A stretch of DNA of 46,811 nt, taken from the NCBI GenBank assembly GCA_020725425.1, contig DYFA01000037.1:1-46811 (forward strand), in the 5' to 3' direction. Source of the DNA: Aneurinibacillus sp. GTDB taxonomy: Bacteria; Bacillota; UBA5301; DYFA01. Positions within the stretch are counted from its first letter, which is position 1. Each line of letters opens with the position of its first letter. A program made the translations under genes and the position numbers. This document shows, in pieces, positions 1-46,811 of this stretch. Below the pieces are notes generated by a model. The model was not told the origin of the DNA. It was given only the letters and a program-made list of their open reading frames with translations, and made no database searches.

Positions 1-874
<874 letters not shown>

Positions 875-997
875 CGGTCGCGCCTCCTCCCGGGGTAATG
901 CTTAACCTTTCGCCCGCCCCGCCGTGATTCCCTTCCGTAACCGTCTCCCAAGCCTGCCAACGCCGGGAGGGCCGGCCGGGTTCCCCGAAAGGAAAGA

Positions 998-1024
998 GGC
1001 TGTCCCAAAGGTCTTGGGACAGCC
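998..1024 (-). terminator. Rho-independent terminator of the porin-like gene
   Basis: A perfect 11-bp inverted repeat (GGCTGTCCCAA / TTGGGACAGCC) with a 5-nt loop lies just past the stop of the porin-like gene. On the minus strand it is followed by the T-rich TCTTTCCTTTC. The same AAAGAGGCTGYCCC core recurs in the terminator at 12242-12269. Confidence 0.8.
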
Positions 1025-1049
1025 CCCCGTTGAGGTGTATTCTCTCGGC

Positions 1050-1820
1050 TTAGAAGTACACCGTGCTGGCAAGCTCGAGGCTGCCGTCTCCCGCATCGGG
1101 CTTCGTGTAGGTGGCGCTGAGTTCCACGTCGCCGAGCTTCTTCGTGGCGTTCAGGCTGATCTCCTTGGCCTGGATCTTGTACTCGGCAGTCAGGTCCACA
1201 CCGAGGTTAGCCTTGGCGCCGACGAACTGCTCCCGGGTGTCGCCCTTCATGTCGTACTGGCCGAAGACAGTGAGCTGGTCCTTCACGACCGGGATCGAGG
1301 CGCCGATGGCCATCGCGGCGTCAGTGTCGGCCTCAGCCTTCGAGATGCCGCCGTAGATGACGCCGAAGTCGGCCGTGTACTTGCCCTGGGCCCCGACCTT
1401 CTTGCCGGCGATGTCATACCACCCGATGGCACTGATGTTCTCGCCGAGCTGCGGGTAGAGCGCCACGCCGGTGAAGCCGTGGTTCAGGTTCTCCGCGGCA
1501 TAGTTGTTGCTCAGCATGGAGAAGTCCTCCACCTGCTTACCGACGAGGAGCTTGCCGAACTCGGTGTTGGTGAACCAGTAGGCCCGCTTCAGAGCGACCG
1601 GAGCACCAGTCGTGGTGTCGTTCTCGAAGCGGATCCGGGCTCCCGACTTCTCGCTCACAGTCGAGTCGAACTGCAAGCGGTAGCCGTTGGAGGTGGTCAG
1701 GGTCTTCGCCAGAAGGTCGTCGACGTTGAACCATACCTTACCGGACATCTTGGTCTCGGCCGCAAGGGCCATCGAGGAGAGCGCCAACACGAGGGTGAGT
1801 GCGATAAGAACCTTCTTCAT
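1050..1820 (-). CDS. Exported beta-barrel (porin-like) protein
   Basis: The 256-residue protein has a clear signal peptide (MKKVLIALTLVLALSSMALA, predicted cut before AETK). The rest alternates polar and hydrophobic residues in short amphipathic strands separated by Gly/Asp/Asn turns, such as RLQFDSTV, GVIYGGI and VELSATYT. It ends in ...LASTVYF; a terminal Phe closing the last strand is the hallmark of outer-membrane barrel proteins recognised by BamA. The ATG at 1820 is chosen because TAAGGAGGACAACC precedes it, although the frame stays open further upstream. The gene sits alone between lonB and lonA with its own terminator. It could instead be a beta-rich cell-surface protein of a monoderm; no SLH domain is visible. 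Exact substrate and family are not recognised. Confidence 0.7.
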   Translation of the reverse strand: MKKVLIALTLVLALSSMALAAETKMSGKVWFNVDDLLAKTLTTSNGYRLQFDSTVSEKSGARIRFENDTTTGAPVALKRAYWFTNTEFGKLLVGKQVEDFSMLSNNYAAENLNHGFTGVALYPQLGENISAIGWYDIAGKKVGAQGKYTADFGVIYGGISKAEADTDAAMAIGASIPVVKDQLTVFGQYDMKGDTREQFVGAKANLGVDLTAEYKIQAKEISLNATKKLGDVELSATYTKPDAGDGSLELASTVYF

Positions 1821-2033
1821 GGTTGTCCTCCTTAGTGCGACTTGTAGTGCGATTCTTGGTCTGGTTCGGGTCTGCATCTCCCCCGCCGGAGCGCACTAGG
1901 TGGCACCTCCTTTCTTCTCCTTCCGGGGTGAGATTACGTTTACATAATTCAGGCGCCAGGCGCGATTCCCTTTGAGAACATACTTCCTGCAATGGAAGAG
2001 AGCCGCCAGTGCAGGCGGCCCGGTGGCTGGGTT
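1821..2033. other. Leader/intergenic region upstream of the porin-like gene
   Basis: This 213-bp gap follows the lonB stop. Besides the SD of the porin-like gene at 1824-1833 it contains a second strong SD-like AAAGGAGGTG (minus strand, around 1905-1915). That site is followed by a TAG and an in-frame GTG, but no convincing leader ORF. An AT-rich patch (AATTATGTAAAC on the minus strand, around 1934-1945) may hold the -10 element; no good -35 partner was seen. Confidence 0.3.
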
Positions 2034-3758
2034 CTAGCAGGAGAGCGGTGGGCCGGGACGCGGCGCCGGCAAGGGCAGGGCGACCGGCGGCGCAGCCGGG
2101 GCGGCGGCGGCCACCTCGGCCTCCGACCACCGCTGGCCGGCGAACGGGTTGCCGAGGATCGCCTCCTCGATCACCTGGCGGATGTGCTGGACCGGCTGGA
2201 CGACGATCCCCTCGAGGTTCGAAAAAAGGTCCTGGTTGTTCTCCTGGGGAATGAGCACCCGCTTGGCCCCCGCCTGACGGGCCGCCATAACCTTCGGGAC
2301 GATCCCCCCCACCGGCTTTACATAACCGCGGATGGACACCTCGCCGGTCATCGCCACCAGGTTGTCCACGGGGTGGCCGGTGATTGCCGAATAGATGGCG
2401 GTGACGATCGCCACCCCGGCCGAAGGGCCGTCCACCGGTGTCCCGCCGGGGAAGTTGACGTGCAGGTCGTAATCGCACGGGTTCAGATTGAAGCACTTCT
2501 TCAGCACGGTCAGGACGTTCTCCACCGAGCCCCGGGCCGTCGACTTGGAGCGCAGGGTCCGGCCGACCGCTCCCACCTCTTCCTCCTCGACCACGCCGGT
2601 GACCATCAGCTTCCCCTTGCCCTTCTCGGCCGGCACCGCCGATGCCTCAACCTCCATCAGCGCCCCCAGGTTCGGTCCGAAGACGGCCAGCCCGTTGACC
2701 AGCCCCACCTGCGGCGCCGCCGGCACCCGGCGCTCGGGCCGCGGGCTGTACTGGCCGCTCTGCACCACCCACTCGATGTCGGACTGGCGGATGGTCTTTC
2801 CCCCCTCGGTTAGGGCCAGCCCCGCCGCCACCTGGACCATGTTGACGGCGTCCCGCCCGTTCGTGGCGTAGTGCTTGAGCACTTCAACCGCCCCGTCCTC
2901 GATCGCGAAGTCGATCTTCTTCACGGCGTTGCGGGCGATCGTCTCGACTTCCTCCGGCGTCAGGGCCCGGAAGAAGATCTCCAGGCACCGCGACCGGATG
3001 GCTGGGGGGATTTCGTGGGGCTGCCGGGTCGTGGCGGCGACGAGGCGGAAGTCCGCCGGCAGCCCGTTCTGGAAAATGTCGTGGATGTAGGCCGGGATAT
3101 TGGTGTCCTCGGAGGAGTAGTAGGCGCTCTCCAGGAACACCTTCCGGTCCTCCAACACCTTGAGCAGCTTGTTCATCTGGATGGGATGCAGTTCGCCGAT
3201 CTCGTCGATGAACAGAATCCCGCCGTGGGCCTTGGTGACCGCCCCAGGCTTGGGTTGGGGAATCCCCGCCATTCCCAGGGGGCCGGCGCCCTGGTAGATG
3301 GGATCGTGCACCGAGCCCATCAACGGGTCGGCGATGCCCCGGTCGTCGAAGCGGGCCGTGGTAGCGTCGACCTCGACGAACTTGGCGTCGGCTCGGAAGG
3401 GCGAAAGCGGGTTCTTCTTGGCCTCCTCCAGCACCACCCGGGCCGCAGCGGTCTTCCCCACCCCCGGAGGGCCATACACGATCACGTGCTGGGGATTGGG
3501 CCCGCACAGGGCAGCCCGGAGCGCCTTGACCCCGTCTTCCTGCCCGATGATCTCGGACAACTGGGTCGGGCGGGTCTTTTCGGACAGCGGCTCGCTCAGG
3601 CTGATCGCTCGCAGTCGCTCCAGCTTCTCCAGCTCCTTCCGCGACTCCCGGTCGATCGCGCTGCGGGATGTCTGCTGCGCCCGCAGGAGGTTCCAGAAGT
3701 AAAGGCCGATCACCACTGTGAAAAAGAGGCTGATCAGGCCGAAGAAGTTCCCGGTCAC
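2034..3758 (-). CDS. lonB: Membrane-anchored ATP-dependent protease LonB
   Basis: Sporulation-associated Lon-type protease; in Bacillus subtilis LonB is forespore-specific and membrane-bound. A single N-terminal membrane helix occupies residues ~4-23 (FFGLISLFFTVVIGLYFW). The AAA+ module follows, with Walker A GPPGVGKT at 96-103 and Walker B LFIDEIGE at 181-188. The C-terminal Lon protease domain carries the catalytic Ser445 (DGPSAGVAI) and Lys488 (PKVMAARQAG). The GTG at 3758 is preferred over the ATG at 3836 because GGAGAGGAGGG lies just upstream and the membrane helix then starts at the N-terminus, as in the family. The 574-aa length is normal, with a Pro/Ala-rich tail. A strong terminator separates it from clpX, so it is transcribed independently. 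Confidence 0.93.
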   Translation of the reverse strand: MTGNFFGLISLFFTVVIGLYFWNLLRAQQTSRSAIDRESRKELEKLERLRAISLSEPLSEKTRPTQLSEIIGQEDGVKALRAALCGPNPQHVIVYGPPGVGKTAAARVVLEEAKKNPLSPFRADAKFVEVDATTARFDDRGIADPLMGSVHDPIYQGAGPLGMAGIPQPKPGAVTKAHGGILFIDEIGELHPIQMNKLLKVLEDRKVFLESAYYSSEDTNIPAYIHDIFQNGLPADFRLVAATTRQPHEIPPAIRSRCLEIFFRALTPEEVETIARNAVKKIDFAIEDGAVEVLKHYATNGRDAVNMVQVAAGLALTEGGKTIRQSDIEWVVQSGQYSPRPERRVPAAPQVGLVNGLAVFGPNLGALMEVEASAVPAEKGKGKLMVTGVVEEEEVGAVGRTLRSKSTARGSVENVLTVLKKCFNLNPCDYDLHVNFPGGTPVDGPSAGVAIVTAIYSAITGHPVDNLVAMTGEVSIRGYVKPVGGIVPKVMAARQAGAKRVLIPQENNQDLFSNLEGIVVQPVQHIRQVIEEAILGNPFAGQRWSEAEVAAAAPAAPPVALPLPAPRPGPPLSC

Positions 3759-3910
3759 CCTGTACCCTCCTCTCCCGGACCGTCGGCAACGTTCGGCCCC
3801 CGGCGGCGCTCCCCTCGCCAGGAGCCGGAACGACATTTTCCCAGCTAAAGCCGGGCTCCCTGGTCGCTAGTATTATCTCCCCCCCTATCTGCCCTCATCC
3901 TGCCCGCGCC

Positions 3911-3952
3911 AAACAAAAACCGGCAGCCGGGTCGAGTCAACCCAGCGCCGGT
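3911..3952 (-). terminator. Terminator after clpX
   Basis: On the minus strand ACCGGC...GGGT / ACCC...GCCGGT forms a long hairpin (3919-3952). It is followed immediately by TTTTTGTTT (3911-3918 complement). It closes the tig-clpP-clpX operon and isolates lonB. Confidence 0.85.
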
Positions 3953-3988
3953 CAGGCGAGCTTCTTCCGGTTGAGCAGTATCAGGGAC

Positions 3989-5251
<1,263 letters not shown>

Positions 5252-5255
5252 GGCG

Positions 5256-5864
5256 TCACCTGCCTTCTTGGACAACCTTCCGCTTCTCGCTGAAGATGGC
5301 ATCTACCAGCCCGTAGGCCTTGGCGTCCGCCGCCGACATGAAGTAGTCCCGGTCGGTGTCGGCGTCGATTCGTTCATAGGGCTGGCCGGTATGCTTGACC
5401 AGGATCTCGTTGAGCGTCTTCTTCAGGGTCAGGATCTCCTTGGCCCGGATCTCCAGGTCTTTGGCCTGCCCCTGGAATCCTCCGAGCGGCTGGTGAATCA
5501 TGATCCGCGAGTAAGGCAGGGCGTACCGCTTGCCCTTGGTCCCCGCCGCCAGGAGGATCGCCGCCATGCTGGCCGCCATACCGACACAGATGGTCGAGAC
5601 ATCCGGGCGGACGTATTGCATGGTGTCGTAAATCGCCAGGCCGGCGTAGATGTCCCCTCCCGGCGAGTTGATGTAGAGGAAGATGTCCTTCTCCGGGTCC
5701 TCGCTCTCCAGGTGAAGCATCTGGGCGATGACCAGGTTTGCCATGTAATCCTCGATCGGCCCTCCGACGAAGACGATGCGGTCCTTCAGCAACCGGCTGA
5801 ATATGTCGTAGGCCCGCTCACCCCGGTTGGTCTGCTCCACCACCATGGGTACCAGAGTGGTCAC
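5256..5864 (-). CDS. clpP: ClpP, proteolytic subunit of Clp protease
   Basis: Serine peptidase that forms the tetradecameric barrel of ClpXP. The catalytic triad is visible: Ser99 in GMAASMAA, His124 in IMIHQPLGG, and an Asp in the DADTDRDYF segment near 167-173. The NSPGGDI oxyanion-loop motif is at 66-72. The 202-residue length is normal. The start is a GTG at 5864 that overlaps the trigger-factor stop (GTGA) and has AGGAGG seven bases upstream; an internal ATG at codon 7 is the alternative. Order tig-clpP-clpX is the classical bacterial arrangement. Confidence 0.97.
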
Positions 5865-7279
5865 ACCTCATCCTCCTTCGGCTGGCGGCGGTCGCTTGCC
5901 GCCGGCTGGGTCTCGCCGCCCCGGCGAGGCTTCCTGCCCCCGGCCCCGCCTTTCTCCTCTTTATCCTTCTCCGGTTCGGCCGGAGTTACCTCCTCTTTAA
6001 TCTCCGCCGTTTCCACCAACAGGTTGACTGCCCGCTCGGCCGCCAGCCGCGCCACAAGGTCGTCCAGGCGATCCTCCTGCTCCAGCCTCTGCCTTAACTG
6101 GGCGGCCCTCTCCGCGTCGCCGCCCGCCAGCGACTGCAGCTTCGCCAGGACCTCCTCCTCCGTGACCCTGATCTGCTCCGCCTTGGCGATCGCCTCCACC
6201 ACCAGCCGGGTCTTGACCTCTTCCTCGGCCGGCCCCCGCAGGTCGCGGCGAAGATCCTCCTCGGTCCGGTCCTCGCCCAGGTAGTCGGCGAGCGTGTAGC
6301 CGCCGGCCTGCAACTGCGCCACCATGCCCCGGAGCTTCGACTCGACCCGCCGCTCGATCAGCTTCTCCGGGACCTCTACGGTGGCGTTGGCGGCAGCGGC
6401 GGCGACCAACTGGCTCTCGATCGCCTCCCGGGCGGCCTTCTCCCGCTCTGCGGCAATCTGCCGCCGGATGTCGGCCTTCAACTCAGCAAGGGAAGCGAAG
6501 TCGGAGACATCCTTGGCGAACTCGTCGTCCAGCTCAGGCAGGTGCTTCTCCTTGATCTCCTTGACCTTGACCTTGAAGAGGGCCTCCTTGCCGGCCAGGT
6601 GCTCCGCCCGGTGGTCGGCCGGGAAGGTCACCTTGATCTCGCGTTCCTCCCCTCTGGCCGCCCCGACCAGACCCTCCTCGAACTCCGGCAGGAAGCGCCC
6701 CCCGCCCACCTCGAGCGTCACGTCCCGGCCGGCGCCGCCGGCGAACGGCTCACCGTCCACGAAGCCGTCGAAGTCGATGACGGCGAAGAGTCCCTTCTCC
6801 AGCCGCTCCCGTTCGCTCGCCAAAAGCTCCGAATGGCGCTCCTGGAGGTGGGCCAGGACCTGGTCCACGTCGGCGTCGGTCACCGGCACAACCGTCTTGA
6901 CCGCCGTCAGCCCCTTGTACTTCCCCAGTCTGACCTCGGGGACCACCTCGACCTGGACTTTGAAGGTGCACGGCTTCCCCTCTTCGAGGGCGATGTCGGA
7001 CACCTCCGGCTGGTCGATCGGTTCCACCCCGGTCTCCCGGATGGCGTTCAGATAGGCCCGCGGGAAAAGAGCGTCGAACGCCTCCTCGATGACCTTCTGC
7101 CGCCCCACGTACCGATCGATCAAGGGGCGGGGCGCCTTTCCCGGCCGGAACCCCGGGATCCGCACCTTGGCCGCCACCTGCTGGTAAGCTCTGGCTATGG
7201 CCCGCCCGACCTCGTCCGGCGCCACTTCAACCCGCAATTCGACGCGATTCCCGTCTAGTCTGGCCAACTCCGTTTGCAT
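5861..7279 (-). CDS. tig: Trigger factor, ribosome-associated chaperone and prolyl isomerase
   Basis: First chaperone met by nascent chains at the ribosome exit. The ribosome-docking signature GFRPGKAP is at residues 43-50. The FKBP-type isomerase domain follows at about 155-240 ([18 protein letters not shown] marks its end), then the helical C-terminal arms. The tail beyond ~435 is an unusually long charged K/E/G/R-rich extension not needed for the fold. The ATG at 7279 is chosen for its GGAGGAG ribosome site and the [15 protein letters not shown] start. It is the first gene of the tig-clpP-clpX operon, with an extended -10 promoter upstream at 7408-7416. Confidence 0.96.
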
Positions 7280-7407
7280 CCATTCTCCTCCTGCCACATT
7301 CTATGTGCCGCCCTCTGCCTTGGCGTCTGGCTGGTCTGTTTTTTCGAGTATTCGCCGCACCGCAGCGCTTTCCTCTCCCGCCTACTGGCCGGCGGCGGGC
7401 TGCGGCT

Positions 7408-7416
7408 ATTATACCA
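7408..7416 (-). promoter_or_regulatory. Extended -10 promoter for tig-clpP-clpX
   Basis: On the minus strand TGGTATAAT fits the extended -10 form (TGn plus a perfect TATAAT). It lies about 130 nt upstream of the tig ATG, and no consensus -35 lies 16-18 nt further upstream. Confidence 0.55.
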
Positions 7417-7476
7417 CACCCCCCGGCTGTTTGAGTTTCCCACCCGCAACAAATGCTATTAGGGGAGGTGAGGGCG

Positions 7477-7716
7477 ATGAGTTTCAAGGACATGGAAGAG
7501 CGGGCCAAGGACAAGCTGAAGAAGGAGGTGGCGCAGGAACTCGGCCTCGACGACGATTTAAGGGATCCGGACGAGCTTACCGTACGGGAGGCGGGAAAGA
7601 TCGGCGGGCAGATGGTCAAGCGTCTGGTCGAGAAGGGTGAGGAAAAGCTGGCCGCTGAGCAGCTGACCTCCCGAGTCCCGGCGCCGGGTACAGGGGCCGG
7701 CTCGGAGGCACCGTGA
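7477..7716 (+). CDS. Small acid-soluble spore protein, alpha/beta-type
   Basis: A 79-residue protein that would coat and protect DNA in the spore core. The N-terminal half contains LKKEVAQELGLDDDL, matching the K-E-I-A-x-E-L-G segment of clostridial alpha/beta SASPs. The conserved DNA-binding helix reads REAGKIGGQMVKRLVE (about 44-59). A Pro/Gly/Ala tail follows. The ATG at 7477 has AGGGGAGGTGAG directly upstream. It is monocistronic, divergent from tig and convergent with tRNA-Leu. It is the most direct evidence that the organism forms endospores. A forespore (sigma-G) promoter is expected but was not identified with confidence. Confidence 0.82.
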   Translation: MSFKDMEERAKDKLKKEVAQELGLDDDLRDPDELTVREAGKIGGQMVKRLVEKGEEKLAAEQLTSRVPAPGTGAGSEAP

Positions 7717-7717
7717 A

Positions 7718-7737
7718 GGGCGCCGGGTGCGGCGCCC
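7718..7737. terminator. GC-rich hairpin between the spore protein gene and tRNA-Leu
   Basis: A perfect 8-bp stem GGGCGCCG / CGGCGCCC with a GGTG loop begins directly after the TGA of the spore protein gene and before the 3' end of the opposing tRNA-Leu. There is no strong T-tract on either side, so termination (possibly bidirectional) is inferred from position. Confidence 0.5.
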
Positions 7738-7749
7738 CCCAACATTCCT

Positions 7750-7832
7750 TGGTGCGGAGAGCGGGGATCGAACCCGCACGGTTGCCCACAGGTTCCTAAG
7801 ACCTGCGCGTCTGCCAGTTCCGCCATCTCCGC
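7750..7832 (-). tRNA. tRNA-Leu (anticodon TAG)
   Basis: Acceptor stem GCGGAGA/TCTCCGC, anticodon stem CAGGT/ACCTG with loop CTTAGGA, a long class II variable arm, a GGTTCGATC T-loop and an encoded CCA. The long variable arm and TAG anticodon identify it as Leu, reading CUA and related codons. Confidence 0.97.
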
Positions 7833-7844
7833 GCCGCTGTCGCA

Positions 7845-8054
7845 GTGAATATGATACCATACCTCCGGGAGGGACGGAAGATCAACCTCCTCTATTACCT
7901 CGCCTTCGGCGGGGTGGTGGGCGTGGCTCTCTATACCACAGCCTACGCCGCCAAGGTCTGGCGCTTGGCCAACCGCCGGGGGGCCATCGGGCTCTTCCTC
8001 CTCAGCGGAGGGCTGGTCGTCCTCGGATGGTGGATCCTCTTCGCCGAACACTGA
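7845..8054 (+). CDS. Small two-helix membrane protein, function unknown
   Basis: A 69-residue (GTG 7845) or 67-residue (ATG 7851) protein. It has two hydrophobic segments, about residues 14-36 and 46-66, joined by a basic loop (KVWRLANRRG), which predicts both ends on the same side of the membrane. The codons are strongly G/C-ending like the neighbouring real genes, and it fills space otherwise free of genes. Against it, no good ribosome site is visible, its start overlaps the likely -10 element of tRNA-Leu, and its 3' end overlaps the convergent gerC gene by 53 nt. I do not recognise the family. Confidence 0.5.
   Translation: MNMIPYLREGRKINLLYYLAFGGVVGVALYTTAYAAKVWRLANRRGAIGLFLLSGGLVVLGWWILFAEH
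7851..7859 (-). promoter_or_regulatory. Possible extended -10 of tRNA-Leu
   Basis: TGGTATCAT on the minus strand lies 18 nt upstream of the mature tRNA-Leu 5' end. It matches TGn plus TATCAT, but no -35 box is apparent. Confidence 0.35.
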
Positions 8055-9330
8055 ACTCCCTGGCCCCGGAGCCGGACGGCGCCGGCACCGGTTTGGTCGG
8101 CTGAAGGGTGGTCCCGGGGCGACGGACCTTGGCGCTTACCGCCACCTTCACCCTTGCCCGGGGGAACTGACGGCTGAGCCAGCCGAAGCGCACCCAATCC
8201 GGCCAGGTAAGGAAGCGCATTTTGAAGTGCGACCCCCAGGCGAAGATGTCCGCCTGCCACTGCCGCTGCGCCTTTCCGACCACCCTCCGGCAGCCAGCGG
8301 CAATCCGTTTGGCCGCCGCCTCCTCCAGGACCGGGCGGAAACGGCGCCCGGTGTAGTTGACCGTGGATTGGATTTCCAAAAGTTCCAGCGGGACCAGTAG
8401 CCTGACCTCGACCTCCGGCCGGCCCCCCTTAAGGCGCGTCTCGACCTTTCTCCGGACGCGGTTGACCCTCACCGCCACATACTTTCCCCGGACCTTGGGA
8501 TCAGCCAGGACCAGGAACGAACTGCGGTGCCGCCCCGCCAGCATGAGGTAGTATGACGTATCTTCGGGACCCAGTTCCCCCACCATCCGGTCTCCCCGGA
8601 AGACTGCCAGCGCCACGATTTCCACCGCTTCGCTGGGTGTCTTCCCCTGCCCTTGGCCGCTTTTCCCTTGGCCGCCGCCGGCGTCCGGCCGCCGCGGGGC
8701 CACCACGGGGATCACCGCCTCCCGCTCGTAGTTCGAAAGCTGGGTCATGAGGTCAAGGAGCTGGAAGTTGAGCGTGGTCCCGAACTGCTGACCTGAGCTG
8801 AGCAGGTCGACGAGAAAGTCCACCGGATCCCTCTCCAGAGGGGACTCCACCTTCAGGCAATCCCTGGCCCGCCCCTTCGTGACGAGAATCGCCATACTCG
8901 TCCGGTACTCGAACCAGCGCGTCAGAAGCCCCGTGAACCGGTTGAGACCCCCCCGCGCCACCTCCTCCGAGAACAGCACAGCCCGGCACTGGGAGGAGGT
9001 GAGAGCCCTCCCGGTGAACTTGCTCATCTCCAGCAGCGCCTCCGCCAGCGTCCTTCCGCTCCCCTGCTGCACCAGCCAGGGGCGCCCTTCCCCCTGGCCG
9101 GTCCCGCCGCCCATGCCGCCCCCCTGGCCTGCCATGCCAGCGGGCACATCCACCAGAGCGGTGACCGCCACCCGGCCGTCCGGTTCCTGATCCACGGCCA
9201 AGGCCTGGATGAAGGCGACCCGGTTCGGCTCCCGGTAGTCCCAGCAGCCGGCCACTCCCAGAGCCAACGCCAGCCCCAGGATCGTTCCCAGGACTCCGCT
9301 CCTCCCGCCGTTCCGCCGCTCAGCAGGCAT
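8002..9330 (-). CDS. gerC: Spore germination lipoprotein, Ger(x)C family
   Basis: Lipoprotein subunit of a germinant receptor in the inner spore membrane. The N-terminus is a lipoprotein signal with lipobox GVAGC (Cys29) followed by WDYREPNR, the family's usual WD.rEln-like start. The conserved C-terminal domain ends with the DIFAWGSHFKMRFLTWPDW and ARVKVAVSAKVRRPG segments that match the family's D-I-F-G-F-G and I-R-R-x-G pattern. An unusual Gly/Met/Gln-rich insert (about residues 65-80) and a Gly/Gln insert near 220 are family-atypical low-complexity loops. The ATG at 9330 has AAGGAG upstream and overlaps the gerB end by 11 nt. It is the last gene of gerA-gerB-gerC. Confidence 0.92.
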   Translation of the reverse strand: MPAERRNGGRSGVLGTILGLALALGVAGCWDYREPNRVAFIQALAVDQEPDGRVAVTALVDVPAGMAGQGGGMGGGTGQGEGRPWLVQQGSGRTLAEALLEMSKFTGRALTSSQCRAVLFSEEVARGGLNRFTGLLTRWFEYRTSMAILVTKGRARDCLKVESPLERDPVDFLVDLLSSGQQFGTTLNFQLLDLMTQLSNYEREAVIPVVAPRRPDAGGGQGKSGQGQGKTPSEAVEIVALAVFRGDRMVGELGPEDTSYYLMLAGRHRSSFLVLADPKVRGKYVAVRVNRVRRKVETRLKGGRPEVEVRLLVPLELLEIQSTVNYTGRRFRPVLEEAAAKRIAAGCRRVVGKAQRQWQADIFAWGSHFKMRFLTWPDWVRFGWLSRQFPRARVKVAVSAKVRRPGTTLQPTKPVPAPSGSGAREFSVRRRGSTIRGRPALR

Positions 9331-10414
9331 GACGCCGCTCCTTTTTTCGCCGCCGGAGTGCCAGGAACCAGAGCAGTCCGATCCCCGGGTAGAGGACAAA
9401 ACTGGTCAGTTGCTTCACCTCTTCGTCGACCCAGTGCACCGTTTCCATAAGACTTCCGGGAAGGTAACCGAAGAGCCACGCCCCGACCGCCAGGAGCGGG
9501 ACCAGGGGACGGTACTCGTCCAGCTTGAGCAGGTCGGCAACCAGGAGGCAACTGGCCCAGAACATCACGCTAAGGGTAAGGAAGAGGGCTGTGGTAAAGA
9601 GGAAGACGAAGACCGATTCCAGATTGCTGATGAAGGGTCCCAGGTAGACCGCCCGGCTTCCTTCGGCGGCCGGTGCGGGAAAGTGGGTCAGCGTCGGGTA
9701 ACCGAAGAGCGCCAGGAGGGCCGAGGTCACTATGGTGAGGACCAGGGCGCTCCAGGCGATAGCCCGAACCCCTATCTTCACGACTTCCGCCCGCCGGCGC
9801 AGGTAGGGGAAGAGGACGGCCACCACCCACGCCTCGCGGTACCAGCCGGAGAAAGCGCTCCAATACAGCGTGGACTGCCAGCCGAACCCCAGCGGCGGGA
9901 AGAAACGGGTGAAGTCCATCCTGGGGAGAGTAAGGAGCAGGAGGATGAACACGACCGTCACGATGGGCAGGAGCAGGACCATGGCGCTCCGGGCGATCGC
10001 CTCGAGACCCAGAACGGCGGCGTAACTGAAGACCAACACCGTCGCGCCCTCGACGACGGTGATCGGAGTGTTCGGGAGGATGCCGGTGATGATCGCCCCT
10101 CCCATCTGACGCGTGTGCAGCGCCACGATGCCGAAGAAATAGGCTGCGATCACGGCACCGATCAGGGTGCCCGCCGGCCCCGCCAGCCGTTCAAACTGCG
10201 CCACCATCCCCTCCTCCCGCTCCGGGTCGAGGCTGCTGAAGAGCATCCAGCCCAGGCCCATGGAGAGCAGGCCGTTGACCAAGACCATCAGGGGTGCGGC
10301 GGTCGCCGTGTGCTGGGCCGCCACCGCCGGCTGGCTAAGGAAGATCTTCCCCGCCGTGGCTGCCACCGCCACGATGATCGCCTCCGTCCGGCCGAGATGC
10401 CCCTGACGGATCAA
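9320..10414 (-). CDS. gerB: Spore germination permease-like subunit, GerAB/YndE family
   Basis: Polytopic inner-membrane subunit of the germinant receptor, from the amino acid permease (APC-like) superfamily; it binds or senses the germinant. About ten hydrophobic segments run through the 364 residues. The TTG start at 10414 is chosen because it overlaps the gerA stop (TTGA) and is preceded by GGAGGTGG. It also gives the family's normal length, with the first helix around EAIIVAVAATAGKIF. An upstream in-frame start would add 22 residues lying inside gerA. A Lys/Arg-rich tail (RRRKKERRH) ends in the cytoplasm. Confidence 0.92.
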   Translation of the reverse strand: MIRQGHLGRTEAIIVAVAATAGKIFLSQPAVAAQHTATAAPLMVLVNGLLSMGLGWMLFSSLDPEREEGMVAQFERLAGPAGTLIGAVIAAYFFGIVALHTRQMGGAIITGILPNTPITVVEGATVLVFSYAAVLGLEAIARSAMVLLLPIVTVVFILLLLTLPRMDFTRFFPPLGFGWQSTLYWSAFSGWYREAWVVAVLFPYLRRRAEVVKIGVRAIAWSALVLTIVTSALLALFGYPTLTHFPAPAAEGSRAVYLGPFISNLESVFVFLFTTALFLTLSVMFWASCLLVADLLKLDEYRPLVPLLAVGAWLFGYLPGSLMETVHWVDEEVKQLTSFVLYPGIGLLWFLALRRRKKERRHAC

Positions 10415-12135
10415 ACAGAACCACCTCCGGAAGGATCCGGGCCGCCCTGTCCTGCCGGCGGCTCCGGCCCGGCGGACCACCTCCGGGCGACCGGCGGCTG
10501 CCGCTCCTCGTCCTGGGGCCGGACGAAGGCCGGCCGTCCCTCCATGCTCTGGAGGAACCCGCGCACGACGACATCCGGCGAGCCTGGACGGAAAGGCCCG
10601 ATAGGGGAGAGATAGGGCACGCCGAACCCCTGCAGCGACCCCAGGTGGAGTAGGATCAGGAACATGCCCATCGAAATGCCGAAGAACCCCGCCAGGGAGG
10701 CCAGCAAGAGCAGGATGAACCGGTTGATGCGGAGGCTGAAGCTGGTGCTGTAGTTGGGGATGCAGAAGGACCCGAGCCCGGTCAGGGCCACGACCACCAC
10801 CAGCAGCGGGCTGATCAGGCTGGCCGAGACAGCCGCCTGGCCGAGGATCAGCGCCCCCACGATGCTTATTGTGCCCCCCATGACGGAGGGGATGCGCAGC
10901 GAAGCTTCCCGGACCAGTTCGAAAGAGAACTCCATTAGGATGACCTCGAAAACGGTGGGGAATGGCACCTGCTCCCGGGAGGCGGCGATGGACAGGAGCA
11001 GCGGAGGCGGGATCATCGCCTGGTGGTAGGTGGTAGCAGCGATGTACAAGGCCGGCAGGAACAAGGCCAGGAACATGGCCAACAGGCGCACCCAGCGGGC
11101 GAACGTGCCGAAGGGCCAGCGCAGGTAGTAGTCGTCGGCCGAATGGAAAAAGGCGGTAAAGGTGGCGGGCACGACCAGGGCAATAGGGTTGTTGTCCACC
11201 AGGATGACGACGTATCCCTCGGCCAGGAAGCCTACTGCCCGGTCAGGCCGCTCGGTGGTGAGAATCTGCGAAAAGAGCGAATTCGGCCGGTCCTCGACGA
11301 GCTGCTCAAGGGTGCCCGAGGCCTGGAGGTGGTCCACGCTGATGCCGCGTAGCCGCCGGCGCACCTCCTCGACAAGCTTCGGATTGGTCAAGCCGCGGAG
11401 GTAGACCACCGCCACATCGGTGCGGGAGAGGCGCCCGACCTGGAGATTCTCTATGGTGAGGTCCGGCGTCCGCAGCCGGCGCCGGATGAGAGCCGTGTTG
11501 GTGCGCAGCGTCTCGGTGAAGGAGTCAAGCGGGCCGCGCACCCCCGGCTCCTCCTGTGGCCGGCCTACGGCGCGCTTCTCCCACCCCTTGCTCTCGATCA
11601 GCAGCACCTCGCGACTGCCGTCGAGGAAGAGGGCGGTCATGCCGGAGAGGACTTTCTCCAGCGCCGCCCCGAGGTTGCGCTCCCGGGAGATGGCCGCCCC
11701 CGGCGCCAGCCGCTCCTCCACGGCGCAGAGCAGGTCGCCCTGGGAGGCTTCGGGGCGCAGCTTCGCCAGGAGCATCAACGGTTCGAGCACCGACTCGCTC
11801 ACCGTCATGCGGTCGGCCAAGCCGTCGATGTAAAGGAGGAACGCCCGGCGCCGCGGCTTGAGCGCCAGTTCGAAGTCGCGGATCACCACGTCGGAGTTGC
11901 GGCCGGTGTCCAGTTCCACTTGAATGCGCTCAAGGTTCTGGTCCAGGTCGGCGGAGAGGTCGGGCGGCCTGGACTCCTCCGACCTGGAGGGCCGGGATTC
12001 CGGGGCGGGGCGCTCGCCGAGGGAAAACTGGCGCGGCGGACCCTCGCGCCCCGGATCGATACCGCGCCAGAGGCGCCGTAAGACATCCAGGGGCGACGCG
12101 GGCGAGGACGGCGGCTTACGCCGATTCCCGGCCAT
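10411..12135 (-). CDS. gerA: Spore germination receptor subunit GerAA/GerKA
   Basis: Largest subunit of the germinant receptor. The soluble N-terminal half (about 1-300) contains the family blocks NSDVVIRDFEL and VVYLRGLTNPKLVEEVRRRL. The membrane half follows with several helices (RLLAMFLALFLPALYIAATT, PPPLLLSIAASREQVPFPTVFEVILMEFSFELVREA split by turns, and GTISIVGALILGQAAVSA). The first ~60 residues are a poorly conserved Pro/Arg/Ser-rich extension, and the C-terminus is also Pro/Gly-rich. The ATG at 12135 directly follows the TAG of a tiny leader ORF; the nearest SD-like AAGGAG is 15 nt away, so translation may depend on coupling. The gene order A-B-C with start/stop overlaps is the standard ger operon. 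Confidence 0.93.
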   Translation of the reverse strand: MAGNRRKPPSSPASPLDVLRRLWRGIDPGREGPPRQFSLGERPAPESRPSRSEESRPPDLSADLDQNLERIQVELDTGRNSDVVIRDFELALKPRRRAFLLYIDGLADRMTVSESVLEPLMLLAKLRPEASQGDLLCAVEERLAPGAAISRERNLGAALEKVLSGMTALFLDGSREVLLIESKGWEKRAVGRPQEEPGVRGPLDSFTETLRTNTALIRRRLRTPDLTIENLQVGRLSRTDVAVVYLRGLTNPKLVEEVRRRLRGISVDHLQASGTLEQLVEDRPNSLFSQILTTERPDRAVGFLAEGYVVILVDNNPIALVVPATFTAFFHSADDYYLRWPFGTFARWVRLLAMFLALFLPALYIAATTYHQAMIPPPLLLSIAASREQVPFPTVFEVILMEFSFELVREASLRIPSVMGGTISIVGALILGQAAVSASLISPLLVVVVALTGLGSFCIPNYSTSFSLRINRFILLLLASLAGFFGISMGMFLILLHLGSLQGFGVPYLSPIGPFRPGSPDVVVRGFLQSMEGRPAFVRPQDEERQPPVARRWSAGPEPPAGQGGPDPSGGGSV

Positions 12136-12162
12136 CTAGCGGAGCAGGTTCTCCTTCAACAT
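12136..12162 (-). CDS. Putative 8-residue leader peptide coupled to gerA
   Basis: The minus strand reads ATG-TTG-AAG-GAG-AAC-CTG-CTC-CGC-TAG (MLKENLLR), with the TAG abutting the gerA ATG (TAGATG). AGGAGG lies 10 nt upstream of this ATG, a better-placed ribosome site than gerA itself has. The leader also contains AAGGAG, which could serve gerA. It could be a translational-coupling cistron or chance. Confidence 0.4.
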   Translation of the reverse strand: MLKENLLR

Positions 12163-12205
12163 AGGCGTATTGCCTCCTGTTCTATCGTTCCCCGGAAAAG
12201 GCAGC

Positions 12206-12223
12206 GCCGCCCGGAGGGGCGGC
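12206..12223 (-). terminator. Hairpin upstream of gerA
   Basis: A perfect 7-bp stem GCCGCCC/GGGCGGC with a 4-nt loop. On the minus strand GCTGCCTTTTCC follows. It may be a second barrier to read-through from the tRNA operon into gerA, in tandem with the hairpin at 12242-12269. Confidence 0.45.
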
Positions 12224-12241
12224 GGGGAAGTTTAACCAAAA

Positions 12242-12269
12242 GAGGCTGCCCCGATCTCGGGACAGCCTC
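12242..12269 (-). terminator. Terminator of the tRNA-Pro/Arg/His operon
   Basis: GAGGCTG...CCGA / TCGG...CAGCCTC forms a hairpin with one internal C-A mismatch, followed on the minus strand by TTTTGGTTAAAC. It lies 15 nt past the 3' end of tRNA-His. The sequence resembles the terminator at 998-1024. Confidence 0.75.
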
Positions 12270-12283
12270 CGCCCTTGCGAGGT

Positions 12284-12361
12284 TGGGGTGAGTAGTGGGA
12301 CTTGAACCCACGGCCTCCAGGGCCACAACCTGGCGCTCTAACCAACTGAGCTATACCCACC
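12284..12361 (-). tRNA. tRNA-His (anticodon GTG)
   Basis: Acceptor GTGGGTA/TACTCAC with the His-specific extra 5' G (-1) facing C73. The anticodon loop TTGTGGC is closed by CCAGG/CCTGG. The T-loop is GGTTCAAGTCC and CCA is encoded. It is third in the Pro-Arg-His cluster. Confidence 0.97.
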
Positions 12362-12408
12362 GTAAAAGGCCCAACCGGTCTCGTCACCGGGGGCTCGGTA
12401 GTGAAACC

Positions 12409-12484
12409 TGGTGCGCCTGGCAGGAATCGAACCTGCGGCCCGCTGCTTAGAAGGCAGCTGCTCTATCCCCTGAGCTACAGGCGC
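12409..12484 (-). tRNA. tRNA-Arg (anticodon TCT)
   Basis: Acceptor GCGCCTG/CAGGCGC, anticodon stem GCTGC/GCAGC with loop CTTCTAA, GGTTCGATTCC T-loop, and encoded CCA. It reads AGA/AGG. Confidence 0.97.
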
Positions 12485-12555
12485 ATCTCCCCTGCCGGAA
12501 GGACCGGCTCCGCTAATGATAGCATACCGGCCGCCGGCTGGCAACCCTGAGACAG

Positions 12556-12632
12556 TGGTCGGGGCGACAGGATTCGAACCTGCGACCCTCTGCTCCCAAA
12601 GCAGATGCGCTACCAAGCTGCGCTACGCCCCG
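12556..12632 (-). tRNA. tRNA-Pro (anticodon TGG)
   Basis: Acceptor CGGGGCG/CGCCCCG, anticodon stem TCTGC/GCAGA with loop TTTGGGA, GGTTCGAATCC T-loop, and encoded CCA. It is the first tRNA of the cluster in transcription order. Confidence 0.97.
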
Positions 12633-12696
12633 CCTCGACAGGAATAATGATAGCACCTGGGCTAGCATGGAGTCAACGCGTTCAAGTATCGCCGTG

Positions 12697-12993
12697 TCAA
12701 GTGTCGAGTAGTTGCTCCAAGTCTCTGGCCCCGTGGATGATTCGTCGAACGTGTACGGTGTTAAGTTTGACTAGATAGAAAACCACATAGTCTTCGATCA
12801 CCAACACTCGATATCGGGTATCATCCGCCCATACTCGACCCATCTGTGGCCAAGATATCAGGAGGGTTAACCGCTCCTCGATCAGGTCCACGAAGCGGGA
12901 AGCCGCTTCTGGATCGTCTCTTCGGATGTAATCTCGGATGTCTTCTAAGTCTCGAACAGCGGCATCACTCAAGACCAAGGTGTACTCAGCCAT
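12697..12993 (-). CDS. RelE/ParE-family toxin
   Basis: A 98-residue toxin of the type II RelE/ParE fold. The N-terminal strand and helix (YTLVLSDAAVRDLEDIRDYI), the mid-region SWPQMGRVWADDTRYRVLVIEDYVVFY (in two blocks) and the C-terminal VHVRRIIHGARDLEQLL match the ParE/RelE pattern (Y-R-x-L and V-x-R-x-x-H-x-A-R-D). Whether it cleaves mRNA or poisons gyrase cannot be told. The ATG at 12993 overlaps the antitoxin gene by 8 nt. Base composition is clearly more AT-rich than the surroundings and several codons end in A/T, suggesting recent transfer next to the tRNA cluster. Confidence 0.88.
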   Translation of the reverse strand: MAEYTLVLSDAAVRDLEDIRDYIRRDDPEAASRFVDLIEERLTLLISWPQMGRVWADDTRYRVLVIEDYVVFYLVKLNTVHVRRIIHGARDLEQLLDT

Positions 12994-13252
12994 TCAAGCC
13001 TCTCCTGAGCCTTACCACAGCTTCCGCCAGGGGAACTTCGGGAACACCAGCCTGAATCTCGGCTTCAGCTTCCAGGAGTTTACGATAGATTTCCAGCTTG
13101 GCCTGCTGGCGCTCGTAGTAGGCTACACTCATGAGTACTGTGTCATCTCGGCCATTCTTTGTGATGAAGATCGGCTGAGCTCCCTTGTGAACCAGTTCAG
13201 ACAGTTCCGCGTAGTTGTTACGGAGGTCTTTAGTAGAGCGGATAATTGGCAT
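12986..13252 (-). CDS. Phd/YefM-family antitoxin
   Basis: An 88-residue antitoxin. The N-terminus MPIIRSTKDLRNNYAELSEL is the Phd/YefM DNA-binding start. ITKNGRDDTVLMSVAYYE matches the family's core (x-x-NG-x-x-x-x-VLMS-x-x-Y). The charged C-terminal half would wrap the toxin. The ATG at 13252 has AGGAGG eight bases upstream. It is first in the operon, so the antitoxin is made before the toxin. A textbook promoter and repeated CTATTGT motifs precede it, fitting autorepression by the antitoxin or complex. Confidence 0.9.
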   Translation of the reverse strand: MPIIRSTKDLRNNYAELSELVHKGAQPIFITKNGRDDTVLMSVAYYERQQAKLEIYRKLLEAEAEIQAGVPEVPLAEAVVRLRRGLNG

Positions 13253-13272
13253 CGGATGCGCCTCCTGTATCC

Positions 13273-13325
13273 CTATTGTGATACTATTGTATTGCCATTA
13301 AGCCATTACGTCAAGGCTATTGTAT
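13273..13325 (-). promoter_or_regulatory. Toxin-antitoxin promoter with repeated operator motifs
   Basis: On the minus strand TTGACG (13314-13309) and TACAAT (13291-13286) are separated by exactly 17 nt, a near-consensus housekeeping promoter. CTATTGT on the plus strand occurs at 13273, 13284 and 13317. The start spacings are 11 and 33 nt, so the copies sit on one helix face and flank or overlap the -10. They are candidate antitoxin operators. Confidence 0.7.
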
Positions 13326-13335
13326 GAGCGCTATC

Positions 13336-13938
13336 TCACCGACTGAAACGCTTACGAAGTTGGGTAGCCAAAGCCGCCATGGCCCGCCCGCGGTGGGAAA
13401 GGAGGTTCTTCTCCTCCGGAGTCAGTTCGGCCATGGTCCGGCCGAGGTCAGGCAGGAGGAAGAGGGGGTCGTAGCCGAAGCCTCCGGTTCCCCGGAGTTC
13501 CTCGACGATGCGCCCCTCGACGGCCCCCTCGACCACCTCGAGCTCGCCCCCGGGTCCGGCCAGGGCGACCACGCAGCGGAAGCGGGCGGTGCGCCGCTCC
13601 GGGGGGACCGCGGCAAGCAGGGCCAGGAGCTTGGCGTTGTTCCGGGCGTCGTCCCGCGGCTCCCCGGCGAACCGGGCGGAGCGAACCCCCGGCTCACCGC
13701 CGAGCGCGTCCACCTCGAGCCCTGAGTCGTCCGCCAAGGCCCATTCCCCGGTGAAGGCGACCGCCGCCCGGGCCTTCTTGACGGCGTTCTCGGCAAAGGT
13801 GTCGCCATCCTCGACCACCTCGGGCGCCTCCGGGTAGTCTGCAAGCGACCGGACCTCCACCGGCAGCCCGGCCAGGAGCTGCCGGAGTTCCTCGACCTTA
13901 TGACGGTTCCTCGACGCCACCACGAGCGCGGTGCCCAA
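13336..13938 (-). CDS. rdgB: Non-canonical purine NTP pyrophosphatase (RdgB/HAM1 family)
   Basis: Hydrolyses ITP, dITP and XTP to monophosphates, keeping deaminated purines out of nucleic acids. The start [15 protein letters not shown] matches the family's A-T-x-N-x-x-K-x-x-E motif. The central [13 protein letters not shown] and the C-terminal [20 protein letters not shown] and SHRGRAM are all diagnostic. The TTG at 13938 is chosen because GGAGG lies upstream and it gives the normal ~200-aa length. It overlaps the rph end by 41 nt; an ATG further up (13971) would add a non-conserved tail. rph-rdgB adjacency is common in Firmicutes. Confidence 0.92.
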
Positions 13939-14683
13939 GCTTCCATCCTCCCACCAGTTCCGCCGCTTCACCCAGCGCCTCTCGCTGGGCGGCGATCAAT
14001 TGTTTGATCCCGTTCGTCGCCAGCTCGAGAAGCTGGTCCAGCTCGGCCCGGGAGAAGGGCCGCCCCTCGCCCGTCCCCTGCACTTCGACGAGGCCGCCGG
14101 CGCCGGTCATCACCACGTTCATGTCCACCGCCGCCTTGGAGTCCTCGGCGAAGGCCAGGTCCAGGAGGGGTGTCTCCTCCACCACGCCGACGCTCGTCGC
14201 CGCCAGGAAATCCGTCAAGGGGAGTTTCTCCCACCCGGCCTCCCCCCTCAGCGTCAGCAGGGCGTCGACCAGAGCGATGAAGCTCCCGGTCACCGCCGCC
14301 GTCCGGGTCCCCCCGTCGGCCTGCAGGACATCGCAGTCGAGCCAGATCGTCCGCTCCCCCAGGGCTGCCAGGTCGACCACGGAGCGGAGCGACCGCCCGA
14401 CCAGCCGCTGGATCTCCATGGTGCGACCGACCTGTTTCCCCTGGGTGCGCTCCCGGGGCGTCCGCTGGGCCGTAGCCCGCGGCAGCATGGCGTACTCCGC
14501 GGTCACCCAGCCCTGCCCGGCCCCGCGGAGCCACAGGGGAACCCTCGGCTCCACCGTGGCCGCGCAGATCACCTTGGTCTCTCCCACCTCGATCAGGCAG
14601 GAGCCCTCGGCGTGCTTGAGAAAGGCACGGGTCAGGCGCACTGGGCGCAATTCGTCGGGGCGGCGTCCGTCAAGGCGTTCCAT
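13898..14683 (-). CDS. rph: Ribonuclease PH
   Basis: Phosphorolytic 3'-5' exoribonuclease that trims tRNA 3' ends. It begins [15 protein letters not shown]. It then shows the family blocks [29 protein letters not shown], the RNA-binding Arg-rich segment, [20 protein letters not shown] and the C-terminal [17 protein letters not shown]. At 261 residues it is slightly longer than usual because of a C-terminal extension that overlaps rdgB. The ATG at 14683 has GGAGGAGGT upstream and overlaps the preceding gene by 14 nt. Confidence 0.95.
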
Positions 14684-15602
14684 TTATGACCTCCTCCGGG
14701 CAGAGCCCGACCGGCTGGGGCGGGTGCTCGGCCGCTTCGCCGACCAGTCCCGCCAAGAGATAAAGGTGGGTGATGGGGTCGTACAGGAAGTCCTTCATGA
14801 GCCGGAATCTCCCGATCCCGCCGGCCGACTGGACGTGGAGGCGCGGTCCGGAACAGGCATGAAGGACATCTCCCACCCTAATATGCTCGTCGTCCACGTA
14901 GCATATGGGCACGTCGGCCGCGATGAACTCGTTGACCACCCGTTCCACCGCCTCCAGGTCCAGCTCCCGGGGCGGATGGGTAAATTCCAGAAGAAAGCCG
15001 CGGGGCACGTCCGAGTGGATCTCCGGTTCGTCGTAGCCGAGCTTGGCAAAGGCCAGGGTGGTCAGGTCCTCCGCCGAGTGGGCCGCCTTCCGGTACTTCA
15101 GCGAGGCGAAGACCTGGTCGGCCACCCGGCGCGGGTCGGGGCCGAAGACGCCCGGCCGGTACACCACTACTTCCTCGCCGATTCCGATCAGCACCTCGGC
15201 GTTGATCTGCAGGGTCGGGAAGAGCTGCTCGAAGTGCTCGACCACCACCCGACGGTGAGCCCGCAGCGCCCCCCGGACCGCCTGAGCCATCTCGCCGTAA
15301 GAGGTGAAAGCGGCCTCGAAGCGCACGTCCAGGTGGTAGGTATGGGTGCGGAAGTGGCCGTCCTGGGCGTCGGCCAGGACCGGCGCCGGCCGGACGTTGA
15401 TCCCGTCGTCGTCGTTGGTCAGAACGAGCCCCGGGAACATGCCCCGGATGAGGAGCGACTTCCCGGCGCCGGCGTCGCCCACCAGCCCCACGAGGCGGTC
15501 CTCCGGGTTCAGATAGCGCTGGGCGATGAGGTTCCCCAGGTACATCAACCGCTTTCGCCCCCGGGGGGCGAAGTACACCGCCCGGTCCAGGCTAACGACC
15601 AC
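14670..15602 (-). CDS. P-loop protein with alanyl-tRNA-synthetase SAD-like C-terminus, uncharacterised
   Basis: A 310-residue protein. The N-terminal half has a Walker A-like GDAGAGKS at 42-49 followed by the conserved [18 protein letters not shown] block, so it probably binds a nucleotide. The C-terminal half (about 200-285) resembles the second additional domain of alanyl-tRNA synthetase, whose zinc site uses HxxxH and CxxxH. Here HSDV, DEHIRVG and a C-x4-LH segment near 255-262 are candidates. To my knowledge such proteins are known in clostridial genomes only by that domain name. The GTG at 15602 follows GGGGGGACGCGGC. It lies 12 nt after the methylaspartate ammonia-lyase stop and is co-transcribed with it, which suggests a link to glutamate/methylaspartate metabolism. 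The function is unknown. Confidence 0.75.
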
Positions 15603-15614
15603 GCCGCGTCCCCC

Positions 15615-16895
15615 CTACCGCCCCTTTGCCGGGTCCAGCTTGCGCCTGGCCCGGACCAGGGCGATCGTCCGCTGCATCTCGTTGTACACGACGGCTAAGG
15701 CCTCGTCCACGCCCATCCCGGGCTTGGCCAGCATCTGCACGGGGCGGGTGGCCAGCGCCACATGCACGCAGACCTGGGCCGACCGCTCGGTCTCGTTGCA
15801 CGTCCCGCCGAGGTAGGCGCCCATCCCGTGGGTCTTGCAGTACAGCACCGCCTCGATGGAGTTGTTGATCCCCCCGAGGTCGGGCGTCTTGATCTGGACC
15901 ATGTCGCCGGCCCCGGCGGCGGTGAAGTCCACCACGTCCTCGTAGGTGTTGCACCACTCGTCCGCCACGATCTCCACCTTGATCCCCTCGTCGTGCAGGC
16001 GGTGGCAGAGCTCCGCCAGGACGTCCATCTGCGCCTGCTTCCCGCCGGCGTCGACCGGCCCCTCGAGGCGCAGGTGGTACGGGTGGGCCAGCCGTTCCAG
16101 CTCCGCAAGATACTGGACGATGCGGTCCAGGTCGTTGTCGAAGGCCAGGCCGAGCGTCCCGTACACGTCGAGGTGGATGGTGGGCCGGTAGTCCTCCCCG
16201 CCGATCTCCCGGATGCGCCGGTTGAGCCAGCGCACGTACTCCGCCAGGATCTCCCCCCGGGCTCCGAGCTTCTCGGTCACGTTGTTGATCAGCCCGTGGG
16301 GCAGGACGTCCGCCCGCTTGATGATGAGCTTGTCGGCGTTGAGGTAGCGGTCGTCCCCGGTCTGCCCGAAGATCGGCACCCGCTCGGTCGGCAGGTAGGC
16401 CCCCCGGTACTCGGCCGCGATGACCTCCGCCATGGTGAGGTGGCGAGCGCGGGCGGCGGCGTCGAGCAACGCCTGGGTCACTCCGTAGCGGATCGCCGTG
16501 TGGAGGCGCCGGCCGTCCGGTGTCGCCAGGCGGTCGAGTGCCTCGGCGTTGGCGCGGAAGGTGTCCGCCGGGAGGCCGGTCAAACGGGGGACGACCACCC
16601 TTTCCAAGAGCGGCAGGAAATCGCGGGCCACAAAGACCGGGTCCCGCCCGTCCACCCCCGAGTACTGGACGGCGGCGCAGTCACCGTAGGCCACCTGCCC
16701 GTCGGAGAGAAGGAGCTGGACCGAGACCGACTCCCCTGCCTGGCGGACCGCCCGGAAGCCGGGGGTCAGCGGCTCACCCCGGTAAGCGAAGCCGTCGTGC
16801 TCCGCCCCCGCCTTGATGGCCTTCTGGTCGTCGAAGTAGAAGCCGCTCAACCCCGCTGACAGGACTGCCCGCTCGATGTAGACACCGTTGCCCAT
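15615..16895 (-). CDS. mal: Methylaspartate ammonia-lyase
   Basis: Enolase-superfamily enzyme converting (2S,3S)-3-methylaspartate to mesaconate and ammonia, the second step of the methylaspartate route of glutamate fermentation. Metal ligands Asp243 (HLDVYG), Glu278 (LRLEGPVD) and Asp312 (VADEWCNT), the catalytic Lys336 (QIKTPDLGG) and His200 (DVLPHGLINN) are all present. They match the Clostridium tetanomorphum enzyme with a constant offset of about 5-6. Length is 426 against about 413 there, with a C-terminal basic extension. The ATG at 16895 lacks a close SD (GGGGGGAG is 13 nt away). The gene directly follows the mutase E subunit, as expected for consecutive steps. Confidence 0.95.
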   Translation of the reverse strand: MGNGVYIERAVLSAGLSGFYFDDQKAIKAGAEHDGFAYRGEPLTPGFRAVRQAGESVSVQLLLSDGQVAYGDCAAVQYSGVDGRDPVFVARDFLPLLERVVVPRLTGLPADTFRANAEALDRLATPDGRRLHTAIRYGVTQALLDAAARARHLTMAEVIAAEYRGAYLPTERVPIFGQTGDDRYLNADKLIIKRADVLPHGLINNVTEKLGARGEILAEYVRWLNRRIREIGGEDYRPTIHLDVYGTLGLAFDNDLDRIVQYLAELERLAHPYHLRLEGPVDAGGKQAQMDVLAELCHRLHDEGIKVEIVADEWCNTYEDVVDFTAAGAGDMVQIKTPDLGGINNSIEAVLYCKTHGMGAYLGGTCNETERSAQVCVHVALATRPVQMLAKPGMGVDEALAVVYNEMQRTIALVRARRKLDPAKGR

Positions 16896-16920
16896 GGCGC
16901 CCGTTTCTCCCCCCGCCGCC

Positions 16921-18372
16921 TCAGCGCGGCCGTCCCACCAGCATGCCCTTGCCGATGGCGTAGATGTCGTCGATCACCATCTGGAAGCTGGGGGAACGCC
17001 CCTCCCGCCTCCCCCGCTCGGCAATCTTGTTCCGGTGAAACGCCTTGAGCTCGTCGTCGAAGGGCAGGTTGCCGAACTCCAGGAACCGCACCGCCCCGGT
17101 ATCGTCCCGGGCAGGCATCGTCCGCCCGGCGTTGAACCGGCTCGGGGCGAAGGGAACGTCGATCACCCCCGCGGCGAAGGCCCGGACCGCGCCCTGCAGC
17201 ACGTCGCCCTCCCCCAGCTCCAGCGTCCGTTCGAGGATGGCCCGGGTCTCCCGCCGGATGAGGTCGCACTCCTCCAGGAACTCCGCGGTCGCCGAGAGGC
17301 TCTGGTCCCGCAGCATCTTGAGGACCTGCCGGGTGGCTTTGAGGCCCGCCGCGTTGGCTTCCCTGGTCGGAACGCCCAGCGCCTCGTGGGGCGTCTTGAC
17401 GATCACCTTGGTCGCCTTGGCCAGGGCCGCCGTGGCCGCCCCCCAGCCGATCACCCCGAAGGCCCGGGCTTCGTCCTGCGGGAACCCCCCCATCCACTGG
17501 TGGAAGACGGTCGTCACCTCCACCTCCGTGTACCCGTAGCGGGCCAGGTACTCCCCGGCCAGCTCGGCGAGGGTGATCACCGCCGCCACGTCCTGCAGCA
17601 GGTTCCCGCACTGCCCGTACCCGAGGGTCAGGCTCTTGACCCCCTGCTCCGCGGCGAGCAGCGCCTCGATGATACCGACCGAATGGGAGATGGACGGCTC
17701 AACCAGCGTCCCGGTGAGCGGTCCGAAGGGCTCCCGGTTGATAACGACCCCTCGCTCGGCGTACCACCCGACCAGCCTGTCCACGTACTGCCAGTCGACG
17801 AGAGATTTTTCCAGGGGCACGTCCTTGGCGTAGGGGATGTTATAGGAGATGCCGCCGCCCTCGAAGGCCGTGAAGCCAGCCGCCAGGGTGATCTCAGCGA
17901 GCAGCCGGGCGTCGGGCGTGCCGTGCCGGACCTGAACCGGGACGTCCAGCGAGTCGATGATCGTCCGGCAGGCCTTCACCCCGTAGTTCACTGCCGGGAA
18001 GCCGTTCAGCATCGAGCGGCCGGTGCGGACCGACTCGTCGATCCCGGCTTGGGCGTCCCGGTAGCGGTTCTGCCGGGTGTAGGAGTCGATGGTTGTCGGC
18101 AGGAGGTCCGCTCCGCCCTCCTCCTGGAGATAATGGAGCAACTCGATGTGCTGCCGGAGGCCGGCCACGCCCGCCCTGGGCTGCGCCAGGGTCTCCCCGC
18201 TCCTCCGCGCCTGCCGCAGGCGCTCGGCGAAGATCTTGCCGGGAGGGAGCGTCCGGTGGTACGTCACCGCCTCCTCCAGGTCCACCTCGACCCCGGTCGG
18301 CCAGGCCTGCAACACCTCGGGTCGCGCCGCCAGGAACTGCGCCTCGTCCCAGCGACGGTTAGCTGCGGGCAT
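16921..18372 (-). CDS. glmE: Glutamate mutase (methylaspartate mutase) epsilon subunit
   Basis: Large catalytic TIM-barrel subunit of adenosylcobalamin-dependent glutamate mutase, which rearranges L-glutamate to (2S,3S)-3-methylaspartate. Recognisable blocks include the N-terminal [66 protein letters not shown] and [13 protein letters not shown]. The 483-residue length is essentially identical to characterised GlmE proteins. The ATG at 18372 has GAGAGGAGGGGG upstream; a GTG at 18390 would lie within that ribosome site and overlap glmL more. It works with the S subunit encoded at 21157-21588 and the activator encoded just upstream. Confidence 0.95.
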
Positions 18373-19786
18373 GCGCCCCCTCCTCTCCACAGGGTACCAA
18401 CGCTTGCTTCATGAGCCGCAGGGCCGCCTGCCGGTCCACCTCGGCCAGGAGGCCCGCGGCTGCCAGGAGATACTGGCGATCCAGGAAGAGCGCCGGTTTC
18501 TCCGGTTTCAGCACTTCGGGGGAGCCAGCGTCGAAGACCGCTCCCGCCAGCACCCAGGCCGGGTCCCCGGCCCGGATCACCGGGCCGCCTGTCCCGATGA
18601 CCACCCCGAGGCGCGTCAGGTCCTTTCCCTTCTGCAGGTAGGTGGCCCCGAAGGGGGTGTAGAGCGTCTCCAGCCGCCCGGCGTGGCGCTCGGTGGCCAC
18701 TTCGACGCAGGCCCGGGCCAGCGCCTGGTCGAAGGCCCGCCCCTCCGGCGTGGCGGGGAGCCGCCCCGTCGCCCGGGCCAGCTCGGCCGCCCGCTCCCGG
18801 ATGGGCGCCGCGGGATCGCCCAACAGGCGCCGGAGCCGGTCCTCCCCGATGGTCTCCACCGCCGTCGCGGCCGAGACCCGGACGCCCAGGTCGCCTTCGA
18901 CCGTGCGCTTGGCGAAGGGTTCCGGTAGTCCCTTCCAGGCCACGTTGGGCTTGGTCGGCTCCCCCTTGGCCAGCGAGTGGACGTCGGTGGTGGCACCCCC
19001 GACGTCGACCACCAGGAGCTCGCCGAGGCCGGGCTCGTCCGGCAGCCCGCGGGCCAGGAGCTCCGCCGCCTGCAACACCGCCGCCGGCGTCGGCATGACG
19101 ATGCCGCCGACGAACTCCTGCGCCACCTCCAGCCCCTTGGCGTGGACGATGCGCTCGAAGAAGAGGGTTCGGATGACCTGGCGGGCCGGCTCCACGTTGA
19201 GGCGGTCGAGTTCCGGCATCACGTTCTCGGTGCGCCGGACCTCCTTCCCCCCCCCGGTCAGGATCCGCTCCACTTCGGGGGCGGCGGACCGGTTGCCGGC
19301 CACGATCACCGGCGCCCGCAGGCCCGAACCGGCGAGGACCCTGGCGTTGTGGAGGATCACTTCCCGGTTCCCCCCGTCGGTTCCTCCGGCCAGGAGGAGC
19401 AGGTCCGGGTCGAGCGCCTCGATCTGCGCCACGTCCTCCGGGGTCAGCTCATAGGCGAACCCTTGCAGGAGCTTGGCTCCGGCGCCCAGCGCCGCCCGGC
19501 GGGCCGCTTCGACCGTCAGCTCCGGCACCAGCCCTACGGCCACCATGCGCAGCCCGCCCGCCGCCGAAGAGGCGGCGAGCTTCCGGGAGAAGTCGCCCGG
19601 CCGCAGGCCGGTCTCGGCTTCCAGCAAAGCCAGCGCCTCCCGGAGGCCGGCCATGATCCCCTCCGTCACGGTGGTCGGGGCCTGAGCGGCCCCTACAAGG
19701 CGGGGTCCCCCCGTCTCGACTGCCACCACCTTGGTGAAGGTGCTCCCGAAGTCGATCAGCAGCAGGCGTTCGCCGGTCCCTGGCAC
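18359..19786 (-). CDS. glmL: Glutamate mutase activator/reactivating ATPase, GlmL (MutL) family
   Basis: An actin/Hsp70-fold ATPase thought to reactivate cobalamin-inactivated glutamate mutase. It shows phosphate-binding loop 1 [16 protein letters not shown] near the N-terminus, a second loop [16 protein letters not shown], an adenosine-like motif [19 protein letters not shown] and the family block [19 protein letters not shown]. Length is 475, typical for the family. The start is a GTG at 19786, just after the murD TGA, with only a weak G-rich ribosome site, suggesting translational coupling. It is unrelated to the DNA mismatch-repair MutL despite the shared name. Confidence 0.92.
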
Positions 19787-19787
19787 A

Positions 19788-21155
19788 TCACAACCCCCGT
19801 ACCAGCTCGCGGAAGCGCTGCCCGCGCTCCTCGAAGTTCTGGAACATGTCGTAGCTGGCGCACGCCGGCGAGAGCAGGACCACGTCGCCCGGCTCCGCCC
19901 GCCTCGCCGCCTCCGCCACCGCCTCCGCCAGGCTTCCCACGCGGATCAGCGGCGGAATCTCCCGGTTCGACTCGGCCGCTGCCCGGCGGATGGCCTGCTC
20001 GATCAGGGCCGCCGTGGCCCCCAGGAGAACCACCGCCTTGGCCCGGTCCACCACCGCCTGGGCGAATTCGTCGAAGGGCAGCTTCTTGTCGTAGCCTCCG
20101 GCGATCAGGACGACCGGCGCCGCGAAAGAGGCGAGCCCCGCCATGGCCCGGGCGGGAGTGGTGGCGATCGAGTCGTTGTAGTAGCGGACGCCCCCCACCT
20201 CCCGCACCAGCTCCAGCCGGTGGGGCGCCCCGGTGAAGGTGGTGACAGCCTCCCGGATCGCCTCCACCCCCGCCCCGAAGAGCCGGGCGGCCAGGGAGGC
20301 GGCCAGAACGTTCTCGACGTTGTGGGCTCCCAGGAGCTTCACCTCCCCCCGGCGGCACACCTGCTCCTCCCGCCCGTCGAGCCGCAGGACGAAGTCCGCA
20401 TCCCTGAGGAAGGCGCCCTCCCCGAGTTCCTGTTGCCGGCTGAAGAAGACCGCCCGCCCCGGGCACTCCGACGCCATCTCCCGGGTGACCGGGTTGTCGT
20501 AGTTGAACACGCAGGCGTCCCGTGCGCCCTGGTAGCGGAAGATGCGCTTCTTCGCCTCGACGTACTCCTCCATCGAGGCGTGCTGGTCCAGGTGGTTGGG
20601 GGTGACGTTGGTGACCACCGCAAGACGGGGGCTCTGGGTGAGATCCTCCAGTTGGAAGCTGGAGAGCTCCAGCACCACCTTGGCCGAGGGGGGGATTCGC
20701 TCGACCTCCTCGATCAACGGCTGGCCGATGTTCCCGCCGACCCAGACCTGGTCGCCGTTGGCCTCCAGGATCCGGCCGCTCAGCATGGTGGTGGTGGTCT
20801 TGCCGCTGGAGCCGGTGATCCCCAGGACCGGCGCCCGGCACAGTTCAAAGAAGAGACGGATCTCGCTCGAGACCACCGCCCCGGCGGCCCTGGCCCGCTC
20901 GATCTCGGGGAGGTTCTTGCGCATCCCGGGAGTGAGAAAGATGAGCTCCTGCTCAGCCAGGTTGGAAAGGTACCCTGGGCCGAGCTGCAGGGCGCAGCCG
21001 GCCTCCTCCAGCTGCCGCATCCGGTCCCCCAGCTCCTCCCGGCTCTTCCTGTCGCACCCCGTGACCATCGCGCCCTTTCCCTGCAGAAAGCGGACAAGGG
21101 GAAGGTTGGCCACGCCGAGCCCCACCACGGCCACCCGCTTGCCGGCGACGTCCAC
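19788..21155 (-). CDS. murD: UDP-N-acetylmuramoylalanine--D-glutamate ligase
   Basis: Cytosolic Mur ligase that adds D-glutamate to UDP-MurNAc-L-Ala. The N-terminal Rossmann domain is VAVVGLGVANLPLVRFL. The ATP loop GITGSSGKTTTTM is at 112-124. The central ELSSFQLEDL and NVTPNHLDQHASMEEY blocks and the C-terminal IAGGYDKKLPFDEFA and LLSPACASYDMFQNFEERG blocks are all MurD-specific. The GTG at 21155 is preferred because GGAGGTG precedes it and it begins one base after the mutase S stop; an in-frame ATG at 21173 would overlap that gene by 17 nt. Its place inside a glutamate mutase operon, and not in a dcw cluster, is unusual. Confidence 0.94.
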   Translation of the reverse strand: MDVAGKRVAVVGLGVANLPLVRFLQGKGAMVTGCDRKSREELGDRMRQLEEAGCALQLGPGYLSNLAEQELIFLTPGMRKNLPEIERARAAGAVVSSEIRLFFELCRAPVLGITGSSGKTTTTMLSGRILEANGDQVWVGGNIGQPLIEEVERIPPSAKVVLELSSFQLEDLTQSPRLAVVTNVTPNHLDQHASMEEYVEAKKRIFRYQGARDACVFNYDNPVTREMASECPGRAVFFSRQQELGEGAFLRDADFVLRLDGREEQVCRRGEVKLLGAHNVENVLAASLAARLFGAGVEAIREAVTTFTGAPHRLELVREVGGVRYYNDSIATTPARAMAGLASFAAPVVLIAGGYDKKLPFDEFAQAVVDRAKAVVLLGATAALIEQAIRRAAAESNREIPPLIRVGSLAEAVAEAARRAEPGDVVLLSPACASYDMFQNFEERGQRFRELVRGL

Positions 21156-21156
21156 C

Positions 21157-21588
21157 CTACGCTTCACCTCCATCGTCCAGGCCCAGATCCCGCCGGAGAA
21201 GCGGGATGACGTCCTGCGGCAGGGTTCCGGGAGGAAACACCCGGTCGAAACCCATCGCCTTGAACTTGGCCTCCGTTTCCGCCCAGTCCTGCTTGCCCAC
21301 AACGAGGTTGCCGCCTACGTAGAGCAGGAGGTGGTCAAGGCCGGCCTCCCGGCATTTCTCCCGCAGTCCCCGGCAGTCGATCTCGCCATGCCCGTAAAGC
21401 GACGAAACGGCGATGACGTCGGCGGCGGTCTCCACGGCAGCGTGGACGAACTCTTCCTGAGAAACCAAGACGCCGAGGTTGACCACGTTGAACCCGGCGT
21501 CTCGAAAAGCGTATTCCAGAATCTTGTTCCCGATGGCGTGAACGTCGGCCCCGATTACCCCCAGCACGATAGTCTTCCGCTCTGCCAC
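21157..21588 (-). CDS. glmS: Glutamate mutase (methylaspartate mutase) sigma subunit, B12-binding
   Basis: Small cobalamin-binding subunit of glutamate mutase. It reads [19 protein letters not shown] with the DxHxxG base-off/His-on motif (Asp15, His17, Gly20), where His17 would ligate cobalt. [11 protein letters not shown] and [14 protein letters not shown] complete the B12 pocket. The GTG at 21588 is chosen by alignment with the known start (M-E-K-K-T-I-V-L-G in Clostridium); another GTG at 21612, overlapping the murI stop by 8 nt, would add eight residues. Length is 143 aa against 137 in Clostridium. The gene is separated from its partner glmE by murD and glmL. Confidence 0.93.
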
Positions 21589-21604
21589 GATCGCTTCCGC
21601 CCCT

Positions 21605-22453
21605 TCAGCCACCCGCCCCAGCCGCGTTCACCCCGAGGACGGGGGAAGAGAACTCGACGCGCTCGACCGGCGGCAACGTCCGGCCGGTCAATTCGCCGGC
21701 TAGACGCCGAAAGAGCGCCGGGTCGCCCGAGGTGTAGAACCGGTCCCCCCGGCGGGGGCCGTGCCGGCGCAACTCGTGGGCCGCCAGGACCTCGCCCACC
21801 CGGCGGGCCGTCTCCACCGCCGGGTCGATGAGCGCCACTCCCCTCTCCAACTGCTCCTGCAGATGTGGCCGGAGATAGGGGTAATGAGTGCAGCCGAGAA
21901 CCAGGGTATCCGCGCCGGCCTCCCGGACCGGCTCCAGGTACTCGACCACCGCTCGGGCGGCCTCTGCCGACCCGGCCCGGCCGCTCTCTACCAGCGGTAC
22001 GAGGAGCGGACAGGCCACAGCCGTCACCTGCGCCCCCGGCAGTTCGCCCAGGATCGCCCGGACGTAGGCGCCGCTGCGCACCGTGGCCTCTGTGGCGAGC
22101 AGGCCGATCCGCCCGTTCCGGGTAGCCGCGGCCGCCGCCCGAGCCCCCGGGGTGATCACCTCGACCATCGGCACCGGAAACTCCCGCTGCATCACCGGAA
22201 AGGCCAGAGCCGACGAGGTGTTGCAGGCGAAGACGACCAGTTTGGCCCCCTGTTGCAGGAGGAACCCGATGATCTCCCGGTTGAAGCAGCGGATCTCCTC
22301 GGCGCTGCGCCCCCCGTAGGGCACCCGCGCCGTGTCGCCGACGTAGACCACCTCTTCGTCGGGGAGGTGGCGCCAGATTTCCTGGACGACAGTCAGGCCG
22401 CCCAGTCCGGAGTCGAAGACCCCAATAGGGCCGCCCGCTGAACTATTCACCAT
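21605..22453 (-). CDS. murI: Glutamate racemase
   Basis: Interconverts L- and D-glutamate for peptidoglycan using two cysteines: Cys77 in [10 protein letters not shown] and Cys187 in VLGCTHYPY. The N-terminal [13 protein letters not shown] and [12 protein letters not shown] are family signatures. Length is 282 aa. The ATG at 22453 has AAGGAG 11 nt upstream. It is the first gene of the long operon that continues through glutamate mutase subunit S and murD, with an extended -10 promoter at 22500-22508. In this context it shares the L-glutamate pool with the mutase, so it stands at a branch between cell-wall D-Glu and glutamate degradation (inference). Confidence 0.95.
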
Positions 22454-22499
22454 CAGCTGCGATTCTCCTTTTCGGGCAAAGCTCCACTGACACTAGGTT

Positions 22500-22508
22500 A
22501 TTATATCA
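22500..22508 (-). promoter_or_regulatory. Extended -10 promoter of the murI-glutamate mutase operon
   Basis: TGATATAAT on the minus strand is TGn plus a perfect TATAAT. It lies ~47 nt upstream of the murI ATG, in an AT-rich island of the 87-bp gap. No -35 box is recognisable. Confidence 0.6.
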
Positions 22509-22540
22509 CGACCGGCAATGATGTGGGCTTACAGAAGCTG

Positions 22541-24553
22541 CTAGGGAAGGGTGGGCGGCGGCTTCGCCCCGGCGGCCCCTTCCTCCCCGGGCGTCCCGGC
22601 CGCTGAGGGCTCGGAGCGGTTACGGAAGTAGCTCATGATCCCCTCGGCGAGGGCGGCCGCCGCCTTCTGGCGGAAGACCGGGTCGGCCAGGAGCTTCTCC
22701 TCGGCGGCGTTGGAGAGGAAGGCCACCTCGGCCAGGACTGCAGGCATGGTGGCCTCCCGCACCACCACGAAATCCCTGGTCGGCCGGGCTGACCGGTCGA
22801 GGAGCTTGAGCGCTTCCACCAGCTTCTTTTGGACCTCGAGCGCCAACTCCCGGGAGCCGGGGCGGTCGGGATGGTAGTAGGTCTCCGTGCCGGACTCGTA
22901 GTTTTTGGGGTTGGCGTTGGCGTGGATGCTGAGGAAGGCCGCCGCACCCAGGCTGTTGGCCGCGCGGGGCCGCTCGTAGAGCGGAACGAAGACGTCGGAT
23001 TCCCGGGACAGGGCCACCTCCGCTCCGGCCTCCACCAGGAGCTGGCGCAGGCGGAGGGCGAGATCGAGGTTGAGCTCCTTCTCCATGAGGCCGGAGGATC
23101 CGGTGGCGCCGGGGTCGGCCCCGCCGTGGCCCGGGTCGAGGAAGATCAACTTCCGGTAAACGGGCGAGCGGCTCACCTCCACCACCGCTTCCGCCCCCTC
23201 GCCCGGCAAGACCTGGTGACCGACGTAGTACGGGAGGTCGACTCCCCAGCGGACAGTGCCGGGTCCCGCCTCGAGGAGGCGCAACCGCTCCACTGTGCCG
23301 TCGCCGACCGGCACCTCGACAGCCAACCCCTCGCTCACCGCCTCCGGCAGGTCGAGTTCCAACCGCCCGGCGCGCCGGTCGACCAGCACTGTAGGTGTGG
23401 CCGCCACTGCCAGTTTGAGGCGGAGTCGGGTGCGGTCTTTGAACGTCTGATGGGTGACCTGGATCACCCGGTTCAGCAGGTGGAGCTTCAGAGTCGCTTC
23501 CTGTTCCTGTACTTCCCCTGGAGCGGCGGGTTCCTCCGCCCAGGCCAATGGCCCCTCGAGATCGGCTACGACCCGCACGGTCTGGGGATCCAGTTGCCCC
23601 AGGCGGAGGCCGTATACCCACGAATCGCTCAAGGGGATACGGGACGGGGCGGCCAGCGCCGCCCCCGGCAGGTCGAGGACGAGGCGGTCAGGGTCGGGCA
23701 GCCGGTATACCTTGGGTTGGAGGGGGGCGGTGCTCCGGACGACGAGCAGCCGGCGCCCTCCGTCGATCACCAGCTCGGCGGCCCGGACCTGCGGTGGGAA
23801 GACCACGCTCAGCCGGTGGTCGGCGGGAGTGAGCACATAGGGCATCTCCCGGCCCAGGGTCACCGTAAGCCGCACCGTGTCCCGGCGCTCCTGTTTCCAG
23901 GCGACCTCCCGTACCAGGGGATCACCGGTGGGAAGAACCCCGTCAGGGATCGCCAGCCGGGCGGCCGGCAGGTCGACGACCAGCCGGAGCGGATCGCGCT
24001 TCAGGGTCGCAGTGGCGCTCGGTGGGCGGTTGCCTTCGATGAGGACTTGGGGCCGGCCGTCGATCAGGGCGTAGCGGACGTCAGTCACGGCGTACTCCGG
24101 GGCCCGGATCTCGACCCTTCGTTTGGCCGACGAGTAACTCACCTCAAAGTCCAGGATGTCCGAGAGAAAGCGGAGCGGGACCACGGTGCGCCCGCTGATG
24201 CTCTGGGCGGGTTCGGTCAGCTTGAAACTGCGCCCGTCGACCAGGCCGACCTTGCTCCCGAGGGGAAGGTAGATCGCTTTCCCGAAGACCTCGATCCGGA
24301 CAGTGCGGGTCTCCTCCAGCCAGCTGAGGGAGAAGTGCAACTGCTCGGCCAGGACGTAGAGCGGCATGAAAACGACCCCGTTGACCATGACTGCCCGGCC
24401 CTCGTCGGTCACCGGTCGACCGTTGACCATCGTCTCCAGAGGGGTGGGAGACGGGGCAGCTGGCGCTCCCCTTCCCGGCACCGCCAGGAAGAGCAATACC
24501 ATTAGGGAGAGCAGAAAGGCTGGTGCGGCTAGGCGGTGAAAAGCCAGGAACAT
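22541..24553 (-). CDS. Exported N-acetylmuramoyl-L-alanine amidase with copper-amine-oxidase-like and AMIN domains
   Basis: Cleaves the amide bond between MurNAc and the peptide in peptidoglycan. Order: a signal peptide (hydrophobic core FLLSLMVLLFLAVPG, about 13-27); a stalk domain like the copper amine oxidase N-terminal domain (VNGVVFMPLYVLAEQL, RTVVPLRFLSDIL, about 40-150); two to three AMIN-type repeats (DPLRLVVDLPAARL, DRLVLDLPGAAL, RRAGRLELDLPEAV); then Amidase_3 from ~468. Zinc ligands are His476 (DPGHGG), a Glu near 491 (MEKELNLD) and His544 (SIHANA); catalytic Glu609 is in LAEVAFLSN. The 670-aa length is long for the family because of the N-terminal modules. The ATG at 24553 puts the signal peptide at the N-terminus; ATG 24586 is possible. 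It is divergent from the protease gene across the repeat array. Confidence 0.92.
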   Translation of the reverse strand: MFLAFHRLAAPAFLLSLMVLLFLAVPGRGAPAAPSPTPLETMVNGRPVTDEGRAVMVNGVVFMPLYVLAEQLHFSLSWLEETRTVRIEVFGKAIYLPLGSKVGLVDGRSFKLTEPAQSISGRTVVPLRFLSDILDFEVSYSSAKRRVEIRAPEYAVTDVRYALIDGRPQVLIEGNRPPSATATLKRDPLRLVVDLPAARLAIPDGVLPTGDPLVREVAWKQERRDTVRLTVTLGREMPYVLTPADHRLSVVFPPQVRAAELVIDGGRRLLVVRSTAPLQPKVYRLPDPDRLVLDLPGAALAAPSRIPLSDSWVYGLRLGQLDPQTVRVVADLEGPLAWAEEPAAPGEVQEQEATLKLHLLNRVIQVTHQTFKDRTRLRLKLAVAATPTVLVDRRAGRLELDLPEAVSEGLAVEVPVGDGTVERLRLLEAGPGTVRWGVDLPYYVGHQVLPGEGAEAVVEVSRSPVYRKLIFLDPGHGGADPGATGSSGLMEKELNLDLALRLRQLLVEAGAEVALSRESDVFVPLYERPRAANSLGAAAFLSIHANANPKNYESGTETYYHPDRPGSRELALEVQKKLVEALKLLDRSARPTRDFVVVREATMPAVLAEVAFLSNAAEEKLLADPVFRQKAAAALAEGIMSYFRNRSEPSAAGTPGEEGAAGAKPPPTLP

Positions 24554-24632
24554 CGCCGGGTATCCGCTCCTCTGCAGGCTCGTCATCCGTGAGGCTTCGA
24601 CCCGGCCCGGCGATTTCCTTTATGCAAAAAAG

Positions 24633-25030
24633 GCCTGCAACGACCTTTGCTCGGGCTGCCGCAGATCCCTACAGAACCGGCTGCAACCTTTCGGCTGCAA
24701 CCGATCCTCACGGAACCTACGACAACCGTTGCTCGACCATTACGGATACCTACGGAGCCTGTGACAACCTCTCGGCTGCCACAGACCCCTGAGCCATCGT
24801 GACCAGGTGGACGGATACGGCACCCGTAATGATCTTAGCTCGACTGCCGTGAATCCCTGACGAGCCTGCAGCGACCGAACGGGCCACTGCAGACCCGGCG
24901 CGGAACCCACGACAATCTGCCCGCCGGCTACTGCAAACCCCGGAGAGCTTGCAGCAACCTTTGGCCGACCAATACAGAGCCCGTAAAAGGACCCTGTATT
25001 GATCTGGGCTCGGCCGCTGCAGACCTCATC
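24633..25030. repeat. Degenerate tandem repeat array, ~41-bp period, about ten units
   Basis: Unit starts read by eye are 24633, 24677, 24716, 24757, 24793 (partial), 24823, 24864, 24906, 24947 and 24992; unit lengths are 44, 39, 41, 36, 30, 41, 42, 41, 45 and 39. A typical unit on the plus strand runs GCCTGCAACRACCTTT, then GCTCGGCTGC, then YRCAGAYCCC, then TACGGA. The best pair is unit 1 with unit 6, which share CTT-GCTCG-CTGCCG-ATCCCT in register. The period is not a multiple of three and no frame gives a periodic protein, so it is noncoding. It fills most of the 560-bp divergent gap between the amidase and protease genes. TATACT at 25031-25036 sits at its edge on the plus strand but lacks a -35 partner. 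Confidence 0.7.
24970..25001. other. Inverted repeat inside the last array units
   Basis: CAATACAG (24970-24977) and CTGTATTG (24994-25001) are perfect inverted 8-mers around a 16-nt loop at the junction of units 9 and 10. The other units do not carry it. No T-tract follows, so it could be a protein-binding palindrome or RNA hairpin. Confidence 0.45.
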
Positions 25031-25147
25031 TATACTCTCTCCCGCTTTTCTTGCCTGCATCCCTGCCACTTGCTCACTCCTCTGGCAGGAATTGCCGGAC
25101 ACTCCCGGAAATAACTTCCCCACGAAGGTCGGAAGGAGGCTGACGCC

Positions 25148-26119
25148 ATGGAAAAGCTGGCCAGGATTGCCGAAGAGCGACGGGAGGAGCTCTTCGCCCT
25201 GCCCAACGTAGTTGGCGTGGCGGTGGGATACAAGCGGCGGGGCGGGGCCGTAACCGACCAGCCCTCAGTAGTGGTCCTGGTGCGGAAAAAGGTTCCCTTG
25301 GCTCAACTGGCACCGGATGAGGTCATCCCGTCAGAGGTCGAGGGGGTTCCGACCGACGTAGTGGAGGTCGGCGACCTCAAGGCTCTGGAAGCGCTGCCCG
25401 AGGAGCCTGACCCGGAGGCCCACCGGCGAAAGCTCCGGCCGGCGCGTCCCGGCATCAGCATCGGGCACTTCCGGGTCACTGCGGGGACCCTGGGAGCGGT
25501 GGTCTACGACCGGGAGTCCGGAGAGCCGCTGATCCTCTCGAACAACCACGTGTTGGCCAACAGCCAGACCCCGCGCGGTCGCCGGGCGGCTATCGGCGAT
25601 CCGGTTTACCAGCCCGGGCCATACGACGGAGGAACTGCCGCCGATACCTTGGCCACCCTCCACCGCTACGTTCCGTTGCGTTTTCCGACCCGCCGCCCGG
25701 CTGCTGCCTCCCGGTCAGCCGCTCCGGCTCTGAACCAGGTGGACGCCGCCGTCGCCCGGCCCCTCTCGCCCGAGCTGTTGCGGCCGGAGATCCTCGGCCT
25801 GGGCCAGCTGACCGGGACTGCGGCGGCGGAACTGGAGATGCCGGTCCGGAAGAGCGGACGGACGACCGGCTGCACCAACGGGAAGGTGACCGCACTGCAC
25901 GCCACCCTCCGGGTGGGATACGGAGAGGGCCGGACGGCCACCTTCGTCGATCAGATCGTACTGGAACCGATGTCCCAGGGGGGCGACTCAGGCTCTCTGG
26001 TCATCGACGCCGCCGGCCGGGCGGTGGGGCTCCTCTTCGCCGGCTCGCCTTCGGCGACCATTGCCTCGCCCATCGCCGCTGTCCTGGAAAGCCTCCGGGT
26101 AACCTTCAGCGCGCCGTAA
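25148..26119 (+). CDS. Trypsin-like serine protease without signal peptide
   Basis: A 323-residue protein with a chymotrypsin-fold protease domain. The triad is His134 (LSNNHVLAN), Asp199 (NQVDAAVARP) and Ser281 (GGDSGSLV). It is preceded by a ~100-residue N-terminal domain (NVVGVAVGYKRRGG, PSVVVLVRKKVPLAQL, VIPSEVEGVPTDVVEVG) of the kind found in bacterial NAL1-like trypsin-domain proteins. No signal peptide or membrane helix is visible, so it should be cytoplasmic, or in the mother cell or forespore. The ATG at 25148 has GGAAGGAGG eight bases upstream. It stands alone on the plus strand, divergent from the cell-wall amidase and convergent with the GGDEF gene. Substrate is unknown. Confidence 0.85.
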   Translation: MEKLARIAEERREELFALPNVVGVAVGYKRRGGAVTDQPSVVVLVRKKVPLAQLAPDEVIPSEVEGVPTDVVEVGDLKALEALPEEPDPEAHRRKLRPARPGISIGHFRVTAGTLGAVVYDRESGEPLILSNNHVLANSQTPRGRRAAIGDPVYQPGPYDGGTAADTLATLHRYVPLRFPTRRPAAASRSAAPALNQVDAAVARPLSPELLRPEILGLGQLTGTAAAELEMPVRKSGRTTGCTNGKVTALHATLRVGYGEGRTATFVDQIVLEPMSQGGDSGSLVIDAAGRAVGLLFAGSPSATIASPIAAVLESLRVTFSAP

Positions 26120-26121
26120 GG

Positions 26122-27666
26122 TCACGCCGGCGGCATGACGCCGCCCGCTGCTGCATCGGGGCAGGCCCCGGGGGCCGGGGAACCGTCGGTCTCGTTGACC
26201 GAGGCCACGCAGGTGCGGTTCCGGCCTGTCTGCTTCGCCCGGTAGAGAGCCTCATCCGCCCCTTTCACCAACTGCAGGGCGGTCTCAATGCCCTCGGCCG
26301 GCATGGTGCAGATGCCGAGGCTGATAGTGATCCGAATGGGCCCCTTGTCGGTGGTGAAGGTCTGGGTCTCGACCAGTTTCCGCAGGCGCTCGGCCACGCA
26401 CTTGCCGCCCATCAGGTCCGTCTCCGGCAAGAGGACCATGAACTCTTCGCCGCCGTACCGGCCGATGATGTCCGTCGACCGGGTCACCTGGCGGCAGAGT
26501 TCCATCAGCTTGCGGAGCACCTCGTCGCCCATCTGGTGCCCGTAGGTGTCGTTGATGTGCTTGAAGTGGTCGATATCCAGCATCAGGGCGGTCAGGAAGG
26601 TCTTGTGGCGCTGGCTGCGCCGGAATTCCTGTTCCAGTCGCTCCTCGAGGTACCTTCGGTTGTACACCCGGGTCAGGCCATCGGTGATCGACAGTTTCTT
26701 CACCTGCTCGTACAGCCAGGCGTTCTCGATTACCAGGTAAGCATGGGTGGCGATCAGGTGGAGCGTCAACTGGTCGTCCTTGGTGAACTGGCGGCCCGGC
26801 GGTGTGGTTAGCCCCAGCCCCCCCACCACCTCACCTTTAGCCATAATGGGGACGAAGAGGAAGTCCTCGATCTGGCTCGGGGCGTTCTCCACCTCCGTCG
26901 TGATTCCCAGGCCCTCAGCGTAGAGCAACTGCGTCTGCAGGCCCCCGGTGAAGAACCGCGCCGGGACGTACTGCTTCAGTTCTTCAGTCAGCCGGTGCTT
27001 GAACTCCTCGAGGTACTCCCGCACGACGGGGGACCAGAGCTTGAGCGTAAGTTCGGCGTGGTCGTCATGGATGATCGCCACGGCCGCCACAGCGTAGTCC
27101 ACCAGGCGATGGACCAGCGAGAGGACTCCGTCCACCGTCTGCTCGTAGCTCTGCAGCACCGTGGCCAGCTTGCCGATCTCGTTGATGACGGTCGCCTCGA
27201 AGAGCTTCCGGTCGAGCAGGTCGTTGGACCGGCTGAGGATGTCCACGTGCTCCCCAGCGAGAGCAGGGGCGGCGGCCTCGTCAACCGCCTGGGAGGCACA
27301 CTTCGCCAGGAGCTCCTGGACCACCTCGAGCAGGCGGCTCTGGTCGAAGCCTTTGGTGACGTACTCGTCAGCGCCCGTCTGGTAACCCCAGAACCGGTCG
27401 CGCGGCTGGTCGCGGGAGGTCAGAATCACGACCGGCAACTGGCGCAGCGCCGGTTCGTTCTTGATCAGCCGGCAGACCTGGTATCCGTTCATTCCTGGCA
27501 TTATCACGTCCAGCAAGACGAGATTGGGGCGTTCCGCGTACGCTTTCTCGGCTGCTTCCACCCCGTTGGTGGCGGTGATCACCTCATACCCCGCCTGTTC
27601 CAGCACAGAACCGACCACCTTGAGGATAGTCGGGCTGTCGTCGGCCAAAAGCACCCGTGCTTTCAC
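26122..27666 (-). CDS. Response regulator-GAF-diguanylate cyclase
   Basis: A 514-residue soluble signalling protein that would make cyclic di-GMP in response to phosphorylation. The N-terminal receiver domain (1-120) carries acidic residues Asp9/Asp10, phospho-acceptor Asp53 (LLDVIMPGMNG) and Lys105. A GAF-like domain spans about 160-325 (EDFLFVPIMAKGEVVGGLGL). The GGDEF domain spans about 340-500 with the active-site loop GGEEF. Five residues before that loop stands RSTD, an intact RxxD inhibitory site, so product inhibition is expected. The GTG at 27666 has GGAGGAG upstream and lies 16 nt after hypE, implying co-transcription with the hydrogenase maturation genes. No cognate kinase is in the window. 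Confidence 0.92.
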   Translation of the reverse strand: MKARVLLADDSPTILKVVGSVLEQAGYEVITATNGVEAAEKAYAERPNLVLLDVIMPGMNGYQVCRLIKNEPALRQLPVVILTSRDQPRDRFWGYQTGADEYVTKGFDQSRLLEVVQELLAKCASQAVDEAAAPALAGEHVDILSRSNDLLDRKLFEATVINEIGKLATVLQSYEQTVDGVLSLVHRLVDYAVAAVAIIHDDHAELTLKLWSPVVREYLEEFKHRLTEELKQYVPARFFTGGLQTQLLYAEGLGITTEVENAPSQIEDFLFVPIMAKGEVVGGLGLTTPPGRQFTKDDQLTLHLIATHAYLVIENAWLYEQVKKLSITDGLTRVYNRRYLEERLEQEFRRSQRHKTFLTALMLDIDHFKHINDTYGHQMGDEVLRKLMELCRQVTRSTDIIGRYGGEEFMVLLPETDLMGGKCVAERLRKLVETQTFTTDKGPIRITISLGICTMPAEGIETALQLVKGADEALYRAKQTGRNRTCVASVNETDGSPAPGACPDAAAGGVMPPA

Positions 27667-27682
27667 CGCAACTCCTCCCTCA

Positions 27683-28705
27683 TCAGCAGATGCGGGGCAG
27701 CATCTCTCCCTCAAGCAGGTCAAGCACTCGCTCCCCACCGAAGCGAGTGACCAGGGTCACCAGGCCCTCCGGGCCCCGGGTGACCTCACCGATCACCGCC
27801 GCCTCCCGCCCGTACGGGTGAGCCCGGAGCGCCGCCAGCGCTGCTTTTGCTTCCTCGGGAGGCGCCACCACGACGACCTTGCCCTCGTTGGCCGCGTACA
27901 GCGGGTCGAAACCGAGCATGTCGCAGGCTCCCCGGACGGCCGGCGAGACCGGAATCGCGGCCTCGTCCAGCCGGATCCCGACCTTCGACTGAGCGGCAAT
28001 CTCGTTCAGCGTGGTCGCCAGCCCGCCGCGGGTCGGGTCTCGCAGCACGCGGACCCCCGGCGCCGAGGCCAGGAGCTGCTTCACCAGGCCGTTCAAGGGG
28101 GCGCAGTCGCTTGCGAGCGGCGTCTCCCAGGAGAGTCCGGCCCGCTCGGACAGGACCGCCAGAGCGTGCTCGCCGAGGCCGCCGGAGACGAGGACGGTGT
28201 CGCCCGGCCGGGCCTCCGCCCCCCCGATCCGCCGCCCCGGAGGAACGATCCCGACCCCGGAGGTGTTGATGTATACCCCGTCGGCCTTCCCTCGCTCCAC
28301 GACCTTCGTGTCGCCGGTGACCACCTGGACCCCGGCTTCCGCCGCGGCCGCGGCGATGGCTTCGACTATTCTTTCGAGGTCCGCCACGGGCAACCCTTCC
28401 TCGATGATCATCCCGAGACTTAAGTAGAGGGGCTCTGCCCCCTGCACCGCCAGGTCGTTGACCGTCCCGCAGACCGCGAGCTTCCCGATATTGCCCCCCC
28501 GGAAGAACAGGGGAGTGACCACGAAGGAATCGGTCGTGAAGGCGAGCCGGGCCCCCTCCTCGAGCTTCGCCGGAAAGGGGAGCACCGCCGCGTCGTCCCC
28601 CTGGCGGAGGAACTGGTTGTCCAGCCGCCGGCGGAAGACCTGCTCGATCAGGCGGTGGGTCTGCCCGCCGCCGCTTCCGTGGGCCAGAAGGATCAGTTCA
28701 CCCAC
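27683..28705 (-). CDS. hypE: Hydrogenase maturation protein HypE, carbamoyl dehydratase
   Basis: Takes the carbamoyl group from HypF onto its C-terminal cysteine and dehydrates it to the thiocyanate that becomes the cyanide ligands of the NiFe active site. The C-terminus is the diagnostic PRIC with that Cys last. The ATP-binding PurM-like fold shows HGSGGGQTHRLI near the start, then LRQGDDAAVL, DPTRGGLATTLNEIA and VVTGDTKVVERG. The GTG at 28705 gives 340 residues, normal for the family, and overlaps hypD by 13 nt; an ATG at 28837 would lie deep in hypD. It is last in hypA-B-F-C-D-E. Confidence 0.96.
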   Translation of the reverse strand: MGELILLAHGSGGGQTHRLIEQVFRRRLDNQFLRQGDDAAVLPFPAKLEEGARLAFTTDSFVVTPLFFRGGNIGKLAVCGTVNDLAVQGAEPLYLSLGMIIEEGLPVADLERIVEAIAAAAAEAGVQVVTGDTKVVERGKADGVYINTSGVGIVPPGRRIGGAEARPGDTVLVSGGLGEHALAVLSERAGLSWETPLASDCAPLNGLVKQLLASAPGVRVLRDPTRGGLATTLNEIAAQSKVGIRLDEAAIPVSPAVRGACDMLGFDPLYAANEGKVVVVAPPEEAKAALAALRAHPYGREAAVIGEVTRGPEGLVTLVTRFGGERVLDLLEGEMLPRIC

Positions 28706-29865
28706 GGCTCGACCCCCCCTTCCGCCAGCCGGGGGCGCCGCTCGTACCGGTAGTAGGCGGCGCAGGAGCCCTCGTTCGAGACCATGCACGGCCCGACCGG
28801 GGACACCGGCGTGCAAGTCTTCCCGAAGAGCAGGCACTCCGTCGGCAGCTTAATCCCTTGCAGGACTTCTCCGCAGGAGCAGGCAGCCAGCTTCGGCGGG
28901 GGCGGCGGCAGTTGCGCCGCCAAAGCAGGCGTGTCGAAGCGGTTGCGAGCGTCCAGGCGGGCATACTCCGGGCGCAGTTCCAGCCCGCTCCCCGGGATCA
29001 TCCCGATCCCGCGCCATTTGGCGCCCACCGGGACGAAGAAGCGGTCGAGCATCTCCTGGGCTGTCCGGTTCCCCTCCCAGGTCACGACCCGCCGGTACTC
29101 GATCTCCACCTTGGCCTCGCCGGCGGCGATCTGGGCCAAGAGCATGTCCACCGCCAGAAGGATGTCGTTCCCCTCGAATCCGGAGATCACCGAGGGGATG
29201 TGGAAACGCTCGACCACCGGGGCGTAGGCTCCGGCCCCGATCACTGTGCTGACATGGCCGGGCAAGATGAAACCGTCCAGCTTGACGGCGGGGGCGGCGA
29301 GCAGTGCCGCCAGGGCGGGCGGGACGGTTTTGTGGACCGGGTAGATCGCAAAGTTCGTGAGGCCCTGCTCGAGCGCCATCTCCAGCGCTGCCGCCACCAT
29401 GGGGGCGGTCGTCTCAAACCCCACGGCGTAGAAGAGGACGAGCCGGCCCGGGTTGGCTTTCGCCACCTGGAGGGCGTTCAGCGGCGAGTACACCACCCGC
29501 ACGTCCCGTCCGGCCGCCTTTTCGGTGGCCAACGTCGTCTCGCTTCCCGGGACGCGCATCATGTCCCCGAAGGTGGTGGTGATCACTCCGGGCTGCCGGG
29601 CGAGCGCCAGGAAGAGGTCGATGTCTCCCTGGTCGGTCACGCAGACCGGGCACCCCGGTCCCGAGAGCAGCCGCACACTGGGGGGCAGGAGGCTGCGCAG
29701 GCCGAAGCGGGAGATAGCCACGGTGTGGGTGCCGCAGACCTCCATCAGGTTGACCGGCCGGCCGATCTCCGCCGCCCGGCGGGCAATCCGGGCCGCGAGC
29801 GCCTGAGCCACCGCCCGGTCCGAAAATGCCTGGGTGGCAGCGACGTTTGGCGCCTGCCCGTTCAT
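28693..29865 (-). CDS. hypD: Hydrogenase maturation protein HypD
   Basis: Iron-sulfur scaffold that, with HypC, assembles the Fe(CN)2CO moiety. The active Cys is in VCGTHTVAISRFGL; the GPGCPVC and TTFGDMMRVPGS blocks follow. The C-terminal cysteines that bind the [4Fe-4S] cluster are in CSCGEVLQGIK, TECLLFGKTC, GPCMVSNEGSCAAYYRY. The N-terminal ~15 residues are less conserved. The ATG at 29865 overlaps the hypC stop (ATGA). Length is 390 aa. Confidence 0.97.
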   Translation of the reverse strand: MNGQAPNVAATQAFSDRAVAQALAARIARRAAEIGRPVNLMEVCGTHTVAISRFGLRSLLPPSVRLLSGPGCPVCVTDQGDIDLFLALARQPGVITTTFGDMMRVPGSETTLATEKAAGRDVRVVYSPLNALQVAKANPGRLVLFYAVGFETTAPMVAAALEMALEQGLTNFAIYPVHKTVPPALAALLAAPAVKLDGFILPGHVSTVIGAGAYAPVVERFHIPSVISGFEGNDILLAVDMLLAQIAAGEAKVEIEYRRVVTWEGNRTAQEMLDRFFVPVGAKWRGIGMIPGSGLELRPEYARLDARNRFDTPALAAQLPPPPPKLAACSCGEVLQGIKLPTECLLFGKTCTPVSPVGPCMVSNEGSCAAYYRYERRPRLAEGGVEPWVN

Positions 29866-30092
29866 ATTGCCCCCTCCTCCGCCTTCAGCGCTTCCCGGAA
29901 GATGGCAAGCGTCTCCTCGGCCGCCTGCGGGTCGACGATCTCCACCACGAAGCCGGCGTGGACCAGGACGTAGTCCCCGACCTTTACGTCCGGTACGAGG
30001 CGGATTCCTGCCTCGCGAATGTTCCCCTCCACGTCCACTTTGGCAAAGGCGCCGTCAATCGCGACCACCTTGGCGGGAACGGCTAGACACAT
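29862..30092 (-). CDS. hypC: Hydrogenase maturation chaperone HypC
   Basis: A 76-residue OB-fold chaperone that partners HypD and delivers the iron centre to the large-subunit precursor. It begins MCLAVPAKVV with the essential Cys2, and contains VKVGDYVLVHAGFVVEIVDP typical of HypC/HupF. The ATG at 30092 has GGAGGAGGT upstream; a 38-nt gap separates it from hypF. Confidence 0.97.
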   Translation of the reverse strand: MCLAVPAKVVAIDGAFAKVDVEGNIREAGIRLVPDVKVGDYVLVHAGFVVEIVDPQAAEETLAIFREALKAEEGAI

Positions 30093-30130
30093 GGACTTAC
30101 CTCCTCCATCTTAGCCACGGATCCGTCGGT

Positions 30131-32491
30131 TCACCCGGCGGCCCCGCCGCCGAGCAAGAGGTCGCCGAGGAGCGCCTGCCCCAGGCTCAACCCGCCGTCA
30201 TTGGGCGGAACCTGGCGGTGGAGGAGCACCTCGAACCCCTCCCGGGTCAAAGCGTCATGCAACTGACTCACGAGATACCGGTTCTGGAACACCCCGCCGG
30301 AGAGCGCCACCTTCTGGAGCCCTGTCTCCCGGCGCAGGCACTCGAGGCCGGCCAGGATCATCTCCCGGACGGTATGGTGGAACCGGGCGGAGATCACCGC
30401 CGCAGCCGTGCCCCGGGACGCCTCCTCCACCACCGCCGGCCACAGGGGGGCAGGGTCGATCACCCAGCCGCCACCTTCCTCCCATACCGTAAAGGGATAC
30501 CGGTCATCCGGAAAGACCGCCGGGCGCTCCTTATGGAGCCGGGCCTCCAGCTCGATCGCCGGCTGCCCCTCGTAGTGACCCTCCCGGCAGACCCCCGCCA
30601 GGGCCGAGACCGCGTCGAAGAGCCGGCCGGCGCTCGAACACTGCGGAGAATTCAACCCCAACGGCAGCTGGAGGCGGAGGACTTCCCCTTCCTGGGCCGT
30701 CCAGGGCGCCACGCCGGCCTGTTCGGCCGCGGCCACCGCCTTCTCCCCGCCGGCGGTCCAGAGATAGGCGAAGGCCATCCGCGCCGGGTGATGGATCGCC
30801 GCCTCTCCGCCGGGCAGGGGGGTGTAGCGCAGGTGTCCACGCCGGGCGAAGTGCGGCGGAGCCCCGACAAAGAACTCAAACCCCCAGAGCTTCCCGTCCC
30901 GGCCGTATCCTGTGCCGTCGCAGACCACTCCGAGCACTGGTTCCTCCACTCCATGCTCAGCCAGACAGGAAGCGAGGTGAGCTTCGTGGTGCTGTACCCC
31001 GAGGAGCGGAAGCTTTCCTTCGTACCAGCGGTGCGCCAGCTTCGTCGAGCGGTACTCCGGATGGAGGTCATGGACCACCGCTTCCGGACTGATTTCAAAG
31101 TACCCGGCGAGCCGCCCCAGCGCCTCCTCGAGAAACGCCAGGGAGCGGAGGTCGCCCACCTCCCCGATGTGCTGGGAGAGGTAGAAGCGCTGCCCGGCAG
31201 TCAGGCAGAAGGTGTTCTTCTGGTCCCCGCCGATCGCGAGCACCGACCGGAGTGCCCGCCGGTACTCCAGGGGCTGAGGGGCGTACCCCCGGGACCGGCG
31301 CAAGAGAAGCGGCCCCCCGGCCACCGTCGCCACCACCGAGTCGTCGCACCGGTTATGGATGTCCCGGTTGTGGAAGAGGAAGGCGTCGGCGATCCCGGCA
31401 AGCTCCCGCGCCGCTTCGGCGTTGTCGATCACCAGGGGTGAATCGGAAAGGTTGCCGCTCGTCGCCACTAGGCAGTCCAGGCCCTCCTCGAACAAAAGCG
31501 CGTGCAACGGTGTGTAGACCAGCATGACGCCGAGCGTGTCCACGCCCGGCGCCACCGCCTCGGCCAGTGGCTGCTCCGGGTCGGGGCGCTTCGGCAAGAG
31601 GACGATCGGCCGCCGCCAGGACGCCAACAATTCCCGGGCCGCCTCGTCGACCAGGCCGTACCGTTCCACCGCGGCCAAGTCCGAACACATCAGGGCGAAG
31701 GGCTTCGCCTCCCGGTGCTTTCGCTGCCGCAGCGCCTCGACGGCCGCTGGCTGGTGGGCGTCGCAGACCAGGTGGAACCCGCCGATCCCCTTCACCGCCA
31801 GGATCTTCCCGGCCTTCAGCAACTCCCTCGCCCGGGCGAAAACCTTCGCCTGGTCAGCTGCCTCTTCTGGAAGCGGCTCCTTGAGGCCGGCCGGGTTCGC
31901 GATCTCGTCGGCCAGCCGGAGAAAGGCCTTGGGGCCGCAGACTGGGCAGGCATTCGGCTGGGCGTGGAACCGCCGGTCGCCCGGGTCCTCGTACTCGGCG
32001 GCGCACTCGGGGCACATCGCGAACCTGGCCATGGTCGTCCGCGGCCGGTCGTAGGGCAACGACCGGACGATGCTGAACCGCGGTCCGCAGTTGGTGCAGT
32101 TGATGAAAGGATACCCGTGCCGCCGGTCCCGGGGGTCCTGCTGCTCGGCGGCACACTCGGCGCAGAGCCCGATATCCGGGGCGATCAGCACCGAGGGCCG
32201 CTCACCGGCCTCGCTCTCCACGATGGTGAACTCCCGGTATCCGCGGAGTTCCTCCCAGTTCAGCTCGGAACGGATGATTCGGGCCAAGGGCGGGGCTTCT
32301 TCCGGCAGCGCGGCGTAAAAGCCGCGCACCACCTCCTCCTTGCCCTCGACCTCGATCACCACGCCGTGGACGTCGTTGTACACGATGCCCGGCAGCTGCC
32401 ACTTGCGGGCCAGGCGGTAGACAAAGGGGCGGAACCCTACCCCCTGAACGATTCCGCCCAGCCGGATGATGCCGCGCCGGCGTCCGTTCAC
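30131..32491 (-). CDS. hypF: Carbamoyltransferase HypF
   Basis: Converts carbamoyl phosphate and ATP to carbamoyl-adenylate and passes the carbamoyl group to HypE. Domains in order: acylphosphatase (GGIVQGVGFRPFVYRLA, about 12-28 onward); two zinc-finger-like pairs (LCAECAAE with INCTNCGPRFS, then MCPECAAEY with ACPVCGP); a YrdC-like adenylation domain (LAVKGIGGFHLVCDA, LVATSGNLSD); and a Kae1-like carbamoyltransferase domain (GVQHHEAHLASCLAEHG, VALSGGVFQNRYL). The GTG at 32491 overlaps the hypB stop (GTGA) and places the acylphosphatase domain at the N-terminus; the in-frame ATG at 32542 would overlap hypB by 55 nt. Length is 786 aa. Confidence 0.96.
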   Translation of the reverse strand: MNGRRRGIIRLGGIVQGVGFRPFVYRLARKWQLPGIVYNDVHGVVIEVEGKEEVVRGFYAALPEEAPPLARIIRSELNWEELRGYREFTIVESEAGERPSVLIAPDIGLCAECAAEQQDPRDRRHGYPFINCTNCGPRFSIVRSLPYDRPRTTMARFAMCPECAAEYEDPGDRRFHAQPNACPVCGPKAFLRLADEIANPAGLKEPLPEEAADQAKVFARARELLKAGKILAVKGIGGFHLVCDAHQPAAVEALRQRKHREAKPFALMCSDLAAVERYGLVDEAARELLASWRRPIVLLPKRPDPEQPLAEAVAPGVDTLGVMLVYTPLHALLFEEGLDCLVATSGNLSDSPLVIDNAEAARELAGIADAFLFHNRDIHNRCDDSVVATVAGGPLLLRRSRGYAPQPLEYRRALRSVLAIGGDQKNTFCLTAGQRFYLSQHIGEVGDLRSLAFLEEALGRLAGYFEISPEAVVHDLHPEYRSTKLAHRWYEGKLPLLGVQHHEAHLASCLAEHGVEEPVLGVVCDGTGYGRDGKLWGFEFFVGAPPHFARRGHLRYTPLPGGEAAIHHPARMAFAYLWTAGGEKAVAAAEQAGVAPWTAQEGEVLRLQLPLGLNSPQCSSAGRLFDAVSALAGVCREGHYEGQPAIELEARLHKERPAVFPDDRYPFTVWEEGGGWVIDPAPLWPAVVEEASRGTAAAVISARFHHTVREMILAGLECLRRETGLQKVALSGGVFQNRYLVSQLHDALTREGFEVLLHRQVPPNDGGLSLGQALLGDLLLGGGAAG

Positions 32492-33162
32492 CGGGTTATC
32501 CCCGCCGCCTTCTGCTTCCGCTGCACCTCGTCTACGAGCCATGCCACTACCGCGTCCATCCCCTGCCCGGTCGTGGCGACCGTCTCGAAGAGCCTTTGTT
32601 GCGGGTTCATCGCCACGAGCTCCCGCTTCACCCGCGCCAGGTCGAACCGGAAGTAGGGCAACAGGTCGATCTTGTTCAGGAGCACCGCCGCGGCCCGCCG
32701 GAAGGTAGCCGGGTACTTCGCCGGCTTGTCGTCGCCTTCCGGGATGGAGAGCACGACCATCTTGGCGTCCTCCCCGAGGTCAAAGTCGGCCGGGCAGACC
32801 AGGTTGCCCACGTTCTCGACCAGAAGCAGTTGGGTACCCTCCAGGTCCAGACTTTGCAGGGCCCGCTCGACCATCCGAGCGTCCAGGTGGCACCCGCCGA
32901 AGGTGTTGATCTGGTGCACCGGGATTCCGTACCGCGCCACCCGCTCGGCGTCAAGCGAGGTCGTGATGTCCCCCTCGATCACCGCCAGGCGCACTTTATC
33001 CTTGAGGAGGGCGCAGAGGCGTTCGACTACCGTGGTCTTGCCGGCGCCGGGCGAACTGATGAGGTTGATGGAGTAGACGCCCCGCCGGGCGAATTCCTCC
33101 CGGAGCCCCTGGGCGATGGCGGCGTTGGCGCCGAGCACGTTGGCCTGAAGGTTTATTTCCAC
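32488..33162 (-). CDS. hypB: Hydrogenase nickel-incorporation GTPase HypB
   Basis: GTPase that, with HypA, inserts nickel into the large-subunit precursor. P-loop NLISSPGAGKTT is near 33-44, then VIEGDITTSLDAERV, a metal-site TFGGCHLDA, VENVGNLVCPADFDLGE and the NKIDLLPY G4 motif. The GTG at 33162 is chosen for GGAGGAGG upstream and because it yields 224 residues starting VEINLQANVLGAN, the usual family start. The longer frame to 33252 has no support. It lacks the N-terminal histidine-rich nickel-storage region seen in some HypB proteins. Confidence 0.95.
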   Translation of the reverse strand: MEINLQANVLGANAAIAQGLREEFARRGVYSINLISSPGAGKTTVVERLCALLKDKVRLAVIEGDITTSLDAERVARYGIPVHQINTFGGCHLDARMVERALQSLDLEGTQLLLVENVGNLVCPADFDLGEDAKMVVLSIPEGDDKPAKYPATFRRAAAVLLNKIDLLPYFRFDLARVKRELVAMNPQQRLFETVATTGQGMDAVVAWLVDEVQRKQKAAGITR

Positions 33163-33191
33163 AGCCTTTTCCTCCTCCAAAGCCTGCCCCC

Positions 33192-33200
33192 ATTGTACCA
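33192..33200 (-). promoter_or_regulatory. Possible internal extended -10 promoter before hypB
   Basis: TGGTACAAT on the minus strand fits TGn plus a TACAAT -10. It lies 30 nt upstream of the hypB start, in the only gap of appreciable size (95 nt) within the hyp genes. No -35 is evident. Confidence 0.35.
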
Positions 33201-33257
33201 CAATGCCTTCTGCCCGCGCTAGCGCCCCCTTAGGCATGGGCCGGGAGCTCACCCCTG

Positions 33258-33599
33258 TTACTCAGCCAGCAGGTGTTCGATATACAGCTCGTTCCCGCCG
33301 GTCTGTTGCGTGTCTCCGGAGCCGCAGGCCGGGCAGAGGAAGGAGTAGTTCTCGACGGCGAACCGGTGGCCGCAGGCGCGGCACTCCGCCGTGACCGGGC
33401 GGGTCTCGATGACGAGCTTTGAGCCGGCGGCCGGCGTCTCCTGTGTGGCCACCTCCCAGCAGAACTCGAGCGCCTCTGGGACCACGTTGGAGAGCTCCCC
33501 CACCACCACCTTCACTTCAGTCGCCCTGGTCAGGCTCCGTTTCGCCAGCTCTGCCTGGACTATGTCCACGATGGAGGTGGCGATGGCCAGTTCATGCAC
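33258..33599 (-). CDS. hypA: Hydrogenase nickel metallochaperone HypA
   Basis: A 113-residue zinc protein that delivers nickel. The N-terminal MHE nickel motif is intact (GTG-CAT-GAA). The zinc site is two CxxC pairs (ECRACGH, LCPACGS). The start is a GTG at 33599 with AAGGAG eight bases upstream; the MHE requirement fixes it. It is the first hyp gene, separated from the structural genes by a terminator-like hairpin. Confidence 0.96.
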   Translation of the reverse strand: MHELAIATSIVDIVQAELAKRSLTRATEVKVVVGELSNVVPEALEFCWEVATQETPAAGSKLVIETRPVTAECRACGHRFAVENYSFLCPACGSGDTQQTGGNELYIEHLLAE

Positions 33600-33636
33600 G
33601 GGGCTTCTCCTTCCTGCCGGTTGACGGAAAAGGCGA

Positions 33637-33660
33637 CCCGCCGCGGTCTCCCGCGGCGGG
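33637..33660 (-). terminator. Strong hairpin between hydrogenase structural and hyp genes
   Basis: A perfect 10-bp stem CCCGCCGCGG/CCGCGGCGGG with a TCTC loop. On the minus strand TCGCCTTTTCCG follows, so it can act as a partial terminator or mRNA-stability barrier within the operon. Confidence 0.6.
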
Positions 33661-33675
33661 CTCGTCGGTGAGTCG

Positions 33676-34137
33676 TTAGAGTTCCGCCAGTATCAGCTCG
33701 ATCGCCTGGTCGATCTTCTCGGCCACCTCCGGGCTGAGCTCCAGCCCCACCTCGATGACCTTGGGCTCACACCCGATGACTACGACCTGCTCGGGCCGTT
33801 CACCCAGCTGCTCCAGCGCCTCGAGCACCTGGTAGAAGTCCACCTGGTGCAGGGAGTCCATCGGCATCCGCTTGACCCCGAGCTCCCGGGTGTCGAACCG
33901 GTAGAGGGCTCCCGGTGGCCCGCCGCCTTTGACGGTGTCCACCACGACTACCTTCTCCGCCTCGGCGATCGGGTTCATCAGGGCGAAGCCGGCGGTGCCT
34001 CCGTCGAGGAGGGTGACATCCGGGGGGAGGGGCACCCGGCGTTCTTCCATGGCTTGGATGACCCTCACCCCGAACCCTTCATCCTGCAAGAGGATGTTGC
34101 CGACTCCCAGCACCAACACCCGCCACTTCTTGGCCAT
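33676..34137 (-). CDS. Hydrogenase maturation endopeptidase (HyaD/HybD family)
   Basis: Clips the C-terminal tail of the large subunit after nickel insertion. The HybD-type nickel ligands are present: Glu20 (LLQDEGFG), Asp67 (VVDTVK) and His97 (DSLHQVDF). VLVLGVGNILLQDEG is the family start. Length is 153 aa. The ATG at 34137 directly follows the cytochrome b TAG (TAGATG). Its substrate should be the large subunit encoded two genes upstream. Confidence 0.95.
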   Translation of the reverse strand: MAKKWRVLVLGVGNILLQDEGFGVRVIQAMEERRVPLPPDVTLLDGGTAGFALMNPIAEAEKVVVVDTVKGGGPPGALYRFDTRELGVKRMPMDSLHQVDFYQVLEALEQLGERPEQVVVIGCEPKVIEVGLELSPEVAEKIDQAIELILAEL

Positions 34138-34725
34138 CTAGTCCTCGTACCCGGTGATGATGCCCTTGAACAGGTGCAACCCGTTGTAGAGCCCCAGGTA
34201 CACGTGGATCAGGGTGGTGATGGCAAAGAGCCAGGCACCCAGGAAGTGGAACGTGCGCAGCCACTGCATCCCACCGAGGAATTGGCGGGCCGATGGCAGG
34301 TAGAAGTATAACCCGAAGCCGGTGACCGCCTCGAAGATCAGCAGGAAGAGCCACATGGTGTAGGTCAACCGCTGTCCCGGGTTGAGGTGACCATCCTTCG
34401 GCTCGGTCTCCCTCAACCACAGGTAGTAAGCGAACAGCGGACCCAGGTCCTTGAAGTGGCGCCAGTAAAACCAGATCGTCTTGTAGTAGCCCGTCACGAT
34501 GGCGTGGTAGACCTTCGCGATCAAGTTGAAAACCACCACGTACATCGAGATGAAGTGGACGATCCGCGCCCCGTTCATCGCTCCCGGGAAGGCGAACGAT
34601 GCGGGATAGTGGATGTAGAACCCCGACCAGATCAGCAGCAGGATGCACGCAGCGTGGACCCAGTGCATGATCCGGATCGCCAGCGGCTGGTCCGGGGTCC
34701 GGACGGCGGCTTTCGCCGTTGCCAT
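34138..34725 (-). CDS. Ni/Fe-hydrogenase b-type cytochrome subunit
   Basis: Integral membrane dihaem cytochrome that accepts electrons from the small subunit and passes them to the quinone pool. Four hydrophobic helices are visible (about 20-37, 55-78, 120-142 and 155-180). Candidate haem histidines are in IRIMHWVHAAC, RIVHFISMY, VYHAIVTGYY and TLIHVYLGLYN. Length is 195 aa. The ATG at 34725 has a weak GGAGG about 12 nt upstream. It stands between the large-subunit and protease genes, the standard order. Confidence 0.93.
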   Translation of the reverse strand: MATAKAAVRTPDQPLAIRIMHWVHAACILLLIWSGFYIHYPASFAFPGAMNGARIVHFISMYVVVFNLIAKVYHAIVTGYYKTIWFYWRHFKDLGPLFAYYLWLRETEPKDGHLNPGQRLTYTMWLFLLIFEAVTGFGLYFYLPSARQFLGGMQWLRTFHFLGAWLFAITTLIHVYLGLYNGLHLFKGIITGYED

Positions 34726-34755
34726 AGCTCACGCCTCCTTCCGCTCGTTCCCCAC

Positions 34756-36291
34756 CTAGACTACTCTGAACGCGGCAGCCTTTTCAGGGTTCTCCAGATC
34801 AACCACGTGGACTGCGCAGGCGATGCACGGGTCGAAGGAGCGCACCACCCGGCAGATCTCTACCGGCTGGGTCGGATCCTTCACCGGCGTGCCCACCAGG
34901 GCCTCCTCCATCGGGCCCCGCACACCGTTGGCGTCACGCGGCCCGCCGTTCCAGGTGGTCGGCACGACCTGCTGGTAGTTCTTGATTCGGCCGCCCTCGA
35001 TCACGATGTGATGCGAGAGCGCTCCCCGAGGAGCTTCGGCGAAGCCGTGACCTTCGCCCGAGTGCGGGTTGTAGGCGGTGAAGGTCGGCCCGTCGAGTTT
35101 CAACTCGGTCACCCAGCCCAGCATGGCGTCGGCGACCACCTTGGCTTCGAGCGCCCGGGCGGCGATCCGCGCCAGGACGGACGGCCCGATGTTGAGCTTC
35201 TGCGCCAGGTTGAGGAGACCGGCATCCTGCTTGACGAGCATCCGGGCGAGCGGGCCGACTTCCATCGGCTTGCCGTCGTAGCGCGGCGCTTTGAGCCAGG
35301 AGTACTTCTCGCCGTCCTTGGCGTGCTCGCCGAAGCTCTTGTACTCGGGTTCGGTCTCGCCATGCAGCGGCTGCTTGGCCTCGGCGCCCTTGTACCAGGA
35401 GTGCGCCACGTGCTCCGCCACCTTTTCGATGTCGGCCTCGACCACGTTGGCGATGTCGCCGCCGAAGATAGCACCCCGCGGCAGGAGCTGCTTTTTCGGA
35501 TCCATAGAAGCATCCGGGAAGTCGCCCCAGGCCAGGAAGTTGCCGCAGCCGACGCCGATCTTCCCGTAGTCGAGGTAGTAAGGCGCCACCGCCAGGACCA
35601 GCGGGATGTGCTTGTTGTCGATGAAATCTTGGGCCTCCTTGATGTAGCCCACGAGCTGCGAAATGATCGTCGGGGTCAGCTTCACGGTCACGCCGCCCGG
35701 GACCATCGACATGGCATGCGGGAACTTGCCGCCCAGGAGCGCCAGGGCCTCGTTGGCCCGGCGGTAGACCTGGAGCGCTTCGACGTACTGCGCCACGGCT
35801 TCGATGTTGGCCTCCACCGGGAGCCGGTAGTCGACGTTGTACCGCGGGGTGAACGGCGCCGTGTCGCCGGCAGCGATCAACGACTTGATCTCGTTGAGCC
35901 GGGAGTCGTTCCCCTTGTACTGGGCCACGGCGGTGACGTCGACGTAGTCGAGCGCCACCAGGTGATAGAAGTGCAGCAGGTGGGAGTTGATGTACTGGAA
36001 GCCCTCGATGAGGTTCCGCACCAAGCGGGCGTTGTCCGTGAGCTTAAGCTTGTAGGCGTCCTCGATCGAGCGCGAGGAGGCCATGCCGTGTGGGATCGGG
36101 CAGACGCCGCAGGAGCGCTGGGTCACGAGCCAGGCGTCCTCCGCCTTCCGGCTCCGCAGGATCAGCTCCAGGCCCCGAAAGAGGGTGCCGGAGGTCCAGG
36201 CGTCCTTGACCTTGCCGTTTTCCACCTCGACCTCGACGCGGAGGTGGCCCTCAATTCTGGTCAGCGGATCGACGGTAATGAATTGAGACAT
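34756..36291 (-). CDS. [NiFe] hydrogenase large subunit
   Basis: Catalytic subunit holding the NiFe(CN)2CO site. L1 motif RSCGVCPIPH (Cys61, Cys64) and L2 motif DPCIACAVH near the C-terminus (Cys489, Cys492) supply the four nickel-binding cysteines; no selenocysteine or replaced Cys is present. A 16-residue tail after His495 (VVDLENPEKAAAFRVV) is the expected substrate of the maturation protease. Length is 511 aa. It begins MSQFITVDPLTRIEGHL. The sequence type fits the membrane-bound, H2-uptake group 1 enzymes (inference from subunits and motifs). The ATG at 36291 lies 17 nt after the small-subunit stop. Confidence 0.97.
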   Translation of the reverse strand: MSQFITVDPLTRIEGHLRVEVEVENGKVKDAWTSGTLFRGLELILRSRKAEDAWLVTQRSCGVCPIPHGMASSRSIEDAYKLKLTDNARLVRNLIEGFQYINSHLLHFYHLVALDYVDVTAVAQYKGNDSRLNEIKSLIAAGDTAPFTPRYNVDYRLPVEANIEAVAQYVEALQVYRRANEALALLGGKFPHAMSMVPGGVTVKLTPTIISQLVGYIKEAQDFIDNKHIPLVLAVAPYYLDYGKIGVGCGNFLAWGDFPDASMDPKKQLLPRGAIFGGDIANVVEADIEKVAEHVAHSWYKGAEAKQPLHGETEPEYKSFGEHAKDGEKYSWLKAPRYDGKPMEVGPLARMLVKQDAGLLNLAQKLNIGPSVLARIAARALEAKVVADAMLGWVTELKLDGPTFTAYNPHSGEGHGFAEAPRGALSHHIVIEGGRIKNYQQVVPTTWNGGPRDANGVRGPMEEALVGTPVKDPTQPVEICRVVRSFDPCIACAVHVVDLENPEKAAAFRVV

Positions 36292-36308
36292 GTGTCATCC
36301 TCCCTTCC

Positions 36309-37397
36309 TTACGCCTCGGTCTTGGCCGACGGCTTGTGCTCGGAGGCTTCCTTGCCTTTGCCGAACCGCCCGAAGGAGGCACCCAACACCGCATGGCCCA
36401 GGATGCCTACCACTGTGGCCGCGCCGACCACCGCACCGATCGTGTCGGCGCTGGCGCGCACCGAGCCGAGTTTCACGTCAGGCAGCCGGTCGTAGAACGG
36501 CATAAAGCGATCGGGCCAGCCGGGCTCGGTGCAGCCGATGCAGCCGGCGCCAGCCTGGATGCACCAGGCCTTGCCGGAGTTCCATCGCACCTGCGGGCAG
36601 TTGGAGAAGACGTTCGGCCCCTTGCAGCCTACCTTCACCAGGCAGTAGTCCCGGGTCTCCTCCTTCTGGCCGAAGACCTCGACGTACTTGCCCTCGTCGA
36701 ACGACGCCCGGCGCGGGCAGTTGTCGTGGAGGCACTGACCGTAGATCGCCACCGGCCGCAGGTCCTTGTCGAGCTTGGGTACCGCGCCGGTGAGCAGAAC
36801 CTGGACGACGGTGGCCAGCAGCCAATTCGGGTTCACCGGGCATCCCGGCAGGTTGATGACCTTCTCCGGCCCGATGAGCTCGGAGACCGGCTTCACGCCG
36901 CCTGGATTCGGGCTGGCGCCGGGAATTCCGCCGTACGCGGAGCAGGAGCCGACCGCCAGGACCGCCGCGGCGCCCGCCGCCGCTTCCTTGAGCCAGTCGA
37001 CCATCTGCTTGCCGCCGAACATCCCGTAGCCTTCCTTGGTGGGAACGACGCCTTCAACAACGAGGAAATACTTGCCGGCCTCAGTCTTGATCGTTTCTTC
37101 CAAAGTCTTGTCAGCCAGCTCGCCCTGGGCCGCCATGATCGCCTCATGATACCGGATAGACAGGCGGTTCAGAACCACATCCACAGCGGTCGGAGAATCG
37201 GCATTCAAAAAGGAGCAACTGCAGCCGGTGCAGGATCCCATCTCCAGCCAGACCAGGGGCGGCTTCTTGGCGCTCTCCGCGAGGACCTGGGCCACCTGTG
37301 GAACTGAGAGCTCGGAGAGGCCGAGGGCCGCCGCGACGCCGCCGCAAAGCTTCAGGAAGTCCCGGCGGCTGATTTCGTGGAACAGTTCACGACTCAC
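36309..37397 (-). CDS. [NiFe] hydrogenase small subunit, Tat-exported and membrane-anchored
   Basis: Electron-transfer subunit. The twin-arginine signal SRRDFLKLCG (10-19) shows export of the folded heterodimer. The proximal cluster starts with SCTGCSCSF (Cys56, Cys59). Later cysteines lie in VGSCSAYGG, LPGCPVNP, HDNCPRR, VKVGCKGPN, NCPQVRWN and WCIQAGAGCIGC. The Cys in WCIQAG, at the position that is Pro in [3Fe-4S] enzymes, suggests an all-[4Fe-4S] chain. The extra proximal cysteines of O2-tolerant enzymes are absent (CTGC and AYGG). A C-terminal membrane helix (about 320-345) ends in a Lys-rich tail. The GTG at 37397 has AAAGGAG ten bases upstream. It is the first gene of the hydrogenase-hyp operon. 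Confidence 0.97.
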   Translation of the reverse strand: MSRELFHEISRRDFLKLCGGVAAALGLSELSVPQVAQVLAESAKKPPLVWLEMGSCTGCSCSFLNADSPTAVDVVLNRLSIRYHEAIMAAQGELADKTLEETIKTEAGKYFLVVEGVVPTKEGYGMFGGKQMVDWLKEAAAGAAAVLAVGSCSAYGGIPGASPNPGGVKPVSELIGPEKVINLPGCPVNPNWLLATVVQVLLTGAVPKLDKDLRPVAIYGQCLHDNCPRRASFDEGKYVEVFGQKEETRDYCLVKVGCKGPNVFSNCPQVRWNSGKAWCIQAGAGCIGCTEPGWPDRFMPFYDRLPDVKLGSVRASADTIGAVVGAATVVGILGHAVLGASFGRFGKGKEASEHKPSAKTEA

Positions 37398-37572
37398 TAC
37401 TTCCCAACTCCTTTCGTTGAGGCTCGCTCAGCTAGTGACGTCTGAGAGGTTCCATCCCCTTCGCTCTTCACCCCGGCCCCCTCACACCTCCATTTCTGCA
37501 CCGCGCTAAAGTCGCTTGGATAGCCCAATGTACTTGTAATTCCACGTCTCCTTCTACATCCCTCCTCAAGAA

Positions 37573-37590
37573 ATGTGAATTGTTTCACAA
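37573..37590. promoter_or_regulatory. Rex-type operator (NADH/NAD+ redox repressor)
   Basis: ATGTGAATTGTTTCACAA differs from the Firmicutes Rex consensus TTGTGAAnnnnTTCACAA only at the first base, and the TGTGAA/TTCACA arms are perfectly symmetric. It lies 176 nt upstream of the hydrogenase small-subunit start and overlaps the best -10 candidate for that operon. Regulation by Rex is inferred; no rex gene is in the window. Confidence 0.65.
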
Positions 37591-37612
37591 AGGATCAGCC
37601 CGGCCAAACTTT

Positions 37613-37629
37613 TGTTAATTTTGTTGACA
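37613..37629 (+). promoter_or_regulatory. GlnR/TnrA-like nitrogen regulator box
   Basis: TGTTA-ATTTTGT-TGACA fits the TGTnA-n7-TnACA consensus exactly. It lies 16 nt upstream of the glnA -35 box, where nitrogen regulators bind in Bacillus. The motif is short, so a chance match is possible in this AT-rich patch. Confidence 0.5.
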
Positions 37630-37644
37630 AGAATGGTAAAACTG

Positions 37645-37673
37645 TTGACACGGGGTTGACAAGGGGGTAGACT
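37645..37673 (+). promoter_or_regulatory. glnA promoter
   Basis: TTGACA (37645-37650), a 17-nt spacer and TAGACT (37668-37673) form a near-consensus housekeeping promoter. It would start transcription about 54 nt before the glnA ATG. Two further TTGACA copies flank the -35 at 37624 and 37656. Confidence 0.75.
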
Positions 37674-37733
37674 ATGGCCAAGACATGGCCCGCGGGAACG
37701 GTGTCTGCCCCGCTGGCCGGGAGGAGGAGTTAT

Positions 37734-39056
37734 ATGGGCTACACCGCGGAGGAGATCCTTAAGCTCGCCCACGACGCCAGAGTTTCCATCATCCGCCTTC
37801 AGTTCGTCGATATCCTGGGCGTCATCAAGAACGTGGCAATCCCCCTTTCGCAACTCGAAAAGGCCCTCGAGGGGAAGATCGCCTTCGACGGCTCGTCGAT
37901 CGAGGGTTTCACCCGCATCGAGGAGTCCGACATGCTCCTCAAGCCCGACCTGAATTCCTTCATTCTGCTGCCGTGGTACGACACGCCCATCGCCCGCATG
38001 ATCTGCGACGTATATTTGCCGGACGGACAGCCCTTCTCAGGGGATCCCCGGTACGTGCTGAAGCGGGTTCTGTCGGAGGCGGCGGAGCTCGGGTACACGA
38101 TGAACACCGGCCCGGAGATCGAATTCTTCCTCTTTAAGATCGGGGAGGACGGCGTCCCGACCACGGTCACGCACGACGAGGGGTCCTACTTCGATCTCGC
38201 CCCCGTCGACAAGGGTGAGGAGGCCCGGCGCGACATCGTGCTGTATCTGGAGAAGCTCGGGTTCGAGGTCGAAGCCGCCCACCACGAGGTGGCCTCAGCC
38301 CAGCATGAGATCGACTTCAAGTACGCCGACGCCCTGACCACCGCGGACCGGGTGGCCACCTTCAAGGTCGTGACCCGGACGGTCGCCCAGCGGCACGGGC
38401 TTCACGCCACGTTCATGCCGAAGCCGATCTTCGGCATCAACGGCTCCGGCATGCACACCAACCTCTCCCTCTTCCGGGACGGGAAGAACGCCTTCTTCGA
38501 TCCGGAGGGGCCGTACCAACTCTCCCAGGAAGCCTTCTACTTCATCGGAGGCCTGCTGAAGCACGTCCGGTCTTTCACTGCCGTGACCAATCCCCTGGTC
38601 AACTCGTACAAACGGCTGGTCCCGGGCTACGAAGCCCCGGTCTACATCGCCTGGTCGGCCATGAACCGGACTGCTCTGATCCGGGTGCCGGCGGCCCGCG
38701 GCATGTCGACCCGCCTTGAGCTCCGGAGCCCCGACCCGTCGTGCAACCCGTACCTGGCTTTCGCCGTGATTCTGAAAGCGGGCCTCGACGGCATCCAAAA
38801 CAAGATCACCCCGCCGGAGTCGTTCGCCAAGAACATCTACCACATGACCGACGAGGAACGGGTGGCCGAAGGCATCCTGAGCTTGCCGGGGAGTCTCAAG
38901 GAAGCCCTGGATGAGATGGCGCGCAACCCGCTTCTGCGGGAGGCGCTCGGCGACCACGTGTACGAGCACTTCATGGAAGCCAAGCGCATTGAGTGGGACG
39001 TCTACCGCACCCAGGTTCACCAGTGGGAACTCGACCAGTACCTGAGAACGTTCTGA
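37734..39056 (+). CDS. glnA: Glutamine synthetase type I
   Basis: ATP-dependent synthesis of glutamine from glutamate and ammonia. Signature blocks: [17 protein letters not shown], the metal-site GPEIEFFLF, the ammonia/ATP region [45 protein letters not shown] and [17 protein letters not shown]. The 440-residue length and lack of an adenylylation-loop insertion fit the GSI-alpha type of Firmicutes, which is feedback-inhibited. The ATG at 37734 has GGGAGGAGGAG upstream; the in-frame ATG at 37674 lies at the -10 and is rejected. It is monocistronic and on the plus strand. It can recapture ammonia released by methylaspartate ammonia-lyase (inference). Confidence 0.97.
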
Positions 39057-39076
39057 CGCCAGTTCCAGGCAGGTCC

Positions 39077-39751
39077 CTACCGCCCGAATCCGCTGGACAG
39101 ACGGGAACCGGTTCCCGAGGAGGCGAAAGGCGCCGGGGGCGGAGCGGACGGGGGGCGTGGTGCGGACGGGGCCGGAGGTGAGGCAGTCTCCGAGGACAAG
39201 AGGGTCCTGGCGTTGGCAATGAACGTCTTAACCTTCGGAGCTGCTGGATCGTCCTGCGGCAGCACAGCAAGCAACTGCTCCCAGGCGGCAATCGCCCCCG
39301 CGGGGTCATTCTGCCCCTGGAGCAGGACGATCCCCTTGTTGAAAAGGGCGTTGGGGAAGCCGGGGCTGACTTCCAGCGCCCGGTCGTAGTAGGCGATGGC
39401 CCGCGCCGGATCGGACGGGGTGCGGTAGAAGTACGCCGTTCCCAGGTCGGTCAGGACTCCCGGGTCCCGGCCCCGCCACGGCAAAGCCTGCTCGTAGTAA
39501 CGGATGGCGGCGGCGAAGTCGCCGGAGTCATAGGCCCGATTGCCTTCTTCGACGTACCGGTCCCCTGCCGCCAGGTCGCCGGCTCTCCCCGCGGGGGCCG
39601 GCGAGCGGGCTGGGCCCGCGGCCCCGAAGTAGTAAGCCGCCAGGCTCAGGACCATCACCCCGGCCAACAAGAAGCCTATGATCTGCCCCCTGGCCTGCCG
39701 TCTCCTCTTGCCAGTCTGCTTCATTGGCTTCAGTGCCTGCTTCTTGCCCAC
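39077..39751 (-). CDS. Membrane-anchored tetratricopeptide-repeat protein
   Basis: A 224-residue protein with a basic N-terminus, one membrane helix at about 24-45 (IIGFLLAGVMVLSLAAYYFGA) and three TPR-like repeats. These are EEGNRAYDSGDFAAAIRYYEQAL, then the DLGTAYFYR...ARAIAYYDRAL repeat, and LFNKGIVLLQGQNDPAGAIAAWEQLL given here in shortened form. A Pro/Ala/Ser-rich C-terminal tail follows. It is probably a scaffold for protein contacts outside or at the membrane; partners are unknown. The GTG at 39751 has AGGAGG six bases upstream. It is convergent with glnA, with a 20-bp gap. Confidence 0.8.
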   Translation of the reverse strand: MGKKQALKPMKQTGKRRRQARGQIIGFLLAGVMVLSLAAYYFGAAGPARSPAPAGRAGDLAAGDRYVEEGNRAYDSGDFAAAIRYYEQALPWRGRDPGVLTDLGTAYFYRTPSDPARAIAYYDRALEVSPGFPNALFNKGIVLLQGQNDPAGAIAAWEQLLAVLPQDDPAAPKVKTFIANARTLLSSETASPPAPSAPRPPSAPPPAPFASSGTGSRLSSGFGR

Positions 39752-39841
39752 CTGCGGCCTCCTCTTCCTCCGGCCCCGCCGGTTGACCTCTTTTTCGTCA
39801 CCGGCCGCCCCCGCTCCTTCCCGAATCCCCGGAAAGAAAAG

Positions 39842-39869
39842 GAAGCGGGGCCGTGTCGGGCCTCGCTTC
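39842..39869 (-). terminator. Terminator after the carbohydrate-binding-domain gene
   Basis: On the minus strand GAAGCG-A-GGCC / GGCC-C-CGCTTC forms a hairpin with one mismatch, followed by CCTTTTCTTTCC. It lies 26 nt past the stop. Confidence 0.75.
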
Positions 39870-39894
39870 GTGGTAAGAGACGGCTTCGATCGGG

Positions 39895-40194
39895 TCAGTA
39901 GCGCAGTTCGATCGGGATGTTCCAGTTCCAGCCGCTGTTGTTGTCCCAGTTGGCGGCCGAATCCTTGAAGCAGAAATTGATTTCGTGGTCGCCGACGGCC
40001 GGGACTGAAGCGAAGAAGCTGCCGTCGTTCTGCCTGAACATCGGCTTCGTGGCCACGTTTTGCCAGCCGTCATAGCCGTAGTGAAGGTAAACCCGATCGG
40101 CGCCGGCATTGACCAGGAGGCCCCGGTAAACCACCTCGGCGTTCTGGTTCTTCGTCGCCGGAACCGGCCGTACCTGAACTCGCGGGTCGTACAC
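39895..40194 (-). CDS. Free-standing carbohydrate-binding domain (CBM25/CBM53-like)
   Basis: A 99-residue protein made of a single beta-sandwich domain. VVYRGLLVNAGADRVYLHYGY is followed by DGWQNV, and the C-terminal FKDSAANWDNNSGWNW resembles the aromatic alpha-glucan-binding face (x-D-x-x-x-x-W-D-N-N-x-G-x-N) of starch-binding CBMs. There is no signal peptide and no catalytic domain. The start is a GTG at 40194 with AAGGGGGTGA upstream. Such isolated domains might bind intracellular glycogen-like polymers. The family call is moderate, the function inferred. Confidence 0.7.
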   Translation of the reverse strand: MYDPRVQVRPVPATKNQNAEVVYRGLLVNAGADRVYLHYGYDGWQNVATKPMFRQNDGSFFASVPAVGDHEINFCFKDSAANWDNNSGWNWNIPIELRY

Positions 40195-40327
40195 GCCATC
40201 ACCCCCTTCCCTGTTCCCTTAGTGTGGAGAAGTCAGGGGTGGGGAATGCGGACGGTTCCGTCCCGGAGCGAGGGCACATTGCGGTGAGGCAGGCAAGGCT
40301 TGCCAATCCTGAAGTCAGCCTGGCGGA

Positions 40328-42004
40328 TCAGGACTCCGACAGGGAGTGCCGCACTCCAGCCGCGGTCACCAGACTGTCCTCGCGGACCCGGTCGAGGACC
40401 GCCTGCGCAATGTTGACCGAATGATCCGCCACCCGCTCCAGGTTCGTCAGGATGTCCAGGTACACAATGCCGGACTGGGGGAGGCACTTCCCCTCGTTGA
40501 GGCGGCCGATGTGGTTGGTGCGGAGGGTGCGGTGGAGGGCGTCGACCTCCTCCTCCTGACGGAGCACGTCAAAAGCCAAGCCGTAGGCGTCGTTGGCCAG
40601 CGCCTCCAGGGTGTCGCTGTAGATTTTCTGGACCCGGGAGAGAATATCGTAGAGCTCGGCCTGGGCCGCGTCGGAAAAGACGAGCCGCTGGTCGATGCGG
40701 TACTCCGCCAGCTCCGCCAGGTTTTTCACGTGGTCGCCCACCCGCTCGATGTCGTGAACCACGTTCTGGAGGTTGATCAGGCGGGTCGACTCGTCCGGCC
40801 CCAGAGACGACTGGCCCAATCCGGTGAGATATACCGTGATCTCGCGCTGCAGGTAGTCGACGGACTCCTCCTGTTCATCGATGCGCGCGATGGCCTTAAG
40901 ATCTTGGTTCAGGATCGCCAGCCGGGCGTCCACCAGCATCTCCTTCGTCATCTCGCCCATCCGGCCGAGTTCCTTGGTGACCTGCCCGAGCGCCACCGCC
41001 GGGGTGTTGTACAGCTTCGGGTCGAGAAACGCCGGCCGGCGGGGGCCGCGCTCTTCACCGGGAACCACCGTCTTCACCCAGCGGACCATGACCGCTACCA
41101 TCGGCAGCCACACCAGAGTGTTGAGAACGTTGAAGACGGTGTGGCTGTTGGCGATCAGACGCGGCAAATACCCCGAGGGAGTGATGGCCTCGACCAGCCC
41201 CTTGAACGGTTGAAGGAGGAGAAGGAAGAGGATGGTGCCGAAGACGTTGAAGGACACGTGGGCGATAGCGGCTCGCTTGGCGGTGAGGTTGGTCCCCAGG
41301 GAGGCCAATACGGCGGTGATGCACGTCCCGATGTTGTCGCCGAAGAGAACCGGCACGGCCGCTTTGTAGGTGATCAGGCCCTGGGAGGCCACTGCCTGCA
41401 GCAAGCCGATGGTCGCTGAGGACGACTGGATAAGCATAGTCATGCCGGTACCCATCAAGACCCCGAGGATGGGGTAGCGGCTCAGGGCGACCATCAGGTC
41501 GACAAAGGCCGGCGAGTCCCTGAGCGGCTTCATCGCCTCCGACATGGTATTCAGCCCGACGAACAGCACGCCGAAGCCCAGAATCAACAAGCCGAGGCTC
41601 CTGATCCGCTTGCGCTTCGCGACAAAATACACGAGGAAGCCCACGCCGCAGATCGGCAGGGCCGTCTTGGTCAAATTGAAGGCGATGAGCTGGGCGGTCA
41701 TCGTCGTGCCGATATTGGCGCCCATGATGACCCCGAAGGCTTGGGAGAGGTTCATCAGCCCGGCGTTGACGAAGCTCACCACCATGACCGTGGTGGCGCT
41801 GGAAGACTGGATGATGGCGGTAACCGCAGCCCCGACGAGGACTCCCCTCAGCGGGTTGGTGGTGAGGACTTCGAGGATCCGGCGCATCCGGTCGCCCGCG
41901 ACCTTCTGCAGACTGTCCGACATGAGGACCATGCCATAGAGAAAAAGGCCCAGCCCTCCCACAACGTTCGCCAGCATCCAGCCGGAGCCGGGATGGGTCA
42001 TCAT
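40328..42004 (-). CDS. Na/Pi cotransporter family protein with PhoU-like C-terminal domain
   Basis: A 558-residue inner-membrane phosphate transporter of the NptA/PNaS family. Eight or more membrane helices fill residues 1-310. They include two inverted signature repeats, VTAIIQSSSATTVMVVSFV and TMLIQSSSATIGLLQAV, with GANIGTT and GDNIGTC blocks; the QSSSAT motif is the family's Na/Pi site. The C-terminal ~210 residues are helical and PhoU-like (VHDIERVGDHVKNLAELAEY and LERVADHSVNIAQAV), probably a regulatory or metal-binding module. The ATG at 42004 has GGAGGGGTG some 14 nt upstream; Met2 is an alternative start. Confidence 0.93.
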   Translation of the reverse strand: MMTHPGSGWMLANVVGGLGLFLYGMVLMSDSLQKVAGDRMRRILEVLTTNPLRGVLVGAAVTAIIQSSSATTVMVVSFVNAGLMNLSQAFGVIMGANIGTTMTAQLIAFNLTKTALPICGVGFLVYFVAKRKRIRSLGLLILGFGVLFVGLNTMSEAMKPLRDSPAFVDLMVALSRYPILGVLMGTGMTMLIQSSSATIGLLQAVASQGLITYKAAVPVLFGDNIGTCITAVLASLGTNLTAKRAAIAHVSFNVFGTILFLLLLQPFKGLVEAITPSGYLPRLIANSHTVFNVLNTLVWLPMVAVMVRWVKTVVPGEERGPRRPAFLDPKLYNTPAVALGQVTKELGRMGEMTKEMLVDARLAILNQDLKAIARIDEQEESVDYLQREITVYLTGLGQSSLGPDESTRLINLQNVVHDIERVGDHVKNLAELAEYRIDQRLVFSDAAQAELYDILSRVQKIYSDTLEALANDAYGLAFDVLRQEEEVDALHRTLRTNHIGRLNEGKCLPQSGIVYLDILTNLERVADHSVNIAQAVLDRVREDSLVTAAGVRHSLSES

Positions 42005-42075
42005 CGGCTGTGTGTCACCCCTCCGCCCAGGTCATACGGGGTGAGGTTTTCGCCAGGCCGGCCGGAAATCCTGCC

Positions 42076-42558
42076 CTAAAATCGTGGTAGGACGATGAAC
42101 CGGACCACTACCAGTGCGATGACGGCATCGATCAGGTGATGCAGGGCAGTGCCCACCGCCACGACCAGCCCCGCCTTAGCGAGGGTCCAGCCGAAGGGCA
42201 ACACGACCAGCGCTTCCCCGAGGGCATGTAGGGGCAGGATCAAAAGGAGCGCCGGCCCGAGCCTGAAGCCGCGCCGGATGAGCAGCGCCCCCGCCAGTCC
42301 GAAGACGGCGTGGACCGCCGCCCGGGCCGCCACGACCGGCGAACCCAACCGGAGAAAGAAGCCGAGGGCCGAGCCAAGCCCGCTCATGACTGCCGCGAAG
42401 GGGCTGACCGCCATCGCCAGCATTACCGGGACGTGCGAGGCGACCGTAGCCGTGAAGGGTGGAATGGCCAAGGTCAACACCCCGCCCAGGGCCAATGGGA
42501 TGACCATCGCCAGGGCGGCGAGCAGGGCGGCCGTTACGAGTTCCCTGGTTTGAATCAA
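42076..42558 (-). CDS. ECF transporter S component (NiaX-like)
   Basis: A ~160-residue membrane protein with five to six hydrophobic helices. The N-terminus IQTRELVTAALLAALAMVIP and the block IPPFTATVASHVPVMLAM, followed by GLGSALGFFLRLGSPVVAARAAVHAVFG, match a family of vitamin-type ECF substrate-binding subunits; the niacin transporter NiaX is the closest type I recall. The substrate is uncertain. The start is placed at the TTG at 42558, with GGCGG nine bases upstream; a GTG at 42567 is possible, and longer in-frame starts would run into the RND gene. No energising module (EcfA/A'/T) is in the window. Confidence 0.75.
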   Translation of the reverse strand: MIQTRELVTAALLAALAMVIPLALGGVLTLAIPPFTATVASHVPVMLAMAVSPFAAVMSGLGSALGFFLRLGSPVVAARAAVHAVFGLAGALLIRRGFRLGPALLLILPLHALGEALVVLPFGWTLAKAGLVVAVGTALHHLIDAVIALVVVRFIVLPRF

Positions 42559-42629
42559 GACTATCACCCGCCTTTTTGGGCCAGATGGTTCGCTCAAGTT
42601 TCGCCGTTTCCTGCTTACCCTGCAAAATC

Positions 42630-45600
42630 TTAGCTGGCCCCCGGAGTCGCCGGGGTGGCGGCCGGCTCGCGGCTGAACACCCGGACCAGCCATCGTCCCG
42701 CGTCGTCGAACAGGGTGTAGATGACCGGGACGAGCACCAGTGTGAGCAGGGTTGACGTCGCCAACCCCCCGATAAGCACCAAAGCCAGCGGCGACTCCGC
42801 CTCCGCCCCCTCCCCCAGGCCTAGCGCCATCGGCACCAGGCCAAGGACGGTGGTCAGGGTGGTCATGAGGATTGGCCGTAGGCGGGTCGGACCCGCTCGG
42901 CGAAGCGCCTCATCCCGCTGATACCCCCGGCTGCGGAGGGTGTTGGTGAAGTCCACCAGCACAATGGCGTTGTTCACGACTATACCCGCCAGCATGATCC
43001 CCCCGATGATGGCGTACAGCGAGAGTGACTTTCCGCAGAGGAAGAGAGTCCAGGCTACGCCGATGAAGGCCATCGGCACAGTAAACATGATGATGAACGG
43101 ATAGAGGAACGACTCGAACTGGGCAGCCATGATGATGTATACCAGCGCTGCCGCCAGGATGAAGGCCAGCCCCAGGTCGCCGAAGGATTCCTGCATGTTC
43201 TCGGCCTCGCCGCCGAATTCGAGCCGGTAGCCCTCCGGCATGGGATAGCCCTTCAACGCCTCGCTGACGTCGCGGATGACCGCCCCGGAGAACCGGTTGT
43301 GGATCTGGGCGGTGATGGTCACGTAGCGGGACTGGTTCATCCGGTTGATCTGGTTCGGCCCCATCCCCGGCCGGACGTCGGCCACCTCGTACAGGGGAAG
43401 CTGGACCCCGGCCGGCGAAGCCACCCGGACTCTCGTCAGGTCGGCCAGCGACTGCCGGTCCTTCTGGTCGAGGCGCACTCTCACGTCCACCTCATCTCCG
43501 CCGACGCGGTAGCGGGTCGCCACCTCGCCGCCGATCGCCGTCCGGACCGCCTGCGCCACCAGCGCGGCATTCAAGCCGTAGGCCGCGGCCTTGTCCCGCC
43601 GCAGGTAGACCTGGACTTCCGGGCGCCCCTCGGAGAGCGACGAGTCGGCTTCCCGGATGCCGGGGATCCTGCTGATGCGCCTGACCACTCCGTCAGCCAG
43701 GTTCGCCAGCACCGCCAGGTTGTCGCCCTTGATGCGGATCTGCACCGGCGCCCCGAAGCCACCGCCGCCCATCAGGCCGCCGCCGCTCTTAGTGACCTGG
43801 ATCTTGGCTCCCGCGATCCGGCGGACCTCCTGGCGGAGATAGTCGACGACGTCTTCGGTGCTCCGCCCTTGACGCGCCGCAGCGCCTTTCTTCAGGCGGA
43901 CCTCCAGGGTCGCGTTCTCCGTGCCGCTGTCCAGTCCGAGGGTGAACAGGTTGCCCCCGCCAACCGACACCATCACCGTATCCGTCTCCGGTTGCTCAGC
44001 GATCAGTCGCTCCACCTCTCGTACGACCTGGTCGGTGTTCTCCAGCCGGGTCCCCTTGGGCATGGTGATCCGCACGGAGATCTCCCGGGCGTCCATCGGC
44101 GGCATGAACTCCTTTTCCACCAGCGCCCACGGGATGAAGCTGGTGAGGAAGGCGAAGACCGCGAGGCCGATCACCAGCTTCCGGTGGCGCAAGGCCGCCC
44201 CCAGCACGCCGTAGTACCACCGGCCGAGCCGGCCGGCGGTGTGCCAGGCGTACTCCTCTTCGGAGAGACCCGTGGCGTGGGTCCGGACCCGTCGCAGCCA
44301 GCGGCTGGCCATGACCGGCACCAGCGTCAAAGCCACCACCAGCGAGGCGAGGAGCGAATAGGTGACCGTCAGCGCCATCTCCTTGAAGATCATCGCCGCC
44401 AGGCCCTGGACGAAGACGATCGGCAGGAAGACCACCAGGTTGGTCAGGGTCGAGGCCTGAATCGCCGTGCTGACCTCCTCCGCCCCCTTGATCGCCGACT
44501 CGGTGATCGAGTGGCCCTCCTGGCGGTAGCGGTAGATGTTCTCCAGGACGACGATGGCATTGTCGACCATCATCCCCACGCCCAGGGCGAGGCCGCCGAG
44601 GGACATCAGGTTCAGCGTCAGCTTGCCGAAGTACATCAGCACGAAGGTACAAACGATGGAGAAGGGAATGGCCAACCCGATGATGGCCGTCGGCACCAGG
44701 TGACGCAGAAAGAAGAACAGGACGGAGATCGCCAGCACGCCGCCCTGGAAGGCGTTCTTCTTGACGTTGTTGATGGAGCGCTCGATGAACTCGGACTGGT
44801 CCATCCCGAGGGAAAGGTGGACGTCCTTCGGCAGGACGCTCCGCTCGAGCCGCGCCAGCTCCTTCTTGATCCGGCGGGCGACCAGGACGGTGTTAGCGCT
44901 GCTCTGCTTCTGGATCATGATCCCGATGGAAGGGCGCCCGTTGACCCGGGAGTGGTTCCGCACGTCGGCGAAGCTGTCCACCACTTGCCCGAGCTCGTTC
45001 AGGCGGACCGAGGGCCCTCCCGGAACCGCCACCACAAGCTCGGCGACTTCCCGGAGACTTTCGAACTCCCCCATGGTGCGGATGGTCAGCTCCCGCTCGT
45101 TCTCGACCACGTACCCGCCGGGGAGGGTGACGTTCTCGGCCCGCAGCGCCTGCACCACCTGGGAGGGGGAGATGCCGTATTGAGCCAGCTTCTGCTGGTC
45201 GAGACGGATCTGGATCTCCCGATCGAGGCCGCCGGTCACCAGGACTGACGCCACCCCTTCAACCCGTTCCAGTTTGGGCCGGATCTCGTCGTCCACCAGC
45301 TTCTTGAGGCTGGCCAGGTTGCGCCGCCCGTAGACCCCGATCTGCATGATCGGCATCATCGAGGGGTCGGCCTTGACCACCATCGGCGGCTCGATGTCCT
45401 CCGGGAGGTACCGCTTGATCATGTCCACCTTCTCCCGGATAGCCAGCGTGGCGAAGTCCATATCGGTCCCCCACTCGAATTCGACCGCCACCACCGAGGT
45501 GTCCGCCAGGGAGAAGGAGTAGATGTTCTTGACGTTGTTGACGGTGCCTACGATGGCCTCGATCGGCCGGGTCACCAGGTTCTCGATCTCCGACGGGCTG

Positions 45601-45761
45601 GCCCCCCGGTAGGTGGTCATGATGGCCGCCTGGGGGAAGACGATCCGCGGCAGGAGGTCGATCGCCAGCCGGCCAACCGCCACCCAGCCGAGAATCAAAA
45701 CCATCGCCACCAGGACGATCGTCGTGACGGGGCGCTTGACGGAGAGGCTCGGCAGGCTCAT
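42630..45761 (-). CDS. RND-family multidrug/solvent efflux pump (AcrB-like, HAE1 type)
   Basis: A 1043-residue inner-membrane proton-driven exporter. The first helix (TTIVLVAMVLILGWVAVGRL) is followed by the porter domain starting ASPSEIENLVTRPIEA. The TM4 block is GLALGVGMMVDNAIVVLENI and the TM10-11 block is AGIVVNNAIVLVDFTNTL with RLRPILMTTLTTVLGL. One of the two AcrB TM4 aspartates (D408) is Asn here and the AcrB Lys940 position is also Asn, so the proton relay differs from E. coli AcrB. The ATG at 45761 overlaps the adaptor stop (ATGA). No TolC-type channel gene is present in the window. Confidence 0.95.
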   Translation of the reverse strand: MSLPSLSVKRPVTTIVLVAMVLILGWVAVGRLAIDLLPRIVFPQAAIMTTYRGASPSEIENLVTRPIEAIVGTVNNVKNIYSFSLADTSVVAVEFEWGTDMDFATLAIREKVDMIKRYLPEDIEPPMVVKADPSMMPIMQIGVYGRRNLASLKKLVDDEIRPKLERVEGVASVLVTGGLDREIQIRLDQQKLAQYGISPSQVVQALRAENVTLPGGYVVENERELTIRTMGEFESLREVAELVVAVPGGPSVRLNELGQVVDSFADVRNHSRVNGRPSIGIMIQKQSSANTVLVARRIKKELARLERSVLPKDVHLSLGMDQSEFIERSINNVKKNAFQGGVLAISVLFFFLRHLVPTAIIGLAIPFSIVCTFVLMYFGKLTLNLMSLGGLALGVGMMVDNAIVVLENIYRYRQEGHSITESAIKGAEEVSTAIQASTLTNLVVFLPIVFVQGLAAMIFKEMALTVTYSLLASLVVALTLVPVMASRWLRRVRTHATGLSEEEYAWHTAGRLGRWYYGVLGAALRHRKLVIGLAVFAFLTSFIPWALVEKEFMPPMDAREISVRITMPKGTRLENTDQVVREVERLIAEQPETDTVMVSVGGGNLFTLGLDSGTENATLEVRLKKGAAARQGRSTEDVVDYLRQEVRRIAGAKIQVTKSGGGLMGGGGFGAPVQIRIKGDNLAVLANLADGVVRRISRIPGIREADSSLSEGRPEVQVYLRRDKAAAYGLNAALVAQAVRTAIGGEVATRYRVGGDEVDVRVRLDQKDRQSLADLTRVRVASPAGVQLPLYEVADVRPGMGPNQINRMNQSRYVTITAQIHNRFSGAVIRDVSEALKGYPMPEGYRLEFGGEAENMQESFGDLGLAFILAAALVYIIMAAQFESFLYPFIIMFTVPMAFIGVAWTLFLCGKSLSLYAIIGGIMLAGIVVNNAIVLVDFTNTLRSRGYQRDEALRRAGPTRLRPILMTTLTTVLGLVPMALGLGEGAEAESPLALVLIGGLATSTLLTLVLVPVIYTLFDDAGRWLVRVFSREPAATPATPGAS

Positions 45762-46811
45762 TTCATCACCCTCCTGTCGGTGACGCTGACCGCCACGCCG
45801 TCCGCCAGCTGGAGTTGGCCGCGCACAACCAGGGTCTCACCGGGGGTGAGCCCCTCCAGGATCTCGCTCACCTGCCTGTTGCTCAGCCCGACGGTGACTG
45901 GACGTTCCACCGCCCGCCCGTCCTCCACGACGTACACCGCCGGCTGGCCGTTGCGGTCCACCACCGCTGAGGTCGGAATGGCGACTACGCCGGTCCGCCG
46001 CTCGGTCGCCAGGGCCGCCGTGGCGAACATCCCCGGGCGCAGCTCGCCCTTGGGATTGGGGAGATAGACCCGGGCAGAGAAGGCGCGGCTCCGCGGGTCG
46101 GCCGCCGGCGCCAGATTGGCCAGGCGCCCGGTGAAGATCCGCCCGGGGAAGGCATCCAGCTTCACCTGAACGGGCATCCCCTCCCGCACCTTCCCCACCA
46201 GGGCTTCCGTCACGGTGACCTCGGCGTAGACCTGGTCGGTGCTGACGATCCCGACAAGGGGCACGCCGGGACTGGCCAGCTCACCCGGATCGACGTTCCG
46301 GAAGGAGACGATCCCGTCGACCGGCGCCGTGATGACCGCGTTGGCCAGTTGGACGCGGGCCAGTTCCAGGGCAGCTTCTGCCTGCACCACCGCCGCCTCG
46401 GCGGCGGTGGGCGTCAGGTCATGACCCACTCGACCGACCTCCTTGACCGTGGCGAGGTGTCTTTTAGCGCCCTCCAGGCCCGACCGGGCGGATTCGACGG
46501 CCGCCCGGGCCGACTCCGCCTGAGCCCGGGCCACGTCGGCCTGGGTCTGGGCCAGCTCCAACTGCTGCCTGGTGGCGGCGTGCTTGGCGTACAGATCCTG
46601 CAGGCGCTGAAGGTTATCCAGGGCGCTTTTCAGGCCGGCCTCCGCCTGGCGCAGCACGGCCTGGGCCGATTCGTACTGACCGGTGGCGACCTGGACCTGT
46701 GTCTCCGCCGCGGTCACGGTCTGCCGGGCGCCGGCCCGGGCCGCGAGCACTGCCGCTTCCGCCTGCCTGACCTGGGCCAAGAGCTCCGCCCGGTCGAGTT
46801 CGATCAGAACC
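45758..46811 (-). CDS. RND efflux membrane-fusion (HlyD/AcrA-like) adaptor, 5' end off window
   Basis: Periplasmic or extracytoplasmic adaptor of the RND pump. The visible 350 codons begin inside the lipoyl half-motif (VLIELDRAELLAQVRQAEAAV). They continue through a long Ala/Gln/Glu-rich alpha-helical hairpin (about 30 to 125 of the visible part), the second lipoyl half (ANAVITAPVDGIVSFRNVDPGELA), a beta-barrel (VTEALVGKVREGMPVQV) and the membrane-proximal domain (PTSAVVDRNGQPAVYVVEDGRAVERPVTVGL). The N-terminal signal or anchor is missing because the window ends. It is coupled to the pump gene by a 4-nt overlap. Confidence 0.94.
   Translation of the reverse strand, partial: VLIELDRAELLAQVRQAEAAVLAARAGARQTVTAAETQVQVATGQYESAQAVLRQAEAGLKSALDNLQRLQDLYAKHAATRQQLELAQTQADVARAQAESARAAVESARSGLEGAKRHLATVKEVGRVGHDLTPTAAEAAVVQAEAALELARVQLANAVITAPVDGIVSFRNVDPGELASPGVPLVGIVSTDQVYAEVTVTEALVGKVREGMPVQVKLDAFPGRIFTGRLANLAPAADPRSRAFSARVYLPNPKGELRPGMFATAALATERRTGVVAIPTSAVVDRNGQPAVYVVEDGRAVERPVTVGLSNRQVSEILEGLTPGETLVVRGQLQLADGVAVSVTDRRVMK

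Follow-up and report, generated by a model that had tools for sequence, protein, structure and literature searches.

Outer membranes in the Bacillota have been described for the classes Negativicutes, Halanaerobiia and Limnochordia (PMC11448272; PMC11456536), and a sporulating diderm, Acetonema, is known among them (PMC5007114). In the best-studied diderm Bacillota one envelope protein, OmpM, combines an SLH domain, a coiled coil and a 16-strand porin in one chain, and it has been proposed to act as both tether and nutrient channel (PMC10628300). Two further barrels of V. parvula, which are not OmpM proteins, were predicted to be 10-stranded and are not considered general porins (PMC10628300). 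A different arrangement was described for Thermotoga, where the pair OmpA1/OmpB (Omp-alpha and Omp-beta) sets a protein with an SLH domain, a coiled coil and a C-terminal stretch of about 20 hydrophobic residues next to a separate porin (PMC3387000).

The gene considered here, at 1050..1820 on the reverse strand, lies in a window (the whole stretch of 46,811 nucleotides that was analysed) which is contig C23 of a 2.38-Mb genome assembled in 72 contigs, 96.9% complete and with 1.74% contamination. Its product, a porin-like outer-membrane beta-barrel protein of 256 amino acids, is very probably a small stand-alone channel protein of the outer membrane in a diderm, probably endospore-forming member of the Bacillota. 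The ATG at 1820 is preceded at good spacing by a Shine-Dalgarno sequence, AGGAGG (1827..1833, reverse strand, read directly), and is the likely start; the position 1877 given in the list of open reading frames belongs to a longer frame. The translated N-terminus, MKKVLIALTLVLALSSMALAAET, has the appearance of a signal peptide, MKKVLIALTLVLALSSMALA^AET, and the segment assigned to it, MKKVLIALTLVLALSSMALAA (1758..1820, reverse strand, residues 1 to about 20/21), was read directly with an inferred cleavage site. The pattern MKK...AA is conserved in the alignment of the family, such that sequence reading and family conservation agree on a Sec signal. The mature part comprises about 235 residues (25.4 kDa, pI 5.0), and the protein has no cysteine. 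Its last strand, ...DGSLELASTVYF followed by the stop codon (1050..1088, reverse strand), is a candidate for the signal recognised by BamA: in the C-terminus ...LELASTVYF the last residue is Phe, and positions -3, -7 and -9 are hydrophobic, whereas -5 is Ser. The terminal Phe is common to the paralogue described below, to the homologues in the related genomes G006 and G001, and to BamA, TamB and other candidate outer-membrane proteins; a C-terminal Phe, Trp or Tyr occurs in 2 of the 27 other genes of the window. A Pfam search found no SLH or other wall-binding domain in the 256 residues; the protein is thus not an SLH-OmpM, and therefore not itself a tether.

The barrel character was addressed by counting windows of alternating hydrophobicity. 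The mature protein contains 14 such non-overlapping windows, against 7.5 ± 1.9 in 500 shuffled sequences, one of which reached as high a count; the excess is also significant in the paralogue and in the G001 homologue, and is absent from five cytoplasmic proteins of the window (ClpX, ClpP, LonB, trigger factor and GS). The test is specific rather than sensitive and does not detect every barrel, as it misses the organism's own BamA (z = 0.4). Signal peptide, amphipathic strand pattern and C-terminal Phe, on which the preliminary description had based the likeness to a porin, are therefore present, by sequence reading and by the shuffle test. The Pfam family Porin_4 (PF13609) of Gram-negative porins matches weakly, at 29.1 bits, only 2 bits above the cut-off of 27. 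The two are alike in signal peptide, strand repetition and terminal Phe, whereas the present protein is shorter, with about 235 mature residues against a profile of 310 positions, and its paralogue and its G006 and G001 homologues match no Pfam family. A PDB sequence search among solved structures gave no match below E = 0.07. Two AlphaFold2 runs on the single sequence reached pLDDT values of 35.7 and 35.6, too poor to judge a barrel, the C-terminal strands being moderately better in the second. No relatives were found in viral contigs or in PHROGs.

By a simple hydrophobicity rule, the count of windows translates into a crude prediction of roughly 12-14 strands; a narrow barrel of 8-10 strands, or a structural outer-membrane protein lacking a conducting pore, could be drawn as an alternative. 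The mature length of only about 235 residues would suit such a narrow structural or adhesive barrel, comparable to the 10-strand protein FNLLGLLA_00833 of V. parvula, one of the two mentioned above (PMC10628300). However, for 14 amphipathic windows in this length a barrel of 12-14 strands is a better fit than one of 8-10, albeit by a rough count, and we regard a barrel without channel function as the rather unlikely, though by no means negligible, reading. For the preferred channel protein, the signal peptide supports Sec export, after which an OmpH/Skp-like chaperone might escort the chain through the periplasm and BamA might insert it by way of the strand with the C-terminal Phe; both components are encoded in the genome, and their use by this protein is presumed. 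The predicted barrel of 12-14 strands would then allow small solutes to diffuse across an LPS outer membrane.

A search of the genome for bamA, recommended in the preliminary description, with its absence as the refuting outcome, located BamA on contig C50 (59127-59984; Omp85, 163.7 bits; NCBIfam BamA equivalog TIGR03303, 299 bits at a cut-off of 297). Around it on the same contig are encoded TamB, OmpH/Skp, LpxD, LptF/G, an LptC-like and an LptA-like protein, and a candidate LptD-like protein with a weak N-terminal match only; LpxC is found at C50:44936, and the ATP synthase (atp) operon follows further on. BamA and the Lpt and Lpx genes thus share a common cluster, which resembles the one described for diderm Bacillota (PMC5007114), and its gene order recurs in other members of the class. 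The gene immediately upstream of tamB encodes a SpoIVB-type Peptidase_S55 (L128:1-1935, reverse strand), which places a protease of sporulation type next to the outer-membrane cluster. BamA, LpxC, SLH proteins and Spo0A were each found in 7 of 7 genomes of the class, the present one and six uncultured relatives, and in every one of these genomes Spo0A_C is matched by two or three different genes. In the window itself, the alpha/beta SASP (7477-7716), the germination receptor GerA (10411-12135) and LonB (by Pfam) were all confirmed as initially reported, so that Spo0A, SASP and germination receptor genes of an endospore former stand together in this genome.

The organism is, as read from its genes, a diderm member of the Bacillota equipped for an LPS outer membrane. 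The proposal of a diderm sporulating lineage gains its support from BamA, TamB, OmpH, LptF/G, LptA, LptC, LpxD and LpxC together with Spo0A. Its counterpart, an unrecognised beta-barrel or surface protein in a monoderm spore former, had in its favour that LonB and the spore genes are classically associated with monoderms and that ClpX, taken alone, resembles the ClpX of monoderm Bacillota; it is rejected on BamA, LpxC and the Lpt/TamB/OmpH cluster, with BamA and LpxC present in all seven class members, and its probability is minimal. Just as remote is the explanation that the window or the contig with the outer-membrane genes is a contaminant of a mixed MAG, the porin or the outer membrane being foreign to the spore genes. 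The fragmentation into 72 contigs and the 1.74% contamination would permit it, yet porin, LonB, GerA and SASP lie together on the window contig, tamB has the Peptidase_S55 gene immediately in front of it, and a single contig carries both the atp operon and the outer-membrane genes. Furthermore, the order of the outer-membrane genes is repeated in other class members, Spo0A, BamA and LpxC occur together in all seven class genomes, and trees of LonB and of ClpX+LonB both place the window with the class.

An Omp85 match was found in 77 of the 299 genomes sampled from the phylum. The LonB tree recovers the class as one clade (support 91). A branch with support 92 (unstarred) separates this clade, 13 further BamA-positive genomes and two named MAG sequences from the 11 BamA-negative genomes; named Limnochordia were not part of this set, so the class is not assigned to Limnochordia. 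The ClpX+LonB tree also recovers the class, one member of which, G003, is GB_MAG18_067 (4260 bp identical). Compared with Acetonema longum (Negativicutes) and the class Limnochordia, the outer-membrane genes are a shared feature; sporulation has been shown in Acetonema, whereas the present uncultured genomes form a class-level group of their own that is, judged by its genes, probably endospore-forming. The two-membraned spore former is therefore a kind already known but little studied, and the points of note are the class, its small stand-alone porin family and a possible split between tether and channel. An uncultured class-level group with outer-membrane and sporulation genes in every member examined bears on the question whether the ancestor of the Bacillota had two membranes.

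The position of the porin gene had been called unusual, and this holds. It is placed between lonB (2034..3836, reverse strand) upstream and the N-terminal part of lonA (2..874, reverse strand, running off the window) downstream. The lonB-lonA alignment gap amounts to 1328 bp in the window, whereas in 55 other loci, the one of G003 among them, it measures 159-595 bp; likewise, no insert separates the two genes in the four further class members that have both (G001, G002, G005 and G006). No functional link between the porin and Lon was seen, and the gene is equipped with a ribosome-binding site of its own and, on its 3' side, with a strong hairpin. The latter, an 11-bp perfect inverted repeat, GGCTGTCCCAA/TTGGGACAGCC, with a weak U tract (998..1024, reverse strand; -35.9 kcal/mol, z -3.45), is probably the 3' hairpin or terminator of the porin gene; it was not among the terminators called in a consensus scan, and a similar hairpin is visible 3' of the paralogue. 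A scan for sigma-70 promoters of the gene found nothing.

The paralogue, 42-43% identical, occupies C27:5798-6568 and is flanked by cimA and a fumarylacetoacetate-hydrolase-like gene, these neighbours being named by reading of their sequences. With the gene in the window the genome thus has two paralogues, and within the class they belong to a small family of stand-alone porins: G006 has a relative at 26% identity, and G001 a stand-alone relative of 302 amino acids, found with the porin profile at an hhalign probability of 97.4% (E 9.6e-12, 238 columns). The matches in G002, G003 and G005 are weak and cover little beyond the N-terminus. G004 has the start of a porin after a cimA-like gene, at a contig end, and because of this shared neighbour the cimA side is probably the older location. 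The copy between lonB and lonA is a genome-specific second member of the family and forms no special unit with the two genes; it is likelier a later than an original arrival, and not a recent one, since its identity to the paralogue is only 42% and its GC3 of 0.89 is that of its neighbours.

A canonical SLH-OmpM, i.e. an SLH domain over the cut-off and a barrel in one protein, was not found in the genome, and its site, bounded by the Lpt genes on one side and the atp operon on the other, holds neither an OmpM nor an SLH/coiled-coil gene. At this site G002 and G003 encode an OmpM of SLH domain, stalk and barrel (L200:9025-10911; L198:17483-19431, the latter running off its contig), and G006 a protein of 230 amino acids with SLH domain and coiled coil that ends in a hydrophobic helix (L201:7138-7830); the SLH stalks of G006 and G003 are clearly similar. 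The present genome has three such Omp-alpha-like proteins with a hydrophobic C-terminal helix, on C15 (L195:7099-7785, reverse), C24 (L196:6013-6855, reverse) and C71 (L197:6557-7288, forward), with relatives across the class. Proteins of this kind occur in at least 6 of the 7 class genomes, the candidates in G003 being profile matches only. In addition, a barrel protein of 545 amino acids on C50 (22591-24228, reverse strand; L194:10591-12228) has a divergent SLH domain below threshold, with E 1.3e-9 to the stalk profile. It has a Pro/Ala-rich linker, lies downstream of atpC, and is possibly a degenerate OmpM.

In this context it was considered whether the porin arose as a free-standing copy of an OmpM barrel by loss of the SLH stalk. 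A genome devoid of any protein joining a barrel to an SLH domain over the cut-off, in which SLH stalks without barrels occur, would accord with such an origin; yet the porin profile, run against the OmpM and OmpM-like sequences of the class, gave hhalign probabilities of 0.2-7.8, i.e. no detectable similarity, while the same profile finds the G001 porin at 97%. Such a descent is hence improbable. Both are barrel proteins of an LPS outer membrane in Bacillota, but the porin has neither SLH domain nor stalk and no detectable similarity to the OmpM of the class. Its setting resembles that of Thermotoga, in that a stand-alone porin with terminal Phe and SLH/coiled-coil/hydrophobic-helix proteins are encoded in the same genome; Omp-beta is, however, about 42-45 kDa and encoded next to ompA (PMC3387000), whereas the present protein is about 25 kDa and unlinked, and the two are likened by their plan. 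Along these lines, we suggest tentatively, and at somewhat less than even confidence, that the jobs are split as in the Thermotogae, with the three Omp-alpha-like proteins tethering the wall and the stand-alone porins, the gene and its paralogue, taking up solutes. The confidence is limited because the C-terminal helix may sit in a membrane other than the outer one and because the divergent protein of 545 amino acids may still act as a tether. Such a split, if true, would separate tethering from nutrient uptake, two functions for which a genetic link has been proposed, and would supply an intermediate stage in the loosening and loss of outer membranes in the Bacillota. With a family of stand-alone porins in diderm Bacillota, the tether-plus-channel claim for OmpM can also be tested in a second lineage.

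Elsewhere in the window, positions 30131-37397 encode the large and small subunits of a [NiFe] hydrogenase, a cytochrome b, a maturation protease, HypF and a CobW/HypB-type protein, and at 25148-26119 (forward strand) a trypsin-like protein matches the NARROW LEAF 1 N-terminal domain (NAL1_N), a family named after plants.

Follow-up and report, generated by a model that had tools for sequence, protein, structure and literature searches.

Rex is a well-known sensor of the cellular NADH level, and genes of the Ndh and ATPase types belong to its accepted target classes. In the accessible text of PMC6391272, which cites Ravcheev 2012, TTGTGAAN4TTCACAA is given as the Rex consensus of Bacillota, Rex sites with gel-shift support are placed before the Ech [NiFe] and [FeFe] hydrogenase operons of Caldicellulosiruptor bescii, and Rex control of hydrogenases is termed taxon-specific. 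For Calderihabitans maritimus, the available part of PMC7306483 predicts TTGTGA-N6-TCACAA sites ahead of several targets, namely a group 3b [NiFe] hydrogenase, cooS2-ech1, kor, fdh, nap and multihaem cytochromes; the group 1a hydrogenase of this organism, which has cytochrome b, was downregulated under CO, and no motif was found in the downregulated units. Rex control of Ni-CODH/ECH was predicted in the accessible portion of PMC13077300. A near-identical consensus, TTGTGA-N6-TCACAA, is described for HcpR/CRP sites, whose regulator is of the CRP/FNR family (excerpts of PMC545781 and PMC1274295). No earlier report linking Rex to a group 1 uptake hydrogenase was found in a search that missed most subscription literature, and absence from print is not claimed.

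The window, i.e. the whole analysed stretch of 46,811 nucleotides, belongs to a 2.38-Mb draft genome (G000), judged from its relatives to be of Bacillota. At 37573-37590 it carries ATGTGAATTGTTTCACAA, which resembles Bacillota Rex operators in sequence (13 of the 14 specified positions of TTGTGAAN4TTCACAA), in the presence of Rex in the genome, and in the ATPase and NADH-dehydrogenase neighbours within the set of sites. It differs from them in its outer T1, which is A, in a region common with glnA, and in its predicted target, a Tat-exported, group-1-type uptake [NiFe] hydrogenase. Whereas C. bescii Rex targets Ech and [FeFe] enzymes according to the available text, the enzyme here is a periplasmic uptake hydrogenase with cytochrome b. 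The palindrome is probably the operator of the genome's single Rex, which would repress the hydrogenase operon when NADH/NAD+ is low.

A probable operator palindrome and the hydrogenase operon

The initial annotation had described a near-perfect palindrome with a match at 17 of 18 positions. The palindrome is present as described, with T1 -> A as its single mismatch to TTGTGAANNNNTTCACAA; the count had included the four free spacer positions and is corrected to the figure given above. Its rarity was confirmed: none of 20,000 dinucleotide-shuffled versions of the 336-bp intergenic region contained a Rex match with at most one mismatch, and it is the window's only one-mismatch match. With up to three mismatches allowed, three places were found in the window, where shuffles averaged 0.36. 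Genome-wide, three matches with at most one mismatch were found (0.03 expected from base composition), and the other two both precede bioenergetic genes. Looser matches are only partly real, since up to three mismatches gave 29 places for the Rex pattern and 11 for the reversed pattern; eight of the ten places with at most two mismatches lay outside genes, gene boundaries being taken from hand reading or the longest ORF. A two-mismatch Rex-like match at 13185-13202, which by eye seems to fall within a small, antitoxin-like minus-strand gene, is probably due to chance.

Other patterns fitted the operator less well than TTGTGAA: FNR left four mismatches, clostridial Rex (TTGTTAA) three and CooA two, and neither HcpR1 nor HcpR2 fitted as well. 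A GlnR box was rejected as the identity of 37573-37590, as the operator has N6 spacing against the N7 of the GlnR/TnrA box consensus TGTNAN7TNACA, and the GlnR/TnrA-like boxes at 37613 and 37634 are distinct elements.

The operator sits between two divergent genes, the hydrogenase small subunit (leftward) and glnA (rightward). The small subunit starts at a GTG (first base 37397), 175 nt from the operator, with AAAGGAG ahead of it. The likely glnA start, ATG 37734, lies 143 nt from the operator and was chosen over the ORF-list start 37674 on account of the preceding GGGAGGAGGAG. The initial annotation had placed the site upstream of the hydrogenase operon and overlooked the divergence; the site is not upstream of the hydrogenase alone, since the region is common to glnA. 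The features of the locus are as follows.

30131-32542, minus strand: HypF (TIGR00143, 757.5 bits; cut-off 466.1)
32488-33252, minus strand: HypB (TIGR00073, 252.3 bits; cut-off 121.2)
33258-33599, minus strand: HypA (TIGR00100, 90.3 bits; cut-off 88.1)
33676-34137, minus strand: hydrogenase maturation protease (TIGR00072, 150.6 bits; cut-off 47.45)
34138-34725, minus strand: hydrogenase cytochrome b subunit (PF01292, 90 bits; cut-off 30.1)
34756-36291, minus strand: [NiFe] hydrogenase large subunit (NF033181, 635.4 bits; cut-off 600)
36309-37397, minus strand: [NiFe] hydrogenase small subunit (TIGR00391, 336.7 bits; cut-off 179.5)
37573-37590, no strand: Rex-type operator ATGTGAATTGTTTCACAA, also a perfect TGTGA-N6-TCACA (pattern searches, shuffles)
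37579-37607, minus strand: third-ranked hydrogenase promoter candidate TTGGCC-17-AACAAT with TGn, -10 at 37584-37579, in the operator
37613-37629, no strand: GlnR/TnrA-type box TGTTAATTTTGTTGACA, the window's only exact TGTNAN7TNACA
37633-37662, minus strand: best-scoring hydrogenase promoter candidate TTGTCA-18-TACCAT (promoter scoring)
37634-37650, no strand: second GlnR/TnrA-like box TGGTAAAACTGTTGACA, one mismatch, 21 bp from the first box
37645-37673, plus strand: glnA promoter candidate TTGACA-17-TAGACT (promoter scoring)
37734-39056, plus strand: glnA (TIGR00653, 591.3 bits; cut-off 429.15)

The small subunit through HypF form a leftward operon-like series of seven genes. The small subunit carries a Tat signal (TIGR01409, 23.4 bits; cut-off 16.7) and a hydrophobic C-terminus (by eye), the closest solved structures to the large subunit are periplasmic [NiFe] hydrogenases, and the cytochrome b subunit reached 107.7 bits against TIGR02125, under the cut-off of 121.5. 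Given the Tat signal and these nearest structures, the earlier label of a membrane-bound uptake hydrogenase is fair for this Tat-exported [NiFe] enzyme with a cytochrome b subunit, putatively of group-1 type.

The best-scoring hydrogenase promoter candidate does not overlap the operator, which would lie about 45 nt downstream of its start; the second-ranked minus-strand candidate overlaps it with its -35 at 37579-37574. An overlap with the best -10 candidate had been proposed: the operator does overlap a -10, but that of the promoter candidate ranking third. At low NADH/NAD+, Rex bound to 37573-37590 would repress the leftward [NiFe] hydrogenase-cytochrome b-Hyp operon in one of two ways: it could occupy the -10/-35 of a promoter at 37551-37607, or form a roadblock downstream of the stronger candidate at 37662-37633. 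Upon a rise of NADH, Rex would be released and the hydrogenase made together with the products of Ndh-like dehydrogenase and ATPase genes bearing sites of the same type. Rex binding, the promoter used and the sign of regulation are predicted from the sequence, as is the tuning of H2 oxidation by NADH/NAD+. A derepressed uptake hydrogenase when NADH is already high is awkward physiology.

Rex, its candidate sister sites and a CRP-type regulator

A search of the genome for rex, on which the Rex reading depended, returned one clear Rex (PF06971, 65 bits; NF003995, 236.5 bits, cut-off 126), with the helix AAQVRKDLTY compared to AFQVRKDLSY in solved Rex chains and the nucleotide-binding loop VGVGRLGTA retained. 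The scan for further sites likewise found same-type sites ahead of other bioenergetic genes. TTGTGAAGGTTATCACAA (one mismatch) lies 52 nt before an Ndh-like pyridine-nucleotide oxidoreductase gene, named so by general resemblance, since its Pyr_redox_2 protein matched no NADH-dehydrogenase NCBIfam model and its best model, TIGR03169, stayed sub-cut-off. TTGTGAAGGCGTTCACGA (one mismatch) lies 20 nt before tandem ATP-synthase delta/OSCP-like genes, and a V-type-ATPase-like operon (G000:C18:13038; L006 1-1518) begins 42 nt after TCGTGAAGTGCTTCACGA, a perfect palindrome with two mismatches to the Rex consensus. This operon has a subunit H/G-like gene followed by an I-like gene; its assignment is based on a PF16999 match of 30 bits (cut-off 28) together with a subunit I match that reached 70.1 bits, under its cut-off. 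No site with up to three mismatches was found near the genome's own rex, and none with up to four in the stretches examined upstream of its other two hydrogenases.

The delta/OSCP tandem (PF00213, C-terminal domain only; G000:C52:120311 on, L004 1501-2411) is free-standing; a tRNA-like stretch follows it, and no other atp genes were seen after it. Two further Rex/CRP-like palindromes, 128 bp apart (G000:C50:37537 and 37665; L010, L011), were located before or at the start of a protein of 263-314 aa without a Pfam match.

The perfect CRP-type TGTGA-N6-TCACA in the same bases had been left unconsidered in the Rex-only reading of the initial annotation. As this core is common to both, the bases alone cannot decide between Rex and CRP; the confusion is a real one, since the HcpR consensus in Desulfovibrio is TTGTGA-N6-TCACAA (accessible text of PMC545781). 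The genome encodes CRP/FNR proteins (two PF00325 matches; three PF13545 matches over cut-off), and the site might serve the CRP-type regulator G000:C64:10897 or another of this family, which, with cyclic nucleotide, would activate glnA from about -98 (operator centre 37581.5, approximately 98 bp from the predicted glnA start) or act on the hydrogenase. The C64 protein has an RSA motif, presumably of the cyclic-nucleotide type. Its R-E-R recognition helix, RETSSRIL, presents Arg and Glu at positions tied to G3 and A6 in the available part of PMC1274295.

Assignment of the site to a CRP-type protein, the serious rival to Rex, is nevertheless unlikely. At the V-ATPase and delta-like sites TGTGA is broken (TCGTGA), with TGTGAA/TTCACA-like inner bases of the Rex type retained. 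Of the genome's five exact TGTGA-N6-TCACA places, two read TGTGAC-N4-GTCACA, which hints at a preference of the C64 protein for C7/G12. Among the relatives, G004 (a single draft, 86% complete) has a CRP type with the helix RETVTRVL, no Rex match and no sites, whereas G006 (a single draft, 81% complete) has Rex and sites, and only CRP/FNR helices without Arg180. Rex is favoured over CRP on account of the Ndh-like, delta-like and V-ATPase-like targets, the ATPase-type sites that break the CRP core, and the G004/G006 pattern.

One of the two TGTGAC-N4-GTCACA places, TGTGACTCTGGTCACA at G000:C64:11107, lies 51 nt beyond the stop codon of the CRP-like gene and is a candidate for that regulator's own site. 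HcpR was rejected as a first choice, the hcp-linked CRP/FNR protein (C55) having the helix PETLSRRM without Arg180; pattern searches found no exact or near site at its locus, unlike in HcpR systems as far as the accessible sources describe them.

The divergent glnA

The glnA promoter candidate had the top score of all in the intergenic region, and both GlnR/TnrA-like boxes lie between the operator and glnA. Two MerR proteins in the genome had TnrA as best NCBIfam model, sub-cut-off (58.9 and 58.3 vs 140), and the gene of one lies near a second glutamine synthetase gene. The GlnR/TnrA assignment is tentative: of 80 regions upstream of glnA in named genomes, only two contained exact boxes. Control of glnA is probably mainly by nitrogen, through its own promoter and the GlnR/TnrA-like boxes.

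It is distinctly improbable that Rex binds here with glnA, or both genes, as the meaningful target, tying NADH to nitrogen assimilation. Such a role would agree with an operator between divergent starts, 143 nt from glnA, with the citation of GS/GOGAT as a redox buffer in the available part of PMC7306483, and with the surroundings of rex: 143-218 nt behind it, in the same orientation, lies a class-II glutamine amidotransferase gene (GATase_2), and further on a GXGXG glutamate-synthase domain. However, a repressor would be unusually placed at the operator, some 55 bp upstream of the glnA -35; the tandem boxes are nearer the glnA promoter, with two TnrA-like (sub-cut-off) MerR proteins at hand; and the 80 glnA upstream regions contained the site in no case at up to two mismatches and in six at three. 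The genes after rex appear to be pieces of a split glutamate synthase (G000:C25; L187 7719-11970). A broader proposal is improbable: that a single Rex operator places both H2 uptake and glutamine synthetase under NADH/NAD+ control, and that Rex, encoded next to a split glutamate synthase, weighs electrons from hydrogen against nitrogen assimilation, the latter serving as electron sink in this uncultured lineage of Bacillota.

Relatives and the hydrogenase as a probable Rex target

The comparison set comprised six relatives, class level at closest among those returned; a hydrogenase-based search for named relatives found none. Upstream of the orthologous hydrogenase, no site was found in G001, G003 or G005 (500-600 bp searched), even though glnA is likewise divergent in G003; the G006 orthologue had only 105 bp upstream. 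The lack of a site in these three suggests that Rex use at this hydrogenase is lineage-specific. It does not exclude a Rex operator, since hydrogenase control is taxon-specific according to the accessible text of PMC6391272.

Rex-type sites preceded free-standing tandem delta-like genes in G005 (one mismatch; G005:C30:52654) and G006 (two mismatches; G006:C91:12023). Paired sites occurred in G003 ahead of a second cytochrome-b hydrogenase, and in G001 ahead of a sulfhydrogenase-beta-like gene (sub-cut-off match). A pair on G001 C112 lies in a multihaem cytochrome cluster, past the 3' end of a NapC-type gene and ahead of two ORFs, one small and one with seven CxxCH motifs. G002 had a site 63 nt before a rex and a single one before a carbon-monoxide-dehydrogenase-like gene (by eye). 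The neighbours of sites in G001 and G002 resemble the C. maritimus set as given in the available part of PMC7306483. In G003, G005 and G006, rex and ndh are at most about 5 kb apart, and the ndh promoters had three to five mismatches at best. Sites with up to two mismatches were strongly enriched over the reversed pattern in G001 (20 v 4) and G002 (7 v 1), and weakly in G003 (9 v 5), G005 (6 v 4) and G006 (7 v 3). G004, the one of the six relatives without a Rex match, was also the sole one without a site at up to two mismatches; its lack of rex is not certain, as the genome is 86% complete.

TGTGA-N6-TCACA was further seen near the starts of three carbon-monoxide-dehydrogenase-like genes (by eye; G001:C50:7685, G001:C58:6997 and G002:C45:22706). 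These palindromes could belong to Rex or to a CRP/CooA-type regulator.

Across 48 hydrogenase upstream regions, up to two mismatches occurred once, at the window's own site. Of 60 further regions, which are part of the locus-less hydrogenase matches among the matches listed, two had up to two mismatches and none had one (mean 0.2, maximum 2 for 40 permuted palindromes). A chance palindrome without function, to which the site's absence from orthologous hydrogenases and its low frequency in these regions (1/48 and 2/60, among the matches listed) would be congenial, is very improbable against 0 of 20,000 shuffles and three genome places where 0.03 are expected, the other two before bioenergetic genes. 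From the sequences compared, Rex seems to have captured hydrogenases more than once, in a lineage-specific manner and with different hydrogenases involved.

The mechanism is ordinary and the target moderately interesting, a familiar switch on an enzyme type for which no earlier report was found. Expression of an uptake hydrogenase at high NADH would pose a puzzle; the enzyme might recycle hydrogen or run in reverse, or quinone-linked electron input might be controlled jointly. If Rex does act at this operator, its reach would extend beyond H2-evolving or bidirectional hydrogenases to a respiratory, H2-consuming [NiFe] enzyme, and H2 oxidation in an uncultured Bacillota class would be predictable from redox state.
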